Assembly (NCBI RefSeq): GCF_003602005.1
Contig: NZ_QZWD01000004.1
Location: forward strand, 62,001-126,000
Source: Salinisphaera sp. Q1T1-3
Lineage (GTDB): Bacteria > Pseudomonadota > Gammaproteobacteria > Nevskiales > Salinisphaeraceae
Reading direction: 5' to 3'
Length of the DNA: 64,000 bases
Made by a program: the position numbers and the translations under genes. The notes beneath the pieces were generated by a model, which saw only the letters and a program-made list of their open reading frames with translations, made no database searches and was not told where the DNA came from. Each line of letters begins with the position of its first letter. Position 1 is the first letter of the stretch. Below, piece by piece: positions 1 through 64,000 of the stretch.

Positions 1-1
1 G

Positions 2-550
2 TACCTGCTCCAGCTCGAGGACGAGCGTGGCGGCCAGGCCGATGACAGCGACGACAGCAGCACCGACAACAAGGTCATGGTCACCGAGGCCGATCTGCAG
101 CACATCGTGCTCAAGCCGAACACGATTCGCGACGAGGCCCGGACTCGCCAGCTCGCCCAGACGATCCGTCAACGCCTGTCCGCAGGCGACGATTTCTCGG
201 CCCTGGCGCGACAGTATTCCGATGATTCCGGCACCGCGAACCAGGGCGGCGACGTCGGCTGGATCCCGCTGAACCGTCTGGCCCCGAGCACGCGTCGCCA
301 GATCCAGGATCTGTCGGCCGGTGACGTCAGCCGGGTGTTCCAGTCCGGTAACAGCTACGAGATCGTCAAGGTCAACGGCAAGCGCCAGCGCGACGAGACA
401 CAAGAGGCCAAGCGCGACAAGATTCGTCAGACGCTCGGCAAGCAGCGTGCCGCCGAGCAGGGCAACCTCTGGCTACGCAAGCTGCGCGACGAGGCCTACG
501 TGGATATTCGCATGCCGGACTATCAGCCGACGCCCGGTTCCGACAGCTGA
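2..550 (+). CDS. surA: Periplasmic chaperone/peptidyl-prolyl isomerase SurA, C-terminal part (5' end outside window)
   Basis: Frame 2 is open from the left edge to the TGA at 548-550 and gives 182 residues, so the gene starts upstream of the window. The visible part holds the second parvulin (PpiC) domain: it runs from VTEADLQHIVLK through the conserved stretch FSALARQYSDDSGTANQGGD and ends near EIVKVNGKR. A charged C-terminal helix follows. An acidic, serine-rich linker (ADDSDDSSTDN) precedes the domain. SurA escorts outer-membrane proteins through the periplasm. The position directly before pdxA, rsmA and apaH is the classical surA-pdxA-rsmA order, which supports SurA over other parvulins. 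Confidence 0.93.
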   Translation, partial: YLLQLEDERGGQADDSDDSSTDNKVMVTEADLQHIVLKPNTIRDEARTRQLAQTIRQRLSAGDDFSALARQYSDDSGTANQGGDVGWIPLNRLAPSTRRQIQDLSAGDVSRVFQSGNSYEIVKVNGKRQRDETQEAKRDKIRQTLGKQRAAEQGNLWLRKLRDEAYVDIRMPDYQPTPGSDS

Positions 551-558
551 TCCCGGCC

Positions 559-1545
559 GTGCCGCGTTTATTACTGACGCCGGGCGAGCCGGCCGGCATC
601 GGCCCCGATCTGGCCGTGCGCATCGCCCAGAACGCGCATGATGTCGAACTCGTGGCCGTCGCCGATCCCGAGCTGCTGGCCGAGCGTGCCCGGGCGATCG
701 GTCTGCCACTGGTGATCGACACCGTCGACTATGCCGCCGCCCCACAGGCACAGGCGGCCGGGACGCTGCGCTGCGATCCGGTGGCGCTCGCGGCCCCGGC
801 CACGCCGGGCGTGCTCGAGCCGGCCAACGCCGATTATGTGCTGGCCACGCTCGATCGGGCGGTGGAACGGTGCCGAGCCGGCGCAGCGGCCGGGCTGGTC
901 ACCGGTCCGGTGCACAAGGCCGTGATCAACGATGCCGGCCATGTCTTCACCGGCCATACCGGTTATCTCGCGGCCCGCTGCGATGCCCCGCCGCCCGTCA
1001 TGATGCTGGCCACCGACACCGGGGATCTGCGCGTGGCGCTGGCGAGCGTCCATATCCCGTTGGCCGATGTGCCACGAGCGCTGGATATCGCCGGGCTCGG
1101 CACGATTCTCGACGTCATGCACGCCGGCCTGCGCGACCGCTTCGGTATCGCGCAGCCGCGTATTCTCGTCGCCGGGCTCAATCCCCATGCCGGTGAAGAC
1201 GGCTATCTGGGCCGCGAGGATATCGACATCATCGCGCCCGCGATCGACCAGGCCCGTCAGCGCGGCATAACGGCTCGGGGTCCGTTGCCGGCCGATACAC
1301 TGTTCACGCCCGACAACCTCGCCGAAGCGGACGCCGTACTCACGATGTATCACGACCAGGGCCTGCCCGTGATCAAGCACGCGGCCTTTTCGCGCACAGT
1401 AAACATCAGCCTCGGTCTGCCGATCGTGCGGACGTCGGTCGACCACGGCACGGCGCTGGCGCTGGCCGGCACTGACGCGGTGGACACCGGCAGCCTCGAA
1501 GCCGCGATTCGCGTGGCTTGCCGGATGATCACGCATGGCGCGTAA
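559..1545 (+). CDS. pdxA: 4-hydroxythreonine-4-phosphate dehydrogenase PdxA
   Basis: A protein of 328 residues, the usual PdxA length. It oxidises 4-phosphohydroxy-L-threonine with NAD in the DXP-dependent pyridoxal phosphate pathway. The N-terminal TPGEPAGIGPD signature is present. The three metal-binding histidines fall at about 165 (SVHIP), 210 (LNPHAGEDG) and 265 (MYHDQG), matching the E. coli spacing. The start is GTG at 559, eight bases after the surA stop; this is the first in-frame start that keeps the conserved N-terminus. The 3' end overlaps rsmA by 11 bases, so the two are probably translated from one message with surA. Confidence 0.95.
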   Translation: MPRLLLTPGEPAGIGPDLAVRIAQNAHDVELVAVADPELLAERARAIGLPLVIDTVDYAAAPQAQAAGTLRCDPVALAAPATPGVLEPANADYVLATLDRAVERCRAGAAAGLVTGPVHKAVINDAGHVFTGHTGYLAARCDAPPPVMMLATDTGDLRVALASVHIPLADVPRALDIAGLGTILDVMHAGLRDRFGIAQPRILVAGLNPHAGEDGYLGREDIDIIAPAIDQARQRGITARGPLPADTLFTPDNLAEADAVLTMYHDQGLPVIKHAAFSRTVNISLGLPIVRTSVDHGTALALAGTDAVDTGSLEAAIRVACRMITHGA

Positions 1546-2311
1546 ACGCTTCGGCCAGCACTTTCTGCATGAGCGCGGCGTCATCGATCGTATCCTTTCG
1601 GCGATCGCCCCGGCGCCCGATGACCACGTCGTCGAGATCGGGCCCGGCCAGGGCGCGCTGACGACACCGCTTCGCGCATGTCTGGACAGGCTTGAGGTCA
1701 TCGAGATCGATCGCGACCTGATTGCCGAGCTGGAACAACGCGCCGCGCAGGATCCGGGGTTATCAGTGATCGCCGGCGATGCGCTGACCGTCGACTACGC
1801 GGCACTGGCCGAGGCGGCTGGCCGGCCGATCCGGCTGGTCGGCAACCTGCCCTACAATATTTCGTCGCCGCTACTGTTTGCCCTGCTCGAAAGCGCGGCG
1901 CCGATCCGCGACATGCATTTCATGTTGCAGAAGGAAGTGGTCGATCGCATGACCGCCAGCCCGGGCAGCCGTGATTACGGCCGGCTGTCCGTCGCACTGG
2001 CCGCCCGGGCCAAGGCGACCGCGTTGTTCGACGTCGGCCCGGGCGCTTTTCGCCCGCCGCCGCGCGTCATGTCGTCCGTGGTGCGCGTCGTGCCACAGAC
2101 CCCGACGTTCGAGATCGTTGATCTGTCGGCTTTCGACCGCGTGATTTCGGCCGCCTTCAACCAACGCCGCAAGGTGTTGCGCAACGGCTTGAAAGGCCTG
2201 CTCACGCCGGAAGAGATCGAAGCCTGCGACGTGGCCCCGACCGAACGTCCCGAACAGGTCTCGCCTGCCGCATTCGCCCGACTGTCGAATGCACTCGCCG
2301 CCGGGGACTGA
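1535..2311 (+). CDS. rsmA: 16S rRNA dimethyladenosine transferase RsmA (KsgA)
   Basis: A protein of 258 residues that dimethylates two adjacent adenosines near the 3' end of 16S rRNA during 30S maturation, using SAM. It starts with the family hallmark ARKRFGQHFL. The SAM-binding motif VVEIGPGQGALT lies at about residues 32-43 and the catalytic NLPYNISSPL motif at about 104-113. The C-terminal NQRRKVLRN segment is typical. The ATG lies inside the end of pdxA, and the gene end overlaps the next membrane-protein gene by 23 bases, which indicates one transcription unit. Confidence 0.96.
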   Translation: MARKRFGQHFLHERGVIDRILSAIAPAPDDHVVEIGPGQGALTTPLRACLDRLEVIEIDRDLIAELEQRAAQDPGLSVIAGDALTVDYAALAEAAGRPIRLVGNLPYNISSPLLFALLESAAPIRDMHFMLQKEVVDRMTASPGSRDYGRLSVALAARAKATALFDVGPGAFRPPPRVMSSVVRVVPQTPTFEIVDLSAFDRVISAAFNQRRKVLRNGLKGLLTPEEIEACDVAPTERPEQVSPAAFARLSNALAAGD

Positions 2312-3812
2312 GCGCGCGGCCGACCCGCGACGCGGCCTCGCGTACACCGTCGGTCTGTGCTGTGCCGGCCTCGCGGCGCTCGGTTTCTGGCTGTTCTGCA
2401 ATCACATGCGCCAGGGGGCGATCACCGCCGACTGGCCCTGGCTGTATCGCGCCGGCCAGTCGCTCTGGCAGCACGGCCTGCCACATCACGACACGATGTC
2501 CTGGACGTTTCCCGCCCGGCCCTGGGTTGTCTATCAATGGCTGTTCGAAGCCGTTGCCGCGCCGGTCTATGGGCTGCTCGGCGCGACCCTGAGCGTCTAT
2601 GCGCTCTGTCTTGTCGGGCTCGGCATGTATGCCGTCGGGCCCGCCTGGTACTTGGCCCGACGCGGCGTGCCGTACTGGCTTACACTGGCCATCGGCGGCG
2701 CGACGCTGATCCCCGTCAGCGTCAATCTGGGGCTACGGCCGATGTTGGCCAGCAATCTGGCCCTGCTGGCGCAATGGGTCGTCATCGAGCGGCTGCGTGC
2801 CGGCCGACTCGGGGCCTGGCCGGCGGCCGGCGCGCTGGCCCTCATCTACGCGATCTGGGCCAACAGCCATCTCGGCTTCACCCTCGGCCTGACCTCTCTG
2901 GCTCTGTTTTTCGCCGCCGATCTGATCGAACACGGACGAACGAGCCGCCCAGCCACCTGCACGTCGCGGCGCCGCCTCTGCACGCGTTATCTCGGTCTGG
3001 CCAGTGCGGCCGTACTCGCCACGGGCTGCAACCCCTACGGCTGGTCGCTGTATCGCTATATCGTCGACCTGTCGCTCAAGACCGAGATGAACGCCCATAT
3101 CCATGAGCTGATGCCACCCCGGCTGGACAACGGCTACATGATTGTCGGGCTCCTCCTGATCGCGCTGTATCTCGTCTGCCTGATCATCCAGCGGCGGCGT
3201 ATCGCCTGGGCCGGCGTTCTCCATGTCGCCCTGTTCACGATCATGACGATCGACGCGCTTCGATTCGTGATCTGGGCTGGCCTGTTCTATGCTCTGGCGG
3301 CCCCGCCGGTGATCGCCGCTGCACTGGCTCGCATGAGTGGCGGCCGTATCGCCGCTACGGGACCGACCACCCGCCCGTGGCGATACGTCTGGCTGCCGGG
3401 CCTCGTCGGCGCGCTGCTGATCACCAGCCCGGGCAGCGGCGCGACAGCCGGCCCGGTCCAGATGGCTGGTTGTCGCGCGATGACAGACGGCATCCGATAT
3501 CTCGATCACCATCTGCCGCCCGATGCGCACTGGTTCTCCAGCGAGAAGGTGGGCAGCTGCACGCATCTCGTCGCCCCGAAGCGGCGTGTCTTCATCGATA
3601 CGCGTTTCGACATGTATCCCGAAACCTTCGTACTGGCCTGGTTCCGCGCCTATCAATACCGGGACGGCTGGCAGGCCCTGTTCGAGCGCTGGGACATCGA
3701 GGCCGCGCTGCTCGCCGACAACGCGCCACTCACGCCGGTACTGACCGATGATGTGCATTACCGTCGCCGCGCGGTCGGCAACCACATGTTGCTGTTCGAA
3801 AGGCAGCACTGA
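2289..3812 (+). CDS. Polytopic membrane protein, GT-C/ArnT-like glycosyltransferase candidate
   Basis: A protein of 507 residues with about ten hydrophobic segments, the first at residues 17-38. After it comes a loop with the pattern HHDTMSWTFPARPW followed by YQWLFE. Loops of this type (acidic residue after the first membrane segment, then W-L-F/E) are seen in GT-C fold enzymes that move sugars from polyprenyl phosphates, so that is the best guess; the donor and acceptor cannot be read from the sequence. The soluble C-terminus (about 385-507) contains RRVFIDTRFDMYP. The ATG lies within rsmA, and the gene sits where many gammaproteobacteria carry apaG. It could be a membrane protein of unknown function instead. 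Confidence 0.6.
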   Translation: MHSPPGTERAADPRRGLAYTVGLCCAGLAALGFWLFCNHMRQGAITADWPWLYRAGQSLWQHGLPHHDTMSWTFPARPWVVYQWLFEAVAAPVYGLLGATLSVYALCLVGLGMYAVGPAWYLARRGVPYWLTLAIGGATLIPVSVNLGLRPMLASNLALLAQWVVIERLRAGRLGAWPAAGALALIYAIWANSHLGFTLGLTSLALFFAADLIEHGRTSRPATCTSRRRLCTRYLGLASAAVLATGCNPYGWSLYRYIVDLSLKTEMNAHIHELMPPRLDNGYMIVGLLLIALYLVCLIIQRRRIAWAGVLHVALFTIMTIDALRFVIWAGLFYALAAPPVIAAALARMSGGRIAATGPTTRPWRYVWLPGLVGALLITSPGSGATAGPVQMAGCRAMTDGIRYLDHHLPPDAHWFSSEKVGSCTHLVAPKRRVFIDTRFDMYPETFVLAWFRAYQYRDGWQALFERWDIEAALLADNAPLTPVLTDDVHYRRRAVGNHMLLFERQH

Positions 3813-4081
3813 GGCACGCCCGAGCCTGGCACGCGCGCGCAAGGCGATCGTGGCCATATCTCCCGGTCTGGCGCCCGCATCGCGCCCTCGCATAAGCCTT
3901 ACTTGCCCATCGCACGCATCGCGCGACCATCCCCCGGCGCCGCCCGACAGCTCACGGGCCGAGATACGCGGCACCGAGCGAAACCGATCGGGACGCACAT
4001 GATGCACGCCGCGCCCTGGTCGTGCGCGTCGCCCACCGGCACACTGTTGGGCTTCGACAACCACGGCTTCGGGATCACGAA

Positions 4082-4909
4082 TTGGCCACTTACGCCATCG
4101 GCGATATTCACGGCGCACGCGCCACACTCGAGGCGCTGCTCGACAAACTGGCCGCGCGCGGCCCGATCGATGCACTCTGGTTCGTCGGCGATCTGGTCAA
4201 TCGCGGCCCGGATTCGGCCGGCGTCATCCGACGTATCCGAGCGCTCGGCGACCGGGCGATCACCGTCCTCGGCAACCATGACCTCGCTCTGTTGGCACTC
4301 GCCCAGCGCCCTGACCCCAAGCAAAAGGCCAACCGGAGCCTGCACGATCTTCTCGATGCACCGGATCGTGATGATCTGCTCGACTGGCTCCGGCATCGCC
4401 CACTCACGCATCACGATGCGACGCTCGGGTGGACAATGGTCCATGCCGGGTTTGCCCCCGAATGGGATCTCGCGGCCGCGCATGCCGGCGCACGTGAGCT
4501 CGAAACCGTCCTGCGCAGTCGCGATCACGCGCGATTTCTGCAGTCCCTGTTCGGCGATACACCAGCGCAGTGGTCCGATGATCTCACCGGCGACGCGCGT
4601 CTGCGCTTCATCGCCAATGCCCTGACCCGGATACGGTTCGTCGATGCCGAAGGCCGACTCGACATGAAGTACAAGAAGACGATCGCCGGGGCACCCGACG
4701 GGCTACTGCCCTGGTTTCAGATACCAACACGACGCAGCGCCGGCACCCCGCTGGTCTTCGGTCACTGGTCCGCACTCGAAGACGTCGCGTGGCCGACCGA
4801 ACAGGTCTACGGCATCGATACCGGCGCCGCCTGGGGCGGCCAACTCACGGCCCTGCAGCTCGATGCGCCCCCCGAGGCCGATCGACTCATTCAGGTCGAT
4901 AGCGCCTGA
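4082..4909 (+). CDS. apaH: Symmetrical bis(5'-nucleosyl)-tetraphosphatase ApaH
   Basis: Hydrolyses Ap4A to two ADP and limits alarmone build-up and Np4A capping of RNA. The metallophosphoesterase motifs are clear: GDIHG near the start, GDLVNRGPDS, and LGNHDL. I place the start at TTG 4082, giving MATYAIGDIHG and 275 residues. This matches the conserved ApaH N-terminus, whereas a GTG 60 bases upstream would add a basic tail with no family counterpart. No strong Shine-Dalgarno site precedes the TTG. The gene is separated from the upstream membrane-protein gene by about 270 bases that hold no gene I can support, and it is followed by a terminator. Confidence 0.92.
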   Translation: MATYAIGDIHGARATLEALLDKLAARGPIDALWFVGDLVNRGPDSAGVIRRIRALGDRAITVLGNHDLALLALAQRPDPKQKANRSLHDLLDAPDRDDLLDWLRHRPLTHHDATLGWTMVHAGFAPEWDLAAAHAGARELETVLRSRDHARFLQSLFGDTPAQWSDDLTGDARLRFIANALTRIRFVDAEGRLDMKYKKTIAGAPDGLLPWFQIPTRRSAGTPLVFGHWSALEDVAWPTEQVYGIDTGAAWGGQLTALQLDAPPEADRLIQVDSA

Positions 4910-4950
4910 CCCCGACCCGCGATACTGCCCGCGGCCGGAATCCAGGCATA

Positions 4951-4979
4951 AAAAAAGCCGGCCCAAAGGCCGGCTTTTT
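4951..4979. terminator. Bidirectional rho-independent terminator between apaH and rplQ
   Basis: A stem AAAAAGCCGGCC / GGCCGGCTTTTT with the four-base loop CAAA has A and T tracts on both sides, so it works in both directions. It lies 41 bases after apaH (+) and 26 bases after the rplQ stop (-), ending both converging transcripts. Confidence 0.9.
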
Positions 4980-5005
4980 CAGAACATCGCACGGCTGGGC
5001 GATGA

Positions 5006-5389
5006 TCAGTCGTCGTCTTCCATCTCGGGCTGCGGGCGATCCACGAGCTCGACGAAAGCCATCGGCGCATTGTCACCGGGACGATAGCCGCACTTGAGAA
5101 TGCGCAGATAGCCGCCCGGACGCGTGGCATAACGCTGTCCCAGCTCGCCGAACAGCTTGCCGACCGCTTCCTTGTCGCGCAGGCGCGAGAAAGCCAGACG
5201 CCGGTTGGCCACGCTGTCTTCCTTGGACAGCGTGATCAGCGGCTCGGCATGCCGACGCAGTTCCTTGGCGCGCGGCAGCGTGGTACGGATCAGCTCTTCC
5301 TTGAACAGGGAAGCCGACAGGTTTTTCAGCATGGCAGCGCGATGCGAGGACTCACGCCCCAGATTGCTGCCGCTCTTGCGATGACGCAT
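5006..5389 (-). CDS. rplQ: 50S ribosomal protein L17
   Basis: 127 residues beginning [17 protein letters not shown], the standard bacterial L17 N-terminus, with a short acidic tail (QPEMEDDD). Last gene of the alpha operon, 46 bases after rpoA and followed by the shared terminator. L17 binds near the peptide exit tunnel of the 50S subunit. Confidence 0.97.
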
Positions 5390-5435
5390 AACGTAAATTC
5401 CTTGGCGGTCGAGAGCTCAGACGCGAGACGCGGTC

Positions 5436-6422
5436 TCAGGCCTTCTCCAGTTCGGCCGGCGGCCAGTTCTCAAGCGTCATGCCGAGCTTGAGGTTGTGTT
5501 CGGCGAGCACTTCACTGATCTCGGTCAGCGACTTCTTGCCGAGGTTCGGCGTACGCATCAGCTCGGTTTCAGTGCGCTGGACAAGATCGCCGACGTAATG
5601 GATGTCCTCGGCCTTCAGGCAGTTCGTCGACCGCACCGTCAGCTCGAGATCCTCGATCGGCTTGAGCAGGGTCGGGTCAACCTTGCCGGCTTCCTTCTTG
5701 CGCGAGGCCTCTTCCCGGGCTTCCAGATCGACGAAGACCGAAAGTTGGTCATACAGCGTGGCAGCAGCCGTTCGCACGGCGTCCTGCGGCTCGACACTGC
5801 CGTTGGTCTCGATATCGAGAATCAGCTTGTCGAGGTCCGTACGCTGTTCGACACGCGCTCGGTCGACCGAATAACTCACGCGACGAATGGGGCTGAAGGA
5901 CGCATCCAGACGCAGCGCGCCAATCTCGGAACCGCCGGTATCCTCTTCGCCAGGCTCGGACTTGCTCTGCGCCGCCTGATAGCCACGACCCTTGCGCACT
6001 TTCATGCTCATGCGCAGTTCGCCCGTGGTCAGATGCGCGATCACCAGATCCGGATTGACGATTTCGACGTCGTCGCCGGTGGTGATATCGGCGGCCGTGA
6101 CGGCGCCGGCACCCGACTTGTGCAGATGAAGCTCGGCTTCATCGCGGTCGTTCATGCGCACGGCGACGTTCTTGAGATTCAGCAGGACGTCGATGACATC
6201 TTCCTGCATGCCGTCGACCGTGGTGTACTCGTGCAGCACGCCATCGATCGACACTTCGGTGATGGCCGCGCCCGGGATCGACGACAGGAGGATGCGACGA
6301 ATCGCATTGCCAAGCGTATGCCCGTAGCCGCGTTCCAGCGGCTCCAGGGAGATCTTGGCACGCCGATCGCTGATGCGCTCAACCTCGACGAGGCGCGGCT
6401 TCAGCAATTCATTGGACTGCAT
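5436..6422 (-). CDS. rpoA: DNA-directed RNA polymerase subunit alpha
   Basis: 328 residues. The N-terminal assembly domain carries [20 protein letters not shown], and the C-terminal domain (about 245-328) carries [19 protein letters not shown], which contacts UP elements and activators. I choose ATG 6422 ([10 protein letters not shown]) over the in-frame TTG two codons upstream because GAGAGG sits nine bases ahead of it and the E. coli protein begins equivalently. Fourth gene of rpsM-rpsK-rpsD-rpoA-rplQ. Confidence 0.97.
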
Positions 6423-6461
6423 ATGCAAATACCTCTCGCTGCCAGCGCAGCACAGGCCTGA

Positions 6462-7085
6462 TTACTTGGAATAGAGCTCGACAACGAGGTTTTCGTTGAT
6501 GTCGGGCAAGACCTGGTCGCGATCGGGAATGGACTTGTAAGTGCCCTTCAGGCCCTTCTCATCCACTTCAACCCAGTCCGCCAGTCCGAGCTGCGAGGCG
6601 ACTGCGAGCGACTCGACAATACGGGACTGATTCTTGGCGCGATTGCGAATCGACACCACGTCGCCGGCCTTGACCTGATACGACGGGATGTTGACCGGGT
6701 AATCGTTGACCGCAACAGCCTTGTGATTGACCAGCTGGCGCGCCTCGGCGCGCGTCGCGGCAAAGCCCATGCGATAGACGACGTTGTCCAGACGCGACTC
6801 GAGCAGCTGGAGAAGCAGCGCGCCCGTGGCGCCCTTCTGGCCCGCAGCCTTCTTGTAATAGTTGCTGAACTGCCGTTCGAGCACGCCGTACATGTGCCGC
6901 AGCTTCTGCTTTTCGCGCAGCTGCAACGCATAATCGGACAGACGCTGACGACGCTGGGCGCCCTGTGCACCCGGCGGCGTGTCGATCTTGCACTTGCCCT
7001 CGAGCGAACGACCGCGTCCCTTCAGGAACAGATCGGTGCCGGCACGACGGGAAAGCTTGCACTTGGGACCAGTGTACTTCGCCAT
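6462..7085 (-). CDS. rpsD: 30S ribosomal protein S4
   Basis: 207 residues, beginning [19 protein letters not shown], with an S4 RNA-binding domain in the middle ([20 protein letters not shown]). S4 is a primary 16S rRNA binder. In E. coli it represses its own alpha operon by binding the rpsM leader, so the leader at 7910-7982 is the place to look for the same control here. Confidence 0.97.
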
Positions 7086-7109
7086 GATCTAAAACCTTTG
7101 GTGCGAGCG

Positions 7110-7514
7110 TTAAACGCGACGCTTTTTGGGCGGGCGACAGCCGTTATGCGGGATCGGCGTCACATCGATGATGCTCGTGACCTTGAAGCCGGCGCCGTTG
7201 AGCGAACGAACCGCTGCCTCACGGCCCGGGCCGGGACCCTTGACCCGCACCTCGAGATTCTTCACGCCATACTGCGACGCCCCTTCACCGGCACGCTCGG
7301 CAGCGACCTGCGCGGCAAAGGGCGTGCTCTTGCGCGAGCCCTTGAAACCACAGGTGCCGGAGGTGCACCAGGACAGGACATTGCCCTGCCGGTCCGAAAT
7401 GGTGATGATGGTGTTGTTGAACGTCGCATAGACGAACGCAATGCCATCAGTGACGTTGCGACGAGCCCGCGCCTTGCGGCTGCGGCTGCTCGACGTGGAG
7501 GTACCTGTCGCCAT
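7110..7514 (-). CDS. rpsK: 30S ribosomal protein S11
   Basis: 134 residues with the S11 signatures [15 protein letters not shown] and [17 protein letters not shown], ending [13 protein letters not shown]. It forms part of the 30S platform. The basic, serine-rich N-terminal tail is slightly longer than average. It sits between rpsM and rpsD in the alpha operon with short spacers. Confidence 0.97.
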
Positions 7515-7552
7515 AAATCTTGCCTACTCTGTAAATCGACGCGAAGCCGCGA

Positions 7553-7909
7553 CTAGCGGCGAATCGGACGACGCGGACCCTTGCGGGTGCGCGAATTGGT
7601 CTTGGTACGCTGACCACGCACCGGCAGACCGCGACGATGACGCACGCCGCGGTAGCAGCCGAGGTCCATCAGACGCTTGATGTTCATGGAAACTTCGCGA
7701 CGCAGATCACCTTCAATGGTGTACTGCTGCACCTGAGCACGCAGCGACTCGACTTCGCCCTCGGTCAGATCGCGGATCTTCGTGTCCACCGCGACGCCGG
7801 CTTCCGCGCAAATCTGCTTCGCGCGAGTATGCCCGACGCCATAAAGCGACGTCAGAGCGATCGATGCGTGCTTGTTGATCGGGAGATTGACTCCAGCGAT
7901 ACGCGCCAT
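7553..7909 (-). CDS. rpsM: 30S ribosomal protein S13
   Basis: 118 residues beginning [19 protein letters not shown] and containing [19 protein letters not shown], typical of S13. S13 contacts the 50S central protuberance. It is the first gene of the alpha operon; a promoter lies at 7983-8011 and a leader of about 70 bases precedes the ATG. Confidence 0.97.
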
Positions 7910-7982
7910 TTAATTGTACTCCCAGCTCGCGGAAGGCTCAGGTGCGGCTTGATGAACACGCACTTGGCCGGAAAAGCCCGCC

Positions 7983-8011
7983 AATATAACTGAAATGGAT
8001 GTGTTTGACAA
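7983..8011 (-). promoter_or_regulatory. Sigma70-type promoter of the alpha operon (rpsM-rpsK-rpsD-rpoA-rplQ)
   Basis: On the minus strand TTGTCA (8011-8006) is followed after 17 bases by TATATT (7988-7983). It lies between rpmJ and rpsM, and the ATG of rpsM is about 74 bases downstream of the -10. The leader can form GTGCG...CGCAC, a candidate part of an S4-responsive structure. Confidence 0.75.
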
Positions 8012-8022
8012 TGCCGAGCGGA

Positions 8023-8139
8023 TCAGCCCTGGCGCTGCTTGTGCCGGGGATCCGTGGAGCAGATCACCATCACCGCACCGTTGCGGCGAATGATCTTGCA
8101 ATTACGGCAGATCTTTTTAACCGAAGCTCTGACTTTCAT
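8023..8139 (-). CDS. rpmJ: 50S ribosomal protein L36
   Basis: A 38-residue [23 protein letters not shown], then [18 protein letters not shown]. The three cysteines and one histidine of the zinc-binding (C+) form of L36 are present. It is the last gene of the spc block, 68 bases downstream of secY, and is followed by the alpha-operon promoter. It is easily missed because of its size. Confidence 0.97.
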
Positions 8140-8207
8140 CTCAAATCCTCTGCTCTGACCGAGCTCGTCTCGGATGCGGTCGCGGGTTCACGACGGGATG
8201 CAGCGCG

Positions 8208-9557
8208 TTAGCGCAGCATCCCGGCATTGCCACCGGCCTTGAGGTTGTTCTTGCGCATCAAGCCTTCGTATTGATGCGACATCATATGCGCCTGCAGCTG
8301 CGCCATGAAATCCATGACGACCACCACGATGATCAGCAGTGACGTCCCGCCGAAATAGAACGGTACGTTGTACTTCAGGATCAACAGTTCGGGCAGCAGA
8401 CAGACCAGGGTCACGTACACCGCGCCGGCAACCGTCAGACGCGTCAACACCGTGTCGATGTATTTCGCGGTCTGGATACCGGGCCTGACCCCCGGAATGA
8501 ACGCACCGGACTTCTTCAGGTTTTCCGCCGTCTCGCGCGAGTCGAAGACCAGCGCGGTATAGAAGAAACAGAAGAACATGATCATTCCGGAATAGAACAG
8601 CACGTATAACGGCTGTCCCGGCGCGATTGCGTTGGACACCCAGTTCGCGACCGAGCCGCCCTCACCCAAAAACCGGATCACAGTTGCCGGGAAGAGGATG
8701 ATGCTCGAGGCGAAGATCGGCGGAATCACACCGGCCATGTTGAGCTTCAACGGCAGATGCTGCGTCTGTGCAGCGTACATCCGCCGACCACGTTGCCGCT
8801 GTGCGTGATGAACGGGAATACGACGCTGTGCACGCTCGACGAATACCACGAACGCCAGCACCGCCAGGGCACCCACGAACAACGCCACCACGAAGAAGAA
8901 GCTCAACTCACCGGTACGTACCAGATCCAGCGTCCCGCCGATCGCCGAGGGCAGACCGGCCACGATCGCCGAGAAGATCAGCATCGAAATACCGTTACCG
9001 ATACCGCGCTCGGTCACCTGCTCGCCCAGCCACATCAAGAACAGCGCGCCCGTCGTGAGCGTGATCGCCGTCGTGAAGATGAACTGGAATTCGGTCACAC
9101 CATTCTGGGCAATGCCCTGGTTCCATAGTGCGATGCCGGTCCCGATCGATTGGAAACCCGCCAGAAAGACGGTTCCATAACGCGTGTACTGCGTGATCTT
9201 GCGACGCCCGGCCTCACCCTCTTTCTTCAGTTCCTTCAGCGACGGAATCGTCGCCGTCAGCAACTGCATGATGATCGAGGCCGAAATATAAGGCATGACG
9301 CCGAGCGCAAAGATCGACAGGCGCTTGAGCGCACCGCCGGTGAACATCACGCCGACGTCCAGAATCGTGCCCGACTGCTGCTGGAACAACTGTGCCAGCT
9401 GCGCCGGATCGATACCCGGCACCGGAATGAAACTGCCGATGCGGAACACCACGAGCGCACCGAGCAGGAACATCAGGCGCTGACGGATTTCCGTCAGATT
9501 ACCGCCTGCGCCACCTGCCATGCCGCCCTGGCTCGCGTTGTTGCCTCGTTTGGCCAT
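8208..9557 (-). CDS. secY: Preprotein translocase subunit SecY
   Basis: 449 residues with ten hydrophobic segments. It begins with a glycine-rich tail, then [20 protein letters not shown] and the plug region [17 protein letters not shown]; the cytoplasmic loop [19 protein letters not shown] is also present. It forms the protein-conducting channel with SecE (34978-35352 here) and SecG. As in E. coli it is co-transcribed with the spc ribosomal genes, three bases after rplO. Confidence 0.97.
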
Positions 9558-9560
9558 GAC

Positions 9561-9992
9561 TTACTCTGCGACCGAGCCGCCTGCCGCTTCAATCGCCTGA
9601 CGCGCACCGGCTGTCGCCGCGACGCCGCTCAGGTTGACCGCGCTCGTGATCTCACCGGTCTTGACGACCTTCGCACGTCGCGCCAGACGCGATACCAGCC
9701 CGGCCTGCTTGAGTGCTGCGAGATCAACGTCGCCGGAGAGCTTGCTCAGGCTGTCGAGACGCACTTCGGCGACCTTGGCGGCCTCAGCCGAATGAAAGCC
9801 ACGCTTGGGAATACGGCGCTGCAGCGGCATCTGACCGCCTTCGAAACCGGTCTTCTTGTAACCACCGCTACGCGAGTGCTGCCCCTTGTGGCCGCGGCCG
9901 GCCGTCTTGCCCAGATCGGAGCCGGCACCGCGCCCGACGCGCTTGGCAGTCTGGCGGGAACCGTCGGTGTAATGAAGATCGTTGAGCTTCAT
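9561..9992 (-). CDS. rplO: 50S ribosomal protein L15
   Basis: 143 residues with the L15 motif [20 protein letters not shown] near the N-terminus and [13 protein letters not shown] after it. It is a 50S assembly protein. It is directly followed by secY and preceded by rpmD with a one-base gap. Confidence 0.97.
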
Positions 9993-9993
9993 T

Positions 9994-10179
9994 TCAAACC
10001 TCCTGGACCACGAGCATATCCGCGACCTTGTTGATCATGCCGCGGTTCTCGGGGGTGTCGGTCACTTCGACCGAATGATGAAGCCGACGCAGGCCGAGGC
10101 CGCGGACGCAGGCGCGGTGACGCGCCACACGACCGATCGGGCTCTTGACCAGCGTTACCTTGATACGCTTATCTGCCAT
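9994..10179 (-). CDS. rpmD: 50S ribosomal protein L30
   Basis: 61 residues, [17 protein letters not shown]..., the short bacterial L30 with the single conserved fold. Located between rpsE and rplO as in the standard spc operon. Confidence 0.96.
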
Positions 10180-10190
10180 GACGACCTCGT

Positions 10191-10700
10191 TTACGCCGTG
10201 ATGTCTTCGACGGACTTGCCGCGCTTGGCCGCGATGTACTCCGGATCGTGCATGTCACGCAGACCGTTGATGGTCGCACGCACCAGGTTGATCGGATTTC
10301 GCGAACCGTAGCTCTTGCACAGCACGTTCGACACGCCTGCGACCTCGAACACGGCGCGGACGCCACCGCCGGCGATTACACCGGTACCGTCGGAGGCCGG
10401 CCGCATGATGACCTTGCTCGAACCATGCCGGCCGACCATCTCGTGCTGCAGCGTACCGCCGTCCTTGAGCTGGACGCGGACCATGCTCTTGCGCGCGGCT
10501 TCCATTGCCTTGGCGATGGCCAGCGGCACTTCACGCGCCTTGCCATAGCCGTAGCCGACGCGACCTTCGCCATCGCCGACGACGGTCAGCGCGGTGAAAC
10601 CGAACTGGCGGCCGCCCTTGACCACCTTGGCCACGCGATTGACGGTCACCAGCTTCTCGAGCAGGTCGCCTTCCGTGCGTTGTTCGTTACGTTGTGCCAT
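10191..10700 (-). CDS. rpsE: 30S ribosomal protein S5
   Basis: 169 residues. The N-terminal double-stranded RNA-binding domain is seen as [19 protein letters not shown], followed by [15 protein letters not shown] and GIIAGG-like loops ([10 protein letters not shown]). S5 lines the mRNA entry side and affects decoding accuracy. Standard spc position between rplR and rpmD. Confidence 0.97.
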
Positions 10701-10712
10701 CTGTGCTATCCG

Positions 10713-11069
10713 TTAGAACTTGAGGCCGCCTTCACGCGCGGCGTCGGCCAGCGCCTTGACGCGGCCGTGATAGGCAAAACCCGAGCGGTCGAATGCGACC
10801 TCCTCGATACCGGCAGCCTTGGCCCGTTCGGCGATCGTGCGCCCGATCAGGCGTGCGGCGTCCTGGTTGCCGGTGGTGCCGGCCTCGGAGCGCAGGCTCT
10901 TTTCGACCGTGGACGCAGAAACCAGCGTGCGCGAGCCGTCGGGTGCGACGATCTGGGCGTAGATATGCTGCGGGGTGCGGTGCACCGACAGCCGATGTGC
11001 GTCCAGCTTGCGCATGTGCATGCGGGCGCGCCGCGCACGTCGCAAACGAGAAACCGTCTTCTTGTGCAT
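10713..11069 (-). CDS. rplR: 50S ribosomal protein L18
   Basis: 118 residues from ATG 11069: [20 protein letters not shown]. The frame stays open upstream, but that extension overlaps rplF and has no L18 similarity, so the internal ATG is used. It ends [21 protein letters not shown], the conserved L18 C-terminus. L18 binds 5S rRNA. Confidence 0.96.
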
Positions 11070-11103
11070 AACGATCCTGTATCCGTTGCAGTAGGCGCGA
11101 ACG

Positions 11104-11634
11104 CTACTTCTTCTTCGCGTCCTTGGTGACAATCCGCTCATCCGAATACCGGATACCCTTGCCCTTGTAGGGCTCGGGCGGCCGATAAGCGCGGATCTCG
11201 GCGGCCGTCTGGCCGACAACCTGCTTGTCCGCACCGTTGAGCACGATTTCCGTTGCGCTGGGGGCGGCCACCGTCACGCCGGCCGGCATCTCGTGAACCA
11301 CGGGATGCGACAGACCGAGCGACAGGTTGACCTTGTTGCCCTGGACCTGGGCACGGTAGCCGACGCCGACGAGTTCAAGCTTGCGCTCGAAGCCTTCGGA
11401 GACGCCGTGCACCATGTTCGCCACGGTGGCACGAACCGTGCCAGCCATCGCCAGATTCGGGTTACGACCTGTGGCCTTGGCCTGGGCGACGCCGTCGTTC
11501 ACTTCGACTTCGACGCCGGCCGGCAGACGGAACGACAGTTCGCCGTTCTTGCCCTTGACCGTCAGGTCGGAACCGTTGACGACGCACTCCACGCCGCTCG
11601 GCAGATTCACCGGTGCTTTCGCGACTCGGGACAT
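11104..11634 (-). CDS. rplF: 50S ribosomal protein L6
   Basis: 176 residues starting [16 protein letters not shown], with the C-terminal motif [17 protein letters not shown] that is diagnostic for L6. It sits at the factor-binding side of the 50S subunit. Lies between rpsH and rplR. Confidence 0.97.
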
Positions 11635-11655
11635 ATCTCTTACCTTTATCCGAGC

Positions 11656-12051
11656 TTACGACACGTAGCAGAGAACCTCGCCGCCGTGGCCCGCTTCCCG
11701 CGCGGCCCGGTCGGACATGACGCCCTGCGAAGTCGAAATGATGGAGATACCCAGGCCGCCGACGACCTGCGGAATATCGCTCTTGTTGCAATACAGGCGC
11801 AGCCCCGGCTTCGAGGCCCGCTCGATGTACTCGATGACACCGTGGCCCTGGAAATACTTCAGGGCGACGCGCAGTCGCGGCTTGCCGTCGACGTCACGGG
11901 TCTCGAAGCCGGCGATGTAGCCTTCGCCTTCGAGAACCTTCGCGATCGCCAGCTTCAGCTTCGACGACGGCATTTCGACGGATTCCTTGTCTGCCGACTG
12001 CCCGTTGCGAATCCGGGTCAGCATGTCGGCAATAGGGTCAGTCATACTCAT
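11656..12051 (-). CDS. rpsH: 30S ribosomal protein S8
   Basis: 131 residues, [17 protein letters not shown], the same pattern as the E. coli start. The C-terminal [20 protein letters not shown] is the usual rRNA-binding end. In E. coli S8 represses the spc operon at rplE; whether a similar site exists here cannot be told by eye. Confidence 0.97.
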
Positions 12052-12077
12052 GCGTACCGATACCTATAGATTGTGAA

Positions 12078-12383
12078 CTACCAGGACGACAGCGTGAGGC
12101 CGGGGACCTCACCGCGCATCGCAGCTTCACGCAGTTTGTTGCGCGACAGCCCGAACTTGCGATAGACCGCCTGCGGGCGGCCGGTCGCACGACAACGACG
12201 CGTCACACGCGTGGGACTGGCGTCCCGCGGCAGCGCCTGGAGTTCCTGGGCCGCAGCGAAACGCTCTTCCGGCGTTGCCTCCGGGTCGTTGATGCGCGCT
12301 TTAAGTGCATCACGCTTGGCCGCATATTTGGCAACCAGCTTTTTGCGCTTTTCATCGCGCGCGATCATGCTTTTCTTGGCCAT
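12078..12383 (-). CDS. rpsN: 30S ribosomal protein S14 (zinc-independent form)
   Basis: 101 residues. The protein has the long central insertion and lacks the CXXC pairs of the zinc ribbon, so it is the C- form. It ends [19 protein letters not shown], which is conserved. Located between rplE and rpsH. Confidence 0.97.
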
Positions 12384-12386
12384 ACC

Positions 12387-12950
12387 TTATCTCCGGAAGG
12401 GGAAGTTGAAGGCCTCGAGCAAGGCCCGCCCCTCTTCGTCGGTCTTGGCGGACGTGGTCACCACCACATCCATGCCGCGCAGGGCATCCACGCGGTCGTA
12501 GTCGATTTCGGGAAACACGATCTGCTCGCGCAGACCCATGCTGTAATTACCCTGGCCGTCGAACGCCCGCGGATTGATACCGCGGAAGTCGCGGATACGC
12601 GGCAGTGCCACGTTCACGAGGCGATCGACGAATTCGTACATGCGGGCCCGGCGGAGCGTCACCTTGCAGCCGATCGGCCATCCTTCACGGATCTTGAAGC
12701 CGGCGACCGACTTGCGTGCCCGGGTCATGACCGGCTTCTGGCCTGCGATCTTTTCCATGTCGCCCATGGCCGAATCGATGACCTTGCGATCGGAGACCGC
12801 TTCACCGACGCCCATGTTCAGCGTGACCTTGACGAGACGCGGGACGGCCATGCGCGACGAATAACCGAACTTCTCGATCAGCTCGCTGACGATGCGCTCG
12901 TCGTAGACCGTCTTCAGACGGGCCGGCTTTTGCTGCTTTGCGTTTTCCAT
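12387..12950 (-). CDS. rplE: 50S ribosomal protein L5
   Basis: 187 residues from ATG 12950 ([20 protein letters not shown]). The frame is open further upstream into rplX but that extension is not L5-like. Motifs: [35 protein letters not shown] and the C-terminal [21 protein letters not shown]5 binds 5S rRNA and the P-site tRNA. Confidence 0.97.
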
Positions 12951-12957
12951 GACTCGC

Positions 12958-13290
12958 CTACGCGTCGACCTGCTCGCCCGAGGACTTGAACACGCGCACC
13001 TTGCGCTGTCTGCCGTTCTCGTCGAGCATCTTGAAACCGACCCGCTCACCCTTGTCGGTCTGCGGGTTGTAGATCATGACGTTGGACACGTGGAGCGGCA
13101 TCTCCTTTTCCTCGATACCGCCCTGGACACCGGCGTTCGGATCCGGACGCACGTGTTTCTTGGCCATGTTGATGCCTTCGACCACGATCTTGTCGTTGGC
13201 AAGAATGCGCGTCACGTTACCGCGACGACCGCGATCCTTGCCGGTCACGACAATGACGTCGTCGCCGGTACGAATCTTGTGGGAGCTCAT
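12958..13290 (-). CDS. rplX: 50S ribosomal protein L24
   Basis: 110 residues with a KOW motif near the start ([20 protein letters not shown]). L24 is an early assembly protein near the exit tunnel. Its ATG overlaps the rplN stop (ATGA). Confidence 0.96.
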
Positions 13291-13652
13291 AGGACCTCCG
13301 GCGCCAGAGAAATGATGCGCATGAACTTCGCACGAAGTTCGCGCGTCACCGGCCCGAAAATACGCGTACCGACCGGCTCGTTGTTGCTATTGAGCAGGAC
13401 CGCCGCGTTGCTGTCGAAGCGGATCACCGAACCGTCGGCACGACGCACGCCGCGCTTGGTGCGAACAACGACGGCGTTCATCACGTCGCCCTTCTTCACA
13501 CGACCGCGCGGGATGGCGTCCTTGACCGTGATCTTGATGATGTCGCCCACGCGTGCGTAACGACGATGCGAGCCGCCGAGCACCTTGATGCACTGCACAC
13601 GACGCGCGCCGCTGTTGTCGGCCGCAGAAAGCTCCGATTCTGTTTGAATCAT
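13287..13652 (-). CDS. rplN: 50S ribosomal protein L14
   Basis: 121 residues from ATG 13652 ([18 protein letters not shown]), the conserved L14 start. An open extension upstream only overlaps rpsQ. Ends EVL after [11 protein letters not shown]. Only four bases separate it from rpsQ, so there is no separate spc promoter as in E. coli. Confidence 0.97.
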
Positions 13653-13656
13653 GCTA

Positions 13657-13950
13657 TTACCCTGCCGTGTCGAATTCGCCGGCCTTGTCGACCACGCGAG
13701 CGAGAGACCAGGACTTGCCGCGGGAAATGGGTCGACCTTCGAAGATCTCAACCCAGTCGCCCACGTTGCACTCGTTCTCGGCATCATGAACCTTGAGCCG
13801 GGTGCTGCGCTTGACGTACTTGCCATACAGCGGGTGCTGCATGCGACGCTCGATACGCACTACGGCGGTCTTGTCCATGCTGTTGCTGACAACACGGCCG
13901 ACGAGCGTGCGGCTGTTGGCATCCTGATTAGCGTTACTGTTATCGCTCAT
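13657..13950 (-). CDS. rpsQ: 30S ribosomal protein S17
   Basis: 97 residues, longer than the 84 of E. coli because of an Asn-rich N-terminal tail ([14 protein letters not shown]). The core [20 protein letters not shown] and the loop [13 protein letters not shown] are typical S17. Confidence 0.97.
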
Positions 13951-13955
13951 CGCCG

Positions 13956-14150
13956 TTAACCCTGGTTGCGCGACTCGGCCAGCACCGTCTTGATGCGGGC
14001 GATATCGCGGCGAATCTGACCGAACTGGTGCGTCTGCGCGAGCTGACCGGAGGCTTTCTGCATACGCAGATTGAACTGCTCCCGGCGCAACGCGATCAGC
14101 TCGTCATTGAGCTCGGCTGCCGTCTTTTCTCGAAGATCTGCTGCTTTCAT
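13956..14150 (-). CDS. rpmC: 50S ribosomal protein L29
   Basis: 64 residues, a two-helix protein ([20 protein letters not shown], ending [18 protein letters not shown]). It sits near the exit tunnel and docks SRP and trigger factor together with L23. Confidence 0.96.
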
Positions 14151-14159
14151 GATCGCCTC

Positions 14160-14573
14160 TTAGAGAATCTTGCGCTCGACGAACACGGTCTTGACCGGCA
14201 GCTTGGACGCTGCGAGACGAAATGCCTCCTGCGCGACTTCGCGCGAGACACCTTCCATCTCGTAAAGCATCGAACCCGGCTGCACTCTGGCGACCCAGAA
14301 TTCGACGTTGCCCTTGCCCTTGCCCATACGCACTTCGATGGGCTTCTTGGTCACCGGCTTGTCCGGGAACACGCGGATCCAGGTCTTGCCGCCACGTTTG
14401 ATGTGACGGGTCATCGCACGACGTGCGGCCTCGATCTGACGCGCCGTCAGACGGCCACGCTCGACCGCCTTGAGCCCGTATTCGCCGAAGCTGACCTCGT
14501 TGCCACGCTGGGCCAGGCCGCGGTTGCGTCCTTTCTGGACCTTGCGGAACTTGACTCGTTTCGGTTGCAACAT
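14160..14573 (-). CDS. rplP: 50S ribosomal protein L16
   Basis: 137 residues: [19 protein letters not shown], then [20 protein letters not shown] and [17 protein letters not shown]. It organises the A-site region of the 50S subunit. Standard S10-block position. Confidence 0.97.
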
Positions 14574-14579
14574 GACGCG

Positions 14580-15254
14580 TTACCCCTGAGCGCCGGCTTC
14601 GGCGCTTTCTTCGATTCGCGGCTCGGTGTCGAACACTTCGCCCTTGAAGATCCAGACCTTCACGCCGATCACGCCGTAAGTGGTCTTGGCTTCTGCCAGG
14701 CCGTAGTCGATATCGGCACGCAGGGTATGCAGCGGTACGCGACCGTCGCGGTACCACTCGGTCCGCGCGATTTCGGCACCGTTGAGGCGACCCGCGACAT
14801 TGACACGGATACCACCGGCGCCAAGGCGCATCGCATTACCGACGGCGCGTTTCATCGCGCGGCGGAACATGATGCGGCGCTCGAGCTGCTGCGCGATATT
14901 CTGGGCCACCAGATAGGCATCCAGTTCCGGCCGACGAATCTCCTCGACCGACAGATGCACCGGCACGCCCATGCGCTGAGATACCTCGGCGCGCAGCTTG
15001 TCGATATCCTCGCCCTTCTTGCCGATCACGATACCCGGACGTGCCGTGTGAATCGTGATGCGTGCCGAACGCGCCGGACGATCGATCTGGATTCGGCTGA
15101 CCGAGGCGTGCGAGAGCTTGTTGCGAATGAAATCACGAACCTCGAGATCCGTGTTCAGCGCATCCGCATAGCCCTGCCCCTCGGCGTACCAGCGCGAGGA
15201 CCATTCGCTCGTGATGCCGAGCCGAAAACCGACAGGATGTACTTTATGACCCAT
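14580..15254 (-). CDS. rpsC: 30S ribosomal protein S3
   Basis: 224 residues: [18 protein letters not shown] at the start, the KH domain [18 protein letters not shown] at about residues 74-91, and a C-terminal domain with [11 protein letters not shown]3 is part of the mRNA entry helicase site. Ends in a Glu/Ala-rich tail. Confidence 0.97.
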
Positions 15255-15280
15255 ATTGCTATCCGCTTGAGCTGTACCGA

Positions 15281-15613
15281 CTAGCGGTCGGCGACACGAA
15301 TCGTGACGTGACTGGTCCGCTTGATGATGCGGTCCGCACTGCCCCGAGCCCGCGGCTTCATCCGCTTCATGACCGGACCTTCGTCGACCATGATCGTGGC
15401 AACCGTCAGCTCGTCGATGTCCGCGCCTTCGTTGTGCTCCGCGTTTGCCACGGCCGACTCGAGCACCTTGCGCACGACATGCGCGGCCTTCTTGGTCGAA
15501 AACTGGAGCGTTTCCAATGCACGCTCCACCGGCATCCCGCGCACTTCATCGGCGACAAGCCGAGCTTTCTGCGGGGAGATGCGCGCGAAACGCAGTTTGG
15601 CTGTTGATTCCAT
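15281..15613 (-). CDS. rplV: 50S ribosomal protein L22
   Basis: 110 residues from ATG 15613 ([20 protein letters not shown]). An in-frame GTG one codon upstream exists, but AGGAAG is spaced six bases from the ATG and 110 residues equals the E. coli length. The beta-hairpin loop [13 protein letters not shown] reaches into the exit tunnel. Confidence 0.96.
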
Positions 15614-15628
15614 CACGATCTTCCTGCG

Positions 15629-15898
15629 CTAGCCCTTGCGATCGCCAAGGTGACCCTTGAACGTCCGCGTCGGGGAGAATTCGCCCAGCTTGTGGCCGAC
15701 CATGTTCTCGGACACGAAGACCGGCACGTGCTGGCGGCCGTTGTGCACCGCGATCGTCAGACCGATCATGTCCGGCGTGACCATCGAGCGGCGCGACCAG
15801 GTCTTGATCGGACGCTTGGTGCTCGCACCCTGCGCCTTCTCGACCTTCTTGGCCAGGTGCAGATCGATGAACGGACCTTTCTTGATAGAGCGTGGCAT
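15629..15898 (-). CDS. rpsS: 30S ribosomal protein S19
   Basis: 89 residues, [20 protein letters not shown], with the C-terminal [15 protein letters not shown] signature. It is located in the 30S head. Between rplB and rplV. Confidence 0.97.
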
Positions 15899-15923
15899 AG
15901 TGCTAAATACCTCTTGTCGCGAC

Positions 15924-16760
15924 CTAGCGCTTCTTGCGCTTGGAGCTGCGGCGCACGATCATGCCGTCCGTCCGCTTGTTCGAACGGGTCTTGAAGCCCT
16001 TCGTCTTCCAACCCCACGGGCTCGTCGGATGACGACCGCCACTGGTGCGCCCTTCACCACCACCGTGCGGGTGATCGATCGGGTTCATGGCCACACCACG
16101 GACCGTCGGGCGCTTGCCGCGCCAGCGCTTGGCGCCGGCCTTGCCGAGCTGCGACAGGCTGTGCTCGTTGTTACCGACTTCGCCGACCGTCGCGCGGCAA
16201 TTCACATGCACACGACGGGTCTCTCCCGACTTCAGGCGCAGTACGCAGTACTCACCGGCACGCGCTGCGACCTGAATCGCCGTTCCGGCGCTGCGGGCCA
16301 GCTGCGCGCCCTTGCCCGGACGCATTTCGACGCAGTGCACGGTCGTGCCGACCGGAATGCTGGCCAGGGGCAAGGCGTTGCCCGGACGGATCGGCGACTG
16401 CGGACCGGAGACGATCGGCGTGTCCACATCCACGCCACGCGGGGCGATGATGTAACGGCGCTCGCCGTCTGCATAAAGAACCAGCGCGATGTTCGCGCTC
16501 CGGTTCGGATCGTATTCGAGTCGCTCGACACGGCCCGGCACGCCGTCCTTGTTGCGCTTGAAGTCGATCAGGCGGTAATGCTTCTGATGACCACCGCCCC
16601 GATGACGGACCGTGATGCGGCCATTGGTATTGCGACCGCCCTGACGGGTCTTTTTGACCAACAGCGGCGCGTGCGGCTTACCGTCGTACAGCGCCTTGTT
16701 GGTGACGCTGATGACGAAGCGGCGGCCCGCAGATGTCGGTTTGGCTTTCTTCAATGCCAT
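15924..16760 (-). CDS. rplB: 50S ribosomal protein L2
   Basis: 278 residues, close to the usual 273-276. It contains [20 protein letters not shown], with the conserved histidine needed near the peptidyl-transferase centre, and ends RRSSKRKKR. Standard S10 position. Confidence 0.98.
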
Positions 16761-16778
16761 TGCGTGCTCCTAATCCGC

Positions 16779-17081
16779 TTAGCTCGAGGCGCCGTCGAGA
16801 AAATCGATCTCGTCGCCTTCGGCGAGCGTCACGTAGGCTTTTTTCCAACCTCCACGTACGCCCGGACGACCGCGAAAACGCTTCTGCTTCGGCTTGACGT
16901 TGCTCGTGGTGACACCCACGACGGAAACGTCGAAAAGCTTGGCGACGGCCGTTGCGATTTCTTTCTTGTTCGCGTCGCGCGCGACCTCGAAAACAACCTG
17001 ATTGGCCTCATCGGCCTGTGTCGTGGTCTTCTCCGAGAGATGCGGCGCGCGGAGAACCTGAAGCATTCGTTCCTGGTTCAT
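16779..17081 (-). CDS. rplW: 50S ribosomal protein L23
   Basis: 100 residues from ATG 17081 (MNQERMLQVLRAPHLSEK). An ATG three codons upstream has AAGG directly abutting it, whereas AAGGA is eight bases ahead of 17081. That start also gives a four-base ATGA overlap with rplD and the same length as the E. coli protein. L23 is the trigger-factor and SRP dock at the exit tunnel. Confidence 0.95.
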   Translation of the reverse strand: MNQERMLQVLRAPHLSEKTTTQADEANQVVFEVARDANKKEIATAVAKLFDVSVVGVTTSNVKPKQKRFRGRPGVRGGWKKAYVTLAEGDEIDFLDGASS

Positions 17082-17686
17082 GCCAGCCATCCTTCGAGCG
17101 CGGCAAGCGCGTTTTCCGTCATGATCACCTTGTCGGCACCGACGAGCGTGACCGGATCCAGATCCGTCACGGCAACCACGTCGAAGCCGACGATGTTGTT
17201 GGCCGAATAACCCAGCCTGTCGTCGACCTCATCGACCACCAGCAGGCCCTTGGCCTCGCAACCGGCCTCGGAAAGCGCCTTGACCAATCCCTTCGTGCTA
17301 CGACCGTCGAGCGAGAGCTCGCCGATCACCGAGAAGCGATCCTGGCGCACCAGCTCCGAAACGATCGCGCTCATGCCGGCGCGATACATCTTCCGATTGA
17401 CCTTCTGAGCGTGATCACGCGGCACGGCCGCGAACGTCACGCCACCGCCGGACCAGATCGGGCTGCGGATGGTGCCGGCACGGGCACGACCCGTGCCCTT
17501 CTGCCGCCACGGCTTCTTGCCGCCGCCACTGACCGCCGCGCGGTTCTTCTGTGCTTTGGTGCCCGCGCGCGCGCCTGCCAGATAGGCCGTCACGATCTGG
17601 TGCACCAGCGTTTCATTGAACGGCCGCGCAAAGACCGCGTCGGATACCGACACTGCCTTGCCACCGTTTGCCAGATTCAATTCCAT
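17078..17686 (-). CDS. rplD: 50S ribosomal protein L4
   Basis: 202 residues. The extended loop GGGKKPWRQKGTGRARAG that enters the 50S core is present. In E. coli L4 is the repressor of the S10 operon and stimulates attenuation in its leader; the promoter and hairpin at 18492-18559 upstream of rplC are the candidate target here. Confidence 0.97.
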   Translation of the reverse strand: MELNLANGGKAVSVSDAVFARPFNETLVHQIVTAYLAGARAGTKAQKNRAAVSGGGKKPWRQKGTGRARAGTIRSPIWSGGGVTFAAVPRDHAQKVNRKMYRAGMSAIVSELVRQDRFSVIGELSLDGRSTKGLVKALSEAGCEAKGLLVVDEVDDRLGYSANNIVGFDVVAVTDLDPVTLVGADKVIMTENALAALEGWLA

Positions 17687-17713
17687 TGTCGAACCTACCT
17701 AGTCGCGGACTCT

Positions 17714-18418
17714 TCAGCCGGCCTTCTTGACGGCCGGCTGGATGATGACGTCACCGTTCTTGGCACCCGGCACACCGCCGCGCACCAGAATCAGGCCACG
17801 CTCGGCGTCGACGCGGACGACTTCCAGGTTCTGGACCGTCTTGCGGACATTGCCCAGCTGCCCCGCCATCTTCTTGCCCTTGAAGACGTGGCCGGGCGAC
17901 TGGTTCTGACCGATCGAACCCGGCGCGCGATGCGCCTTCGAGTTACCGTGCGTCGTGCGCTGCGAACGGAAGTTGTGACGCTTGATCACACCGCCGTAGC
18001 CTTTACCGATCGACCGCCCGATGACGTCCACCTGCTGACCGGCCTCGAAAAGCGAAACCGTGAGCTCGCCGCCCACTTCGATTTCGACCTGCTCGGCGTC
18101 GCCTGCTTCTTCGCCTTCCGCTGCCTGGGAAGTCGGCGCCGCGACCTTGGGCCAGTCACCGTCAACGCGGAACTCCCAGAGACCGCGCCCGGCTTCGACC
18201 CCGGCCGCCTTGAAGTGGCCAGCCGCCGCCTTGGTCACACGACTGGGACGACGCGTCCCCGTGGTGACCTGCAACGCGCGATAGCCGTCGGCTTCAACGT
18301 CTTTTTTCTGAACGACTCGATTGGGTTCGACTTCCACGACCGTGACGGACACGGACGCGCCATTTTCGTCGAACACGCGCGTCATGCCGCGCTTGCGACC
18401 TACCAATCCAATAGCCAT
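17714..18418 (-). CDS. rplC: 50S ribosomal protein L3
   Basis: 234 residues, longer than the 209 of E. coli. The extra length is an acidic segment around residues 85-110 ([19 protein letters not shown]) in the middle of the protein. The core motifs [13 protein letters not shown] at the N-terminus and [20 protein letters not shown] at about 150 are intact. It is the first gene after the promoter at 18531-18559. Confidence 0.96.
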
Positions 18419-18491
18419 TTATAAGTACCTTCTCGCTTATCGCCACTCGCTAGAGGGGGCGACAGTTCAAGTATGGTGTGTCCAGTGCAAA

Positions 18492-18512
18492 GGGCCCGCG
18501 TGATGCGGGCCC
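18492..18512 (-). promoter_or_regulatory. Leader hairpin between rpsJ and rplC (candidate attenuator)
   Basis: GGGCCCGC and its perfect complement GCGGGCCC flank a five-base loop. On the minus strand the stem is followed by TTTGCAC, a short U run. Because the promoter at 18531-18559 lies upstream of it, the hairpin would be in the leader of the rplC transcript and would also meet read-through from rpsJ. It could be an attenuator, a weak terminator or both. Confidence 0.55.
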
Positions 18513-18530
18513 CAGCGAACAAGGGCGCGA

Positions 18531-18559
18531 ACTATAACAGATCGCGCCGTCGTTGTCTC
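18531..18559 (-). promoter_or_regulatory. Promoter of the rplC-rpmJ ribosomal block
   Basis: On the minus strand GAGACA (18559-18554), a 17-base spacer, then TATAGT (18536-18531) preceded by TG, giving the extended -10 TGTTATAGT. It starts a few bases after the rpsJ stop and more than 110 bases before the rplC ATG. Confidence 0.65.
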
Positions 18560-18563
18560 GTTC

Positions 18564-18878
18564 TTACTGCAATTTAATTTGGACGTCGACGCCCGCAGCC
18601 AGATCGAGCTTCATCAGCGCATCCACCGTCTTTTCGGTGGGGTCCACGATATCCATCATCCGCTTGTGCGTACGGATCTCGTACTGGTCTCGCGCGTCCT
18701 TGTTGACGTGCGGCGAGATGAGGATCGTGTAGCGCTCCTTGCGAGTCGGCAGCGGGATCGGGCCGTGGACCTGCGCACCGGTGCGCTTGGCGGTCTCGAC
18801 GATCTCGCGGGCCGACTTGTCGATCAGACGATGATCGAACGCCTTGAGACGAATACGAATGTTTTGACTTGCTGCCAT
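18564..18878 (-). CDS. rpsJ: 30S ribosomal protein S10
   Basis: 104 residues, [20 protein letters not shown], with [20 protein letters not shown]10 (NusE) also joins antitermination complexes with NusB. It is separated from tufA by three bases and from rplC by 145 bases containing a promoter and hairpin, so transcriptionally it belongs with rpsL-rpsG-fusA-tufA rather than with the S10 block. Confidence 0.97.
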
Positions 18879-18881
18879 GAT

Positions 18882-20072
18882 TCAGACCGTAATCTTGGTC
18901 ACGACGCCCGCACCCACGGTGCGGCCGCCTTCGCGAATGGCAAAGCGCAGGCCTTCTTCCATCGCGATCGGGTGGATGAGTTCGACGTTCATCGTCACGT
19001 TGTCGCCCGGCATCACCATCTCGGTGTCCGCCGGCAGTTCACATGCGCCCGTCACGTCGGTCGTGCGGAAGTAGAACTGCGGACGATAGCCCTTGAAGAA
19101 CGGCGTGTGACGACCGCCCTCTTCCTTCTTCAGCACATACACTTCGCATTCGAACTGCGTGTGCGGCGTGATCGATCCCGGCTTGGCCAGCACCTGACCA
19201 CGCTCGATGTCTTCGCGCTTGGTGCCGCGCAGCAGCGCGCCGATGTTGTCGCCTGCCTGACCCTGGTCCAGCAGCTTGCGGAACATCTCCACGCCGGTGA
19301 CGGTGGTCTTGGTCGTCGGGTTGATGCCGACGATTTCGATGTCGTCGCCCACGTTGACGATGCCGCGCTCGACGCGACCGGTCGCCACGGTGCCACGACC
19401 CGAGATCGAGAAGACGTCTTCAACCGGCATCAGGAAGGCACCGTCCACGGCACGCTCCGGATCCGGAATGAAGGCGTCCATCGCACGAACCAGCTTGGCG
19501 ATCGATTCCGAGCCGTGCTCGCCTTCGTCGCCTTCCAGCGCCTTCAGCGCGGAACCCACGATCACCGGCGTGTCGTCGCCCGGGAAGTCGTAGGCGTCCA
19601 GCAGTTCGCGCACTTCCATTTCGACGAGTTCGAGCAACTCTTCGTCGTCGACCATGTCGGCCTTGTTCAGGTACACGACGATGAACGGCACGCCAACCTG
19701 GCGCGCCAGCAGAATGTGCTCGCGCGTCTGCGGCATCGGGCCGTCAGCCGCCGATACCACCAGAATCGCGCCGTCCATCTGCGCGGCACCCGTGATCATG
19801 TTCTTCACGTAGTCCGCGTGACCCGGGCAGTCGACGTGCGCGTAGTGACGCGTCTCCGACTCGTACTCCACGTGCGAGGTCGAGATCGTGATACCACGCG
19901 CCTTCTCTTCCGGCGCCTTGTCGATCGCGTCAAAGGCCGACAGCTCCGAACCGAACAAACGGTTCGAAACCACCGTCAACGCCGCCGTCAGCGTCGTCTT
20001 GCCATGGTCCACGTGACCAATCGTGCCGACGTTTACGTGCGGCTTGCTACGCTCGAATTTTGCTTTGGACAC
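18882..20072 (-). CDS. tufA: Elongation factor Tu, copy 1
   Basis: 396 residues with the P-loop GHVDHGKT at 19-26, DCPGHADYV and NKADMVDD. It delivers aminoacyl-tRNA to the ribosome. The protein is identical to the copy at 35657-36847, and the DNA matches wherever I compared it. This copy begins with GTG, the other with ATG; identity stops at the first base of the start codon. It follows fusA by 12 bases in the str operon. Confidence 0.98.
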
Positions 20073-20084
20073 GGCGACTACCTC

Positions 20085-22199
20085 TTATGCCTTTTCCGGT
20101 TGATTTCGGGTCAGCGCCTCGACGATGTTCTTCGGCGCTTCTGCGTAGTTATCGAATTGCATGGTGTAGGTTGCACGACCCTGACTCATGGAGCGCAGGT
20201 CGGTCGCGTAACCGAACATTTCGGAAAGCGGCACCGATGCCGACAAATGCTTGCCGGTCGGGATGTCTTCCATGCCGCGCAGGTTGCCGCGACGACGGTT
20301 CAGATCGCCCATGACATCGCCCATGTATTCCTCGGGCGTGACAACCTCGACGTCCATCATCGGCTCGAGAAGCACGGGCTTGGCTTTCCGGGCACCGTCC
20401 TTGAGCGCCATCGATGCGGCGACCTTGAACGCCGACTCGTTCGAGTCGACGTCATGGTAGGAGCCGTCGTACAGCGTGACCTTGACATCGACCATCGGAT
20501 AACCGGCGACGACGCCATTGGTCATCGCTTCCTGAATGCCCTTGTCGACGGCGCCGATGTATTCCTTCGGCACCACGCCACCAACGATGGCGTTGACGAA
20601 CTCGTAACCGGCGCCTGCCTCTTCCTGCGGCTCGATCCGCAGGAAAACATGACCGTACTGGCCGCGACCGCCCGACTGGCGAACGAACTTGCCTTCCTGT
20701 TCGACCTGCGTGCGAATGGTTTCACGGTAGGCCACCTGCGGCGCACCGACGTTGGCCTCGACACCGAACTCACGCTTCATGCGATCGACGATGATCTCGA
20801 GGTGGAGCTCGCCCATGCCCGAAATAATGGTCTGGGCGGTTTCCTCGTCAGTCCGCACACGGAAGGAGGGGTCTTCCTGCGCGAGCTTCGACAGCGCGAC
20901 ACCCATCTTTTCCTGGTCGGACTTGGACTTCGGCTCGACGGCCACCGCGATGACCGGCTCCGGAAACTCCATCCGCTCCAGAATGACCTGGGAATCCGGG
21001 GCACACAGCGTATAACCCGTGGTCACGTTCTTGAGGCCGACCACGGCAGCGATATCGCCGGCGCGGACTTCCTTGATCTCTTCACGCGTGTTCGAGTGCA
21101 TCTGAAGGATACGCCCGACGCGTTCTTTCTTGTTCTCGATCGGGTTGTAGACCGAGTCGCCGGACTGCAGCACACCCGAGTAGACCCGGATGAATGACAG
21201 CGAACCCACGAACGGATCGGTCGCGATCTTGAACACGAGCGCTGCAAACGGCTGTTCGTCCGAAGCATGACGCTCGATCTGGATTTCTTCGTCGTTGGCG
21301 TCCTGGCCTTTGATCGGCGGCACTTCCGTCGGCGACGGCAGGTAGTCGATCACGGCGTCGAGCATCGCCTGGACGCCCTTGTTCTTGAACGCGGTGCCAC
21401 AGAGGCAGAGTGTGATCTCGTTGTTGATCACCCGCTTGCGCAGACCGGCCTTGATCTGGTCATCGGTCAGCTCGCCGGCGTCGAGATACATCTCCATGAT
21501 CTCTTCGTCGGCTTCGGCAGCGGCCTCGATCATCTCGTCGCGATACTTCTGGGCATCGGCCTTGAGATGGTCCGGGATCTCGCGTGCCTCGAAGGTTCGA
21601 CCCGCGTCTTCCTGGTTCCAGTAGATCGCCTGCATGCGGATCAGATCCACGATGCCTTCGAACTCGTCCTCGGCGCCGATCGGCAGCTGGATAGTGACCG
21701 GATAGGTCGCCAGACGCTGCTTCATCATGTCGATGCAGCGCCAGTAATCCGCGCCGAGCTTGTCCATCTTATTGACGAACGTGATGCGCGGCACGTGGTA
21801 CTTGTCAGCCTGACGCCAGACCGTCTCGGTCTGCGGCTCGACACCCGCGTTGGCGTCCAGCACGCACACGGCGCCGTCAAGCACGCGCAGGCTGCGCTCC
21901 ACTTCGATGGTGAAGTCAACGTGACCGGGGGTATCGATGATGTTGATCCGATACTGCTCCGGGTACTGCTGCTCCATGCCCTGCCAGAAACAGGTCGTCG
22001 CAGCAGACGTGATGGTGATGCCGCGCTCTTGTTCCTGGGACATCCAGTCCATCACGGCAGCGCCGTCGTGCACTTCGCCCATCTTGTGCGAAATGCCGGT
22101 GTAGTAGAGCACGCGCTCGGTGGTCGTGGTCTTGCCGGCATCGATGTGCGCCATGATGCCGATATTGCGATAGCGCTCGAGAGGGTGCTTGCGGGCCAT
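20085..22199 (-). CDS. fusA: Elongation factor G
   Basis: 704 residues from ATG 22199 ([20 protein letters not shown]), preceded by GAGGA-type purines. The frame remains open to rpsG, but the extra residues are not EF-G-like. P-loop AHIDAGKT at 17-24, DTPGHVDF and [10 protein letters not shown]. It drives translocation and ribosome recycling. Third gene of the str operon. Confidence 0.98.
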
Positions 22200-22229
22200 G
22201 AGGATCTCTTGAATCTTGTCGAAATGGAG

Positions 22230-22250
22230 CACGCGGGAAGCACCCGCGTG
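22230..22250 (-). promoter_or_regulatory. Intercistronic hairpin between rpsG and fusA
   Basis: Perfect eight-base stem CACGCGGG / CCCGCGTG with a five-base loop, ten bases after the rpsG stop and without a U run. It may stabilise or separate message segments. In E. coli the S7 control site lies between rpsL and rpsG; a shifted equivalent is only a guess. Confidence 0.4.
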
Positions 22251-22259
22251 GCTAGCCAA

Positions 22260-22733
22260 TTACCAGCGGAAGTGCGAGAAGGCCTTGTTCGCATCCGCCA
22301 TGCGGTGCGTGTCCTCACGCTTCTTGACCGCGGCACCACGATGCTCCGAGGCATCGATCAGCTCGCCCGCCAGACGACGGGCCATCGTGTTCTCACCGCG
22401 CTTACGGGATGCATCGATCACCCAACGCATGGCGAGCGTGGTACGGCGCACGGCGCGCACTTCGACCGGCACCTGATAGGTGGCACCACCCACGCGACGG
22501 GACTTGACCTCGACCGCGGGACGAACGTTGTCGAGCGCCTCTTCCAGCACCTCGATCGGCTCGTCGGTGCCCTTTTTGGTGGAGATCTGGGACAGCGCGC
22601 CGTAGACGATCATCTCGGCCTTCGATTTCTTGCCATCCTCCATGATCATGTTCATGAACTTGGCAAGCAGTTCGCTGTTGTAGCGCGGATCCGGAAGGAT
22701 CTCGCGACGCGGGGCGGAAGCACGACGGGACAT
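22260..22733 (-). CDS. rpsG: 30S ribosomal protein S7
   Basis: 157 residues: [20 protein letters not shown], the loop [15 protein letters not shown], and the C-terminal [16 protein letters not shown]. It binds the 3' major domain of 16S rRNA. Second gene of the str operon. Confidence 0.97.
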
Positions 22734-22773
22734 AGCCTGATATACCTATTCGATGAAGACGAGGACGAAAGCC

Positions 22774-23148
22774 TTAGGACTTCGGCTTCTTGGCGCCGTA
22801 CTTCGAACGGCCCTGACGACGCGCCTCGACACCCGAGGCGTCAAGCGCACCGCGCACCGTGTGATAACGCACACCCGGCAAGTCCTTGACTCGCCCACCG
22901 CGAATCAGCACGACGGAGTGTTCCTGGAGATTGTGACCTTCGCCGCCGATGTAGCTGGCGACTTCATAGCCGTTGGTCAGACGAACACGCGCGACCTTAC
23001 GCAGCGCGGAGTTCGGCTTCTTCGGCGTTGTGGTGTAGACACGCGTGCAGACGCCACGACGCTGCGGGCAGCCCTGGAGCGCCGGCACATCGTTTTTCTG
23101 CCGCTTGTCCTTGCGGCCCTTGCGGACCAGTTGGTTGACCGTAGACAC
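22774..23148 (-). CDS. rpsL: 30S ribosomal protein S12
   Basis: 124 residues starting at GTG 23148 ([18 protein letters not shown]), with AGGGTGA upstream. The decoding loop [13 protein letters not shown] contains the lysine whose change gives streptomycin resistance; the wild-type residue is present. First gene of the str operon, with its own promoter at 23220-23248. Confidence 0.97.
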
Positions 23149-23180
23149 GTCGTCACCCTGCTTCGTTTCTAAAAACTAAG

Positions 23181-23203
23181 GCAGCCCGGAGAACCCGGGC
23201 TGC
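23181..23203 (-). promoter_or_regulatory. Hairpin with U run in the rpsL leader (attenuator and/or rpoC terminator)
   Basis: GCAGCCCGG / CCGGGCTGC pair perfectly around a five-base loop. On the minus strand the stem is followed by CTTAGTTTTTAG. It is between rpoC and rpsL but downstream of a strong promoter, so it would both trim rpoBC read-through and sit in the first 40 bases of the str mRNA. Confidence 0.65.
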
Positions 23204-23219
23204 CGATAAAGGACGGCGG

Positions 23220-23248
23220 ATACTAAAACAGAGCAGCCCGCATGTCAA
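23220..23248 (-). promoter_or_regulatory. Sigma70 promoter of the str operon (rpsL-rpsG-fusA-tufA-rpsJ)
   Basis: Minus strand TTGACA (23248-23243), a 17-base spacer, then TAGTAT (23225-23220). The -35 is a perfect consensus. It lies 34 bases after the rpoC stop and about 72 bases before the rpsL GTG. Confidence 0.85.
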
Positions 23249-23281
23249 CGAAGCGAGCCGCTCTGCCACGACGATTCCGCG

Positions 23282-27556
<4,275 letters not shown>

Positions 27557-27571
27557 GTCCTACTCCGGATC

Positions 27572-27650
27572 GTGAGATGTCGATTGCAACGCGCACGGCG
27601 GGTTAGACCGTGCAGGCGACCGGCTTGGCCGGCCGCCACCGCACATCTCA

Positions 27651-27651
<1 letters not shown>
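27572..27651 (-). promoter_or_regulatory. Possible three-way RNA junction in the rpoB-rpoC spacer
   Basis: Outer stem: nine bases at 27572-27580 (GTGAGATGT on +) pair perfectly with 27643-27651. Inside it are two hairpins: 27615-27623 with 27629-27637 (nine pairs, one G-U on the RNA) and 27593-27598 with 27608-27613 (six pairs). The outer stem takes in the last base of the rpoB stop codon and ends about 15 bases before the rpoC ATG. Confidence 0.45.
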
Positions 27652-31733
<4,082 letters not shown>

Positions 31734-31870
31734 GTCACTCAACCCTCTTGGTTGGACGGACCGCGGGTGGGGCGTTCCCACGGTGGATTCGCGCGAGCTT
31801 CGAAAAGCTTGTGTCTGATCCGCCACGCCAGCGGAGCACACACCAGATTTCCATAAGCAGCGACAACGGG

Positions 31871-31901
31871 AAAAGGCCGGCAGCGAAGCACGCCACCAGC
31901 C
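31871..31901 (-). promoter_or_regulatory. Attenuator-like hairpin between rplL and rpoB
   Basis: On the minus strand an 11-base stem (31901-31891 with 31885-31875, some G-U pairs) has a five-base loop and is followed by TTTTCCC. It lies in the 236-base rplL-rpoB spacer. E. coli has a known partial terminator in the same place that lowers rpoBC relative to L7/L12; the function here is inferred from position and form. I see nothing else convincing in the spacer. Confidence 0.6.
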
Positions 31902-31969
31902 AATTCCGAGGACACTTCAAGTTATCTTTTTGATCAACTCGTTATACGTATCCTGCCGCGAAGCGCGAA

Positions 31970-32350
31970 TTACTTGAGGTCGACGGAAGCACCGGCTTCC
32001 TCAAGATCCTTCTTCATCTTCTCGGCTTCTTCCTTCTCGACGCCTTCCTTCAGCGTGGCCGGCACGCCTTCAACCATTTCCTTGGCTTCCTTCAGACCAA
32101 GGCCGGTGATCTGACGCACGGCCTTAATGGCGCCAACCTTGTTGTCGCCGAAGCTGGTCAGCACGACATCGAACTCGGTCTGCTCTTCCGCCGCTTCGGC
32201 TTCGCCACCGGCAGCACCGCCGGCAGCCATCGCGACCGGGGCCGCAGCGGAGACGCCGAACTTCTCTTCCATCATCTCGACGAGCTCGACGACGTCCATC
32301 ACGGACATTTCGGAGATCGCTTCGAGTACTTCTTCCTTCGTAGCAGCCAT
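31970..32350 (-). CDS. rplL: 50S ribosomal protein L7/L12
   Basis: 126 residues. N-terminal dimerisation helices are followed by an Ala/Gly/Glu hinge ([17 protein letters not shown]). The C-terminal factor-binding domain contains [20 protein letters not shown]. It forms the flexible stalk that recruits EF-Tu and EF-G. Directly after rplJ. Confidence 0.97.
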
Positions 32351-32418
32351 TGTCTAGCTCCTGTTCAATACGTTGGGATCAACTGATCCGATTCAATGAC
32401 GAGTATTCAACTCGGGAT

Positions 32419-32946
32419 TCAAGCAGCCTGCTTCTGGTCGCGGACTGCTGCCATGGCACGGGCAGTCTTGGCCACCGGTTCGCGCGTGGTGCGGGCCAGC
32501 TTGTCGATGGGCGCCTTCATGGCACGCATCAACTGACTCAGCGCCTCGTCACGTGTCGGCAGCTTGGCCAGGCGATCGAGCTGTTCACCGGGCAGCAATT
32601 GCCCGTTGACCGAGAGCGCCGTGACCTTCAGGGCATCGTGGTCCTTGGCGAATGCAGACATGACGCGTGCGGCCGAACCCGGATCCTCGATCGAGAAACC
32701 CAGGATCACCGGCCCCTTGAACGCATCTGTCATGCACTCGTATTCGGTGCCCTTGAGTGCCAGCTTGGCCAGATTGTTCTTGATCACCTTCAGATAGGCA
32801 CCGCCATTGCGGGCCTCGGTACGAAGGTGATCCATCTGCCCTGCGGTGAGACCACGGTACTCCGCCAGAACGGCGGATTGCGCGCGGTTCGCCACATCGC
32901 TGACTTCTGCCACCATGGCCTGTTTGGCTTGGAAACTCATGGCCAT
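32419..32946 (-). CDS. rplJ: 50S ribosomal protein L10
   Basis: 175 residues from ATG 32946 (MAMSFQAKQAMVAEVSDVA); AAGGAG is eight bases upstream. ATGs on either side are spaced less well. It contains YRGLTAGQMDHLRTEARN and FKGPVILGFS. L10 anchors the L7/L12 stalk and, in E. coli, represses its own operon by binding the leader. Confidence 0.96.
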   Translation of the reverse strand: MAMSFQAKQAMVAEVSDVANRAQSAVLAEYRGLTAGQMDHLRTEARNGGAYLKVIKNNLAKLALKGTEYECMTDAFKGPVILGFSIEDPGSAARVMSAFAKDHDALKVTALSVNGQLLPGEQLDRLAKLPTRDEALSQLMRAMKAPIDKLARTTREPVAKTARAMAAVRDQKQAA

Positions 32947-32953
32947 AGTCATC

Positions 32954-33015
32954 ACTCCTTCAAATATCGATGCATAAAACATCGATGATTCCCGAATCCG
33001 CCCGCTAACGAGCGG
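32954..33015 (-). promoter_or_regulatory. Structured rplJ leader (candidate L10 autoregulatory site)
   Basis: Two hairpins precede the rplJ ribosome-binding site on the minus strand: CCGCT/AGCGG around 32999-33015, and ATCGATG/CATCGAT at 32966-32986 with a seven-base loop. The second ends about seven bases before AAGGAG. The remaining 200 bases back to rplA show no clear promoter. The role is inferred from the E. coli L10 leader. Confidence 0.4.
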
Positions 33016-33219
33016 ACCCTTGTCGACGACTGCCACATGACACTCGGTCATGCGACACACGTCATCTGCGCAGGCTGACGACTGATTCGTCTTTAAGAGC
33101 CGCCTGATACACGGCCCGCCTCGCGGTCTTTGACGACGCAGCCATCGACGGAGCGGGCTGCGCTACAAAGAACTTCTACTGCCAACGTCGCGAGCGCCGG
33201 GCTCGCGGCATTGCCATTT

Positions 33220-33915
33220 TTACGCCGCAACACCCGAGTGATCGACGGTGAGCCCCGGGCCCATCGTCGTCGACAGCGAGACCTTGCGGAAATACACACC
33301 CTTGGCGTTGGCCGGCTTGGCCTTCTTGAGATCCTGAATCAGCGCGGTCAGGTTCTCGAGCAGCGCCTGGTTGTCGAAATCCAGCTTACCGATCGGCGCA
33401 TGGATGATGCCAGCCTTGTCGGTACGGTACTGCACCTGACCGGCCTTCGCATTCTTGACCGCCGTCGCGACATCCGTGGTGACCGTGCCCGTCTTCGGGT
33501 TCGGCATCAGTCCTTTCGGGCCCAGGATCTGACCGAGGCGCCCCACGACCGGCATCGCATCCGGCGTGGCCACGACCATATCGAAATTGATCTCGCCATT
33601 CTGGACCTGCTCGGCCAGATCATTGAGACCCACGATATCGGCACCGGCTTCCGTCGCCGCGTCGGCATTGGCGCCCTGCGTGAACACCGCCACACGAACA
33701 CTTTTGCCCGTGCCGTTCGGCATCACGGTGGAACCGCGCACGTTCTGATCCGACTTGCGGGCGTTGACGCCGAGGTTCACCGAGACTTCAACGGTTTCGG
33801 TGAACTTGGCACTGGACAGCTTCTTGAGCAGGTCCAGCGCCTCGTCGACAGTGTAGGCCTTGACCGGATCGATCTGATCGCGAATGGCCGCCTTGCGCTT
33901 GGAAATCTTCGCCAT
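33220..33915 (-). CDS. rplA: 50S ribosomal protein L1
   Basis: 231 residues, [20 protein letters not shown], with [20 protein letters not shown] and the signature [20 protein letters not shown]. It forms the L1 stalk. In E. coli it represses the rplK-rplA message. A GC-rich hairpin without a U run (33190-33206) follows its stop. Confidence 0.97.
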
Positions 33916-33918
33916 GGC

Positions 33919-34347
33919 TTAGCCCTCCACCTTGATGCCCATCGAACGGGCACTGCCGGAAATGATGCGCACTGCGGCTTCCATGTCAGCCGCGTTGAGG
34001 TCCGGCCATTTCTGTTCGGCGATCTGCTCGACCTGCTCGCGAGTCACGCTGCCAACCTTTTCGCGCAGCGGATCCTTGGCGCCGGAGCTGATATTGGCCG
34101 CCTTCTTGAGCAGAATGGAGGCCGGCGGCGTCTTGGTGACGAAGGAAAAACTGCGGTCCGAGAACACCGTGATCACGACCGGCGTCGGCAGACCCGGCTC
34201 GATGTCCTGCGTCGCGGCGTTGAACGCCTTGCAGAATTCCATGATGTTCACGCCATGCTGACCCAGCGCGGGGCCCACGGGCGGGCTCGGGTTGGCCTTG
34301 CCCGCTGCAATCTGCAGCTTGATATAGCCGGCTACTTTCTTAGCCAT
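33919..34347 (-). CDS. rplK: 50S ribosomal protein L11
   Basis: 142 residues: [20 protein letters not shown], then [20 protein letters not shown], and C-terminal [17 protein letters not shown]. It binds the GTPase-associated centre and is needed for RelA activation. Three bases separate it from rplA. Confidence 0.97.
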
Positions 34348-34371
34348 GTTGCACTCCTGTCAGGTGATCGC

Positions 34372-34388
34372 GCTCGGGGCTGCCGAGC
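34372..34388 (-). promoter_or_regulatory. rplK leader hairpin (candidate L1 target)
   Basis: A six-base stem GCTCGG / CCGAGC with a five-base loop lies about 25 bases before the rplK ATG in the 81-base nusG-rplK gap. In E. coli L1 binds the leader of rplK; the hairpin location fits, but the L1 recognition bases were not verified. Confidence 0.35.
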
Positions 34389-34428
34389 TCCCTGGATGAA
34401 AGACGTCGCGACCGGCGACGCCCGATGA

Positions 34429-34962
34429 TCAGGTCTTTTCGACCTGATCGAATTCGAGATCGACCGGCGTCGAGCGACCGAAAATGGTCACCGCGACACG
34501 CAGCCGGTTCTTGTCGTAGTTGACTTCCTCGACCACGCCGTTGAAGTCGGAGAACGGCCCGTCGATGACGCGCACTTCCTGACCCGGCTCGAAGACCGTC
34601 TTCGGGCGCGGCTTGTCGACGGACTCCTCGACCCGATTGAGAATCTGATCGGCCTCGGCGTCGGTGATCGGCGCCGGCCGGTCGGCGGTGCCACCAATGA
34701 AACCGAGCACACGAGGCACGCTCTTGACGAGGTGCCAGGTGTCGTCATTCAGCTCCATGTTGACCAGCACATAGCCCGGAAAGAACTTGCGCTCGGTGGT
34801 GCGGCGCTGACCGTCGCGCACTTCGACCACTTCCTCGGTCGGCACGAGGATATCGCCGAAATAGTCTTCCATCTCGTGGCGGGCCACGTAGTCCTTGAGC
34901 GAGTCACGGACTTTCTTCTCGTACTGCGAGAAGGCCTGAACCACATACCAGTGCTTGGCCAT
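34429..34962 (-). CDS. nusG: Transcription termination/antitermination factor NusG
   Basis: 177 residues. The N-terminal NGN domain begins [20 protein letters not shown]. The C-terminal KOW domain is [19 protein letters not shown]. NusG links RNA polymerase to Rho or to the ribosome through S10. It follows secE by 15 bases. Confidence 0.97.
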
Positions 34963-34977
34963 AACTGTCCTTCGCGC

Positions 34978-35352
34978 TTACGCGCGCCCCGTGAGCATTG
35001 TCACCGCATAGGCGAGGACCACATCCAGCGCCCAGATGAAGGCTGCCAGTATGATCACGAATACGACCACGAGCAGCGTGGTCTGCACGGTTTCGCGACG
35101 CGTCGGCCAGACCATGCGCCGCAACTCGGTTCGGGAGCCCTGCACGTAGGACCACGCCGTCTTGCCGATCGCCGACTGAAATGCGATCAGCGCCGCCACA
35201 ACCACGCCGCCGAGCATGCCCAGCACGCGAATGAGATCGGAATAGGCCGTGAACCAGTAGTAACCAGCGATGCTGGCCACGAGAACCAGGATGGCGAGCC
35301 AGAGCAGCGCCGTGTCGAGCGCGCTCGCAGAGCGTTGTTCGGAAGTTGCCAT
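34978..35352 (-). CDS. secE: Preprotein translocase subunit SecE
   Basis: 124 residues with three hydrophobic segments, the long proteobacterial form. The conserved amphipathic stretch TELRRMVWPTRRETVQTTL precedes the last membrane helix. It clamps SecY. It lies between tRNA-Trp and nusG. Confidence 0.96.
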   Translation of the reverse strand: MATSEQRSASALDTALLWLAILVLVASIAGYYWFTAYSDLIRVLGMLGGVVVAALIAFQSAIGKTAWSYVQGSRTELRRMVWPTRRETVQTTLLVVVFVIILAAFIWALDVVLAYAVTMLTGRA

Positions 35353-35388
35353 CGACTATTCGACCTGAAGGAAACCGTGCGTCTTGAA

Positions 35389-35464
<76 letters not shown>

Positions 35465-35485
35465 AGACGCAATACAAACTTGTCG

Positions 35486-35531
35486 CCGCGATAAAGATCG
35501 CGGATGGTACCACAAATCGCGCATTTGGCAA
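35486..35531 (-). promoter_or_regulatory. Promoter of tRNA-Trp-secE-nusG-rplKAJL-rpoBC
   Basis: Minus strand TTGCCA (35531-35526), 16 bases, then TACCAT (35509-35504), preceded by TG for an extended -10. A perfect seven-base hairpin CCGCGAT / ATCGCGG (35486-35503) directly follows the -10, before the tRNA. Confidence 0.65.
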
Positions 35532-35601
35532 CTGCCACGAAGTGTACCAGAACTTCGGCACCACAACACACCCCGATCGGATGCGTCGCAGCACAGAGCC
35601 G

Positions 35602-35633
35602 AAAAGGCCCGCAGCGAGTCATCGCTGCGGGCC
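35602..35633 (-). terminator. Rho-independent terminator after tufB
   Basis: Perfect 12-base stem GGCCCGCAGCGA / TCGCTGCGGGCC with loop TGAC (minus strand), followed by TTTT. It is 24 bases after the tufB stop. Confidence 0.9.
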
Positions 35634-35656
35634 ACCATCCGGCCTCAGGGTCGGAT

Positions 35657-36847
35657 TCAGACCGTAATCTTGGTCACGACGCCCGCACCCACGGTGCGGC
35701 CGCCTTCGCGAATGGCAAAGCGCAGGCCTTCTTCCATCGCGATCGGGTGGATGAGTTCGACGTTCATCGTCACGTTGTCGCCCGGCATCACCATCTCGGT
35801 GTCCGCCGGCAGTTCACATGCGCCCGTCACGTCGGTCGTGCGGAAGTAGAACTGCGGACGATAGCCCTTGAAGAACGGCGTGTGACGACCGCCCTCTTCC
35901 TTCTTCAGCACATACACTTCGCATTCGAACTGCGTGTGCGGCGTGATCGATCCCGGCTTGGCCAGCACCTGACCACGCTCGATGTCTTCGCGCTTGGTGC
36001 CGCGCAGCAGCGCGCCGATGTTGTCGCCTGCCTGACCCTGGTCCAGCAGCTTGCGGAACATCTCCACGCCGGTGACGGTGGTCTTGGTCGTCGGGTTGAT
36101 GCCGACGATTTCGATGTCGTCGCCCACGTTGACGATGCCGCGCTCGACGCGACCGGTCGCCACGGTGCCACGACCCGAGATCGAGAAGACGTCTTCAACC
36201 GGCATCAGGAAGGCACCGTCCACGGCACGCTCCGGATCCGGAATGAAGGCGTCCATCGCACGAACCAGCTTGGCGATCGATTCCGAGCCGTGCTCGCCTT
36301 CGTCGCCTTCCAGCGCCTTCAGCGCGGAACCCACGATCACCGGCGTGTCGTCGCCCGGGAAGTCGTAGGCGTCCAGCAGTTCGCGCACTTCCATTTCGAC
36401 GAGTTCGAGCAACTCTTCGTCGTCGACCATGTCGGCCTTGTTCAGGTACACGACGATGAACGGCACGCCAACCTGGCGCGCCAGCAGAATGTGCTCGCGC
36501 GTCTGCGGCATCGGGCCGTCAGCCGCCGATACCACCAGAATCGCGCCGTCCATCTGCGCGGCACCCGTGATCATGTTCTTCACGTAGTCCGCGTGACCCG
36601 GGCAGTCGACGTGCGCGTAGTGACGCGTCTCCGACTCGTACTCCACGTGCGAGGTCGAGATCGTGATACCACGCGCCTTCTCTTCCGGCGCCTTGTCGAT
36701 CGCGTCAAAGGCCGACAGCTCCGAACCGAACAAACGGTTCGAAACCACCGTCAACGCCGCCGTCAGCGTCGTCTTGCCATGGTCCACGTGACCAATCGTG
36801 CCGACGTTTACGTGCGGCTTGCTACGCTCGAATTTTGCTTTGGACAT
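35657..36847 (-). CDS. tufB: Elongation factor Tu, copy 2
   Basis: 396 residues, identical to the copy at 18882-20072. It starts with ATG. The DNA match runs from the second base of the start codon to about three bases past the stop, which points to ongoing gene conversion between the copies. It lies downstream of tRNA-Thr, as tufB does in E. coli. Confidence 0.98.
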
Positions 36848-36953
36848 TGCCTCGCCTTTCGCCGTTGGGCTTCAAGTACCGACCGGGGCGCAACACGCAC
36901 CCGGCAACCCATACAAGCGGCGCGCTCTTTACGACCGCACCGCACGCGTTCAA

Positions 36954-37028
<75 letters not shown>

Positions 37029-37063
37029 CAACAAGTTGTCGATACCAGCTCGACGAGTCGAAC

Positions 37064-37137
37064 TGGAGCGGGCGACCGGAATCGAACCGGCATCATCAGC
37101 TTGGAAGGCTGAGGTTCTACCGTTGAACTACGCCCGC
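37064..37137 (-). tRNA. tRNA-Gly (TCC)
   Basis: 74 bases with encoded CCA. Acceptor GCGGGCG/CGCCCGC, anticodon loop CTTCCAA. It corresponds to E. coli glyT. The 287 bases between it and tRNA-Tyr hold no gene; a weak TTGCAT-17-CAGAGT promoter-like pair lies just upstream of it. Confidence 0.97.
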
Positions 37138-37424
37138 ACGCTCAACGCTGACAGACTCTGGCCAATCGTTGCGTTCGATGCAAGCCCCGCGCTGCGGCAC
37201 CTGCCAGGGAACGGGAATCGCCGAGCGGCCGGTCAAGCCGCTTCGATTCCAAAGATCGCCGAGCCATTAACCGGCAAAACCATGGCATGACGCCACTTGA
37301 ATGCGGCACTGCCTTGGTTTGGCCTGCGAATAGCACCGCCCTGAAAGCGGCTTACCCGGCGCTCGATTCCGCGACCTGCGCGTGACAGGCTCCCGCAATC
37401 GCCAGACCATTACTCATGTTTATG

Positions 37425-37509
37425 TGGTGGAGGGAGGAGGATTCGAACCTCCGAAGGCTGAGCCGACAGATTTACAGTCTGTTCCCTTTGACCGCTTGGG
37501 TATCCCTCC
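37425..37509 (-). tRNA. tRNA-Tyr (GTA)
   Basis: 85 bases with a long variable arm and encoded CCA. Acceptor GGAGGGA/TCCCTCC, anticodon loop CTGTAAA. It corresponds to E. coli tyrU. Confidence 0.97.
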
Positions 37510-37524
37510 CCAATCGAGCGGCGC

Positions 37525-37552
37525 ATTTTGGCAAATTCGCAGCGCTTGTCAA
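37525..37552 (-). promoter_or_regulatory. Promoter of tRNA-Tyr
   Basis: Minus strand TTGACA (37552-37547), 16 bases, CAAAAT (37530-37525), 16 bases ahead of the tRNA 5' end. Confidence 0.65.
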
Positions 37553-37717
37553 CCATGATGTCGCAATCGGCTGGCCACGGCATCTCGCTCGGCCAGCTGC
37601 CAGGCGATGCCGACGTCTCGCGAGCCCGGCGCGGCGCCCGGCCCACGGGGCCGCGACGGCCACATCGCCGCGCATGCCGGACATCCGTCGTCCATGGCAC
37701 GCGTTGCCGCGCGCATC

Positions 37718-38734
37718 TCAGTAGTAGATGTTGAGCGCTGCCTGCGGCGTGACCGTGGCGGCGGCGTTACGACCGGCCGCGACAACCTCAGCCCCGACGA
37801 TGACGCCGTAGTGCTTGTTCCAGTTGTATTCCAACGCCGGCGCTATCGAGATCGACTCACTGGAATCGCTGCTGCTCCGGACCGGCGTGATCAGGCCGTC
37901 GGCCGCTCGACTGCCCTGGATGACGCCACCCTGGCTGTGGTTGTAGACAATATCGATGGCCGGCGCCCAGTGACGTGTGAGGCTGTATTCGAAGGCCAGA
38001 TCCGCCGAATAGCTGTCACCGGTCTCCACGTGTCCGTTGAAGCCGGCCGGCGTACCGTAGACGCTGACACCATCGACCGAGGCGTCGGCATCGGCGAACG
38101 TATAAGTGAAATTCAGGCGTGCGCGCAGGATCCGGCCGTTCGGCAGCCAGAAATAATCCTGAGTGAAGAGGCCGACGGTGCTGGACAGCACGCCGCTCCC
38201 TAGACCATCGGCTACGTGTCCCTGGAGCCCGTCGTATTTGCCGGTCGGAAAGTTTTGCGCATACGACAGCGCGACGGTCGGCAACAGACTGCCTTCGGAA
38301 AAGGCATGGACCATGTACTGCATGCGCAGCGTGGTGTCGCCGAGCTGGACACCCTGACTGTCCGGCCCCTCGTCGGCCACGTTGTAACCGAAACTCGGCA
38401 ACAACGCGATGGTTAGCCGGTCAGTGAATCCGTATTCAAGCAGTGTGACGGATCGATACGCATGGCTGTTGCTCGTGTTGTGCGAGTCCCAGTCGTTGTC
38501 GAACTGACCGTACTGGATGGAATCCACCACATACGGCTCGATGTTCCAGTGGCCCGCCGGCAGAGCGGTCGCGTTGGGCGCGACCAGCGGGCCCGTGAAC
38601 AACGCATCCGACATCGGCTGACGAGTCGTGCCGGTACGCGGAACCGGCGCCGCGCTCGCACTCGTGACCTGGCCTGCCGTGATCAGCGTCGCGGCGGCGC
38701 CGAGCACCACCCGCTTCAGCGATAGATCTTTCAT
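37718..38734 (-). CDS. Outer-membrane beta-barrel protein of unknown substrate
   Basis: 338 residues from ATG 38734, with AAAGAGA upstream. A signal peptide covers about residues 1-29 (charged MKDLSLKR, hydrophobic core, SASAA). The mature part is rich in alternating aromatic/polar strands with short acidic turns and ends in AALNIYY, an aromatic C-terminus expected for an outer-membrane barrel recognised by BAM. Such proteins are often labelled transporters of the phenol-degradation MetA type, but I cannot name a substrate. It lies with the APC permease gene inside the old tRNA array. Confidence 0.65.
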   Translation of the reverse strand: MKDLSLKRVVLGAAATLITAGQVTSASAAPVPRTGTTRQPMSDALFTGPLVAPNATALPAGHWNIEPYVVDSIQYGQFDNDWDSHNTSNSHAYRSVTLLEYGFTDRLTIALLPSFGYNVADEGPDSQGVQLGDTTLRMQYMVHAFSEGSLLPTVALSYAQNFPTGKYDGLQGHVADGLGSGVLSSTVGLFTQDYFWLPNGRILRARLNFTYTFADADASVDGVSVYGTPAGFNGHVETGDSYSADLAFEYSLTRHWAPAIDIVYNHSQGGVIQGSRAADGLITPVRSSSDSSESISIAPALEYNWNKHYGVIVGAEVVAAGRNAAATVTPQAALNIYY

Positions 38735-39046
38735 GATTCTCTTTGGTCGTCGATGAGCAGCCGCGCCGCGGCCCGGACGCAGCCGCTCCGCACCCGGGAT
38801 TGCCTTCCGCCGGCGCCGCCGCGCGGGCCGCTTTTGCCACAGCCTCTGGAAACGCACAAGCAGAATCGATCTCACACGCGCCATCCGGCACGCAGCGGAC
38901 ATGCCACGATCCGCTTCCGCCGCGCGTTGCGCGGCCGGCAGCGACATCGTGCGCCGCGTGAGCCGGACCAAGGCGCCGCCCGGCCCGATACACGCGGATT
39001 CAGCGGACCGCCGAGCGGCTGATCCGTCCTGGACCTATCGATAGCG
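38735..39046. other. Intergenic stretch without a supported gene
   Basis: 312 bases between the outer-membrane protein gene and the APC permease gene, both on the minus strand. I see no ORF, terminator or convincing promoter; it presumably contains the start signals of the barrel gene. Confidence 0.5.
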
Positions 39047-40666
39047 CTACGTCAGCGAATGCGCCGACTCGCTGCCCTCATCGGCCAGAATCTGGTCGAT
39101 CGCGTGCTGCGTTTCGGACGGCGTGAGCGCGGTCCTGTACGCGATCCACATGACCACGAGGCTCCAGATCGCCAGCAGGATCAGTTCGGTCACGAAGCCG
39201 AGCACGCCCAGGCCGTTGCCGATGTCACCCAGCGCGGAGAGCAACCAGATGCCGCCGAACCAGGGCGCAAGCCAGGCGATGTGGCGCCAGCCGAATTCAT
39301 CTCCCGGCATGCGCGCGACGAAATGGTAGTACAGGGCATAGATGACGAAACCGATGCCGATCAGGATGAACAGGACAGAGTTCGTGTAGAACCCGGCCCA
39401 GTAGATGATCCAGTTACTCAAGATGAAAGCGATCGGCGCCAGGATGTTGGCCCCTGCGAGTTTGAACGGCCGCGCCACGTCCGGCGCATTGCGCCTCAGA
39501 CACAGCAGCACGACCGGACCGATGCCGTAGGTCAACACCGTGATCGACGTGATATAGCCGACCATCTTCTGCCAGGCCGGGAACGGCAGCAGGAACAGAC
39601 AGCCGACCACCCACATCACGAGCACGCCTACCCACGGCACGCCCTGACTGTTCAAGCGCGCCAAACCGCTGGGCCCGGCCTTGAGTCGGCCGTTGGCCAT
39701 GAGGATGCGCGAGCCGCCGGTCAAAAACATCAGCCCGGTCCCGCCCGGCGAGACGTAGGCATCGATATAGAGGATCGCGGCGAGCCAGGTCATCCCGAGG
39801 CCGGCCGCCAGACCGGCGAATGGCCCGAGATCGCCAGCGAAGGACAACGCGGCCCAGCCGCCGCCCAACTCGCTCGGATTGATCGACATGATGAAGGCGA
39901 CCTGCAACCCCACATAGACGATGCTGGCCAGTATCACGGAGCCGATGACCGCGAACGGCATATAACGATTCGGATTGCTGCTCTCCCCGGCCAGATCGAT
40001 GGCCGTCCGGAAGCCGAGGAAACTGAATACGATGCCGGCAGCCGGCAGCGCCGTGAAAATGCCCGAAATCTGATAGCTGCCCGGCGCGGCGTGCATGTTC
40101 TCTGGATGCCAGGCAACGACGATCAACCCGATGATCGTGGCAACCGGCACGAAGATCTTCCACCACGTCACGGCCGAGTTGAACTTGAGCAGCGTACGCA
40201 CGGCCAGCAGGTTCAGCCAGGCGAGCAAACCGATCAGGAGCGCGGAAACGATGAAACCGGTGACGGTCAGAACGCCGTTGTCCGGACTGACCAGAAACGG
40301 CAGATAGTTGTTCGCGTAAGTGACGATCGCCTCGGCCTCGACCGGTGGAATCGGCACATAGGCCAGAAACAGCATCCAGCCCCAGATGCGGCCCAGGCCG
40401 CTGCCGTGGCTGGCGTGGCTGATGTGCACGAGCGCGCCACTGCGTGGAAACATGGTGGCCAGCTCGGCGAAGCAGAACGCCAGCATGAGAATGATGACGG
40501 CCCCGATGATCCAGCTCAGGATGCTCCACGGACCGGCGAGCTTGGCCGCGTGGTATGCACCGAACAGCCAACCCGAGCCGATCATGCTCGTGGTGCTGGC
40601 AAACAGAAGACCGATCGGGCCGGCACTCTGTCTCAGCTTGCCGCCTGCGGCGGATGATGTGGCCAT
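39047..40666 (-). CDS. APC-superfamily amino acid permease
   Basis: 539 residues with about 12-14 hydrophobic segments. The N-terminal GPIGLLFASTTSMIGSGWLF carries the G-S-G unwound-helix motif of amino acid/polyamine permeases. Further typical features are GESSNPNRYMPFAV and GGSRILMANGRLKAGPSG. It is an inner-membrane importer or exchanger; the substrate cannot be told. Spacing of 312 bases to the barrel gene makes a shared transcript possible. It lies between two tRNA genes that are neighbours in E. coli. Confidence 0.85.
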   Translation of the reverse strand: MATSSAAGGKLRQSAGPIGLLFASTTSMIGSGWLFGAYHAAKLAGPWSILSWIIGAVIILMLAFCFAELATMFPRSGALVHISHASHGSGLGRIWGWMLFLAYVPIPPVEAEAIVTYANNYLPFLVSPDNGVLTVTGFIVSALLIGLLAWLNLLAVRTLLKFNSAVTWWKIFVPVATIIGLIVVAWHPENMHAAPGSYQISGIFTALPAAGIVFSFLGFRTAIDLAGESSNPNRYMPFAVIGSVILASIVYVGLQVAFIMSINPSELGGGWAALSFAGDLGPFAGLAAGLGMTWLAAILYIDAYVSPGGTGLMFLTGGSRILMANGRLKAGPSGLARLNSQGVPWVGVLVMWVVGCLFLLPFPAWQKMVGYITSITVLTYGIGPVVLLCLRRNAPDVARPFKLAGANILAPIAFILSNWIIYWAGFYTNSVLFILIGIGFVIYALYYHFVARMPGDEFGWRHIAWLAPWFGGIWLLSALGDIGNGLGVLGFVTELILLAIWSLVVMWIAYRTALTPSETQHAIDQILADEGSESAHSLT

Positions 40667-40900
40667 AAGCCTTTTCCTCGAAAGTCACTGCAGATGATGC
40701 GAGCCGACACGCGCACGGCGCAGCGGCGATCCTGCTGACAAGCGAAAATCACGCCATGCATACGGCCCGGAAACACGAGCCTAGCGGCCTGGATGCACGA
40801 TAACGAGGATAACCGCGCGCTACTTTAGTGCTATGGCCAACGATCCGGCCACGCTGGTGCGCCCGGATGCACAGTCACCAACAACGCAACGAGGGACGAG

Positions 40901-40976
40901 TGGAGCCCGCGACCGGAGTCGAACCGATGACCTGCTGTTTACAAGACAGCTGCTCTACCAGCTGAGCTACGCGGGC
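40901..40976 (-). tRNA. tRNA-Thr (TGT)
   Basis: 76 bases with encoded CCA. Acceptor GCCCGCG/CGCGGGC, anticodon stem GCTGT/ACAGC, loop CTTGTAA. It corresponds to E. coli thrU, which there directly precedes tyrU. Confidence 0.97.
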
Positions 40977-41101
40977 GTCGTCGAGCGGTATTCTGAATGC
41001 TCTGGCCCGGATTGGCCATAGGCAACACGAGCGCCGGCGGCCATGCGCCCCGTCCGTACCCGCTGACTCGCCGGCCCGAAACCCGTCTCGCCTGGCCGAC
41101 C

Positions 41102-42085
41102 TTACGCCAGGCGCAGGCTCACATCCCCGGAATACACGGCCTCTCGGCGCCCATCGATCTCGACGATGAGGCTGGCATCGTCGTTGAGCCCGCGTGCGAT
41201 GCCGAATCGCTCGTGGCGCCCGTCGATGATCCGTACGGGCTGGTCGACGGTAAGATCGAAACATGGCCACTGTCGGGCGAACGGCGCAAAACCCGCCGCC
41301 GCGAACGTGTCCAGCGCGCGCAACACAGCGTCGAGACAGCGACCGGCAATCGTGCTCCGGGCCGGCATGCGCGTCACGTGATCGGCCAGGCGCGTCCAGG
41401 GCTGATCGATGGGTGACGAGGCAGTCGCCGGCATGGACAGATTGAGCCCTAGACCGGCGACCACACGCGCAATGCCGGAGGCCTCGCTGCGGGCCTCGAT
41501 CAGAATCCCGCCGACCTTGGCCTGTCCGACCCAGAGGTCGTTCGGCCATTTCAGGGCCATGCCACGTACGCCGAGGTCCGTCAGTGTCTCGGCAACCGAC
41601 ACGCCGATCGCCAGGCTCAAGGCGCCGAGCGGCGCGCCGGCGGCCATCAGATCGTGCCCGACCGACAGATACAGATTGCTCGCCATGGGCGAAACCCAGG
41701 CCCGGCCGGCCCGCCCTCGGCCAGCGCTTTGCTGCTCGGCCAGACAGGCCCGCGTGGCACCGTCGTCGTAAGCGGCCAGCCGGGTGTTGGTCGAGTCCGT
41801 GTGCTGCATGATGAGCAGCTGATCGAGCAGCCCGACCGCTCGCGGACCGAGTTCGTGGCGCACTTGTTCACCGTCGAGCAGATCGAGCGGTGCGGCCAGC
41901 CGATAGCCGCGCCCGGAAACGCTGAACACATCGAGCCCCGTTGCACGCAGACGCCCGATTCGTGCCGAGATCGCCGACCGCGTGACGCCCAGTGCCCGCG
42001 CCAACGCCGGGCCGCTGTGCCATTCGCCGTCAGCCAGTTCCGCCAGAAGCCGGTCCGGCATCTCGATTCGATCGGTCAGGGGCAT
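41102..42085 (-). CDS. birA: Biotin--protein ligase / biotin operon repressor BirA
   Basis: 327 residues from ATG 42085; the longer open frame lies within plsY. An N-terminal winged helix (about 20-63, ALARALGVTRSAISARIGRL) would bind DNA. The ligase core has AGRGRAGRAWVSP (121-133) and KWPNDLWVGQAK (179-190), where the last lysine matches the catalytic lysine of E. coli BirA. It biotinylates acetyl-CoA carboxylase. It overlaps plsY by ten bases and precedes tRNA-Thr as in E. coli, but no coaA follows. Confidence 0.94.
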   Translation of the reverse strand: MPLTDRIEMPDRLLAELADGEWHSGPALARALGVTRSAISARIGRLRATGLDVFSVSGRGYRLAAPLDLLDGEQVRHELGPRAVGLLDQLLIMQHTDSTNTRLAAYDDGATRACLAEQQSAGRGRAGRAWVSPMASNLYLSVGHDLMAAGAPLGALSLAIGVSVAETLTDLGVRGMALKWPNDLWVGQAKVGGILIEARSEASGIARVVAGLGLNLSMPATASSPIDQPWTRLADHVTRMPARSTIAGRCLDAVLRALDTFAAAGFAPFARQWPCFDLTVDQPVRIIDGRHERFGIARGLNDDASLIVEIDGRREAVYSGDVSLRLA

Positions 42086-42711
42086 CGTTGCGAGACCTTG
42101 TGCCCGTCGCGCCGGGCAAGGCGCGGCTCGGTCCCGGCCGCCAGGCGTTGCAGGTTGGGCCGATGAGTATAGACGATCAGCGCGAACGCACAGACGGCCA
42201 GCCCCGAGGCCGCCGCCGGCAAGCCCGGCACCAGACAGGCGCTCAGCACGCAGGCCGCGCCCCCGCCGAGGGTGGCTACCGATACGATCCGGCGCCAGGC
42301 GAGCAACACCGCAAAGACAAGGCAACCGACCACGAGCGCCAGCGGGAGCAGAATGGCGAACACGCCGACGGCCGTGGCCGCGCCCTTGCCACCACGGAAA
42401 CGATGAAAGACCGGCCAGACATGGCCGGCGATCGCCAGCCAGCCGCAGGCGTAAGGCCACGGCAGGTCCGGGGCGATCAGGCCCGACACGAACCCGGCCG
42501 CCACCGCCCCCTTGACGGCATCGAAGGCCAGCACCGCCCCGCCGTAGGCGCGCCCGCCCACACGCCAGGCATTGGTGGCGCCGGCGTTGCCGCTGCCGCG
42601 ATCGCGCACGTCGGAAACCCCGAACACCGGTGCTAGCACCAGCGCGCCGGAAAACGAACCGATCAGGTACGCGGATACGAGCGCCAGCGCGATGGCCATG
42701 CCCTCAAGCAT
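42076..42711 (-). CDS. plsY: Glycerol-3-phosphate acyltransferase PlsY
   Basis: 211 residues with five predicted membrane segments. The family motifs GSGNAGATNAWR and GHVWPVFHRFRGGKG are present, along with THRPNLQRL near the end. It transfers acyl groups from acyl phosphate to glycerol-3-phosphate in phospholipid synthesis. An alternative ATG at 42699 is possible. Overlaps birA. Confidence 0.93.
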   Translation of the reverse strand: MLEGMAIALALVSAYLIGSFSGALVLAPVFGVSDVRDRGSGNAGATNAWRVGGRAYGGAVLAFDAVKGAVAAGFVSGLIAPDLPWPYACGWLAIAGHVWPVFHRFRGGKGAATAVGVFAILLPLALVVGCLVFAVLLAWRRIVSVATLGGGAACVLSACLVPGLPAAASGLAVCAFALIVYTHRPNLQRLAAGTEPRLARRDGHKVSQRCP

Positions 42712-42806
42712 GCGTCCGGCCGTTCATGCTGTCGGACCGCCGCCGGCGCGCCGCGCCGGTCGGTGCCATTCGGCCACGGCAACGCGCCATAGCGGGCCGT
42801 GTTCGG

Positions 42807-44672
42807 CTAGCCGAGATTGGTATTCTGGGACACATCGGTTTTCTGTCCGGCTGCGCGCCGGCCGTAGAGACGATCGATATCGGTCGCATAACGCCGCGCC
42901 ACCCGACGTCGGCGCGTCTTGTCGGTCGCGGTGACCAGGCTATTGTCCTGGCGCCACCCGTCCGTGGTCACGGCCACGCGCCGGATCTGGGCATGGGCAG
43001 GAAACTGAGTCATCAGACGGGCGAAGCGCTCGAGAAAATAGTTTTCCAGGCGCGCCGCGGCCAGCGCCTGCGGTGTATCCGGATCGAGCCCAAGACGACG
43101 CATGATCGGCGTCAGGCGATGTGCCGGACAGCTGATCACGGCTGCCAGAACGGGACGGGCTTCGCCGACGACGATGGCCCGGGTGACCAGCGGGTCGAGA
43201 CGCAGGGTCTCTTCGATCGGCTCCGGTGAAGCCTTCTCGCCGGAGGTCATCACGATCACTTCCTTCATGCGCCCGGTCAGGTACAGCCGTTTCTTGTCCA
43301 ACCGGCTGACCTTGTCGCCGGTATGGAGCCAACCGCCCGGCGAGAGCACTCGAGCCGTGGCTTCGGCGTCCCGCCAGTAGCCGTGCATCACGCCGGGCGA
43401 GCGGACGAGCAGTTCGTTGTCCGGCCCGATCTTGGTGGCCACGCCGTTGATGGCCACGCCCACACTGTCGATCTCGTTGTTGTCGACACGGTTCACGCTG
43501 ACCACCGGCCCCGCCTCGGTGAGACCATAGCCCTGCAACACCGGCAGACCCAGCCCGACCAGCGTGCGGGCCACCGGATGCGGCAACGCGGCGGCCCCCG
43601 AGACGGCGAGCTGCATGTGGGCGCCGAACAGACGCAGGCAGCGCCGCGCGACGAAATAGCGCAACAATGGCCAGGCCAGATGCGACAGCGCGAACCGGCC
43701 GCGGCCCTGTTGGCGCTCGAAGACCGACTCGCCGACGTTGATGGTCGTGGCGACCAGACGCTTGATCCAGCGCGGGTGGCGCGACAGCCAGCGATGCAGC
43801 TCGATATAGAAACGTTCGTAGATCCGCGGCACACCGATGAGCGTGGTCACCGGTTCGCGCGCCAGCGTCAGCCCCAGAAAGCGCGGGTGTCGACAGAACA
43901 CGATCCGGGCACCGGTGATCATCGCCCGATAGGCATCGACCACGCGCTCGTAGCTGTGGGCCAGCGGCACATAGGACAACGCATATTCATCGGCCACTGC
44001 CGGCAGCGCATCGGCCACATCCTGCGCGTTGGACAACAGATTGGCGTGCGTGAGCATCGCCCCGCGGGCGCGTCCCGAGGACCCGGATGTATAGACCAGG
44101 CTGGCGACGTCATCGGCACGCGGTCGGGTCTCGAAGGGATCCGTATCGTCCGTGGCCGCTTCAAGGGCAGCATCCGCGCTGGTCAGCCGCGCGTCCTCAT
44201 CGAGCCCGCCGGTGAAAACCAGCGCGGCGCGCAGATGCTCGCAGGGATCGGCGGCCAGCAGGCGCATCACCCAGCGCGCCTTGACCGCCACCAGTACACA
44301 GGACTGGCTGTGCGCCACGAGATGGGCATTGCTGGCCGGCGTATCGGCACAGAACAGGCCCACACTCATCGCGCCGAGTCGCATCGCGGCCTGTTCCACG
44401 CAAAGCCATTCCGGCGAGTTGCGCAGCATGATCGCCACCCGATCGCCGGCGCCCACGCCCTGGGCCTTGAGCACACGGGTCCAGGCGGCCACACGGCGAT
44501 CGGTCTCGGCCCAGGTCCGATCCAGCCATGCCCCGCGCCGCGGCGAGTAGAACCGATAGGCCGGCGCATCAGGGGTGGCCGCGACCCGCGCATCGAACAG
44601 CCCACAGAGCGTGTCGGCGCTGTCGCGGTCCAGCCAGGCGGCCGGTCGCCCCTCAGTCGGCGCGCGACTCAC
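42807..44672 (-). CDS. AMP-dependent long-chain acyl-CoA synthetase (AMP-forming ligase)
   Basis: 621 residues from GTG 44672. The ANL family signatures are complete: YTSGSSGRARGAMLTHAN (P-loop), YGLTEAGP, GWLHTGD, and SGEKASPEPIEE close to the C-terminal lysine region. It activates a fatty acid to acyl-AMP and then acyl-CoA. The start is uncertain: an ATG at 44699 would add nine residues. Both overlap the end of the M61 peptidase gene by about 20-47 bases. The FadD15-like subgroup is likely, but chain length is not readable. Confidence 0.85.
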   Translation of the reverse strand: MSRAPTEGRPAAWLDRDSADTLCGLFDARVAATPDAPAYRFYSPRRGAWLDRTWAETDRRVAAWTRVLKAQGVGAGDRVAIMLRNSPEWLCVEQAAMRLGAMSVGLFCADTPASNAHLVAHSQSCVLVAVKARWVMRLLAADPCEHLRAALVFTGGLDEDARLTSADAALEAATDDTDPFETRPRADDVASLVYTSGSSGRARGAMLTHANLLSNAQDVADALPAVADEYALSYVPLAHSYERVVDAYRAMITGARIVFCRHPRFLGLTLAREPVTTLIGVPRIYERFYIELHRWLSRHPRWIKRLVATTINVGESVFERQQGRGRFALSHLAWPLLRYFVARRCLRLFGAHMQLAVSGAAALPHPVARTLVGLGLPVLQGYGLTEAGPVVSVNRVDNNEIDSVGVAINGVATKIGPDNELLVRSPGVMHGYWRDAEATARVLSPGGWLHTGDKVSRLDKKRLYLTGRMKEVIVMTSGEKASPEPIEETLRLDPLVTRAIVVGEARPVLAAVISCPAHRLTPIMRRLGLDPDTPQALAAARLENYFLERFARLMTQFPAHAQIRRVAVTTDGWRQDNSLVTATDKTRRRRVARRYATDIDRLYGRRAAGQKTDVSQNTNLG

Positions 44673-46452
44673 GATGCAACCAGGCCGCACGACGCGCATG
44701 GGCTGTCGCATCGGCCGTCTCGTCGATCGATAGATGCCATTCCGGCGCGGCGTCGCCGGCCAGCGTGACATCGCGCGTCAGCAGCCGATCGTCTCGAAAG
44801 ACATGCACGCGCAGACAGGCGCCGGCGGGATAGCGTGCGAGCTGGCTGGCCAGCTCCTCGGCCATCTCGATGCCGTCGAGTGCCAGTAACCGGTCTCCCG
44901 GCGACAGGCCGGCCCGCTGGGCCGGTCCGTCATCCACGACGTGCGTGATACGGGCCGAGCTGGGCGACTCGCGCGACAACCCCATCCGGCCGCGCACGAC
45001 CGCGGCGTCGTCGGCGGCCGGCCGAGCCAGCGCCCGGATGCCGAAATCCCCCAGGAAATCCGCCCAGGGCGCATCGGCGGTGGTATTCAGATGCAGATCG
45101 AAGAAATCCGCGAGCTCCAGGCCGGAGACATCGGCTGCCAGCCGGGCCAGGGCGTTCTCGGGCACTGGCGCATCGTCCCGGCCGTAACGCTGCCAGACCG
45201 CGCGCATGACGGTATCCAGCGAAACCCGCCCCTCGGTCTCGAGACGCAGCTTGAGATCCAGACCGAGCGCGAGCTGGGCGCCCTTGCCGTAGTAGCTGAC
45301 GACGGCGTTCGGGGTGTTCTCGTCCGGGCGATAGAACTTGAGCCAGGCATCGAAGGAGGACTCGGCCAGGCTCTGGCGATGTCGCCCCGGCGTGCGCTCG
45401 ATGCGGGTGGCAAGCTTGGCCAGCCGGTCGAGATAGCTCTGCTCGGTGATCACCCCGGCCCGCACGAGACCCAGGTCGTCGTAGTACGAGGTCACGCCCT
45501 CGTAGGCCCAGAGATCCCGGAAATACGCTTCGCCAGCGAGATCCGAGGCCGCCACCGCGGCCGGACGGATCCGCTTGACGTTCCACAGATGGAAATATTC
45601 GTGGCTGGCCAGCCCCAGCAGCGTCTCGTAGGCCGGGTCGCGACGGCCGGTCGCGGCCACGCGTGCCGCGCTGGGCAGCGCGTTGCGGGCCACGTCCAGC
45701 ACGCTGGATTCGCGATGCTCCAGCCCGCCGAACCCGCGAGCCATGATATTGGCCAGAAACAGATACTGCCGGGCCGGCAGCTCACCGAAGACCGCTGCCT
45801 GAGCCTCGCAGATCGCAGCCAGGTCGATGGCCAGCTGGCGGGTGTCGGCGTCGTGGCTGCCGAGCAGCACGAAGGCGTGCGGTACGTCGCGCACGCTGAA
45901 GGGCACGCGCTCGATCGCCTCGCCCATCGCCACGGGATGATCGATCAGATCGTCGTAATCGCGTGCTTCATACACGCCGTAGCCGGCCGCCGAGACGCAG
46001 TCATCGTCCACCGGGGCCAGCGTGGTGGCCACCTGCCAGTCGTAGCGCGCCGGCGGTTCGCCCAGATGCACGCGCACCGGGCGGCCACGTCCGCCGTCCG
46101 GCCAGAGCGCCAGCGAGGTGAAATTGAACAGGGCCCGCGTGTCGTCGAGAAACGCCGCCCGCACCGACGGGTCGCGGGCGTAGAACGTGCAGCGCACGAC
46201 GACATCGCCGGTCGGCGGCGCGATCGTCCAGCGGCTGCGCTCGACGGCCGTGACCGGAATCGGCGTCCCGCCCGCCTCGGCCTCGATCGACAGCAGATGA
46301 CGTGCAAAATCGCGGATCACGTAGCTGCCGGGAATCCAGGTGGCCAGATTCAGGCCGACGGTGGCCCCGGGTTCGGCCGCGAAGGCCAGTTCGACGGTCA
46401 CGCGATGCGCAGCCGGGTCGGCCGGCGTGATCGTGTATTCCAGTAACGACAT
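44653..46452 (-). CDS. M61-family peptidase with PDZ domain (glycyl aminopeptidase type)
   Basis: 599 residues from ATG 46452 (MSLLEYTITPADPAAHRVTV). The N-terminal beta domain is followed by the zinc motif HEYFH at 284-288 and the downstream glutamate region DLAGEAYFRDLWAYEGVTSY. Next comes the typical NAVVSYYGKGAQLALGLDL. A PDZ domain near the C-terminus has ITHVVDDGPAQRAGLSPGDR. No signal peptide is visible, so it is probably cytoplasmic. It is translationally overlapped with the acyl-CoA synthetase. Confidence 0.9.
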   Translation of the reverse strand: MSLLEYTITPADPAAHRVTVELAFAAEPGATVGLNLATWIPGSYVIRDFARHLLSIEAEAGGTPIPVTAVERSRWTIAPPTGDVVVRCTFYARDPSVRAAFLDDTRALFNFTSLALWPDGGRGRPVRVHLGEPPARYDWQVATTLAPVDDDCVSAAGYGVYEARDYDDLIDHPVAMGEAIERVPFSVRDVPHAFVLLGSHDADTRQLAIDLAAICEAQAAVFGELPARQYLFLANIMARGFGGLEHRESSVLDVARNALPSAARVAATGRRDPAYETLLGLASHEYFHLWNVKRIRPAAVAASDLAGEAYFRDLWAYEGVTSYYDDLGLVRAGVITEQSYLDRLAKLATRIERTPGRHRQSLAESSFDAWLKFYRPDENTPNAVVSYYGKGAQLALGLDLKLRLETEGRVSLDTVMRAVWQRYGRDDAPVPENALARLAADVSGLELADFFDLHLNTTADAPWADFLGDFGIRALARPAADDAAVVRGRMGLSRESPSSARITHVVDDGPAQRAGLSPGDRLLALDGIEMAEELASQLARYPAGACLRVHVFRDDRLLTRDVTLAGDAAPEWHLSIDETADATAHARRAAWLHRESRAD

Positions 46453-46578
46453 ATGCCCCCTGTTGCAGCCCCCGGACCGTCGCGCGGCGCGCAGTCTACG
46501 CCTGCGAACGGCCACTGCCCATGGTCGGTGCGATACGCCGAGTGTACGCGCGATCACCCACACGCATCGCGAAATCGT

Positions 46579-47238
46579 TCACCAGCGCGCCACTTCGAGC
46601 CCGAGCCCACCGACCTGATGAAACAACCGCTTGGACGGACACACGGCCACGCCGTGCTCGGCCCAGCGCAGCAACGGCAGATCGGCATGGGAATCCGAAT
46701 AGGCGGCCACCCTGCTGCCATCCGCCGGCATGTCGGCCAACCCCTTGACGCGACGCAGCTTCTCGTCGTCGCGGCAGTTCTCGCCGTCCATGCCGACCAG
46801 ACGATCGCGATGGTCCCAGGCCGCTCGCGTAGCCAGCACCTCGTCGATGTTCAGGGCATCGGCGATCGCCCGGACATAGATATCGAAACTGGCGGAGGCG
46901 AGAATCACCCGCACGCCGTCGCGCTGATAGGCGCGCAGCTGGGCCAGCCCCTGCTCGCGCATCGCTTCGTCCATGAGCTCCTCGACGAACTCGGCCACCC
47001 AGCCGTCGATGCGATGGCGCGGCTCGCCGCCGAGAAACGCGCGCAGCATCTCGGTCTTGAGCCATGTGCGATCGCCCCAGCGCCAGAACTTGAGCAGATT
47101 GATTGGCAGGCGATACAGCTTGAGACTGCGGCGCCGACGGTAATGCCGCAGATAGCCGAACAGAAACGGCAGGAACGTATCGTACTCGGTGAGCGTGACA
47201 TCGAGATCGAAGACGACGATGCGTGGATGAAAAGCCAA
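46579..47238 (-). CDS. HAD-superfamily subfamily IB phosphatase
   Basis: 219 residues. Motif I is FDLDVTLTEYDT with both aspartates; motif II is ILASAS; the late acidic motif is YSDSHADLPLL. This is the SerB/CicA-like HAD-IB pattern; substrates of these proteins range from phosphoserine to lysolipids. The start shown is TTG 47238 with GGGGCTGGA just ahead; there is no better ATG that keeps motif I. Divergent from murB. Confidence 0.85.
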   Translation of the reverse strand: MAFHPRIVVFDLDVTLTEYDTFLPFLFGYLRHYRRRRSLKLYRLPINLLKFWRWGDRTWLKTEMLRAFLGGEPRHRIDGWVAEFVEELMDEAMREQGLAQLRAYQRDGVRVILASASFDIYVRAIADALNIDEVLATRAAWDHRDRLVGMDGENCRDDEKLRRVKGLADMPADGSRVAAYSDSHADLPLLRWAEHGVAVCPSKRLFHQVGGLGLEVARW

Positions 47239-47374
47239 TCCAGCCCCGGGTCGCGGATGAGATTCGTGCCAGCTTAGGCCCTGTCGACGATTCGCGCGAG
47301 CACGCGTTGCGGACCGGCTTGCAAAGCACGGCCCGGGCCCCGACCATTTTCCGCGTCAGCCGTCCGGAGGCCTC

Positions 47375-48367
47375 ATGCGCAATCCTCGTCGCCCCACGCC
47401 CGCCCAGCGGCGCGCCCTCGCGCGCCGGCTCGGGCCGGGGCTCACTCGCAACGTCTGCCTGGCCGAGCGCACCAGTTTCGGTATCGGCGGCCCCGCCGAG
47501 CTGTACTTCGAGGCTCGCACGCCGGAAGCGCTGGCCACGGCCGTGCGTGTCGCCCGGGCGTTGGACATCGACTGGTTCCTGTTGGGCACCGGCGCCAACA
47601 TCCTGGTCGGCGACCGCGGCTTCGCCGGCCTAGTGATCGCCAATCGCGCGGATGCGATCGCCACGCGTGGCACGCGTCTGACCGCGGCCAGCGGTGCGCT
47701 GATCTACCCGGACGTCATCGATGCCGCGGTTGCGCGTGGGCTGTCCGGGCTGGAGCACTATGTCGGCATCCCGTCATCGGTGGGCGGCGCGCTCTGGCAG
47801 AACCTGCATTTCCTTTCACCGGCGCCGGCCCGCGAGCGCACGATGTTCATTGGCGAAGTGCTCGAATCCGCCGACATCCTGGACGCCGACAACGTCCGCC
47901 GCACGGTGGACGTCGATTATTTCGAATTCGGCTACGACCAGTCCGTGCTCCACAACCGCGACGATGTCGTGCTGTCGGCGACCTTCGAACTGGAGCCGGC
48001 CAACGGTGATGCGCTGACCCGCATCATGGAAGAGAATCTGCGCTGGCGTGCCGACCGTCATCCGCCGCTGGACACCGAGCCCTCGGCTGGCTCGATCTTC
48101 AAGAAGATCGACGGCATCGGCGCCGGCCGGCTGATCGACGAAGCCGGCCTCAAGGGCTTTCGCGTGGGGGATGCCGAAATCTCGCCGCGACACGCCAATA
48201 TCATCGTCAACCGCGGCCGGGCGACCGCAGCCGAGGTCTGTGCACTGATCATGCATGTCCAGCGCACGGTCTCGGCAACCACCGGATACTGGCTGGAGCC
48301 GGAGATCTCCTTCGTGGGGGGCTTTGCGCCGGTCAAGCGTGTGCCGGCAACGAGCCAGGCTGTCTGA
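47375..48367 (+). CDS. murB: UDP-N-acetylenolpyruvoylglucosamine reductase MurB
   Basis: 330 residues. The FAD-binding motif is FLLGTGANILVGDRGFAG. The active-site region is TEPSAGSIFKKIDGIGAGRL, with the catalytic serine, and the final glutamate is in YWLEPEISFVGGF. It reduces UDP-GlcNAc enolpyruvate to UDP-MurNAc. The loop IPSSVGGALWQNLHFLSP differs from the common GSVGG(A/S)..QN.GAYG, a variant form. In E. coli murB abuts birA; here it is 5 kb away on the other strand. A strong terminator follows. Confidence 0.93.
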   Translation: MRNPRRPTPAQRRALARRLGPGLTRNVCLAERTSFGIGGPAELYFEARTPEALATAVRVARALDIDWFLLGTGANILVGDRGFAGLVIANRADAIATRGTRLTAASGALIYPDVIDAAVARGLSGLEHYVGIPSSVGGALWQNLHFLSPAPARERTMFIGEVLESADILDADNVRRTVDVDYFEFGYDQSVLHNRDDVVLSATFELEPANGDALTRIMEENLRWRADRHPPLDTEPSAGSIFKKIDGIGAGRLIDEAGLKGFRVGDAEISPRHANIIVNRGRATAAEVCALIMHVQRTVSATTGYWLEPEISFVGGFAPVKRVPATSQAV

Positions 48368-48498
48368 AAATCGCCGGGTCGTTGTCATACGGCTGTCATC
48401 GACGCTCGGCAGCATGAATGTCGTCGGGCTCGCCTCGACGCGAAAAACAAGCCGTATGACCACAGCTTGGGTGATTTCGGGGGTATGCCCCGTGTCGC

Positions 48499-48538
48499 AA
48501 CCGGTGCCGGAGCACTTCCGGGCCGGTTTTTTCTTTTT
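48499..48538 (+). terminator. Rho-independent terminator after murB
   Basis: AACCGG...CCGGA / TCCGG...CCGGTT pair with one small internal bulge and the loop GCACT, followed by TTTTCTTTTT. It lies 131 bases after the murB stop. The rest of the 48368-48696 gap holds no gene I can support. Confidence 0.85.
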
Positions 48539-48696
48539 CGGGACCGACGCCCGACCCGATCCGCCATGACGGCCAGCCGCGTTGTCACGACGCCTGCGAC
48601 CGGTGGCGACCGCCGCCCTGCGCCGAAGCGCGCATATCACCGCCACCTTCGGGCGTGTTAAAGCCTTGCGGCATGAACCACGGATCGAGGCCTGTC

Positions 48697-50346
48697 ATGG
48701 ATCACCATACGCCGCTGCGCCCGCGCCATCGCCTTGTCACGCACGAGGTCAGCAACCAGCCGACGGAGCTGTTCGACTTCAACGCGTTCGCCACCGACGC
48801 GCCGCTCGTCGAAGCGTTGGCTCGTGAAGGCGGTGACTGGGGGGCAGGCCGGTGCGATGCCTATGGCCGGATCGCCGGTGGCGAGTTGCTGCGGCTCGGT
48901 TTCGCCGCCAACGAGCATCCGCCGCGCCTGGTCTCGTTCGATCGATTCGGCGGGCGTATCGACGAGGTCGATTTTCATCCGGCCTATCACCGCTGCATGG
49001 CGCTGGCCCGCGAACACGAGCTGCACAGCCTGACCTGGACGCAGGAACGGCCCGGGGCCCAGGTCGTACGCAGCGCCCTGTGCTATCTGCACAACCAGTA
49101 CGAGGCAGGCACAGCCTGTCCGACCACGATGACCCATGCGGCCGTGCCGGTATTGCGTCATGCCCCGGCACTGGCACCGGCCTGGCTGCCCGGTGTGCTC
49201 TCGTCGGAGTACGATCCCGACTGTCGCCCGCCCGGCGAGAAACGCGGCCTGTCGATCGGTATGGGCATGACCGAGAAACAGGGCGGCTCGGATGTCCGGG
49301 CCAACACCACGCGTGCGGTGGCCACCGGCGACGATCGGCATCATCTGACCGGTCACAAGTGGTTCTTCTCCGCACCGATGAGCGATGCCTTCATCGTCCT
49401 CGCCCAGGAGGACGATGAAGGCCTGTCGTGTTTTCTGCTGCCGCGCTGGCGATCGGACGGCCAACGCAACGCGATCAACGTCATGCAGCTCAAGGACAAG
49501 CTCGGCGATCGCGCCAATGCCTCCTCGGAAGTCGAATTCGTCGACGCCGAAGCCCATCGCATCGGCGTGCCCGGCCGCGGTGTGGCCACGATCATCGAAA
49601 TGGTCGGCCAGACGCGGCTCGACTGCATGCTCGGCTCGGCCGGCCTGATGCGCGCCGCCCTCGTCCAGGCGATTCATCATTCACGGGCGCGCCATGTCTT
49701 CGGCGCCGCACTCGTCGACCAGCCGCTCCAGCAACGCGTGCTTGCCGATCTCGCGCTCGAATCCGAGGCCGCGATCGCGCTGGCCATGCGCATGGCGCGG
49801 GCCTTCGAGGGCGGTGACGAACATGAGCAGCAGCTGGCACGCCTGGCCACTCCGATCGGCAAGTACTGGATCTGTCGCAGTGCGCCGGCGTTCGTCAACG
49901 AAGCCCAGGAATGCCTCGGTGGCGCCGGCTATGTCGAGACCGGCCTGATGCCACGACTATTCCGGCAATCGCCGCTGAATTCCATCTGGGAAGGCGCCGG
50001 CAACGTCCAGTGTCTGGACATGCTGCGCGCCCTGGCGCGCAGTCCGGCCAGTCGCGATGCCCTGCTGGCCGAGCTCGACGCCGCGCGTGGCCTGAACCGG
50101 CATTTCGACACCCACTGCGACCGGCTTGCCCGATCGTTTGACGACGCGGCCGCGCTACCGGCCGCTGCCCGGGCCATGGCCGAGGATGCCGCCAAGGCCC
50201 TGCAGGCCGCCATCCTCCTGCGGGCCGATGCCGATTGGGTCGGTGCCCTGTTCTGCGATACGCGCCTCGCCGGACCGGGCTCGCGTGCTTATGGGGTCGC
50301 CGACTGCGGCGATCGTGCCGCCGACCTCATCGCCCGCGCGTTCTAG
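48697..50346 (+). CDS. aidB: AidB-like acyl-CoA dehydrogenase family protein (DNA alkylation response)
   Basis: 549 residues from ATG 48697 with GAGG eight bases upstream; an ATG at 48673 would add eight residues. The acyl-CoA dehydrogenase fold is seen in GMGMTEKQGGSDVRANTTRA, LTGHKWFFSAPMSDAF and FVNEAQECLGGAGYVE followed by LFRQSPLNSIWEGAGNVQ. The last two are characteristic of AidB, a FAD tetramer that protects DNA from alkylation. The TAG stop (50344-50346) is part of the CTAG at the border of repeat element A1. Confidence 0.85.
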   Translation: MDHHTPLRPRHRLVTHEVSNQPTELFDFNAFATDAPLVEALAREGGDWGAGRCDAYGRIAGGELLRLGFAANEHPPRLVSFDRFGGRIDEVDFHPAYHRCMALAREHELHSLTWTQERPGAQVVRSALCYLHNQYEAGTACPTTMTHAAVPVLRHAPALAPAWLPGVLSSEYDPDCRPPGEKRGLSIGMGMTEKQGGSDVRANTTRAVATGDDRHHLTGHKWFFSAPMSDAFIVLAQEDDEGLSCFLLPRWRSDGQRNAINVMQLKDKLGDRANASSEVEFVDAEAHRIGVPGRGVATIIEMVGQTRLDCMLGSAGLMRAALVQAIHHSRARHVFGAALVDQPLQQRVLADLALESEAAIALAMRMARAFEGGDEHEQQLARLATPIGKYWICRSAPAFVNEAQECLGGAGYVETGLMPRLFRQSPLNSIWEGAGNVQCLDMLRALARSPASRDALLAELDAARGLNRHFDTHCDRLARSFDDAAALPAAARAMAEDAAKALQAAILLRADADWVGALFCDTRLAGPGSRAYGVADCGDRAADLIARAF

Positions 50347-50652
50347 GGTCTGTTGATGTTTCGTGCGAGCGCCTTTTCGTCGAGAGATCGCCGTGTGTCC
50401 GGCAAGGCGCGAGTCGCCGATCGTGGCGTGCCACGATCCAGACTCGCAACGCCGCCGGGCGCCCATCGTCGATTTTTCATGGGCGGCCCAACCCAAAGGG
50501 ACAGGCGCCCCGAAATCAAAAACACGACGGCAATCCAGCGTTGTAGCCCGCTGGCGCAGCATGACACGCTATGCCTGCGACACCTCGTCTTGCCGCCCAT
50601 CGTCAATTTCAGGGCGCACTTGGCGCGGACTCGCACGAAACCTCAACACGCC
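50347..50652. mobile_element. MITE-like element family A, copy A1
   Basis: 306 bases flanked by CTAG (50343-50346) and CCAG (50653-50656). Its ends form an imperfect terminal inverted repeat of about 23 bases, GGTCTGTTGATGTTTCG against the complement of the right end. Internal hairpin at 50409-50447 (GCGAGTC / GACTCGC with further pairs inside). It aligns end to end with A2 and A3. There is no transposase. ORFs across it are frame-shifted between copies, so it is non-coding. Confidence 0.8.
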
Positions 50653-50656
50653 CCAG

Positions 50657-50918
50657 GGCGCGTCGTCACGAGATGGACCGTCGCCCCCGCGGCCAAGCGG
50701 CGACAAGACAAGGCATCGTGAGCATGGCGTGGCCCAGCCGCGTGAGCGGGCGATAACGCCGGATTGTCCTCGCTTGCCCGCTGGCCCCTCGGGTTGCCCC
50801 TGCCGGCCGCGCCACGCCGCGTTGCGTGCCTTGACCGTAGCACCGTGCTCGGCGGCCCACGCCTTGCTTGACGCGCCCGGCAGGGGCAATACAGCTGCCT
50901 GTCTCGTGACGACACGCC
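50657..50918. mobile_element. MITE-like element family E, copy E1
   Basis: 262 bases abutting A1 through CCAG. Terminal inverted repeat of about 22 bases containing GTCGTCACGAGA, 18 of 22 matching. Inside, 13 bases at 50794-50806 (TTGCCCCTGCCGG) pair perfectly with 50877-50889. Right flank ATAG. A shorter copy with the same ends is at 55664-55824. Confidence 0.75.
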
Positions 50919-50997
50919 ATAGGTGTGACCTCTCATTAGAGTTTTTCACGAAACCGAGCGTTTTGTATCGGCCAGAAAACTGTATGACAAAACAATC

Positions 50998-51026
50998 TTG
51001 ACTGCTGACTATCTAGATACAAGAAT
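50998..51026 (+). promoter_or_regulatory. Promoter with palindromic operator ahead of the MarR-efflux operon
   Basis: TTGACT (50998-51003), 17-base spacer, AAGAAT (51021-51026). The perfect palindrome TATCTAGATA occupies 51010-51019, exactly between -35 and -10. It is AT-rich against a GC-rich background, which fits a MarR dimer site that blocks RNA polymerase. Confidence 0.6.
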
Positions 51027-51056
51027 ATCGCCGGATTCAATCAGTCCGGAATCGTC

Positions 51057-51494
51057 GTGTCCGTCCGTCTGCCCGACACCATTCGCGATCGTCTGCCCTA
51101 TCTGCTGTCACGGGCCTACCTGCGTCAGCTCGATCTGTTCGCCCGGCATACGGCCGCGTTCGGGATCTCCGGGCGCGAATATGCCGTCATGCTTCTGCTC
51201 GAGGCACACGAGAAACTCTGGCAGAGCCAGATCGCCGAGGCGCTGGGGCTCGACCGCACGACGGTGACCTATCTTGTCGACGGACTCGAGACGCACGGCT
51301 GGGCGGCTCGCGAGCGTGATCCGAACGATCGCCGCGCCTATGTCATCTCGCTCACCGCGGCCGGTCAGCAGACGCTCGTCGATATCGGCCCCGCCGTTCA
51401 GCGGGCCAAGGCCGAGATGCTCGCGCCACTGAACGACACAGAGCAGGAACAGCTCCGCGCCCTGCTCGTCCGCCTGAACGCGGGGACCGAGTGA
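51057..51494 (+). CDS. MarR-family transcriptional regulator
   Basis: 145 residues from GTG 51057. The winged helix-turn-helix is QSQIAEALGLDRTTVTYLVD, followed by the wing ERDPNDRRAYVISLT with the conserved D-x-R-D-R-R type pattern. These regulators usually repress a neighbouring efflux operon and release DNA on binding a phenolic or other toxic ligand. The gene overlaps the TolC-like gene by one base and has a palindrome in its promoter, so autoregulation of the four-gene operon is likely. Confidence 0.9.
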   Translation: MSVRLPDTIRDRLPYLLSRAYLRQLDLFARHTAAFGISGREYAVMLLLEAHEKLWQSQIAEALGLDRTTVTYLVDGLETHGWAARERDPNDRRAYVISLTAAGQQTLVDIGPAVQRAKAEMLAPLNDTEQEQLRALLVRLNAGTE

Positions 51495-52882
51495 TGCGAT
51501 CGATACAGGCATTGTCCGTCGCCGCCCTGGCGCTGAGCCTGATCGTGGCCAGTCTGCCGGCTCTGGCCGAGGCCCCGGCCGGCCGGCCGCTGTCGATGGA
51601 ACAGGCCATCAACGGCGCGCTGGCAACGAATACGAATGCGCTGCTGGCGCGCGCCGGCCAGAAGGAAGCGGCCGGCGAGCGCGTTCAGGCCCGCGCGGCC
51701 TTTTTGCCGCACATCTCCGGCCAGGTGAGCGAATCGCGTCGTCAGACCAATCTGGCGGCCCAGGGCTTCGATTTCGGCTCCGATATCGGCCCCGACCTGG
51801 CCGGCGGCCCCGGCCTCGATCTGAATTTCCCCACGACGGTGACCTACAACACGTTCGATGCCCGGGCCAAACTGCGCCAGACCCTGTTCGACTACAGCGC
51901 CTGGAAGGACTATCAGAGCGCAAAGATCGGCGAACGCGCCGCCGATGCGCAACTGGCCGTGGCCCGCGAACAGGTCGCCTCGCAAGCCGAGCTGGACTAC
52001 GTGGCCTACGGCTCGGCACAGGCCGCCGTGCAGGCGGCCGAGGCCGATGTGCGCCAGGCCAAGACTCTGCGCAAGCTCGCGCGTGATCAGGAACACGTCG
52101 GCGTAGCCACGGGCGTGGATGTCACACGGGCCCAGGCCCGGCTGGCACGCGATCAGGCCACCCTGGCCCAGCGCCGGGCCGCGGCGGTGCGTGCGCGCAT
52201 CCGTCTGGCCCGTACCGTCGGCCTGCCACTGGGCCAGCCGATCCACCTGACCGACCCGCTGGTCTTTCGCCCGATGCCGCTGGGTAGCGCCACCACGGAT
52301 ATCGATTCGGCCCTCGCCGATCGGCCGGAGATCACCATGGCACGGTTGCAGATCGCCCGGCGTCAGCACGACCTGGCCTCGGCCCGCGGCCAGCGCCTGC
52401 CGACCCTCGGTCTGGAGGCGGACTACGGTGAATCCGGCAACACGCCGAGCGAGAACAGCCGGCCGACCTATGCCGTGGGCGCCACGCTCTCGGTGCCGAT
52501 CTTTGACGGCGGGCGTATTTCCGGGCAGGTCGATGCCGCCGCCAGCCGTCTGAATCAGCAACAGATCCGCTTTCGCGACACGCAGGATCAGGTCGAGCAG
52601 GACGTGCGCACGTCGCGCGAGACGCTCACCGAGCTGGCCGCCCGTGTGCGCGCCGCACGGGCCAACCTGACGCTGGCCAAGCAGGAACTCGATCGTTCGC
52701 AGGACCGGTTCGCCCACGGCGTGACGGACAACGTCGAAGTCGTCGACGCCCAGTCGTCGCTCGCCGATGCCCGCACCCAGCGGATCGACGCCCTGGCCGA
52801 GTACACCCGGGCCCGCATCAACCTGGCCGCCGCCCTCGGGCGCGCCCAGCAATTTTCACTGACTCACCCGATGACGCCATGA
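51494..52882 (+). CDS. TolC-family outer-membrane efflux channel
   Basis: 462 residues from ATG 51494 (a GTG one codon earlier is also possible). Signal peptide about 1-27 ending PALAEA. Two OEP repeats of long coiled-coil helices are visible (AGQKEAAGERVQARAAF ... and QDQVEQDVRTSRETLTELAA). It provides the outer-membrane exit for the EmrA/EmrB pair encoded next and overlaps emrA by four bases (ATGA). Confidence 0.9.
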   Translation: MRSIQALSVAALALSLIVASLPALAEAPAGRPLSMEQAINGALATNTNALLARAGQKEAAGERVQARAAFLPHISGQVSESRRQTNLAAQGFDFGSDIGPDLAGGPGLDLNFPTTVTYNTFDARAKLRQTLFDYSAWKDYQSAKIGERAADAQLAVAREQVASQAELDYVAYGSAQAAVQAAEADVRQAKTLRKLARDQEHVGVATGVDVTRAQARLARDQATLAQRRAAAVRARIRLARTVGLPLGQPIHLTDPLVFRPMPLGSATTDIDSALADRPEITMARLQIARRQHDLASARGQRLPTLGLEADYGESGNTPSENSRPTYAVGATLSVPIFDGGRISGQVDAAASRLNQQQIRFRDTQDQVEQDVRTSRETLTELAARVRAARANLTLAKQELDRSQDRFAHGVTDNVEVVDAQSSLADARTQRIDALAEYTRARINLAAALGRAQQFSLTHPMTP

Positions 52883-54048
52883 GTGCGACCTCCGATACGG
52901 ACACAGCGAGCACGGCGACGCCGGCGCCGAAGAAGAACAAGGGCCGACGCGTGGCGATGATCGCGGTGCTGCTGGTCGCGATCTGCGGCCTGATATGGCT
53001 GGCCTGGTGGTTCCTGCACCGACATCTGGTATCGACCGACGATGCCTATGTCCAATCCGACATCGCCCAGATGGCCCCACGGGTGACTGGCACGGTCGCG
53101 CGCGTTTTCGTGCGCGATAACGAGCACGTGCAGAAAGGCGATGTCCTGTTCACGCTCGACCCGGCGGACTTCCAGACCGATCTCGCCAAGGCCGAGGCCA
53201 GCCTGGAGTCGGCGCAGGCCTCCTACAACGCCAGCCAGCAGGATCTGTCGGTGACCCGCCAGACCAGCGGCGCCGACATCGACAATGCCACGGCCGCGCT
53301 GCAATCCGCCCAGGCCGAGGCCCGTCGCGCCGCGGCCGATGCCAAGCGCTACAAGGCCCTCTACGCCAAGCACGAGGTCTCCCAGCAACAGCTCGATCAA
53401 CAGACCACGCAGGCTGAACAGGCCGAGGCCGAAGTCCGTCAGGCCCGTGCCCAGCTCGCCCAGGCCAAGGCCTCGCCGGACCGGATCAAGCTCAAGCAAT
53501 CACAGGCGTCGAAGGCCGATGCCGATATCGCCCGAGCCAAGGCCGAGGTGCGCCAGGCCCGGTTGAACCTGTCATATACGGAAGTTCGGGCCCCGCATAG
53601 CGGCAAGATTGCCCAGAAGTCGATCGTGGCCGGGAGCCATGTCAACGCCGGCCAGGCCGCCATGGCCGTGGTCGAGGACGATCCGTGGGTCGTGGCCAAT
53701 TACAAGGAAACCCAGCTGGACCACGTCCGGCCCGGCCAGCCGGTCGCCATCGAGATCGATGCCTACCCCGGCCAGCATTTCGATGGCCGCGTGGAATCCA
53801 TCCAGGCCGGCACTGGCGTGACCTTTTCGCTGCTGCCGCCACAGAACGCCACCGGCAACTTCGTGAAGATCGTGCAGCGCGTACCGGTCAAGATCGTGTT
53901 CACGAAACCGGACCAGCTGGCCGGGCGTGATGTCAGTCCGGGGCTTTCGGTCGTGCCCACGATCGACACCGCGGGCGATATTGTGGCGGTCAAACGACAG
54001 GATAACGCCGCGACCGACGTCGCCGACGGGCCCGCGCCGAAGCGATGA
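52879..54048 (+). CDS. EmrA-like periplasmic adaptor (HlyD/membrane fusion protein)
   Basis: 389 residues: a short cytoplasmic tail, one membrane helix at about 20-43, then LVSTDDAYVQSDIAQMAPRV, the typical biotinyl-lipoyl start. A long alpha-helical hairpin (about 90-210, rich in Ala/Gln) follows, then VRAPHSGKIAQKSIVAGSHV and the beta-barrel end. It bridges EmrB and the TolC channel. ATGA overlaps on both sides show tight translational coupling. Confidence 0.9.
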   Translation: MSATSDTDTASTATPAPKKNKGRRVAMIAVLLVAICGLIWLAWWFLHRHLVSTDDAYVQSDIAQMAPRVTGTVARVFVRDNEHVQKGDVLFTLDPADFQTDLAKAEASLESAQASYNASQQDLSVTRQTSGADIDNATAALQSAQAEARRAAADAKRYKALYAKHEVSQQQLDQQTTQAEQAEAEVRQARAQLAQAKASPDRIKLKQSQASKADADIARAKAEVRQARLNLSYTEVRAPHSGKIAQKSIVAGSHVNAGQAAMAVVEDDPWVVANYKETQLDHVRPGQPVAIEIDAYPGQHFDGRVESIQAGTGVTFSLLPPQNATGNFVKIVQRVPVKIVFTKPDQLAGRDVSPGLSVVPTIDTAGDIVAVKRQDNAATDVADGPAPKR

Positions 54049-55643
54049 GCCAGACCGAGGCTTCGGCGTCGGACCCGGCACGCATCGCGGCCGGCGCGAC
54101 GTATCCGTCCGGACGCTGGCTGATCGCCGCGGTCGTGGGCATGGCCGCGTTCATGGAGGTGCTCGACATCTCCATCGCCAACGTCTCGCTCAGCCACATC
54201 GCCGGCTCGCTGTCGGCCAGCCAGGACGAGGCGACGTGGATCCTTACCGCTTATCTGGTGGCCAACGCCATCGTGTTGCCTGCCTCGGGCTGGTTTTCGC
54301 AGGTACTGGGCCGCAAGCGCTACTTCATCGGTTCGATCGTCTGCTTCGCGATCGCCTCGCTGGCCTGTGGCATGGCGCCATCGCTGGCCTGGCTGGTGGT
54401 GTTCCGGATCATCCAGGGGGCGGCCGGTGGCGGACTGCAGCCGGTGGCTCAGGCCATCCTGGCGGATTCGTTCCCGCCGCGACAGCGTGGCATGGCGTTC
54501 TCGATCTACGGCGTGGCCGTGGTCTTCGCCCCGGCCATCGGACCGACGCTCGGCGGCTGGATCACCGACAATGTCTCCTGGCACTGGATCTTTCTGCTCA
54601 ACGTGCCGGTGGGCGCCGTGCTGATCGTCCTGGCCAGCCTGCTCGTCCACGACACCGAGGCTTATGAAAAGGCCCGTCGGGCCAAGATGGCCAATGGGTT
54701 CTCGATCGACTATATCGGTTTCGCGCTGTTGATCGTCGGGCTTGGCTGTCTGCAGGTCCTGCTGGACAAGGGCCAGCAGGACGACTGGCTGGCCTCGCCG
54801 TTCATCACCACGATGGCAGTACTCTCGAGCCTGTCACTGATCGCGCTCGTGCTCTGGGAGCCGTTCCAGAAGCATCCGATCATGGATCTGACGCTGTTTC
54901 GCTATCGCAATTTCTCGATCGCCAACGTCCTGATGTTCATGCTCGGCTTCGTGCTGTTCGGCTCGACGCTGTTGATTCCGGAATTCGTGCAGCGCGTACT
55001 GGGCTATACCGCCACCCTTGCCGGGCTCGTGATATCGCCCGGTGGGCTGGTGATCGTGGCGATGATGCCGATCGTCGGCGCCTTGTCGGGCCGGCTGGAT
55101 ACGCGCTGGATGGTCGGTATCGGCCTGTCGCTGGTCTCGATCTCGATGTTCCACATGACCGGCTTCAATCTCGACACCTCGTTCGGCCAGCTCGTTGCGG
55201 CCCGCTGTCTGCAGACGCTGGGTCTGGCTTTCATCTTCATCCCGGTAACCAGCATCGCCTATGTGGGCGTACCGGCCGACAAGACCGATCAGGTCAGCGC
55301 ACTGGTCAACCTGGTGCGCAATGTCGGCGGCAGCGTGGGCATCTCGCTGGTCACGACCTGGCTGGCCCGGCGCGGGCAATATCATCAGAACGTACTGGTC
55401 GAGAACATCACGCCCTACGATCACCAGACCCAGTCGCTGCTCGATCAGCTGACCCAGCACTTCATGGCCGCCGGGGCCTCCATGGACGCGGCCCGCCAGC
55501 AGGCCCAGGCCACGCTGGCCAATATGGTCGCCGAGCAGAGCCAGCTGATGTCGTTTCTCGACGACTACTGGATTCTGGGCGTGGTGATCGCCTGTCTCGT
55601 GCCATTGTCGTTACTGATGTCCTCGGGCAAGCACGAGGATTGA
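54045..55643 (+). CDS. EmrB-like drug:proton antiporter (MFS, DHA2 family, 14 TM)
   Basis: 532 residues with about 14 membrane segments. It has the family start MAAFMEVLDISIANVSL (motif D1 type), QATWILTAYL-like DEATWILTAYLVANAI, and motif C AIGPTLGGWITDNVSW. It probably exports hydrophobic toxicants with EmrA and the TolC-like channel under MarR control. Repeat element E2 begins 20 bases after its stop. Confidence 0.92.
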   Translation: MSQTEASASDPARIAAGATYPSGRWLIAAVVGMAAFMEVLDISIANVSLSHIAGSLSASQDEATWILTAYLVANAIVLPASGWFSQVLGRKRYFIGSIVCFAIASLACGMAPSLAWLVVFRIIQGAAGGGLQPVAQAILADSFPPRQRGMAFSIYGVAVVFAPAIGPTLGGWITDNVSWHWIFLLNVPVGAVLIVLASLLVHDTEAYEKARRAKMANGFSIDYIGFALLIVGLGCLQVLLDKGQQDDWLASPFITTMAVLSSLSLIALVLWEPFQKHPIMDLTLFRYRNFSIANVLMFMLGFVLFGSTLLIPEFVQRVLGYTATLAGLVISPGGLVIVAMMPIVGALSGRLDTRWMVGIGLSLVSISMFHMTGFNLDTSFGQLVAARCLQTLGLAFIFIPVTSIAYVGVPADKTDQVSALVNLVRNVGGSVGISLVTTWLARRGQYHQNVLVENITPYDHQTQSLLDQLTQHFMAAGASMDAARQQAQATLANMVAEQSQLMSFLDDYWILGVVIACLVPLSLLMSSGKHED

Positions 55644-55663
55644 GGCCGCGGCCGGGCTCCTGG

Positions 55664-55824
55664 GGCGGGTCGTCACGAGATAGACCGTCGCCCCCGCCAC
55701 CAAACGACGGCAAAGCAAGGCATCGTGCGCATGGCCTGGCCCAGCCACGTGAGCGCGCGATAACGCCGGCTGGTCGTGGCCTGGCCGCTGGCCCTTCGGG
55801 TTGCCTATCTCGTGATGCCACGCC
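55664..55824. mobile_element. MITE-like element family E, copy E2 (internally deleted)
   Basis: 161 bases between CTGG (55660-55663) and CTAG (55825-55828). Ends GGCGGGTCGTCACGAGATAG and its inverted counterpart match in 18 of 22 positions. It aligns with the left 150 bases and the right end of E1 but lacks the middle 100 bases. It abuts the A4 fragment. Confidence 0.72.
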
Positions 55825-55828
55825 CTAG

Positions 55829-55935
55829 CAGGCTGGCGCAGAATGACTGCGCGGCGCGCACTACGCCTCGTCTTGCCACCCATCGTCAATTGCAGGGCGC
55901 ACTTGGCGCGGACTCGCACGAAACATCAACAGGCC
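55829..55935. repeat. Right-hand fragment of a family A element (A4)
   Basis: 107 bases matching the right third of A1-A3, from the CTGGCGCAGAATGACTGCG hairpin region to the terminal CATCAACAGGCC, followed by CTGG. The left two thirds are missing and E2 sits in their place. E2 together with A4 occupies the gap between the emrB-like and MBL genes. Confidence 0.7.
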
Positions 55936-55955
55936 CTGGCACGCACTCCGGTAGA

Positions 55956-56822
55956 TCAGCCCCGCGCCCTGGGCGACGACGCATCTTGAATCGCCTGCCA
56001 GCCGTGCGCGAGACGGCGGGCCCGGCCCAGTTCCCCCAGACGACGCAGATGAGCCTCGATCTGCTGCGCTGCCATCGGCCGCAGGCGCGAATCGAGCGCC
56101 GGGTAGAGCCCATCGACGATATCCTCCGGCGCGCAGACGGTCGTTTCCGCCAGCGCAGCGGCAACCTGTGATTCGCGGGCCTCGCGATGGGCGATGACGC
56201 GCGCGATTTCCGCGCGCGGCGTCTCGATCAGATCCCCGTGTCCCGGCGCGATCCGTTGGATATCGCAATCGCGCAGCCGCGCCAGTGTCTCGAAATAAGC
56301 CGTCATGTCGCCATCCGGTGGCAGAATCACGACGGTCACGTCCGTCATCAGCGTATCGCCGGCCAACAGCAGCCCGGCGTCCGGCACCTCGAGCGCGATA
56401 CAGTCCGCCGCGTGGCCCGGCGCGTGATGAATCCGGATCGTCAGCCCCCCGCAGACCAGGCGCTCGTCGGCACGAAGCGAACGGTCCACGATCACGTGCT
56501 GATCGTGCGCCCCCGGACGGGGCTTCGGCCAGGCCAGGATCGACGCGCCGCTGGCCGCCGCCAGCGCCTCGGCACCGCCGGCATGATCGGGATGTCGATG
56601 CGTGAGCACGATGGCCTCGATCTGCATTTGTGTTACCGCACCGATGGCCTGCAGATGTGCCTCGTCATCGACGGCCGGATCGACCACCAGATAGGGCCCA
56701 TGGCCCAGGATGTAAGTGTTGGTCCCCGGCCCCGTCATCGGCGACGGATTGGGCGCAACCAGCCGGGTCACGCCTGGTGCAATCCGAACCGGGCCTCGTG
56801 TCATTACGCTCGTGTCATGCAT
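55956..56822 (-). CDS. MBL-fold metallohydrolase (LACTB2-like)
   Basis: 288 residues from ATG 56822. The zinc motif THRHPDHAGG lies at 74-83, followed by HHAPGHAADC, LLAGDTLM and APGHGD. A helical C-terminal segment (about 205-280) resembles the winged-helix end of LACTB2-type enzymes, some of which are nucleases; others are thioesterases or general hydrolases. The start codon is 14 bases from element A2, and GGAATGG in that short gap may serve as ribosome-binding site. It was probably in an operon with the Nudix gene before A2 inserted. Confidence 0.8.
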   Translation of the reverse strand: MHDTSVMTRGPVRIAPGVTRLVAPNPSPMTGPGTNTYILGHGPYLVVDPAVDDEAHLQAIGAVTQMQIEAIVLTHRHPDHAGGAEALAAASGASILAWPKPRPGAHDQHVIVDRSLRADERLVCGGLTIRIHHAPGHAADCIALEVPDAGLLLAGDTLMTDVTVVILPPDGDMTAYFETLARLRDCDIQRIAPGHGDLIETPRAEIARVIAHREARESQVAAALAETTVCAPEDIVDGLYPALDSRLRPMAAQQIEAHLRRLGELGRARRLAHGWQAIQDASSPRARG

Positions 56823-56836
56823 GCGTGCCATTCCAG

Positions 56837-57143
56837 GGCGTGTTGAGATTTCGCTCGAGCGCCTTTTCGTTGAGAGACCGCCGTGCCTCCGGCAAGGCGC
56901 GAATCGCCGATCGTGGCGTGCCACGACCCAGACTCGCAACGCCGCCGGGCGCCCATCGTCGATTTTTCATGGGCGGCCCACCCCGAAGGAACAAGCGCCC
57001 CAAAATCAAAAACACGACGGCAATACAGCGTTGTAGCCCGCGGGTGCAGAATAACGGCACGGCGCGCACTACGCCTCGTCTTGCCACCCATCGTCAGTTT
57101 CAGGGCGCGCTTGGCGCGGACTCGCACGAAACCTCAACAGGCC
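56837..57143. mobile_element. MITE-like element family A, copy A2
   Basis: 307 bases with flanks CCAG (56833-56836) and CTAG (57144-57147). Ends as in A1. The hairpin at 56899-56937 has one A-C mismatch. Same orientation as A1 and A3. It fills nearly the whole gap between the Nudix stop and the MBL start, so it is expected to be transcribed. Confidence 0.8.
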
Positions 57144-57818
57144 CTAGCGCTCGGCCAACCCGTCAAGGGCGGCGTCGACCGAATCGAACGCCGCCAGCCG
57201 GCGCAGGGTCGCCGCGGTCGGCGTCATGAGCCGGCGTCGACCGGCCTGCGCTTCAGCCAGAGCCGCGGCCGGCACCACCCAGCTCGACGCGACCAGTTCG
57301 TGGCCGTCGGGCGTCGCGGTCGCCGCATCGGCCGGTGCCCGGACGGCGAAGAAATACGTGCCATAGCGGCGCGGCGCACCGGCCGGCGTCGTCCAGTGTG
57401 CGAACGCCGTCAGCGATGCCGGATCGAGCCCGACGCCTAGGGCGGCAATGGCCGACAGCCAGTCGATCGCGCCGTGACACAGGGCCGTGCGGATCTTGCC
57501 ACGCCGGACGTCGTCCACGGCGCTGCCCGTGGTGCCGACGAGCAATCCGGATTCCTCGAAGCATTCACGAATCGCGGCAATGCGATACGCCGTCGTCTGC
57601 GTCTCGGCCGCCGGCAACCGGGCCGCCAGGGCGTGATCGGCGGCATCGACCGCGCCGCCGGGAAAGACATCTGCCCCGGGGCCGAAGACGTGGCTTGTGG
57701 CACGTCGCAACAACAACACCTCCAGACCGCAACCGATCGCCCCGCGATCGCGTAGAACAACGACCGTTGCCGCCGGACGCACGACGCCCTGTTTCGATGC
57801 CTGGGAGGAAGCATTCAT
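57144..57818 (-). CDS. Nudix hydrolase, long-insert (NUDT19/NUDT7-like) form
   Basis: 224 residues. The Nudix box is split by a 20-residue insertion: ADVFPGGAVDAAD, then YRIAAIRECFEESGLLVG with the REx-EE-x-G metal site at about 84-91. This arrangement occurs in acyl-CoA diphosphatase-like enzymes (NUDT7/19); the substrate is not proven. The ATG is only six bases from the CTAG bordering A3 and has no clear ribosome-binding site. The TAG stop is the CTAG bordering A2. The gene is thus framed by two direct copies of the same element. Confidence 0.85.
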   Translation of the reverse strand: MNASSQASKQGVVRPAATVVVLRDRGAIGCGLEVLLLRRATSHVFGPGADVFPGGAVDAADHALAARLPAAETQTTAYRIAAIRECFEESGLLVGTTGSAVDDVRRGKIRTALCHGAIDWLSAIAALGVGLDPASLTAFAHWTTPAGAPRRYGTYFFAVRAPADAATATPDGHELVASSWVVPAAALAEAQAGRRRLMTPTAATLRRLAAFDSVDAALDGLAER

Positions 57819-57828
57819 TATTCGCTAG

Positions 57829-58134
57829 GGCCTGTTGATGTTTCGTTCGAGCGCCTTTTCGTCGAGAGGCCGCCGTGTGTCCGGCAAGACGCGAGCCTTG
57901 ATCGTGGCGTGCCACGATCAAGGCTCGCAACGCCGCCGGGCGCCCATCGTCGATTTTTCATGGGCGGCCCACCCCGAAGGGACAAGCGCCCCAAAATCAA
58001 GAACACGACGGCAATCCAGCGTTCCATCACGCTGGTGCAGAATGGCTGCACGGCGCGTACTACGCCTCGTCTTGCCGCCCATCGTCAGTTTCAGGGCACG
58101 CTTGGCGCGGACTCGCACGAAACCTCAACAGACC
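57829..58134. mobile_element. MITE-like element family A, copy A3
   Basis: 306 bases flanked by perfect CTAG on both sides (57825-57828, 58135-58138). Terminal repeats match in 20 of 23 positions. It carries a perfect 18-base stem at 57891-57908 / 57911-57928 with a two-base centre (GCGAGCCTTGATCGTGGC and its complement). Second hairpin CCAGCGT / ACGCTGG. It looks like the least decayed copy. Confidence 0.82.
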
Positions 58135-58161
58135 CTAGGATACCGCCATCAATCGCCACGC

Positions 58162-58587
58162 ATGACGCACATGTCCCCGGCCGTTCCGGATTCCGAACGC
58201 ACCGACCGTGTCTTCGTCTACGGCACGTTACGCAGCGGCCAGGCCAACGCCCACTGGCTGGGTGGCGCCTCGCGCCTGGGCCTGACCGCGACCGAGGCTG
58301 GCTACACGATGGTCGATACCGGCCCGTACCCGGCCGCGCTGCCCTACGGCGAGACCGCCTTGATCGGTGAAGTCTATCGGATCGATGACGCGATCCTGCA
58401 GGCCCTGGATACGCTCGAAGGATATCCCGTGCACTACACGCGACGCGTCATTCCGACGTCCTGGGGTGCGGCCTGGATCTATCTCTGGGTCATGAGACGA
58501 CGTGCCGACTGGACCACGATCACCGACGGTGACTGGATCGCGCATGCAAGACGCCTTTGGCAGACCGATCAGGACAAGCGACGATGA
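58162..58587 (+). CDS. Gamma-glutamylcyclotransferase-like (GGCT/AIG2) protein
   Basis: 141 residues from ATG 58162 (a second ATG at 58171). The family signature VFVYGTLRSGQANAHWL is at the N-terminus, then GEVYRIDDAILQALDTLEGY containing the conserved catalytic-glutamate region, and Y-x-R-R later. Enzymes of this fold release 5-oxoproline from gamma-glutamyl amines or peptides. It overlaps the MFS gene by four bases (ATGA). Confidence 0.8.
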   Translation: MTHMSPAVPDSERTDRVFVYGTLRSGQANAHWLGGASRLGLTATEAGYTMVDTGPYPAALPYGETALIGEVYRIDDAILQALDTLEGYPVHYTRRVIPTSWGAAWIYLWVMRRRADWTTITDGDWIAHARRLWQTDQDKRR

Positions 58588-59918
58588 GCAAGACGCCGAC
58601 CGGCGCCACCGACAGCCCGATTCGCGATATCTACGACAAGATCACCGGCGATGAGAACGCGCGGGTATGCACGGATATCTCCGACGATGCCTGTCGCGAA
58701 CAGCCGACCAATTTCTTTATCCATCTCGTTTCGCTGTTTGCCAACAAGGCCGGCGATCTGCTGGCCAGCCCGAAGCTGATCCTGCCCTGGCTGCTCGCCA
58801 CACTCGGCGCCCCGGCCTGGATGGCCGGCATGCTCGTGCCGATTCGTGAAGCGCTGGCGCTGCTGCCCCAGCTCGTGATCGCCGGCTGGATGCGCGCCCG
58901 GCCGGTGCGCAAATGGTTCTGGGTCGCCGGTGCCGCCATTCAGGGCAGCTCCGTGCTGGCCATGATCGCTGCGGCCGTGTCCCTGTCACCGGCTGCGGCC
59001 GGCGCTGCCGTCCTGTTGCTGCTGACACTGTTTGCCCTGGGTCGGGGTGTCTGCTCGGCCTCCTACAAGGACGTGCAGGGCAAGACGATCGCCAAGACAC
59101 GTCGCGGCACGGTCTCCGGCTATGCCGCCAGCGCCGCCGGCGGGCTCGCCGTGGCACTCGGCTTGTTTCTGTGGGCAGTGCCGGTCGCCGATCATCTGAC
59201 CCCGATTTTGTTGCTGCTCGCGGTGGCCGGGGTGTTGTGGGTCGCTGCTGCCTTCATCTTCGCTGGCCTGCGCGAATTCCCGGGCGCGACCGAAGGCGGC
59301 GGCAACGCGGTCAAGACCGCCGTGGCGAGCCTGTCGCTGATCCGGGACAAACCGGCCTTTGGTCGCTTCATCGCGGTTCGCGGTCTGCTGGTGGCCACCG
59401 CGCTCGCCGCGCCCTATTATGCCCAGCTCGCCCGCACGGCCGGCGGGGTCAGCATCGCGCACCTGGCAATCCTGCTCGGTGTCTCCGGCCTGGCGTCCCT
59501 GGTGGCCGCCCCCTTCTGGGGACGATTGTCCGACTATTCGTCGCGCCAGGTGCTGATCATCACCGGCGTGGCGGCCGCCTTGCTCAATGCGCTCGTCGCA
59601 CTCATGGTCTGGTTCGATTTCGGATCGGCTGCCGGCGTGTGGCCGTTCGCGATCGCCTATTTCCTGCTCGCCGGCATTCACGCCGGCGTGCGTCTCGGGC
59701 GCAAGACCTATCTCACCGACCTGGGCACCGCCGACGACCGCGCCCGGCTGACCGCGGTTGCCAACACCACGATCGGAATTGTGCTGCTGGCCGGCGGTGC
59801 CGTCATCGCGGCAATCGGCATGTGGGGCGCGGCTATCGCGGTGGCGGTACTTGCCCTCCCCGCCCTGGCCGCGGCCGGGCTTGCCTACGGTCTGCCGGAA
59901 CTGGAGCAGCGCGACTAG
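58584..59918 (+). CDS. MFS transporter, 12 TM
   Basis: 444 residues from ATG 58584 with AGGA upstream. A soluble N-terminus of about 55 residues (acidic, one CREQPTNFF segment) precedes about twelve membrane helices. A basic loop KTIAKTRRGTVSGYA and LGRKTYLTDLGTADDRARLT occur at cytoplasmic positions. No substrate can be assigned. Coupling with the GGCT gene suggests a linked role. The TAG stop is the CTAG bordering element B1. Confidence 0.75.
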   Translation: MSKTPTGATDSPIRDIYDKITGDENARVCTDISDDACREQPTNFFIHLVSLFANKAGDLLASPKLILPWLLATLGAPAWMAGMLVPIREALALLPQLVIAGWMRARPVRKWFWVAGAAIQGSSVLAMIAAAVSLSPAAAGAAVLLLLTLFALGRGVCSASYKDVQGKTIAKTRRGTVSGYAASAAGGLAVALGLFLWAVPVADHLTPILLLLAVAGVLWVAAAFIFAGLREFPGATEGGGNAVKTAVASLSLIRDKPAFGRFIAVRGLLVATALAAPYYAQLARTAGGVSIAHLAILLGVSGLASLVAAPFWGRLSDYSSRQVLIITGVAAALLNALVALMVWFDFGSAAGVWPFAIAYFLLAGIHAGVRLGRKTYLTDLGTADDRARLTAVANTTIGIVLLAGGAVIAAIGMWGAAIAVAVLALPALAAAGLAYGLPELEQRD

Positions 59919-60115
59919 GGCCTGTTATTAACCCGACATAAAAATAGATGATTTTTCGGGTTGATGACGCGCGTGTGCGAAAGCACGCGCGCCACGGCCA
60001 ACGGCCGTGAAGCCATTGAGAATAAAAAGACGGACAAGTGCCGGCGTTTATCTTTCGATGGCGTTGAAAACAGCTGACGTCGTCAGCTGTTTTGGTGCCG
60101 GATCAATAACACGTC
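59919..60115. mobile_element. MITE-like element family B, copy B1
   Basis: 197 bases starting after CTAG (59915-59918). Ends GGCCTGTTATTAACCCGACA and an inverted counterpart. Internal hairpins: GCGCGTG/CACGCGC and CACGGCC/GGCCGTG. A subterminal perfect palindrome of 13+1+13 bases is at 60067-60093 (AAAACAGCTGACG, T, complement). More AT-rich than the chromosome. The right flank is CCGC, so the CTAG there is lost. Confidence 0.78.
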
Positions 60116-60247
60116 CCGCGTGCGCCCAAAAACCGGCCATGCGGCGTTGCGCGCCGTGACCGGGGGGCGGGCCACGCTCGGCGGTCCGCGCCTTGCTCGA
60201 CACGCCCGGCAGGGACAATGCGGCTGCCTATCTCGTGAAGACACACT
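60116..60247. repeat. Chimeric repeat remnant (family C-like start, family E right end)
   Basis: It begins like the interior of C1 (AAAACCGGCCATGCGGCGTT). It continues like the right half of E1 (GCCTTGCTCGACACGCCCGG and TATCTCGTGAAGACACACT) and is followed by CCAG. Neither family is complete, so this is a fused relic directly adjoining B1. Confidence 0.6.
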
Positions 60248-60426
60248 CCAGAGCCGCTCGCCGATGGACACGCGCGCCCGTGAAACGTCAGCGAGTGCAG
60301 TACCACAGGCCGGCAGATGGCCTCATCGTGCGTTAGGGCCCGCTCATCGGCCCCGACCGCTCGTGTGCGTCGCAAACATACGCGGCGACGTATGCTGGTC
60401 TGGACCGACGAGAACAGGAGTGGATC

Positions 60427-61086
60427 ATGGCCCGACGGTTTCAGCACCTGCTGTGCGCGACGCTCGCATGGCTTGTCATCGCACCGGCCGTCACCGCCGC
60501 GCCGGGGCCCGAAGCCCCCTTCAAACCCGCCGATACCGGCCCACATCGGTCGGTGGCCATCTTTGCCGGGGGGTGTTTCTGGTGTGTCGAGGAAGCCTTC
60601 GACCACATCAAGGGGGTGACGCAGACGATCAACGGCTACACCGGCGGCCACGTCGCCAACCCGAGCTACGAGGACGTCACATCGGAGACCAGCGGCCACT
60701 TCGAGGCCGTCAAGGTGATCTACGATCCGGCCGAGGTCGGCTATGCCCACCTGCTTCAAGTGTTCTGGCACAACATCGATCCGACCGACGACAAGGGCCA
60801 GTTCTGCGACCGGGGCAGTTCGTATCGCGCCCGGATCTTCGCCGTCAACCCTGCCCAGATGAAGACGGCAGAACACACCAAGGAAACGCTCGTTGCCGAC
60901 GCCGATGCGCCGCACCCCATCACTACCCAGATCGTGCCCGCGACCACGTTCTATCCGGCCGAGAGCTATCACCAGAATTACTACGAAAAGAACCCGTTGC
61001 GCTACAAGTTCTATCGCAACGCCTGCGGGCGGGATCGCACATTGGACAAGCTCTGGGGTGATCAGGCGCGCAAACCGGCGAGCTGA
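60427..61086 (+). CDS. msrA: Peptide-methionine (S)-S-oxide reductase MsrA, exported
   Basis: 219 residues from ATG 60427 with AGGAG six bases upstream. A signal peptide of about 24 residues (MARRFQHLL..., AVTAA) places it in the periplasm. Catalytic motif AGGCFWCVEEAF with the nucleophilic Cys at 50 and another Cys at 53; GQFCDRGSSYR and the C-terminal NACGRDRTL supply further cysteines for recycling. It repairs oxidised methionine in exported proteins. The gene lies between the two B elements. Confidence 0.92.
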   Translation: MARRFQHLLCATLAWLVIAPAVTAAPGPEAPFKPADTGPHRSVAIFAGGCFWCVEEAFDHIKGVTQTINGYTGGHVANPSYEDVTSETSGHFEAVKVIYDPAEVGYAHLLQVFWHNIDPTDDKGQFCDRGSSYRARIFAVNPAQMKTAEHTKETLVADADAPHPITTQIVPATTFYPAESYHQNYYEKNPLRYKFYRNACGRDRTLDKLWGDQARKPAS

Positions 61087-61108
61087 ATTGTCCCGCCGGG
61101 GCGCTTAG

Positions 61109-61350
61109 GGCCTGTTAACACTTCGCCCGTGACCGCGTTGCCGCCCCAAAACCGGCCATGCGGCGTTGCACGGCTTGACCTTGGCATGACCAAGATCGGC
61201 GCCATGCGCCTTGCCTGGCCGGTTTTTGAGCGCAACCCGACGGGACGCGCAATCCGGGGTTGTCGTTCGCTACGGCAGAATGACGGCCATACGCGCCCGA
61301 TGCCTTGCTCTTGCAAAAAATGATCGCCAGCGCGGCGCACGCGCGAAGTG
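61109..61350. mobile_element. MITE-like element family C, copy C1 (right end fused to B2)
   Basis: It starts after TTAG with GGCCTGTTAACACTTCGC. The inverted end GCGAAGTGTTA is at 61343-61353, where it runs straight into B2. Interior inverted repeat AAAACCGGCCA / TGGCCGGTTTT. No ORF with support. Confidence 0.68.
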
Positions 61351-61541
61351 TTATTGACCCGGCATAAAAATAGATGATTCTTCGGGTTGATAACGTGCGT
61401 GTGCGACAGCACGCGCGCCCCGGCCAACGGCCGTGAAGCCATTGAAAATAAAGAGACGGACAGGTGCCGGCATTTATTTTTCGATGGCGTTGAAAACAGC
61501 TGACGTCGTCAGCTGTTTTGGTGCCGGATTAATAACACGCC
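61349..61541. mobile_element. MITE-like element family B, copy B2 (left end truncated)
   Basis: About 193 bases aligning with B1 from TGTTATTGACCCGGCATAAA onward, ending ATTAATAACACGCC before CTAG (61542-61545). Carries the same 13+1+13 palindrome at 61493-61519. The first bases (GGCC) are missing because of the junction with C1. Same orientation as B1. Confidence 0.75.
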
Positions 61542-62498
61542 CTAGCGGGCGCGGGGCACACCGGCCGCCGACAGCCGGCGACGATCGTAGTGGGCACACA
61601 GGCCGGCGAATGCCGCACCGGCCAGGTTGTGCCAGACCGAGAAGATCGCCCCCGGCAGGGCGGCAATGGCACCGAAATACTGCTGCGCGAGAGCCACGGC
61701 CAGACCTGAATTCTGCATGCCGACCTCGATCGCCAGCGTGCGGGCCACGACACTGTTACGCGTGACGAACCAGGCCAGGATGAAACCGGCACTCATACCG
61801 ATGAGATTGTGCAGTACGACAGCCAGCAGCACGATCGCCCCAAGCGTCGCAATCGATGTCGCATTGAGCGCGACGATGATGCTGATGACGAGCCCGACGG
61901 CCACGGCGCTGGCCAGAGCGCACCAGCCGTCCCGCTCGGGCCATCGATCGCCGATCAGCTGGTTGACGACCATGCCGGCGGCGACCGGCAGTAGCACGAT
62001 CTCGGCGATCGTTGACAGCATCGATAGCACGGGGACCGGCACCTGCGCGCCGACATAGAACCAGGTCAGAAGCGGCGTCGCGATGATCGAGACCAGTGTC
62101 GACAGACTGGTGATCGTGATCGACAGGGCGACATCACCGCCGGCGAGAAACGTGATGACGTTCGAGGCCGTGCCGCCGGCCACGCTGCCGACCAGCACCA
62201 GCCCGAGCATCAGTTCACGCGACAGGCCGAGCCCGTGCGCGATCAGGAACGCAGCCAGCGGCATCAACAGATACTGGAGCGCCAACCCGAGTCCCACGAC
62301 CGGCCAGCGCGCTACCGCGCGCGAAAAGTCATACAGCCGTAGTGTCAAACCCATGCCGAACATGATGAGCACGAGAAACGGCACGATCAGGGGCTTGCCC
62401 GGCGCGAACACGTCGGGCCGCAGATAACCGAGCACCGCCAGGGCCAGAGCCCACAACGGGAATGCGAGGGCGATGCGTGCCGTACCAGGCGGCCTCAT
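61542..62498 (-). CDS. Bile acid:sodium symporter (BASS) family transporter
   Basis: 318 residues with about ten membrane segments. Characteristic motifs are FLVLIMFGMGLTL, LVGSVAGGTASNVITFLAGG (Na-binding crossover) and EVGMQNSGLAVALAQQYF (second crossover). Bacterial members carry organic anions such as pantoate or keto acids. The ATG overlaps the maf stop (ATGA). The TAG stop is the CTAG that borders element B2. Confidence 0.88.
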   Translation of the reverse strand: MRPPGTARIALAFPLWALALAVLGYLRPDVFAPGKPLIVPFLVLIMFGMGLTLRLYDFSRAVARWPVVGLGLALQYLLMPLAAFLIAHGLGLSRELMLGLVLVGSVAGGTASNVITFLAGGDVALSITITSLSTLVSIIATPLLTWFYVGAQVPVPVLSMLSTIAEIVLLPVAAGMVVNQLIGDRWPERDGWCALASAVAVGLVISIIVALNATSIATLGAIVLLAVVLHNLIGMSAGFILAWFVTRNSVVARTLAIEVGMQNSGLAVALAQQYFGAIAALPGAIFSVWHNLAGAAFAGLCAHYDRRRLSAAGVPRAR

Positions 62499-63103
62499 CG
62501 AGCGATCCCGTCGATGCCGGCCATGCCCAGCGCATCGAGACCGGTCGCACGCAGCATCGCCGCCGTTTCGTAGATCGGCAGCCCCATGACCGCGGAATAA
62601 CTTCCCGACAGATGAACCACGAACTGACCGCCGAGCCCCTGGATGGCATAGGCACCGGCCGCACCGGCCGGCTCGCCGCTGGTCCAGTAAGCCACGATCG
62701 CCGCCTCGGACAGCCGGTCGAGCGTCACCTGACTGACCACCACGCGGACATCGAGCCCGCCCCCCGGTGCGACGACGGCGATGCCGGTCAGCACACGGTG
62801 CGTGGTGCCCGACAGGGCACCCAGCATGCGCTGGGCGTCAGCCAGATCGCGTGGCTTGCCAAACGCCGCGGCGCCGTGGGCCACCACGGTATCCGAGCCG
62901 ATGATACGAGCCCGGGGATAGGCCGCCGAGACCGCCTCGGCCTTCGTGCGGGCCAGCCGCTCGGCCAGCGCATCGGGCGTCTCGTCGACACGCGGGGTTT
63001 CATCGATATCCGCCGGCACCGCAGTGAACGCCAGCCCGAGCTGTTCGAGCAGGCGGGCGCGCTGGGGCGAGGCCGAGGCCAGAATGAGTTCCGGTGCGAT
63101 CAT
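62495..63103 (-). CDS. maf: Maf-like nucleoside triphosphate pyrophosphatase
   Basis: 202 residues beginning MIAPELILASASPQRARLL, the Maf signature. The catalytic base region IIGSDTVV and the KPRDLADAQRML motif follow. It hydrolyses non-canonical or excess dTTP/UTP (YhdE type) to monophosphates. Four-base overlaps join it to the patatin gene upstream and the BASS gene downstream. Confidence 0.9.
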   Translation of the reverse strand: MIAPELILASASPQRARLLEQLGLAFTAVPADIDETPRVDETPDALAERLARTKAEAVSAAYPRARIIGSDTVVAHGAAAFGKPRDLADAQRMLGALSGTTHRVLTGIAVVAPGGGLDVRVVVSQVTLDRLSEAAIVAYWTSGEPAGAAGAYAIQGLGGQFVVHLSGSYSAVMGLPIYETAAMLRATGLDALGMAGIDGIAR

Positions 63104-64000
63104 AGCGGTTCCAGATGGTCGACCAGGGCATCGCGGGCGACGAGATTAAAAAACGCATCCCGCATTCGGGCGCCAGCGGTCATGGCCTGATGCCAAACCC
63201 GATGGCGGGCCGCATCGTCGCCGGCATAACGATAGAAATCGCCCCGCTCCGGCACGCGACCGGCGACCATCGCCTGTCGCATCGCCGGCCCCGGGCCGAT
63301 CATCAACGTATGGTCGGCAAAGCGTGGCCGCTGGCGCCAGGGCAGCTGCTTGTCGAACCAGCCCGGCACCAGCGTGGTGTTGAAATGCGGCATGAGCACG
63401 ATCGGCGCGGCTGCATCCCGCGGGACCAGCGGCTGATCGATGTGATAATCAACCAAACCGCCGTCGCGATAGGCCCCGCGGGGTGCGCCCTGCGGATCAC
63501 GGACGGGCCGCATGATGAAGGGCACGTTGCCACTGGCGAACAGGGCATCGAACAGGTTCGCCTCGGACAAGGCCACGGTGCGCGACGGCACGCCGTCGTC
63601 CGCCAGCGCGATCCGGCCGGCGTCTCGCGCGAAGATCACCCGTTCGTAGAACGCGCCGAGCAGCCGTCGGGAGACGGTGTTGCCGGCGATCGTGGCGGCG
63701 GTGGCCGCCGCGAGTGCGGCCCGGTTCTCCGCCCCGGTCGGCCCGCGCGAACGTACGGTGAGCACGTGCAGGTCGAACGGCGAGGTTTCGAGCACGCCGC
63801 ATCGCACTTCGGGCGTCAGCGCAGCCGAGAGAATATCGGCCAGCGTGTCGGTGATGCAGGCCGCATCGGGCTTTTCAGGATACGACTGGCCGATGTAAGC
63901 CTCGGCCAATGCGGCCAGGGCACTGGCCGGATCATGCGGATGACAGGCCGCGGCCCCCGCCCAGGCGCCGATCGAGGAGCCCACGATCGGCAGCCCGGAT
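63100..64000 (-). CDS. Patatin-like phospholipase (5' end outside window)
   Basis: The open frame continues past the right edge: SGLPIVGSSIGAW is readable at the border and contains the GxSxG nucleophile elbow, so the GTG at 63984 is internal. The aspartate of the Ser-Asp dyad is in YRDGGLVDY about 170 residues later. About 300 residues are visible. It should be a serine lipid acyl hydrolase; the substrate is unknown. Confidence 0.85.
   Translation of the reverse strand, partial: SGLPIVGSSIGAWAGAAACHPHDPASALAALAEAYIGQSYPEKPDAACITDTLADILSAALTPEVRCGVLETSPFDLHVLTVRSRGPTGAENRAALAAATAATIAGNTVSRRLLGAFYERVIFARDAGRIALADDGVPSRTVALSEANLFDALFASGNVPFIMRPVRDPQGAPRGAYRDGGLVDYHIDQPLVPRDAAAPIVLMPHFNTTLVPGWFDKQLPWRQRPRFADHTLMIGPGPAMRQAMVAGRVPERGDFYRYAGDDAARHRVWHQAMTAGARMRDAFFNLVARDALVDHLEPL

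Follow-up and report, generated by a model that had tools for sequence, protein, structure and literature searches.

A probable exchangeable, integrase-free slot between the tRNA-Thr and tRNA-Tyr genes of Salinisphaera at a likely boundary of two transcription units

Why does one gap in a conserved tRNA-tuf locus hold two transport genes in Salinisphaera sp. Q1T1-3? The window, by which we mean the whole 64,000-nucleotide stretch that was analyzed, carries on its minus strand the order birA, tRNA-Thr(TGT), an APC permease, a predicted barrel, tRNA-Tyr, tRNA-Gly, tRNA-Thr(GGT), tuf, tRNA-Trp, secE and nusG. The anticodons of thrU, tyrU, glyT and thrT in E. coli are the same as those in the window. 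The gene and tRNA order from birA to nusG given by an earlier sequence-only reading was borne out by ARAGORN, Rfam and Pfam, with ARAGORN recovering exactly the five tRNAs named there, all on the minus strand, and Rfam the same five. The features of the locus are as follows.

34429..34962, minus strand: NusG (PF02357, E 8.9e-30)
34978..35352, minus strand: SecE (PF00584, E 1.1e-18)
35389..35464, minus strand: tRNA-Trp(CCA) (ARAGORN, Rfam)
35657..36847, minus strand: EF-Tu, tuf (Pfam PF00009, E 4.5e-63)
36954..37028, minus strand: tRNA-Thr(GGT), thrT (ARAGORN, Rfam)
37064..37137, minus strand: tRNA-Gly(TCC), glyT (ARAGORN, Rfam)
37425..37509, minus strand: tRNA-Tyr(GTA), tyrU, downstream border of the slot (ARAGORN, Rfam)
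37525..37552, minus strand: promoter-like block of tyrU, TTGACA, 16 nt, CAAAAT (consensus scan)
37718..38734, minus strand: cargo gene 2, predicted outer-membrane beta-barrel protein, 338 aa (via a homologue matching PF13557)
39047..40666, minus strand: cargo gene 1, APC-superfamily amino acid permease, 539 aa (PF13520, E 1.1e-36; PF00324, E 6.1e-25)
40901..40976, minus strand: tRNA-Thr(TGT), thrU, upstream border of the slot (ARAGORN; Rfam RF00005, 69.5 bits)
41102..42085, minus strand: BirA, biotin ligase/repressor, conserved upstream anchor (PF03099, E 6.4e-14)
42076..42711, minus strand: PlsY-like gene, conserved upstream anchor (tblastn: the same gene adjoins birA in relatives)

The permease and barrel genes fill most of the 3391-bp gap between thrU and tyrU. 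Upstream, where the name plsY is our assumption from the sequence of that gene, the 125-bp interval between birA and thrU contains neither coaA, which we take to sit at this position in E. coli, nor coaX, which occupies the interval in other Salinisphaera. The permease belongs to the APC superfamily (residues 19-430 match PF13520 with 127.1 bits, cut-off 27), and its best solved relative is 5oqt (E 2.6e-18). As to subfamily or substrate, all 21 matching NCBIfam models score under their cut-offs, the best being TIGR00909 with 102.6 bits against 556.8. The barrel protein of the window has no Pfam match of its own; by eye, its N-terminus is signal-like and its C-terminus aromatic. Its assignment comes through a homologue in a sister genus (genome G002) that is 55% identical to the window protein and matches PF13557, the Phenol_MetA_deg family of outer-membrane proteins, above the cut-off (46.6 bits versus 22), whereas the window protein and three Salinisphaera homologues (from G005, G013 and a piece of S. 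hydrothermalis) gave no match to this family up to E 1. Two distant homologues fall narrowly below the same cut-off of 22, at 21.5 and 21.8. An AlphaFold model of the barrel built from two sequences had a mean pLDDT of 27.8, too low to be of use, and nine barrels yielded one chance-level match (E 0.68) in a profile search of solved structures and a single chance-level match to NCBIfam.

To place this arrangement among relatives, one genome per species was compared. The gap between thrU and tyrU was readable in 13 of the 17 genomes of the family, where the tRNA genes are intact and the cargo varies among five states, namely four cargo types and an empty gap:

APC permease and barrel: three genomes (G000, G004, G013)
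Barrel only, no permease: two genomes (G005, G011)
Formate dehydrogenase operon with a LysR-like gene: five genomes (G006, G007, G008, G014, G016)
H-NOX/kinase genes: one genome (G001)
Empty, about 150 bp: two genomes (G010, G012)

The slot was unreadable in G009 (birA at a contig end, no tyrU match), in G015 (no match to birA or tyrU) and in G002 and G003 (thrU and tyrU not linked). The main cargo frames were searched against families; for the LysR-like genes and the small formate dehydrogenase subunits the names come from visual inspection. The two genomes with an empty slot have no close formate dehydrogenase copy elsewhere, just paralogues at about 35%. In G017, a neighbor within the order, the gap measures 459 bp and holds neither the permease nor the barrel gene.

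The sequence-only reading had proposed an insertion at a tRNA locus in this lineage, and its lineage-specific part stands. The barrel gene is rare and mostly restricted to the family: it occurs in 6 of 85 genomes of the order, every one in this family, and in 6 of 369 genomes of the class sample, including two Salinisphaera. The gap in relatives is empty or otherwise filled, and the same two genes were not found at this position in many distant families. The slot permeases nest within a clade confined to the family. By composition, the GC3 of the cargo genes (0.85 and 0.78) is host-like, that of their neighbors being 0.79-0.85; a foreign origin is not supported on this ground, and the cargo of the window looks native to the family.

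The three genomes with a permease in the slot share a variant of the thrU acceptor stem that the barrel-only genomes do not have. Barrel-only G005 nests among permease carriers in the rpoB tree, and thrU type and permease presence conflict with that tree in the same way. The permease tree places the G003 copy outside G002 and Salinisphaera (95/88) and the rpoB tree instead pairs G002 with G003, a disagreement attributable to paralogy, a long branch or transfer. It should be added that the permease tree omits L040, L046 and L047 as well as records L034 and L057, whose genomes were already in the tree, and that in the rpoB tree G011 (fragment only) is left out and the G010 sequence is partial. 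In the barrel tree, which leaves out L104, four of six inner branches are open, giving too little resolution to test descent.

The tRNA genes downstream of the gap differ in their upstream regions. A promoter-like block, defined as lying at most 70 bp from the tRNA gene and agreeing at 9 or more of 12 consensus positions, precedes tyrU in all 12 Salinisphaera slot loci and in 54 of 60 other loci. The corresponding counts are 0 of 12 and 1 of 60 for glyT, and 0 of 12 and 3 of 60 for thrT. Shuffled tyrU regions contained the block in 2.2% (Salinisphaera) and 6.4% (other loci) of cases; in the window alone, promoter-like sites are no commoner than in shuffles (1 found versus 1.0 expected, consensus scan). 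We infer that the block before tyrU acts as a sigma-70-type promoter. Because such a block is a regular feature of tyrU and a rare exception at glyT and thrT, the thrU-tyrU junction probably separates two transcription units rather than lying inside a single operon as it does in E. coli. For thrU, a close promoter-like block was found in 0 of 12 Salinisphaera slot loci and in 3 of 14 loci elsewhere, so the cargo might be transcribed along with thrU.

The other loci comprise 40 at the class level, hand-picked for intact context among the matches listed (239 of 281 genomes had a tyrU match), and 20 at the order level, hand-picked from the 78 of 85 genomes with a match; three of the 20 lie within the family, leaving 57 of the 60 outside it. 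The idea that an ancient contiguous tRNA array had been split fares poorly here, as a separate promoter-like block precedes tyrU in nearly every locus and thrU was seen a short way upstream in only 9 of the 60. In 47 of the 60 there is no thrU within the upstream stretch examined (at least 2.3 kb), and the state of the slot is not assessable in those; they include L200, one of the 57, where no tRNA-Thr was called between coaX, a frame that by eye looks like aconitase, and tyrU. Kilobase cargo fills the gap in 3 of the 57 loci outside the family: aconitase in L220 and L234, and UDP-glucose dehydrogenase in L229. The aconitase cases perhaps represent a single event, as both are in family f87.

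We consider it likely that this stretch is an exchangeable slot at the boundary of two transcription units, working without an integrase. The thrU-tyrU junction would belong to the chromosomal hotspots without an integrase, and its contents probably differ between Salinisphaera species because tyrU has a promoter of its own. The upstream unit would consist of birA, in some cases coaX, and thrU, and the downstream unit of tyrU-glyT-thrT-tuf, starting at a putative sigma-70-type promoter just before tyrU. DNA entering after thrU and before this promoter would break no tRNA operon, so that varied operons could have come and gone, and the boundary would be the reason that insertion is tolerated. 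The permease and barrel pair would be a resident cargo that arrived before the divergence of G000, G004 and G013, the permease being missing in G005 and G011; in other Salinisphaera the cargo is the formate dehydrogenase operon, absent from G010 and G012. Movement may have occurred by ordinary or illegitimate recombination.

Other histories of the gap can be weighed against this slot. Genomic islands targeted to tRNA genes place variable genes beside these genes, together with an integrase and att repeats. A site-specific island, in which a tyrosine recombinase used thrU or tyrU as the entry point for foreign DNA and was itself lost afterwards, would agree with cargo that lies between two tRNA genes and differs among species, and 8 of 12 Salinisphaera slot loci indeed show a repeat of the tRNA-Tyr 3' end about 160 nt downstream of tyrU. 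However, these repeats lie on the opposite side of tyrU, towards glyT, and Rfam identifies them as RtT RNA units at the three Salinisphaera loci to which it was applied (G013, G016, G006). Among the open-access papers listed on RtT RNA, none deals with this lineage. Unlike such islands, the window has no tRNA 3'-end repeat flanking its cargo: no 3'-tRNA duplicates were present around 37510 and 40900, and allowing up to three mismatches, the 3' ends of thrU and tyrU have no second copy in the window besides the related glyT and thrT ends. The 3391-bp gap contains no integrase, and no mobility genes were seen among cargo frames of at least 150 aa in the five formate dehydrogenase gaps or of at least 60 aa in G001. 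With a permease clade found only in the family and host-like GC3 also against it, an island is very improbable, and tRNA-targeted integration is a part of the sequence-only reading that was not supported. We give even less credence to an ancestral arrangement, in which both genes lay between thrU and tyrU in a common ancestor and were lost or replaced elsewhere. Two genera of the family do have permeases of this clade, but the narrow distribution of the barrel gene in the order and class samples, the gap without either gene in G017 and the location of the pair elsewhere in G002 speak against it.

What the cargo does, and whether the position serves its expression, are separate matters. The permease and barrel may form a dedicated route across two membranes, the barrel passing amino acids, perhaps aromatic ones, through the outer membrane and the permease carrying them inward; we hold this only tentatively. 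The pair keeps its order and orientation in the slots of G000, G004 and G013 and at another place in G002. Behind a second G002 permease comes a match to no more than the final 19 barrel residues, as would be expected from a joint duplication of the pair. The setting of the pair in G002 makes such a joint route possible. It follows a decarboxylase that comes nearest to indolepyruvate decarboxylase, at 468 bits, and has close by an Lrp/AsnC regulator as well as an aldehyde dehydrogenase whose nearest match is StyD, at 533 bits; yet both scores are under the curated cut-offs (946 and 850, respectively). The family that the G002 barrel matches, PF13557, takes its name from phenol degradation. Against a joint route, the barrel occurs without the permease in G005 and G011, its frame is interrupted in G004, none of 24 distant permease loci has a barrel in the stretch examined, and none of four distant barrel loci has a permease within 17 kb. 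A choice of the slot for expression, with read-through from the birA-thrU side near the highly expressed tuf and rpoBC genes keeping strongly needed operons there, seems unlikely. Most cargo is oriented like thrU (permease, barrel, formate dehydrogenase subunits, aconitase) and the interval from thrU to the permease shows just a single weak terminator-like site (40766-40753), the full region having four of them versus 2.8 expected; however, UDP-glucose dehydrogenase, the LysR-like genes and some of the G001 genes point the other way.

Comparison with described systems places the exchangeable slot more precisely. Oliveira et al. 2017 (PMC5635113), who compared genomes inside each of 80 species, report that half of their hotspots lack evidence of mobile elements and 27% lack integrases and transposases. 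The slot resembles such hotspots in its constant flanking core genes, differing accessory genes between them and absence of an integrase. It differs in that turnover is between species of a genus and family, in cargo that seems to be native to that family, and in being bordered by the promoter-like block of a tRNA gene. In the Salmonella/E. coli tufB operon, as outlined in PMC6134099, a promoter region lies ahead of all four tRNAs (thrU-tyrU-glyT-thrT) and tufB. The same tRNA order followed by EF-Tu is present here, whereas a promoter-like block stands directly before tyrU and cargo sets thrU apart, at 3.4 kb in the window; at the sequence level, this tells against one promoter ahead of thrU driving all four tRNAs and tuf. 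The open-access PubMed Central titles and abstract openings listed on Salinisphaera permeases, Salinisphaera comparative genomics, the thrU-tyrU array and Pseudomonas tufB/tRNA-Tyr did not describe this gap.

More broadly, and with considerable reservation, the thrU-tyrU junction could be a 'safe harbour' throughout the Gammaproteobacteria, set by the tRNA promoter boundary, to which resident operons relocate repeatedly without a recombinase; thrU and cargo may then travel jointly. An exchangeable slot at this boundary would offer a concrete and testable explanation of how unrelated operons come to occupy a single gap of a conserved locus with no integrase involved. It would also serve as a warning that the contiguous tRNA-tufB operon of E. 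coli should not be taken as an ancestral state that other lineages have 'split'.

The gene order and coordinates proposed by the sequence-only reading hold on the minus strand of the window, which runs plsY-birA-thrU(TGT)-permease-barrel-tyrU(GTA)-glyT(TCC)-thrT(GGT)-tuf-trpT-secE-nusG; tRNA genes are named after the E. coli genes with the same anticodon, and the gene beside birA is presumably plsY. The gap between thrU and tyrU could be read in 13 of 17 family genomes (G000, that of the window, and G001 to G016), with the following contents.

Contents of the thrU-tyrU gap
APC-superfamily permease and predicted outer-membrane barrel: G000, 3391 bp; G004, 3193 bp; G013, 3200 bp
Barrel only: G005, 1313 bp; G011, 1315 bp
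Formate dehydrogenase operon and LysR-like gene on the opposite strand: G006, 6817 bp; G007, 6812 bp; G008, 6687 bp; G014, 6761 bp; G016, 6677 bp
H-NOX, two kinase-like proteins and an HD-domain response regulator: G001, 6556 bp
Empty: G010, 150 bp; G012, 149 bp

In G002 and G003 thrU lies near birA but tyrU is elsewhere, birA of G009 is at a contig end with tyrU unmatched, and G015 matched neither birA nor tyrU. The formate dehydrogenase alpha subunit of G014 scores 914.9 bits against TIGR01591 (cut-off 666), and those of the other four such gaps are 88-95% identical to it; the NuoF-like subunit has a match that falls short of the cut-off, and inspection by eye gave the names of the small subunit and the LysR-like gene. 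G017, an order neighbour outside the family, retains plsY-birA-coaX-thrU-459 bp-tyrU without such cargo.

The suggestion that the pair was inserted at a tRNA locus is partly right, and its tRNA-targeted component is unsupported: no tRNA 3'-end copy was found flanking the window cargo, and the cargo genes examined included no integrase. In 8 of 12 slot loci a second copy of the tyrU 3' end lies about 160 nt downstream, towards glyT. In the three loci scanned with Rfam (G013, G016 and G006) these repeats are RtT RNA units, a family known from the tyrT locus of E. coli; G013 has two in tandem, and a search of window 36900-41100 gave none.

RtT RNA units (RF00391) with a tRNA-Tyr 3'-end copy in the tyrU-glyT interval
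L079 (G013), 9069-9198 and 9245-9378
L082, 5218-5351
L083, 13332-13463

Other tRNA 3' ends are also repeated: that of thrU downstream in G017 (L180, from 7744; 142 nt, exact), and that of thrT about 90-110 nt downstream, with 0-1 mismatches, in four genomes of family f4 (L186, L187, L195 and L196).

On the birA side of thrU (window 40977-41101, and relatives), the distribution of two genes is, as judged from sequence, that of a pantothenate kinase swap. The type III kinase gene coaX is present in 10 of the 17 family genomes and was not found in G000, G004, G005, G009, G011, G013 and G015, while coaA (TIGR00554, over cut-off) occurs only in the first six of these; G015 has neither over cut-off, and with birA also unmatched its assembly may miss the stretch. 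A second occupied gap adjoining thrU is seen in G013, where an OprB-family porin gene (PF04966, E 1.1e-47; L079 13204-14361) lies between birA and thrU.

The 539-aa permease belongs to the APC superfamily (PF13520) but to no named subfamily (top NCBIfam model 102.6 bits, cut-off 556.8); its nearest solved relative by sequence is 5oqt, and it has 82% identity to the permease of S. hydrothermalis C41B8 (L034). Its 338-aa partner had no match in a Pfam search and its predicted structure model was of no use for fold; an outer-membrane barrel is the likeliest reading, given an N-terminus that looks like a signal peptide, an aromatic C-terminus (both by eye) and homologues that exceed the PF13557 cut-off (G002) or fall just below it (two distant ones). 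In S. hydrothermalis C41B8 (L081/L034) the barrel gene has a frame change close to its 5' end, reflecting a pseudogene or a sequencing error. That the linked pair imports aromatic or similar amino acids is a tentative and rather doubtful proposal, suggested by the neighbourhoods of both G002 permeases. In G002 the pair recurs in the same order at another site. It follows a decarboxylase whose best match is indolepyruvate decarboxylase, and nearby are an Lrp/AsnC regulator and an aldehyde dehydrogenase that most resembles phenylacetaldehyde dehydrogenase; neither enzyme reaches the curated cut-off for its name. A second G002 permease has behind it a match to just the final 19 barrel residues and lies near a Glu/Leu/Phe/Val-dehydrogenase-like gene and amino-acid-type ABC transporter genes. 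However, two species retain a barrel but no permease, and in the stretches examined the barrel was seen at 0 of 24 distant permease loci and the permease at 0 of 4 distant barrel loci.

The rpoB tree unites G000, G009 and G005 (100/99), G004 and G013 (96/94), and all five as one clade (99/96). Because G005 is nested among permease carriers, the simplest account of these sequences would be a single arrival of permease and barrel followed by a single loss of the permease; G011, absent from this tree, has a barrel nearly identical to that of G005 in the barrel tree. The gap of G010 and G012 was probably emptied, since both group with the formate dehydrogenase carrier G008 (82/90) and the paralogues of that enzyme elsewhere in their genomes reach only ~35%. 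Close formate dehydrogenase copies (81-84%) occur away from the slot in G013 and G002, and in G015 and G003 on contigs without a tie to it; the copy tree does not contradict vertical descent. Slot permeases share a clade only with copies from G002, G003 and G015 (96/99), within which the branching of G015, G000 and G004+G013 agrees with rpoB; the G003 permease falls outside G002 and Salinisphaera (95/88), contrary to rpoB. The G015 copy (L096, C169) is broken and set among other genes. Together with cargo GC3 of 0.85 and 0.78 (neighbours 0.79-0.85), this clade suggests that resident genes probably moved in, and recent foreign import is not indicated. The thrU acceptor stem is GCCCGCG/CGCGGGC in G000, G004 and G013 and GCCGGCG/CGCCGGC in 10 of 11 other genomes compared, including G005 and G011, with one further pair different in G001. 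Since thrU type tracks permease presence and not the rpoB tree, thrU may have been exchanged jointly with the cargo.

A promoter-like block (at least 9 of 12 consensus bases, spacer 16-18, close upstream of a tRNA gene) of the TTGACA-16/17 kind precedes tyrU in 12/12 Salinisphaera slot loci and 54/60 other loci, as against glyT (0/12 and 1/60), thrT (0/12 and 3/60) and thrU (0/12 and 3/14). When the tyrU regions of the two sets were shuffled base by base, 2.2% and 6.4% passed the threshold. The window site alone is at chance level; the weight comes from conserved position. Among the 60 loci, 13 have a same-strand thrU upstream of tyrU in the stretch read, nine at 7-459 bp and four with kilobase cargo (G001; aconitase in L220 and L234, both of family f87; UDP-glucose dehydrogenase in L229). 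No thrU was seen in the other 47 (2.3 kb or more covered), including L200, where coaX and an aconitase-like frame precede tyrU. The sole 7-bp spacing, in L215, is without a block, as expected of a single operon like that of Salmonella (PMC6134099); five further loci also have no tyrU block. The thrU-tyrU junction would thus usually be a boundary between transcription units, which is probably why it tolerates insertions. The nearest known kind is the hotspot lacking mobile elements (PMC5635113), and what the slot would add to known hotspots is a likely reason for its place.
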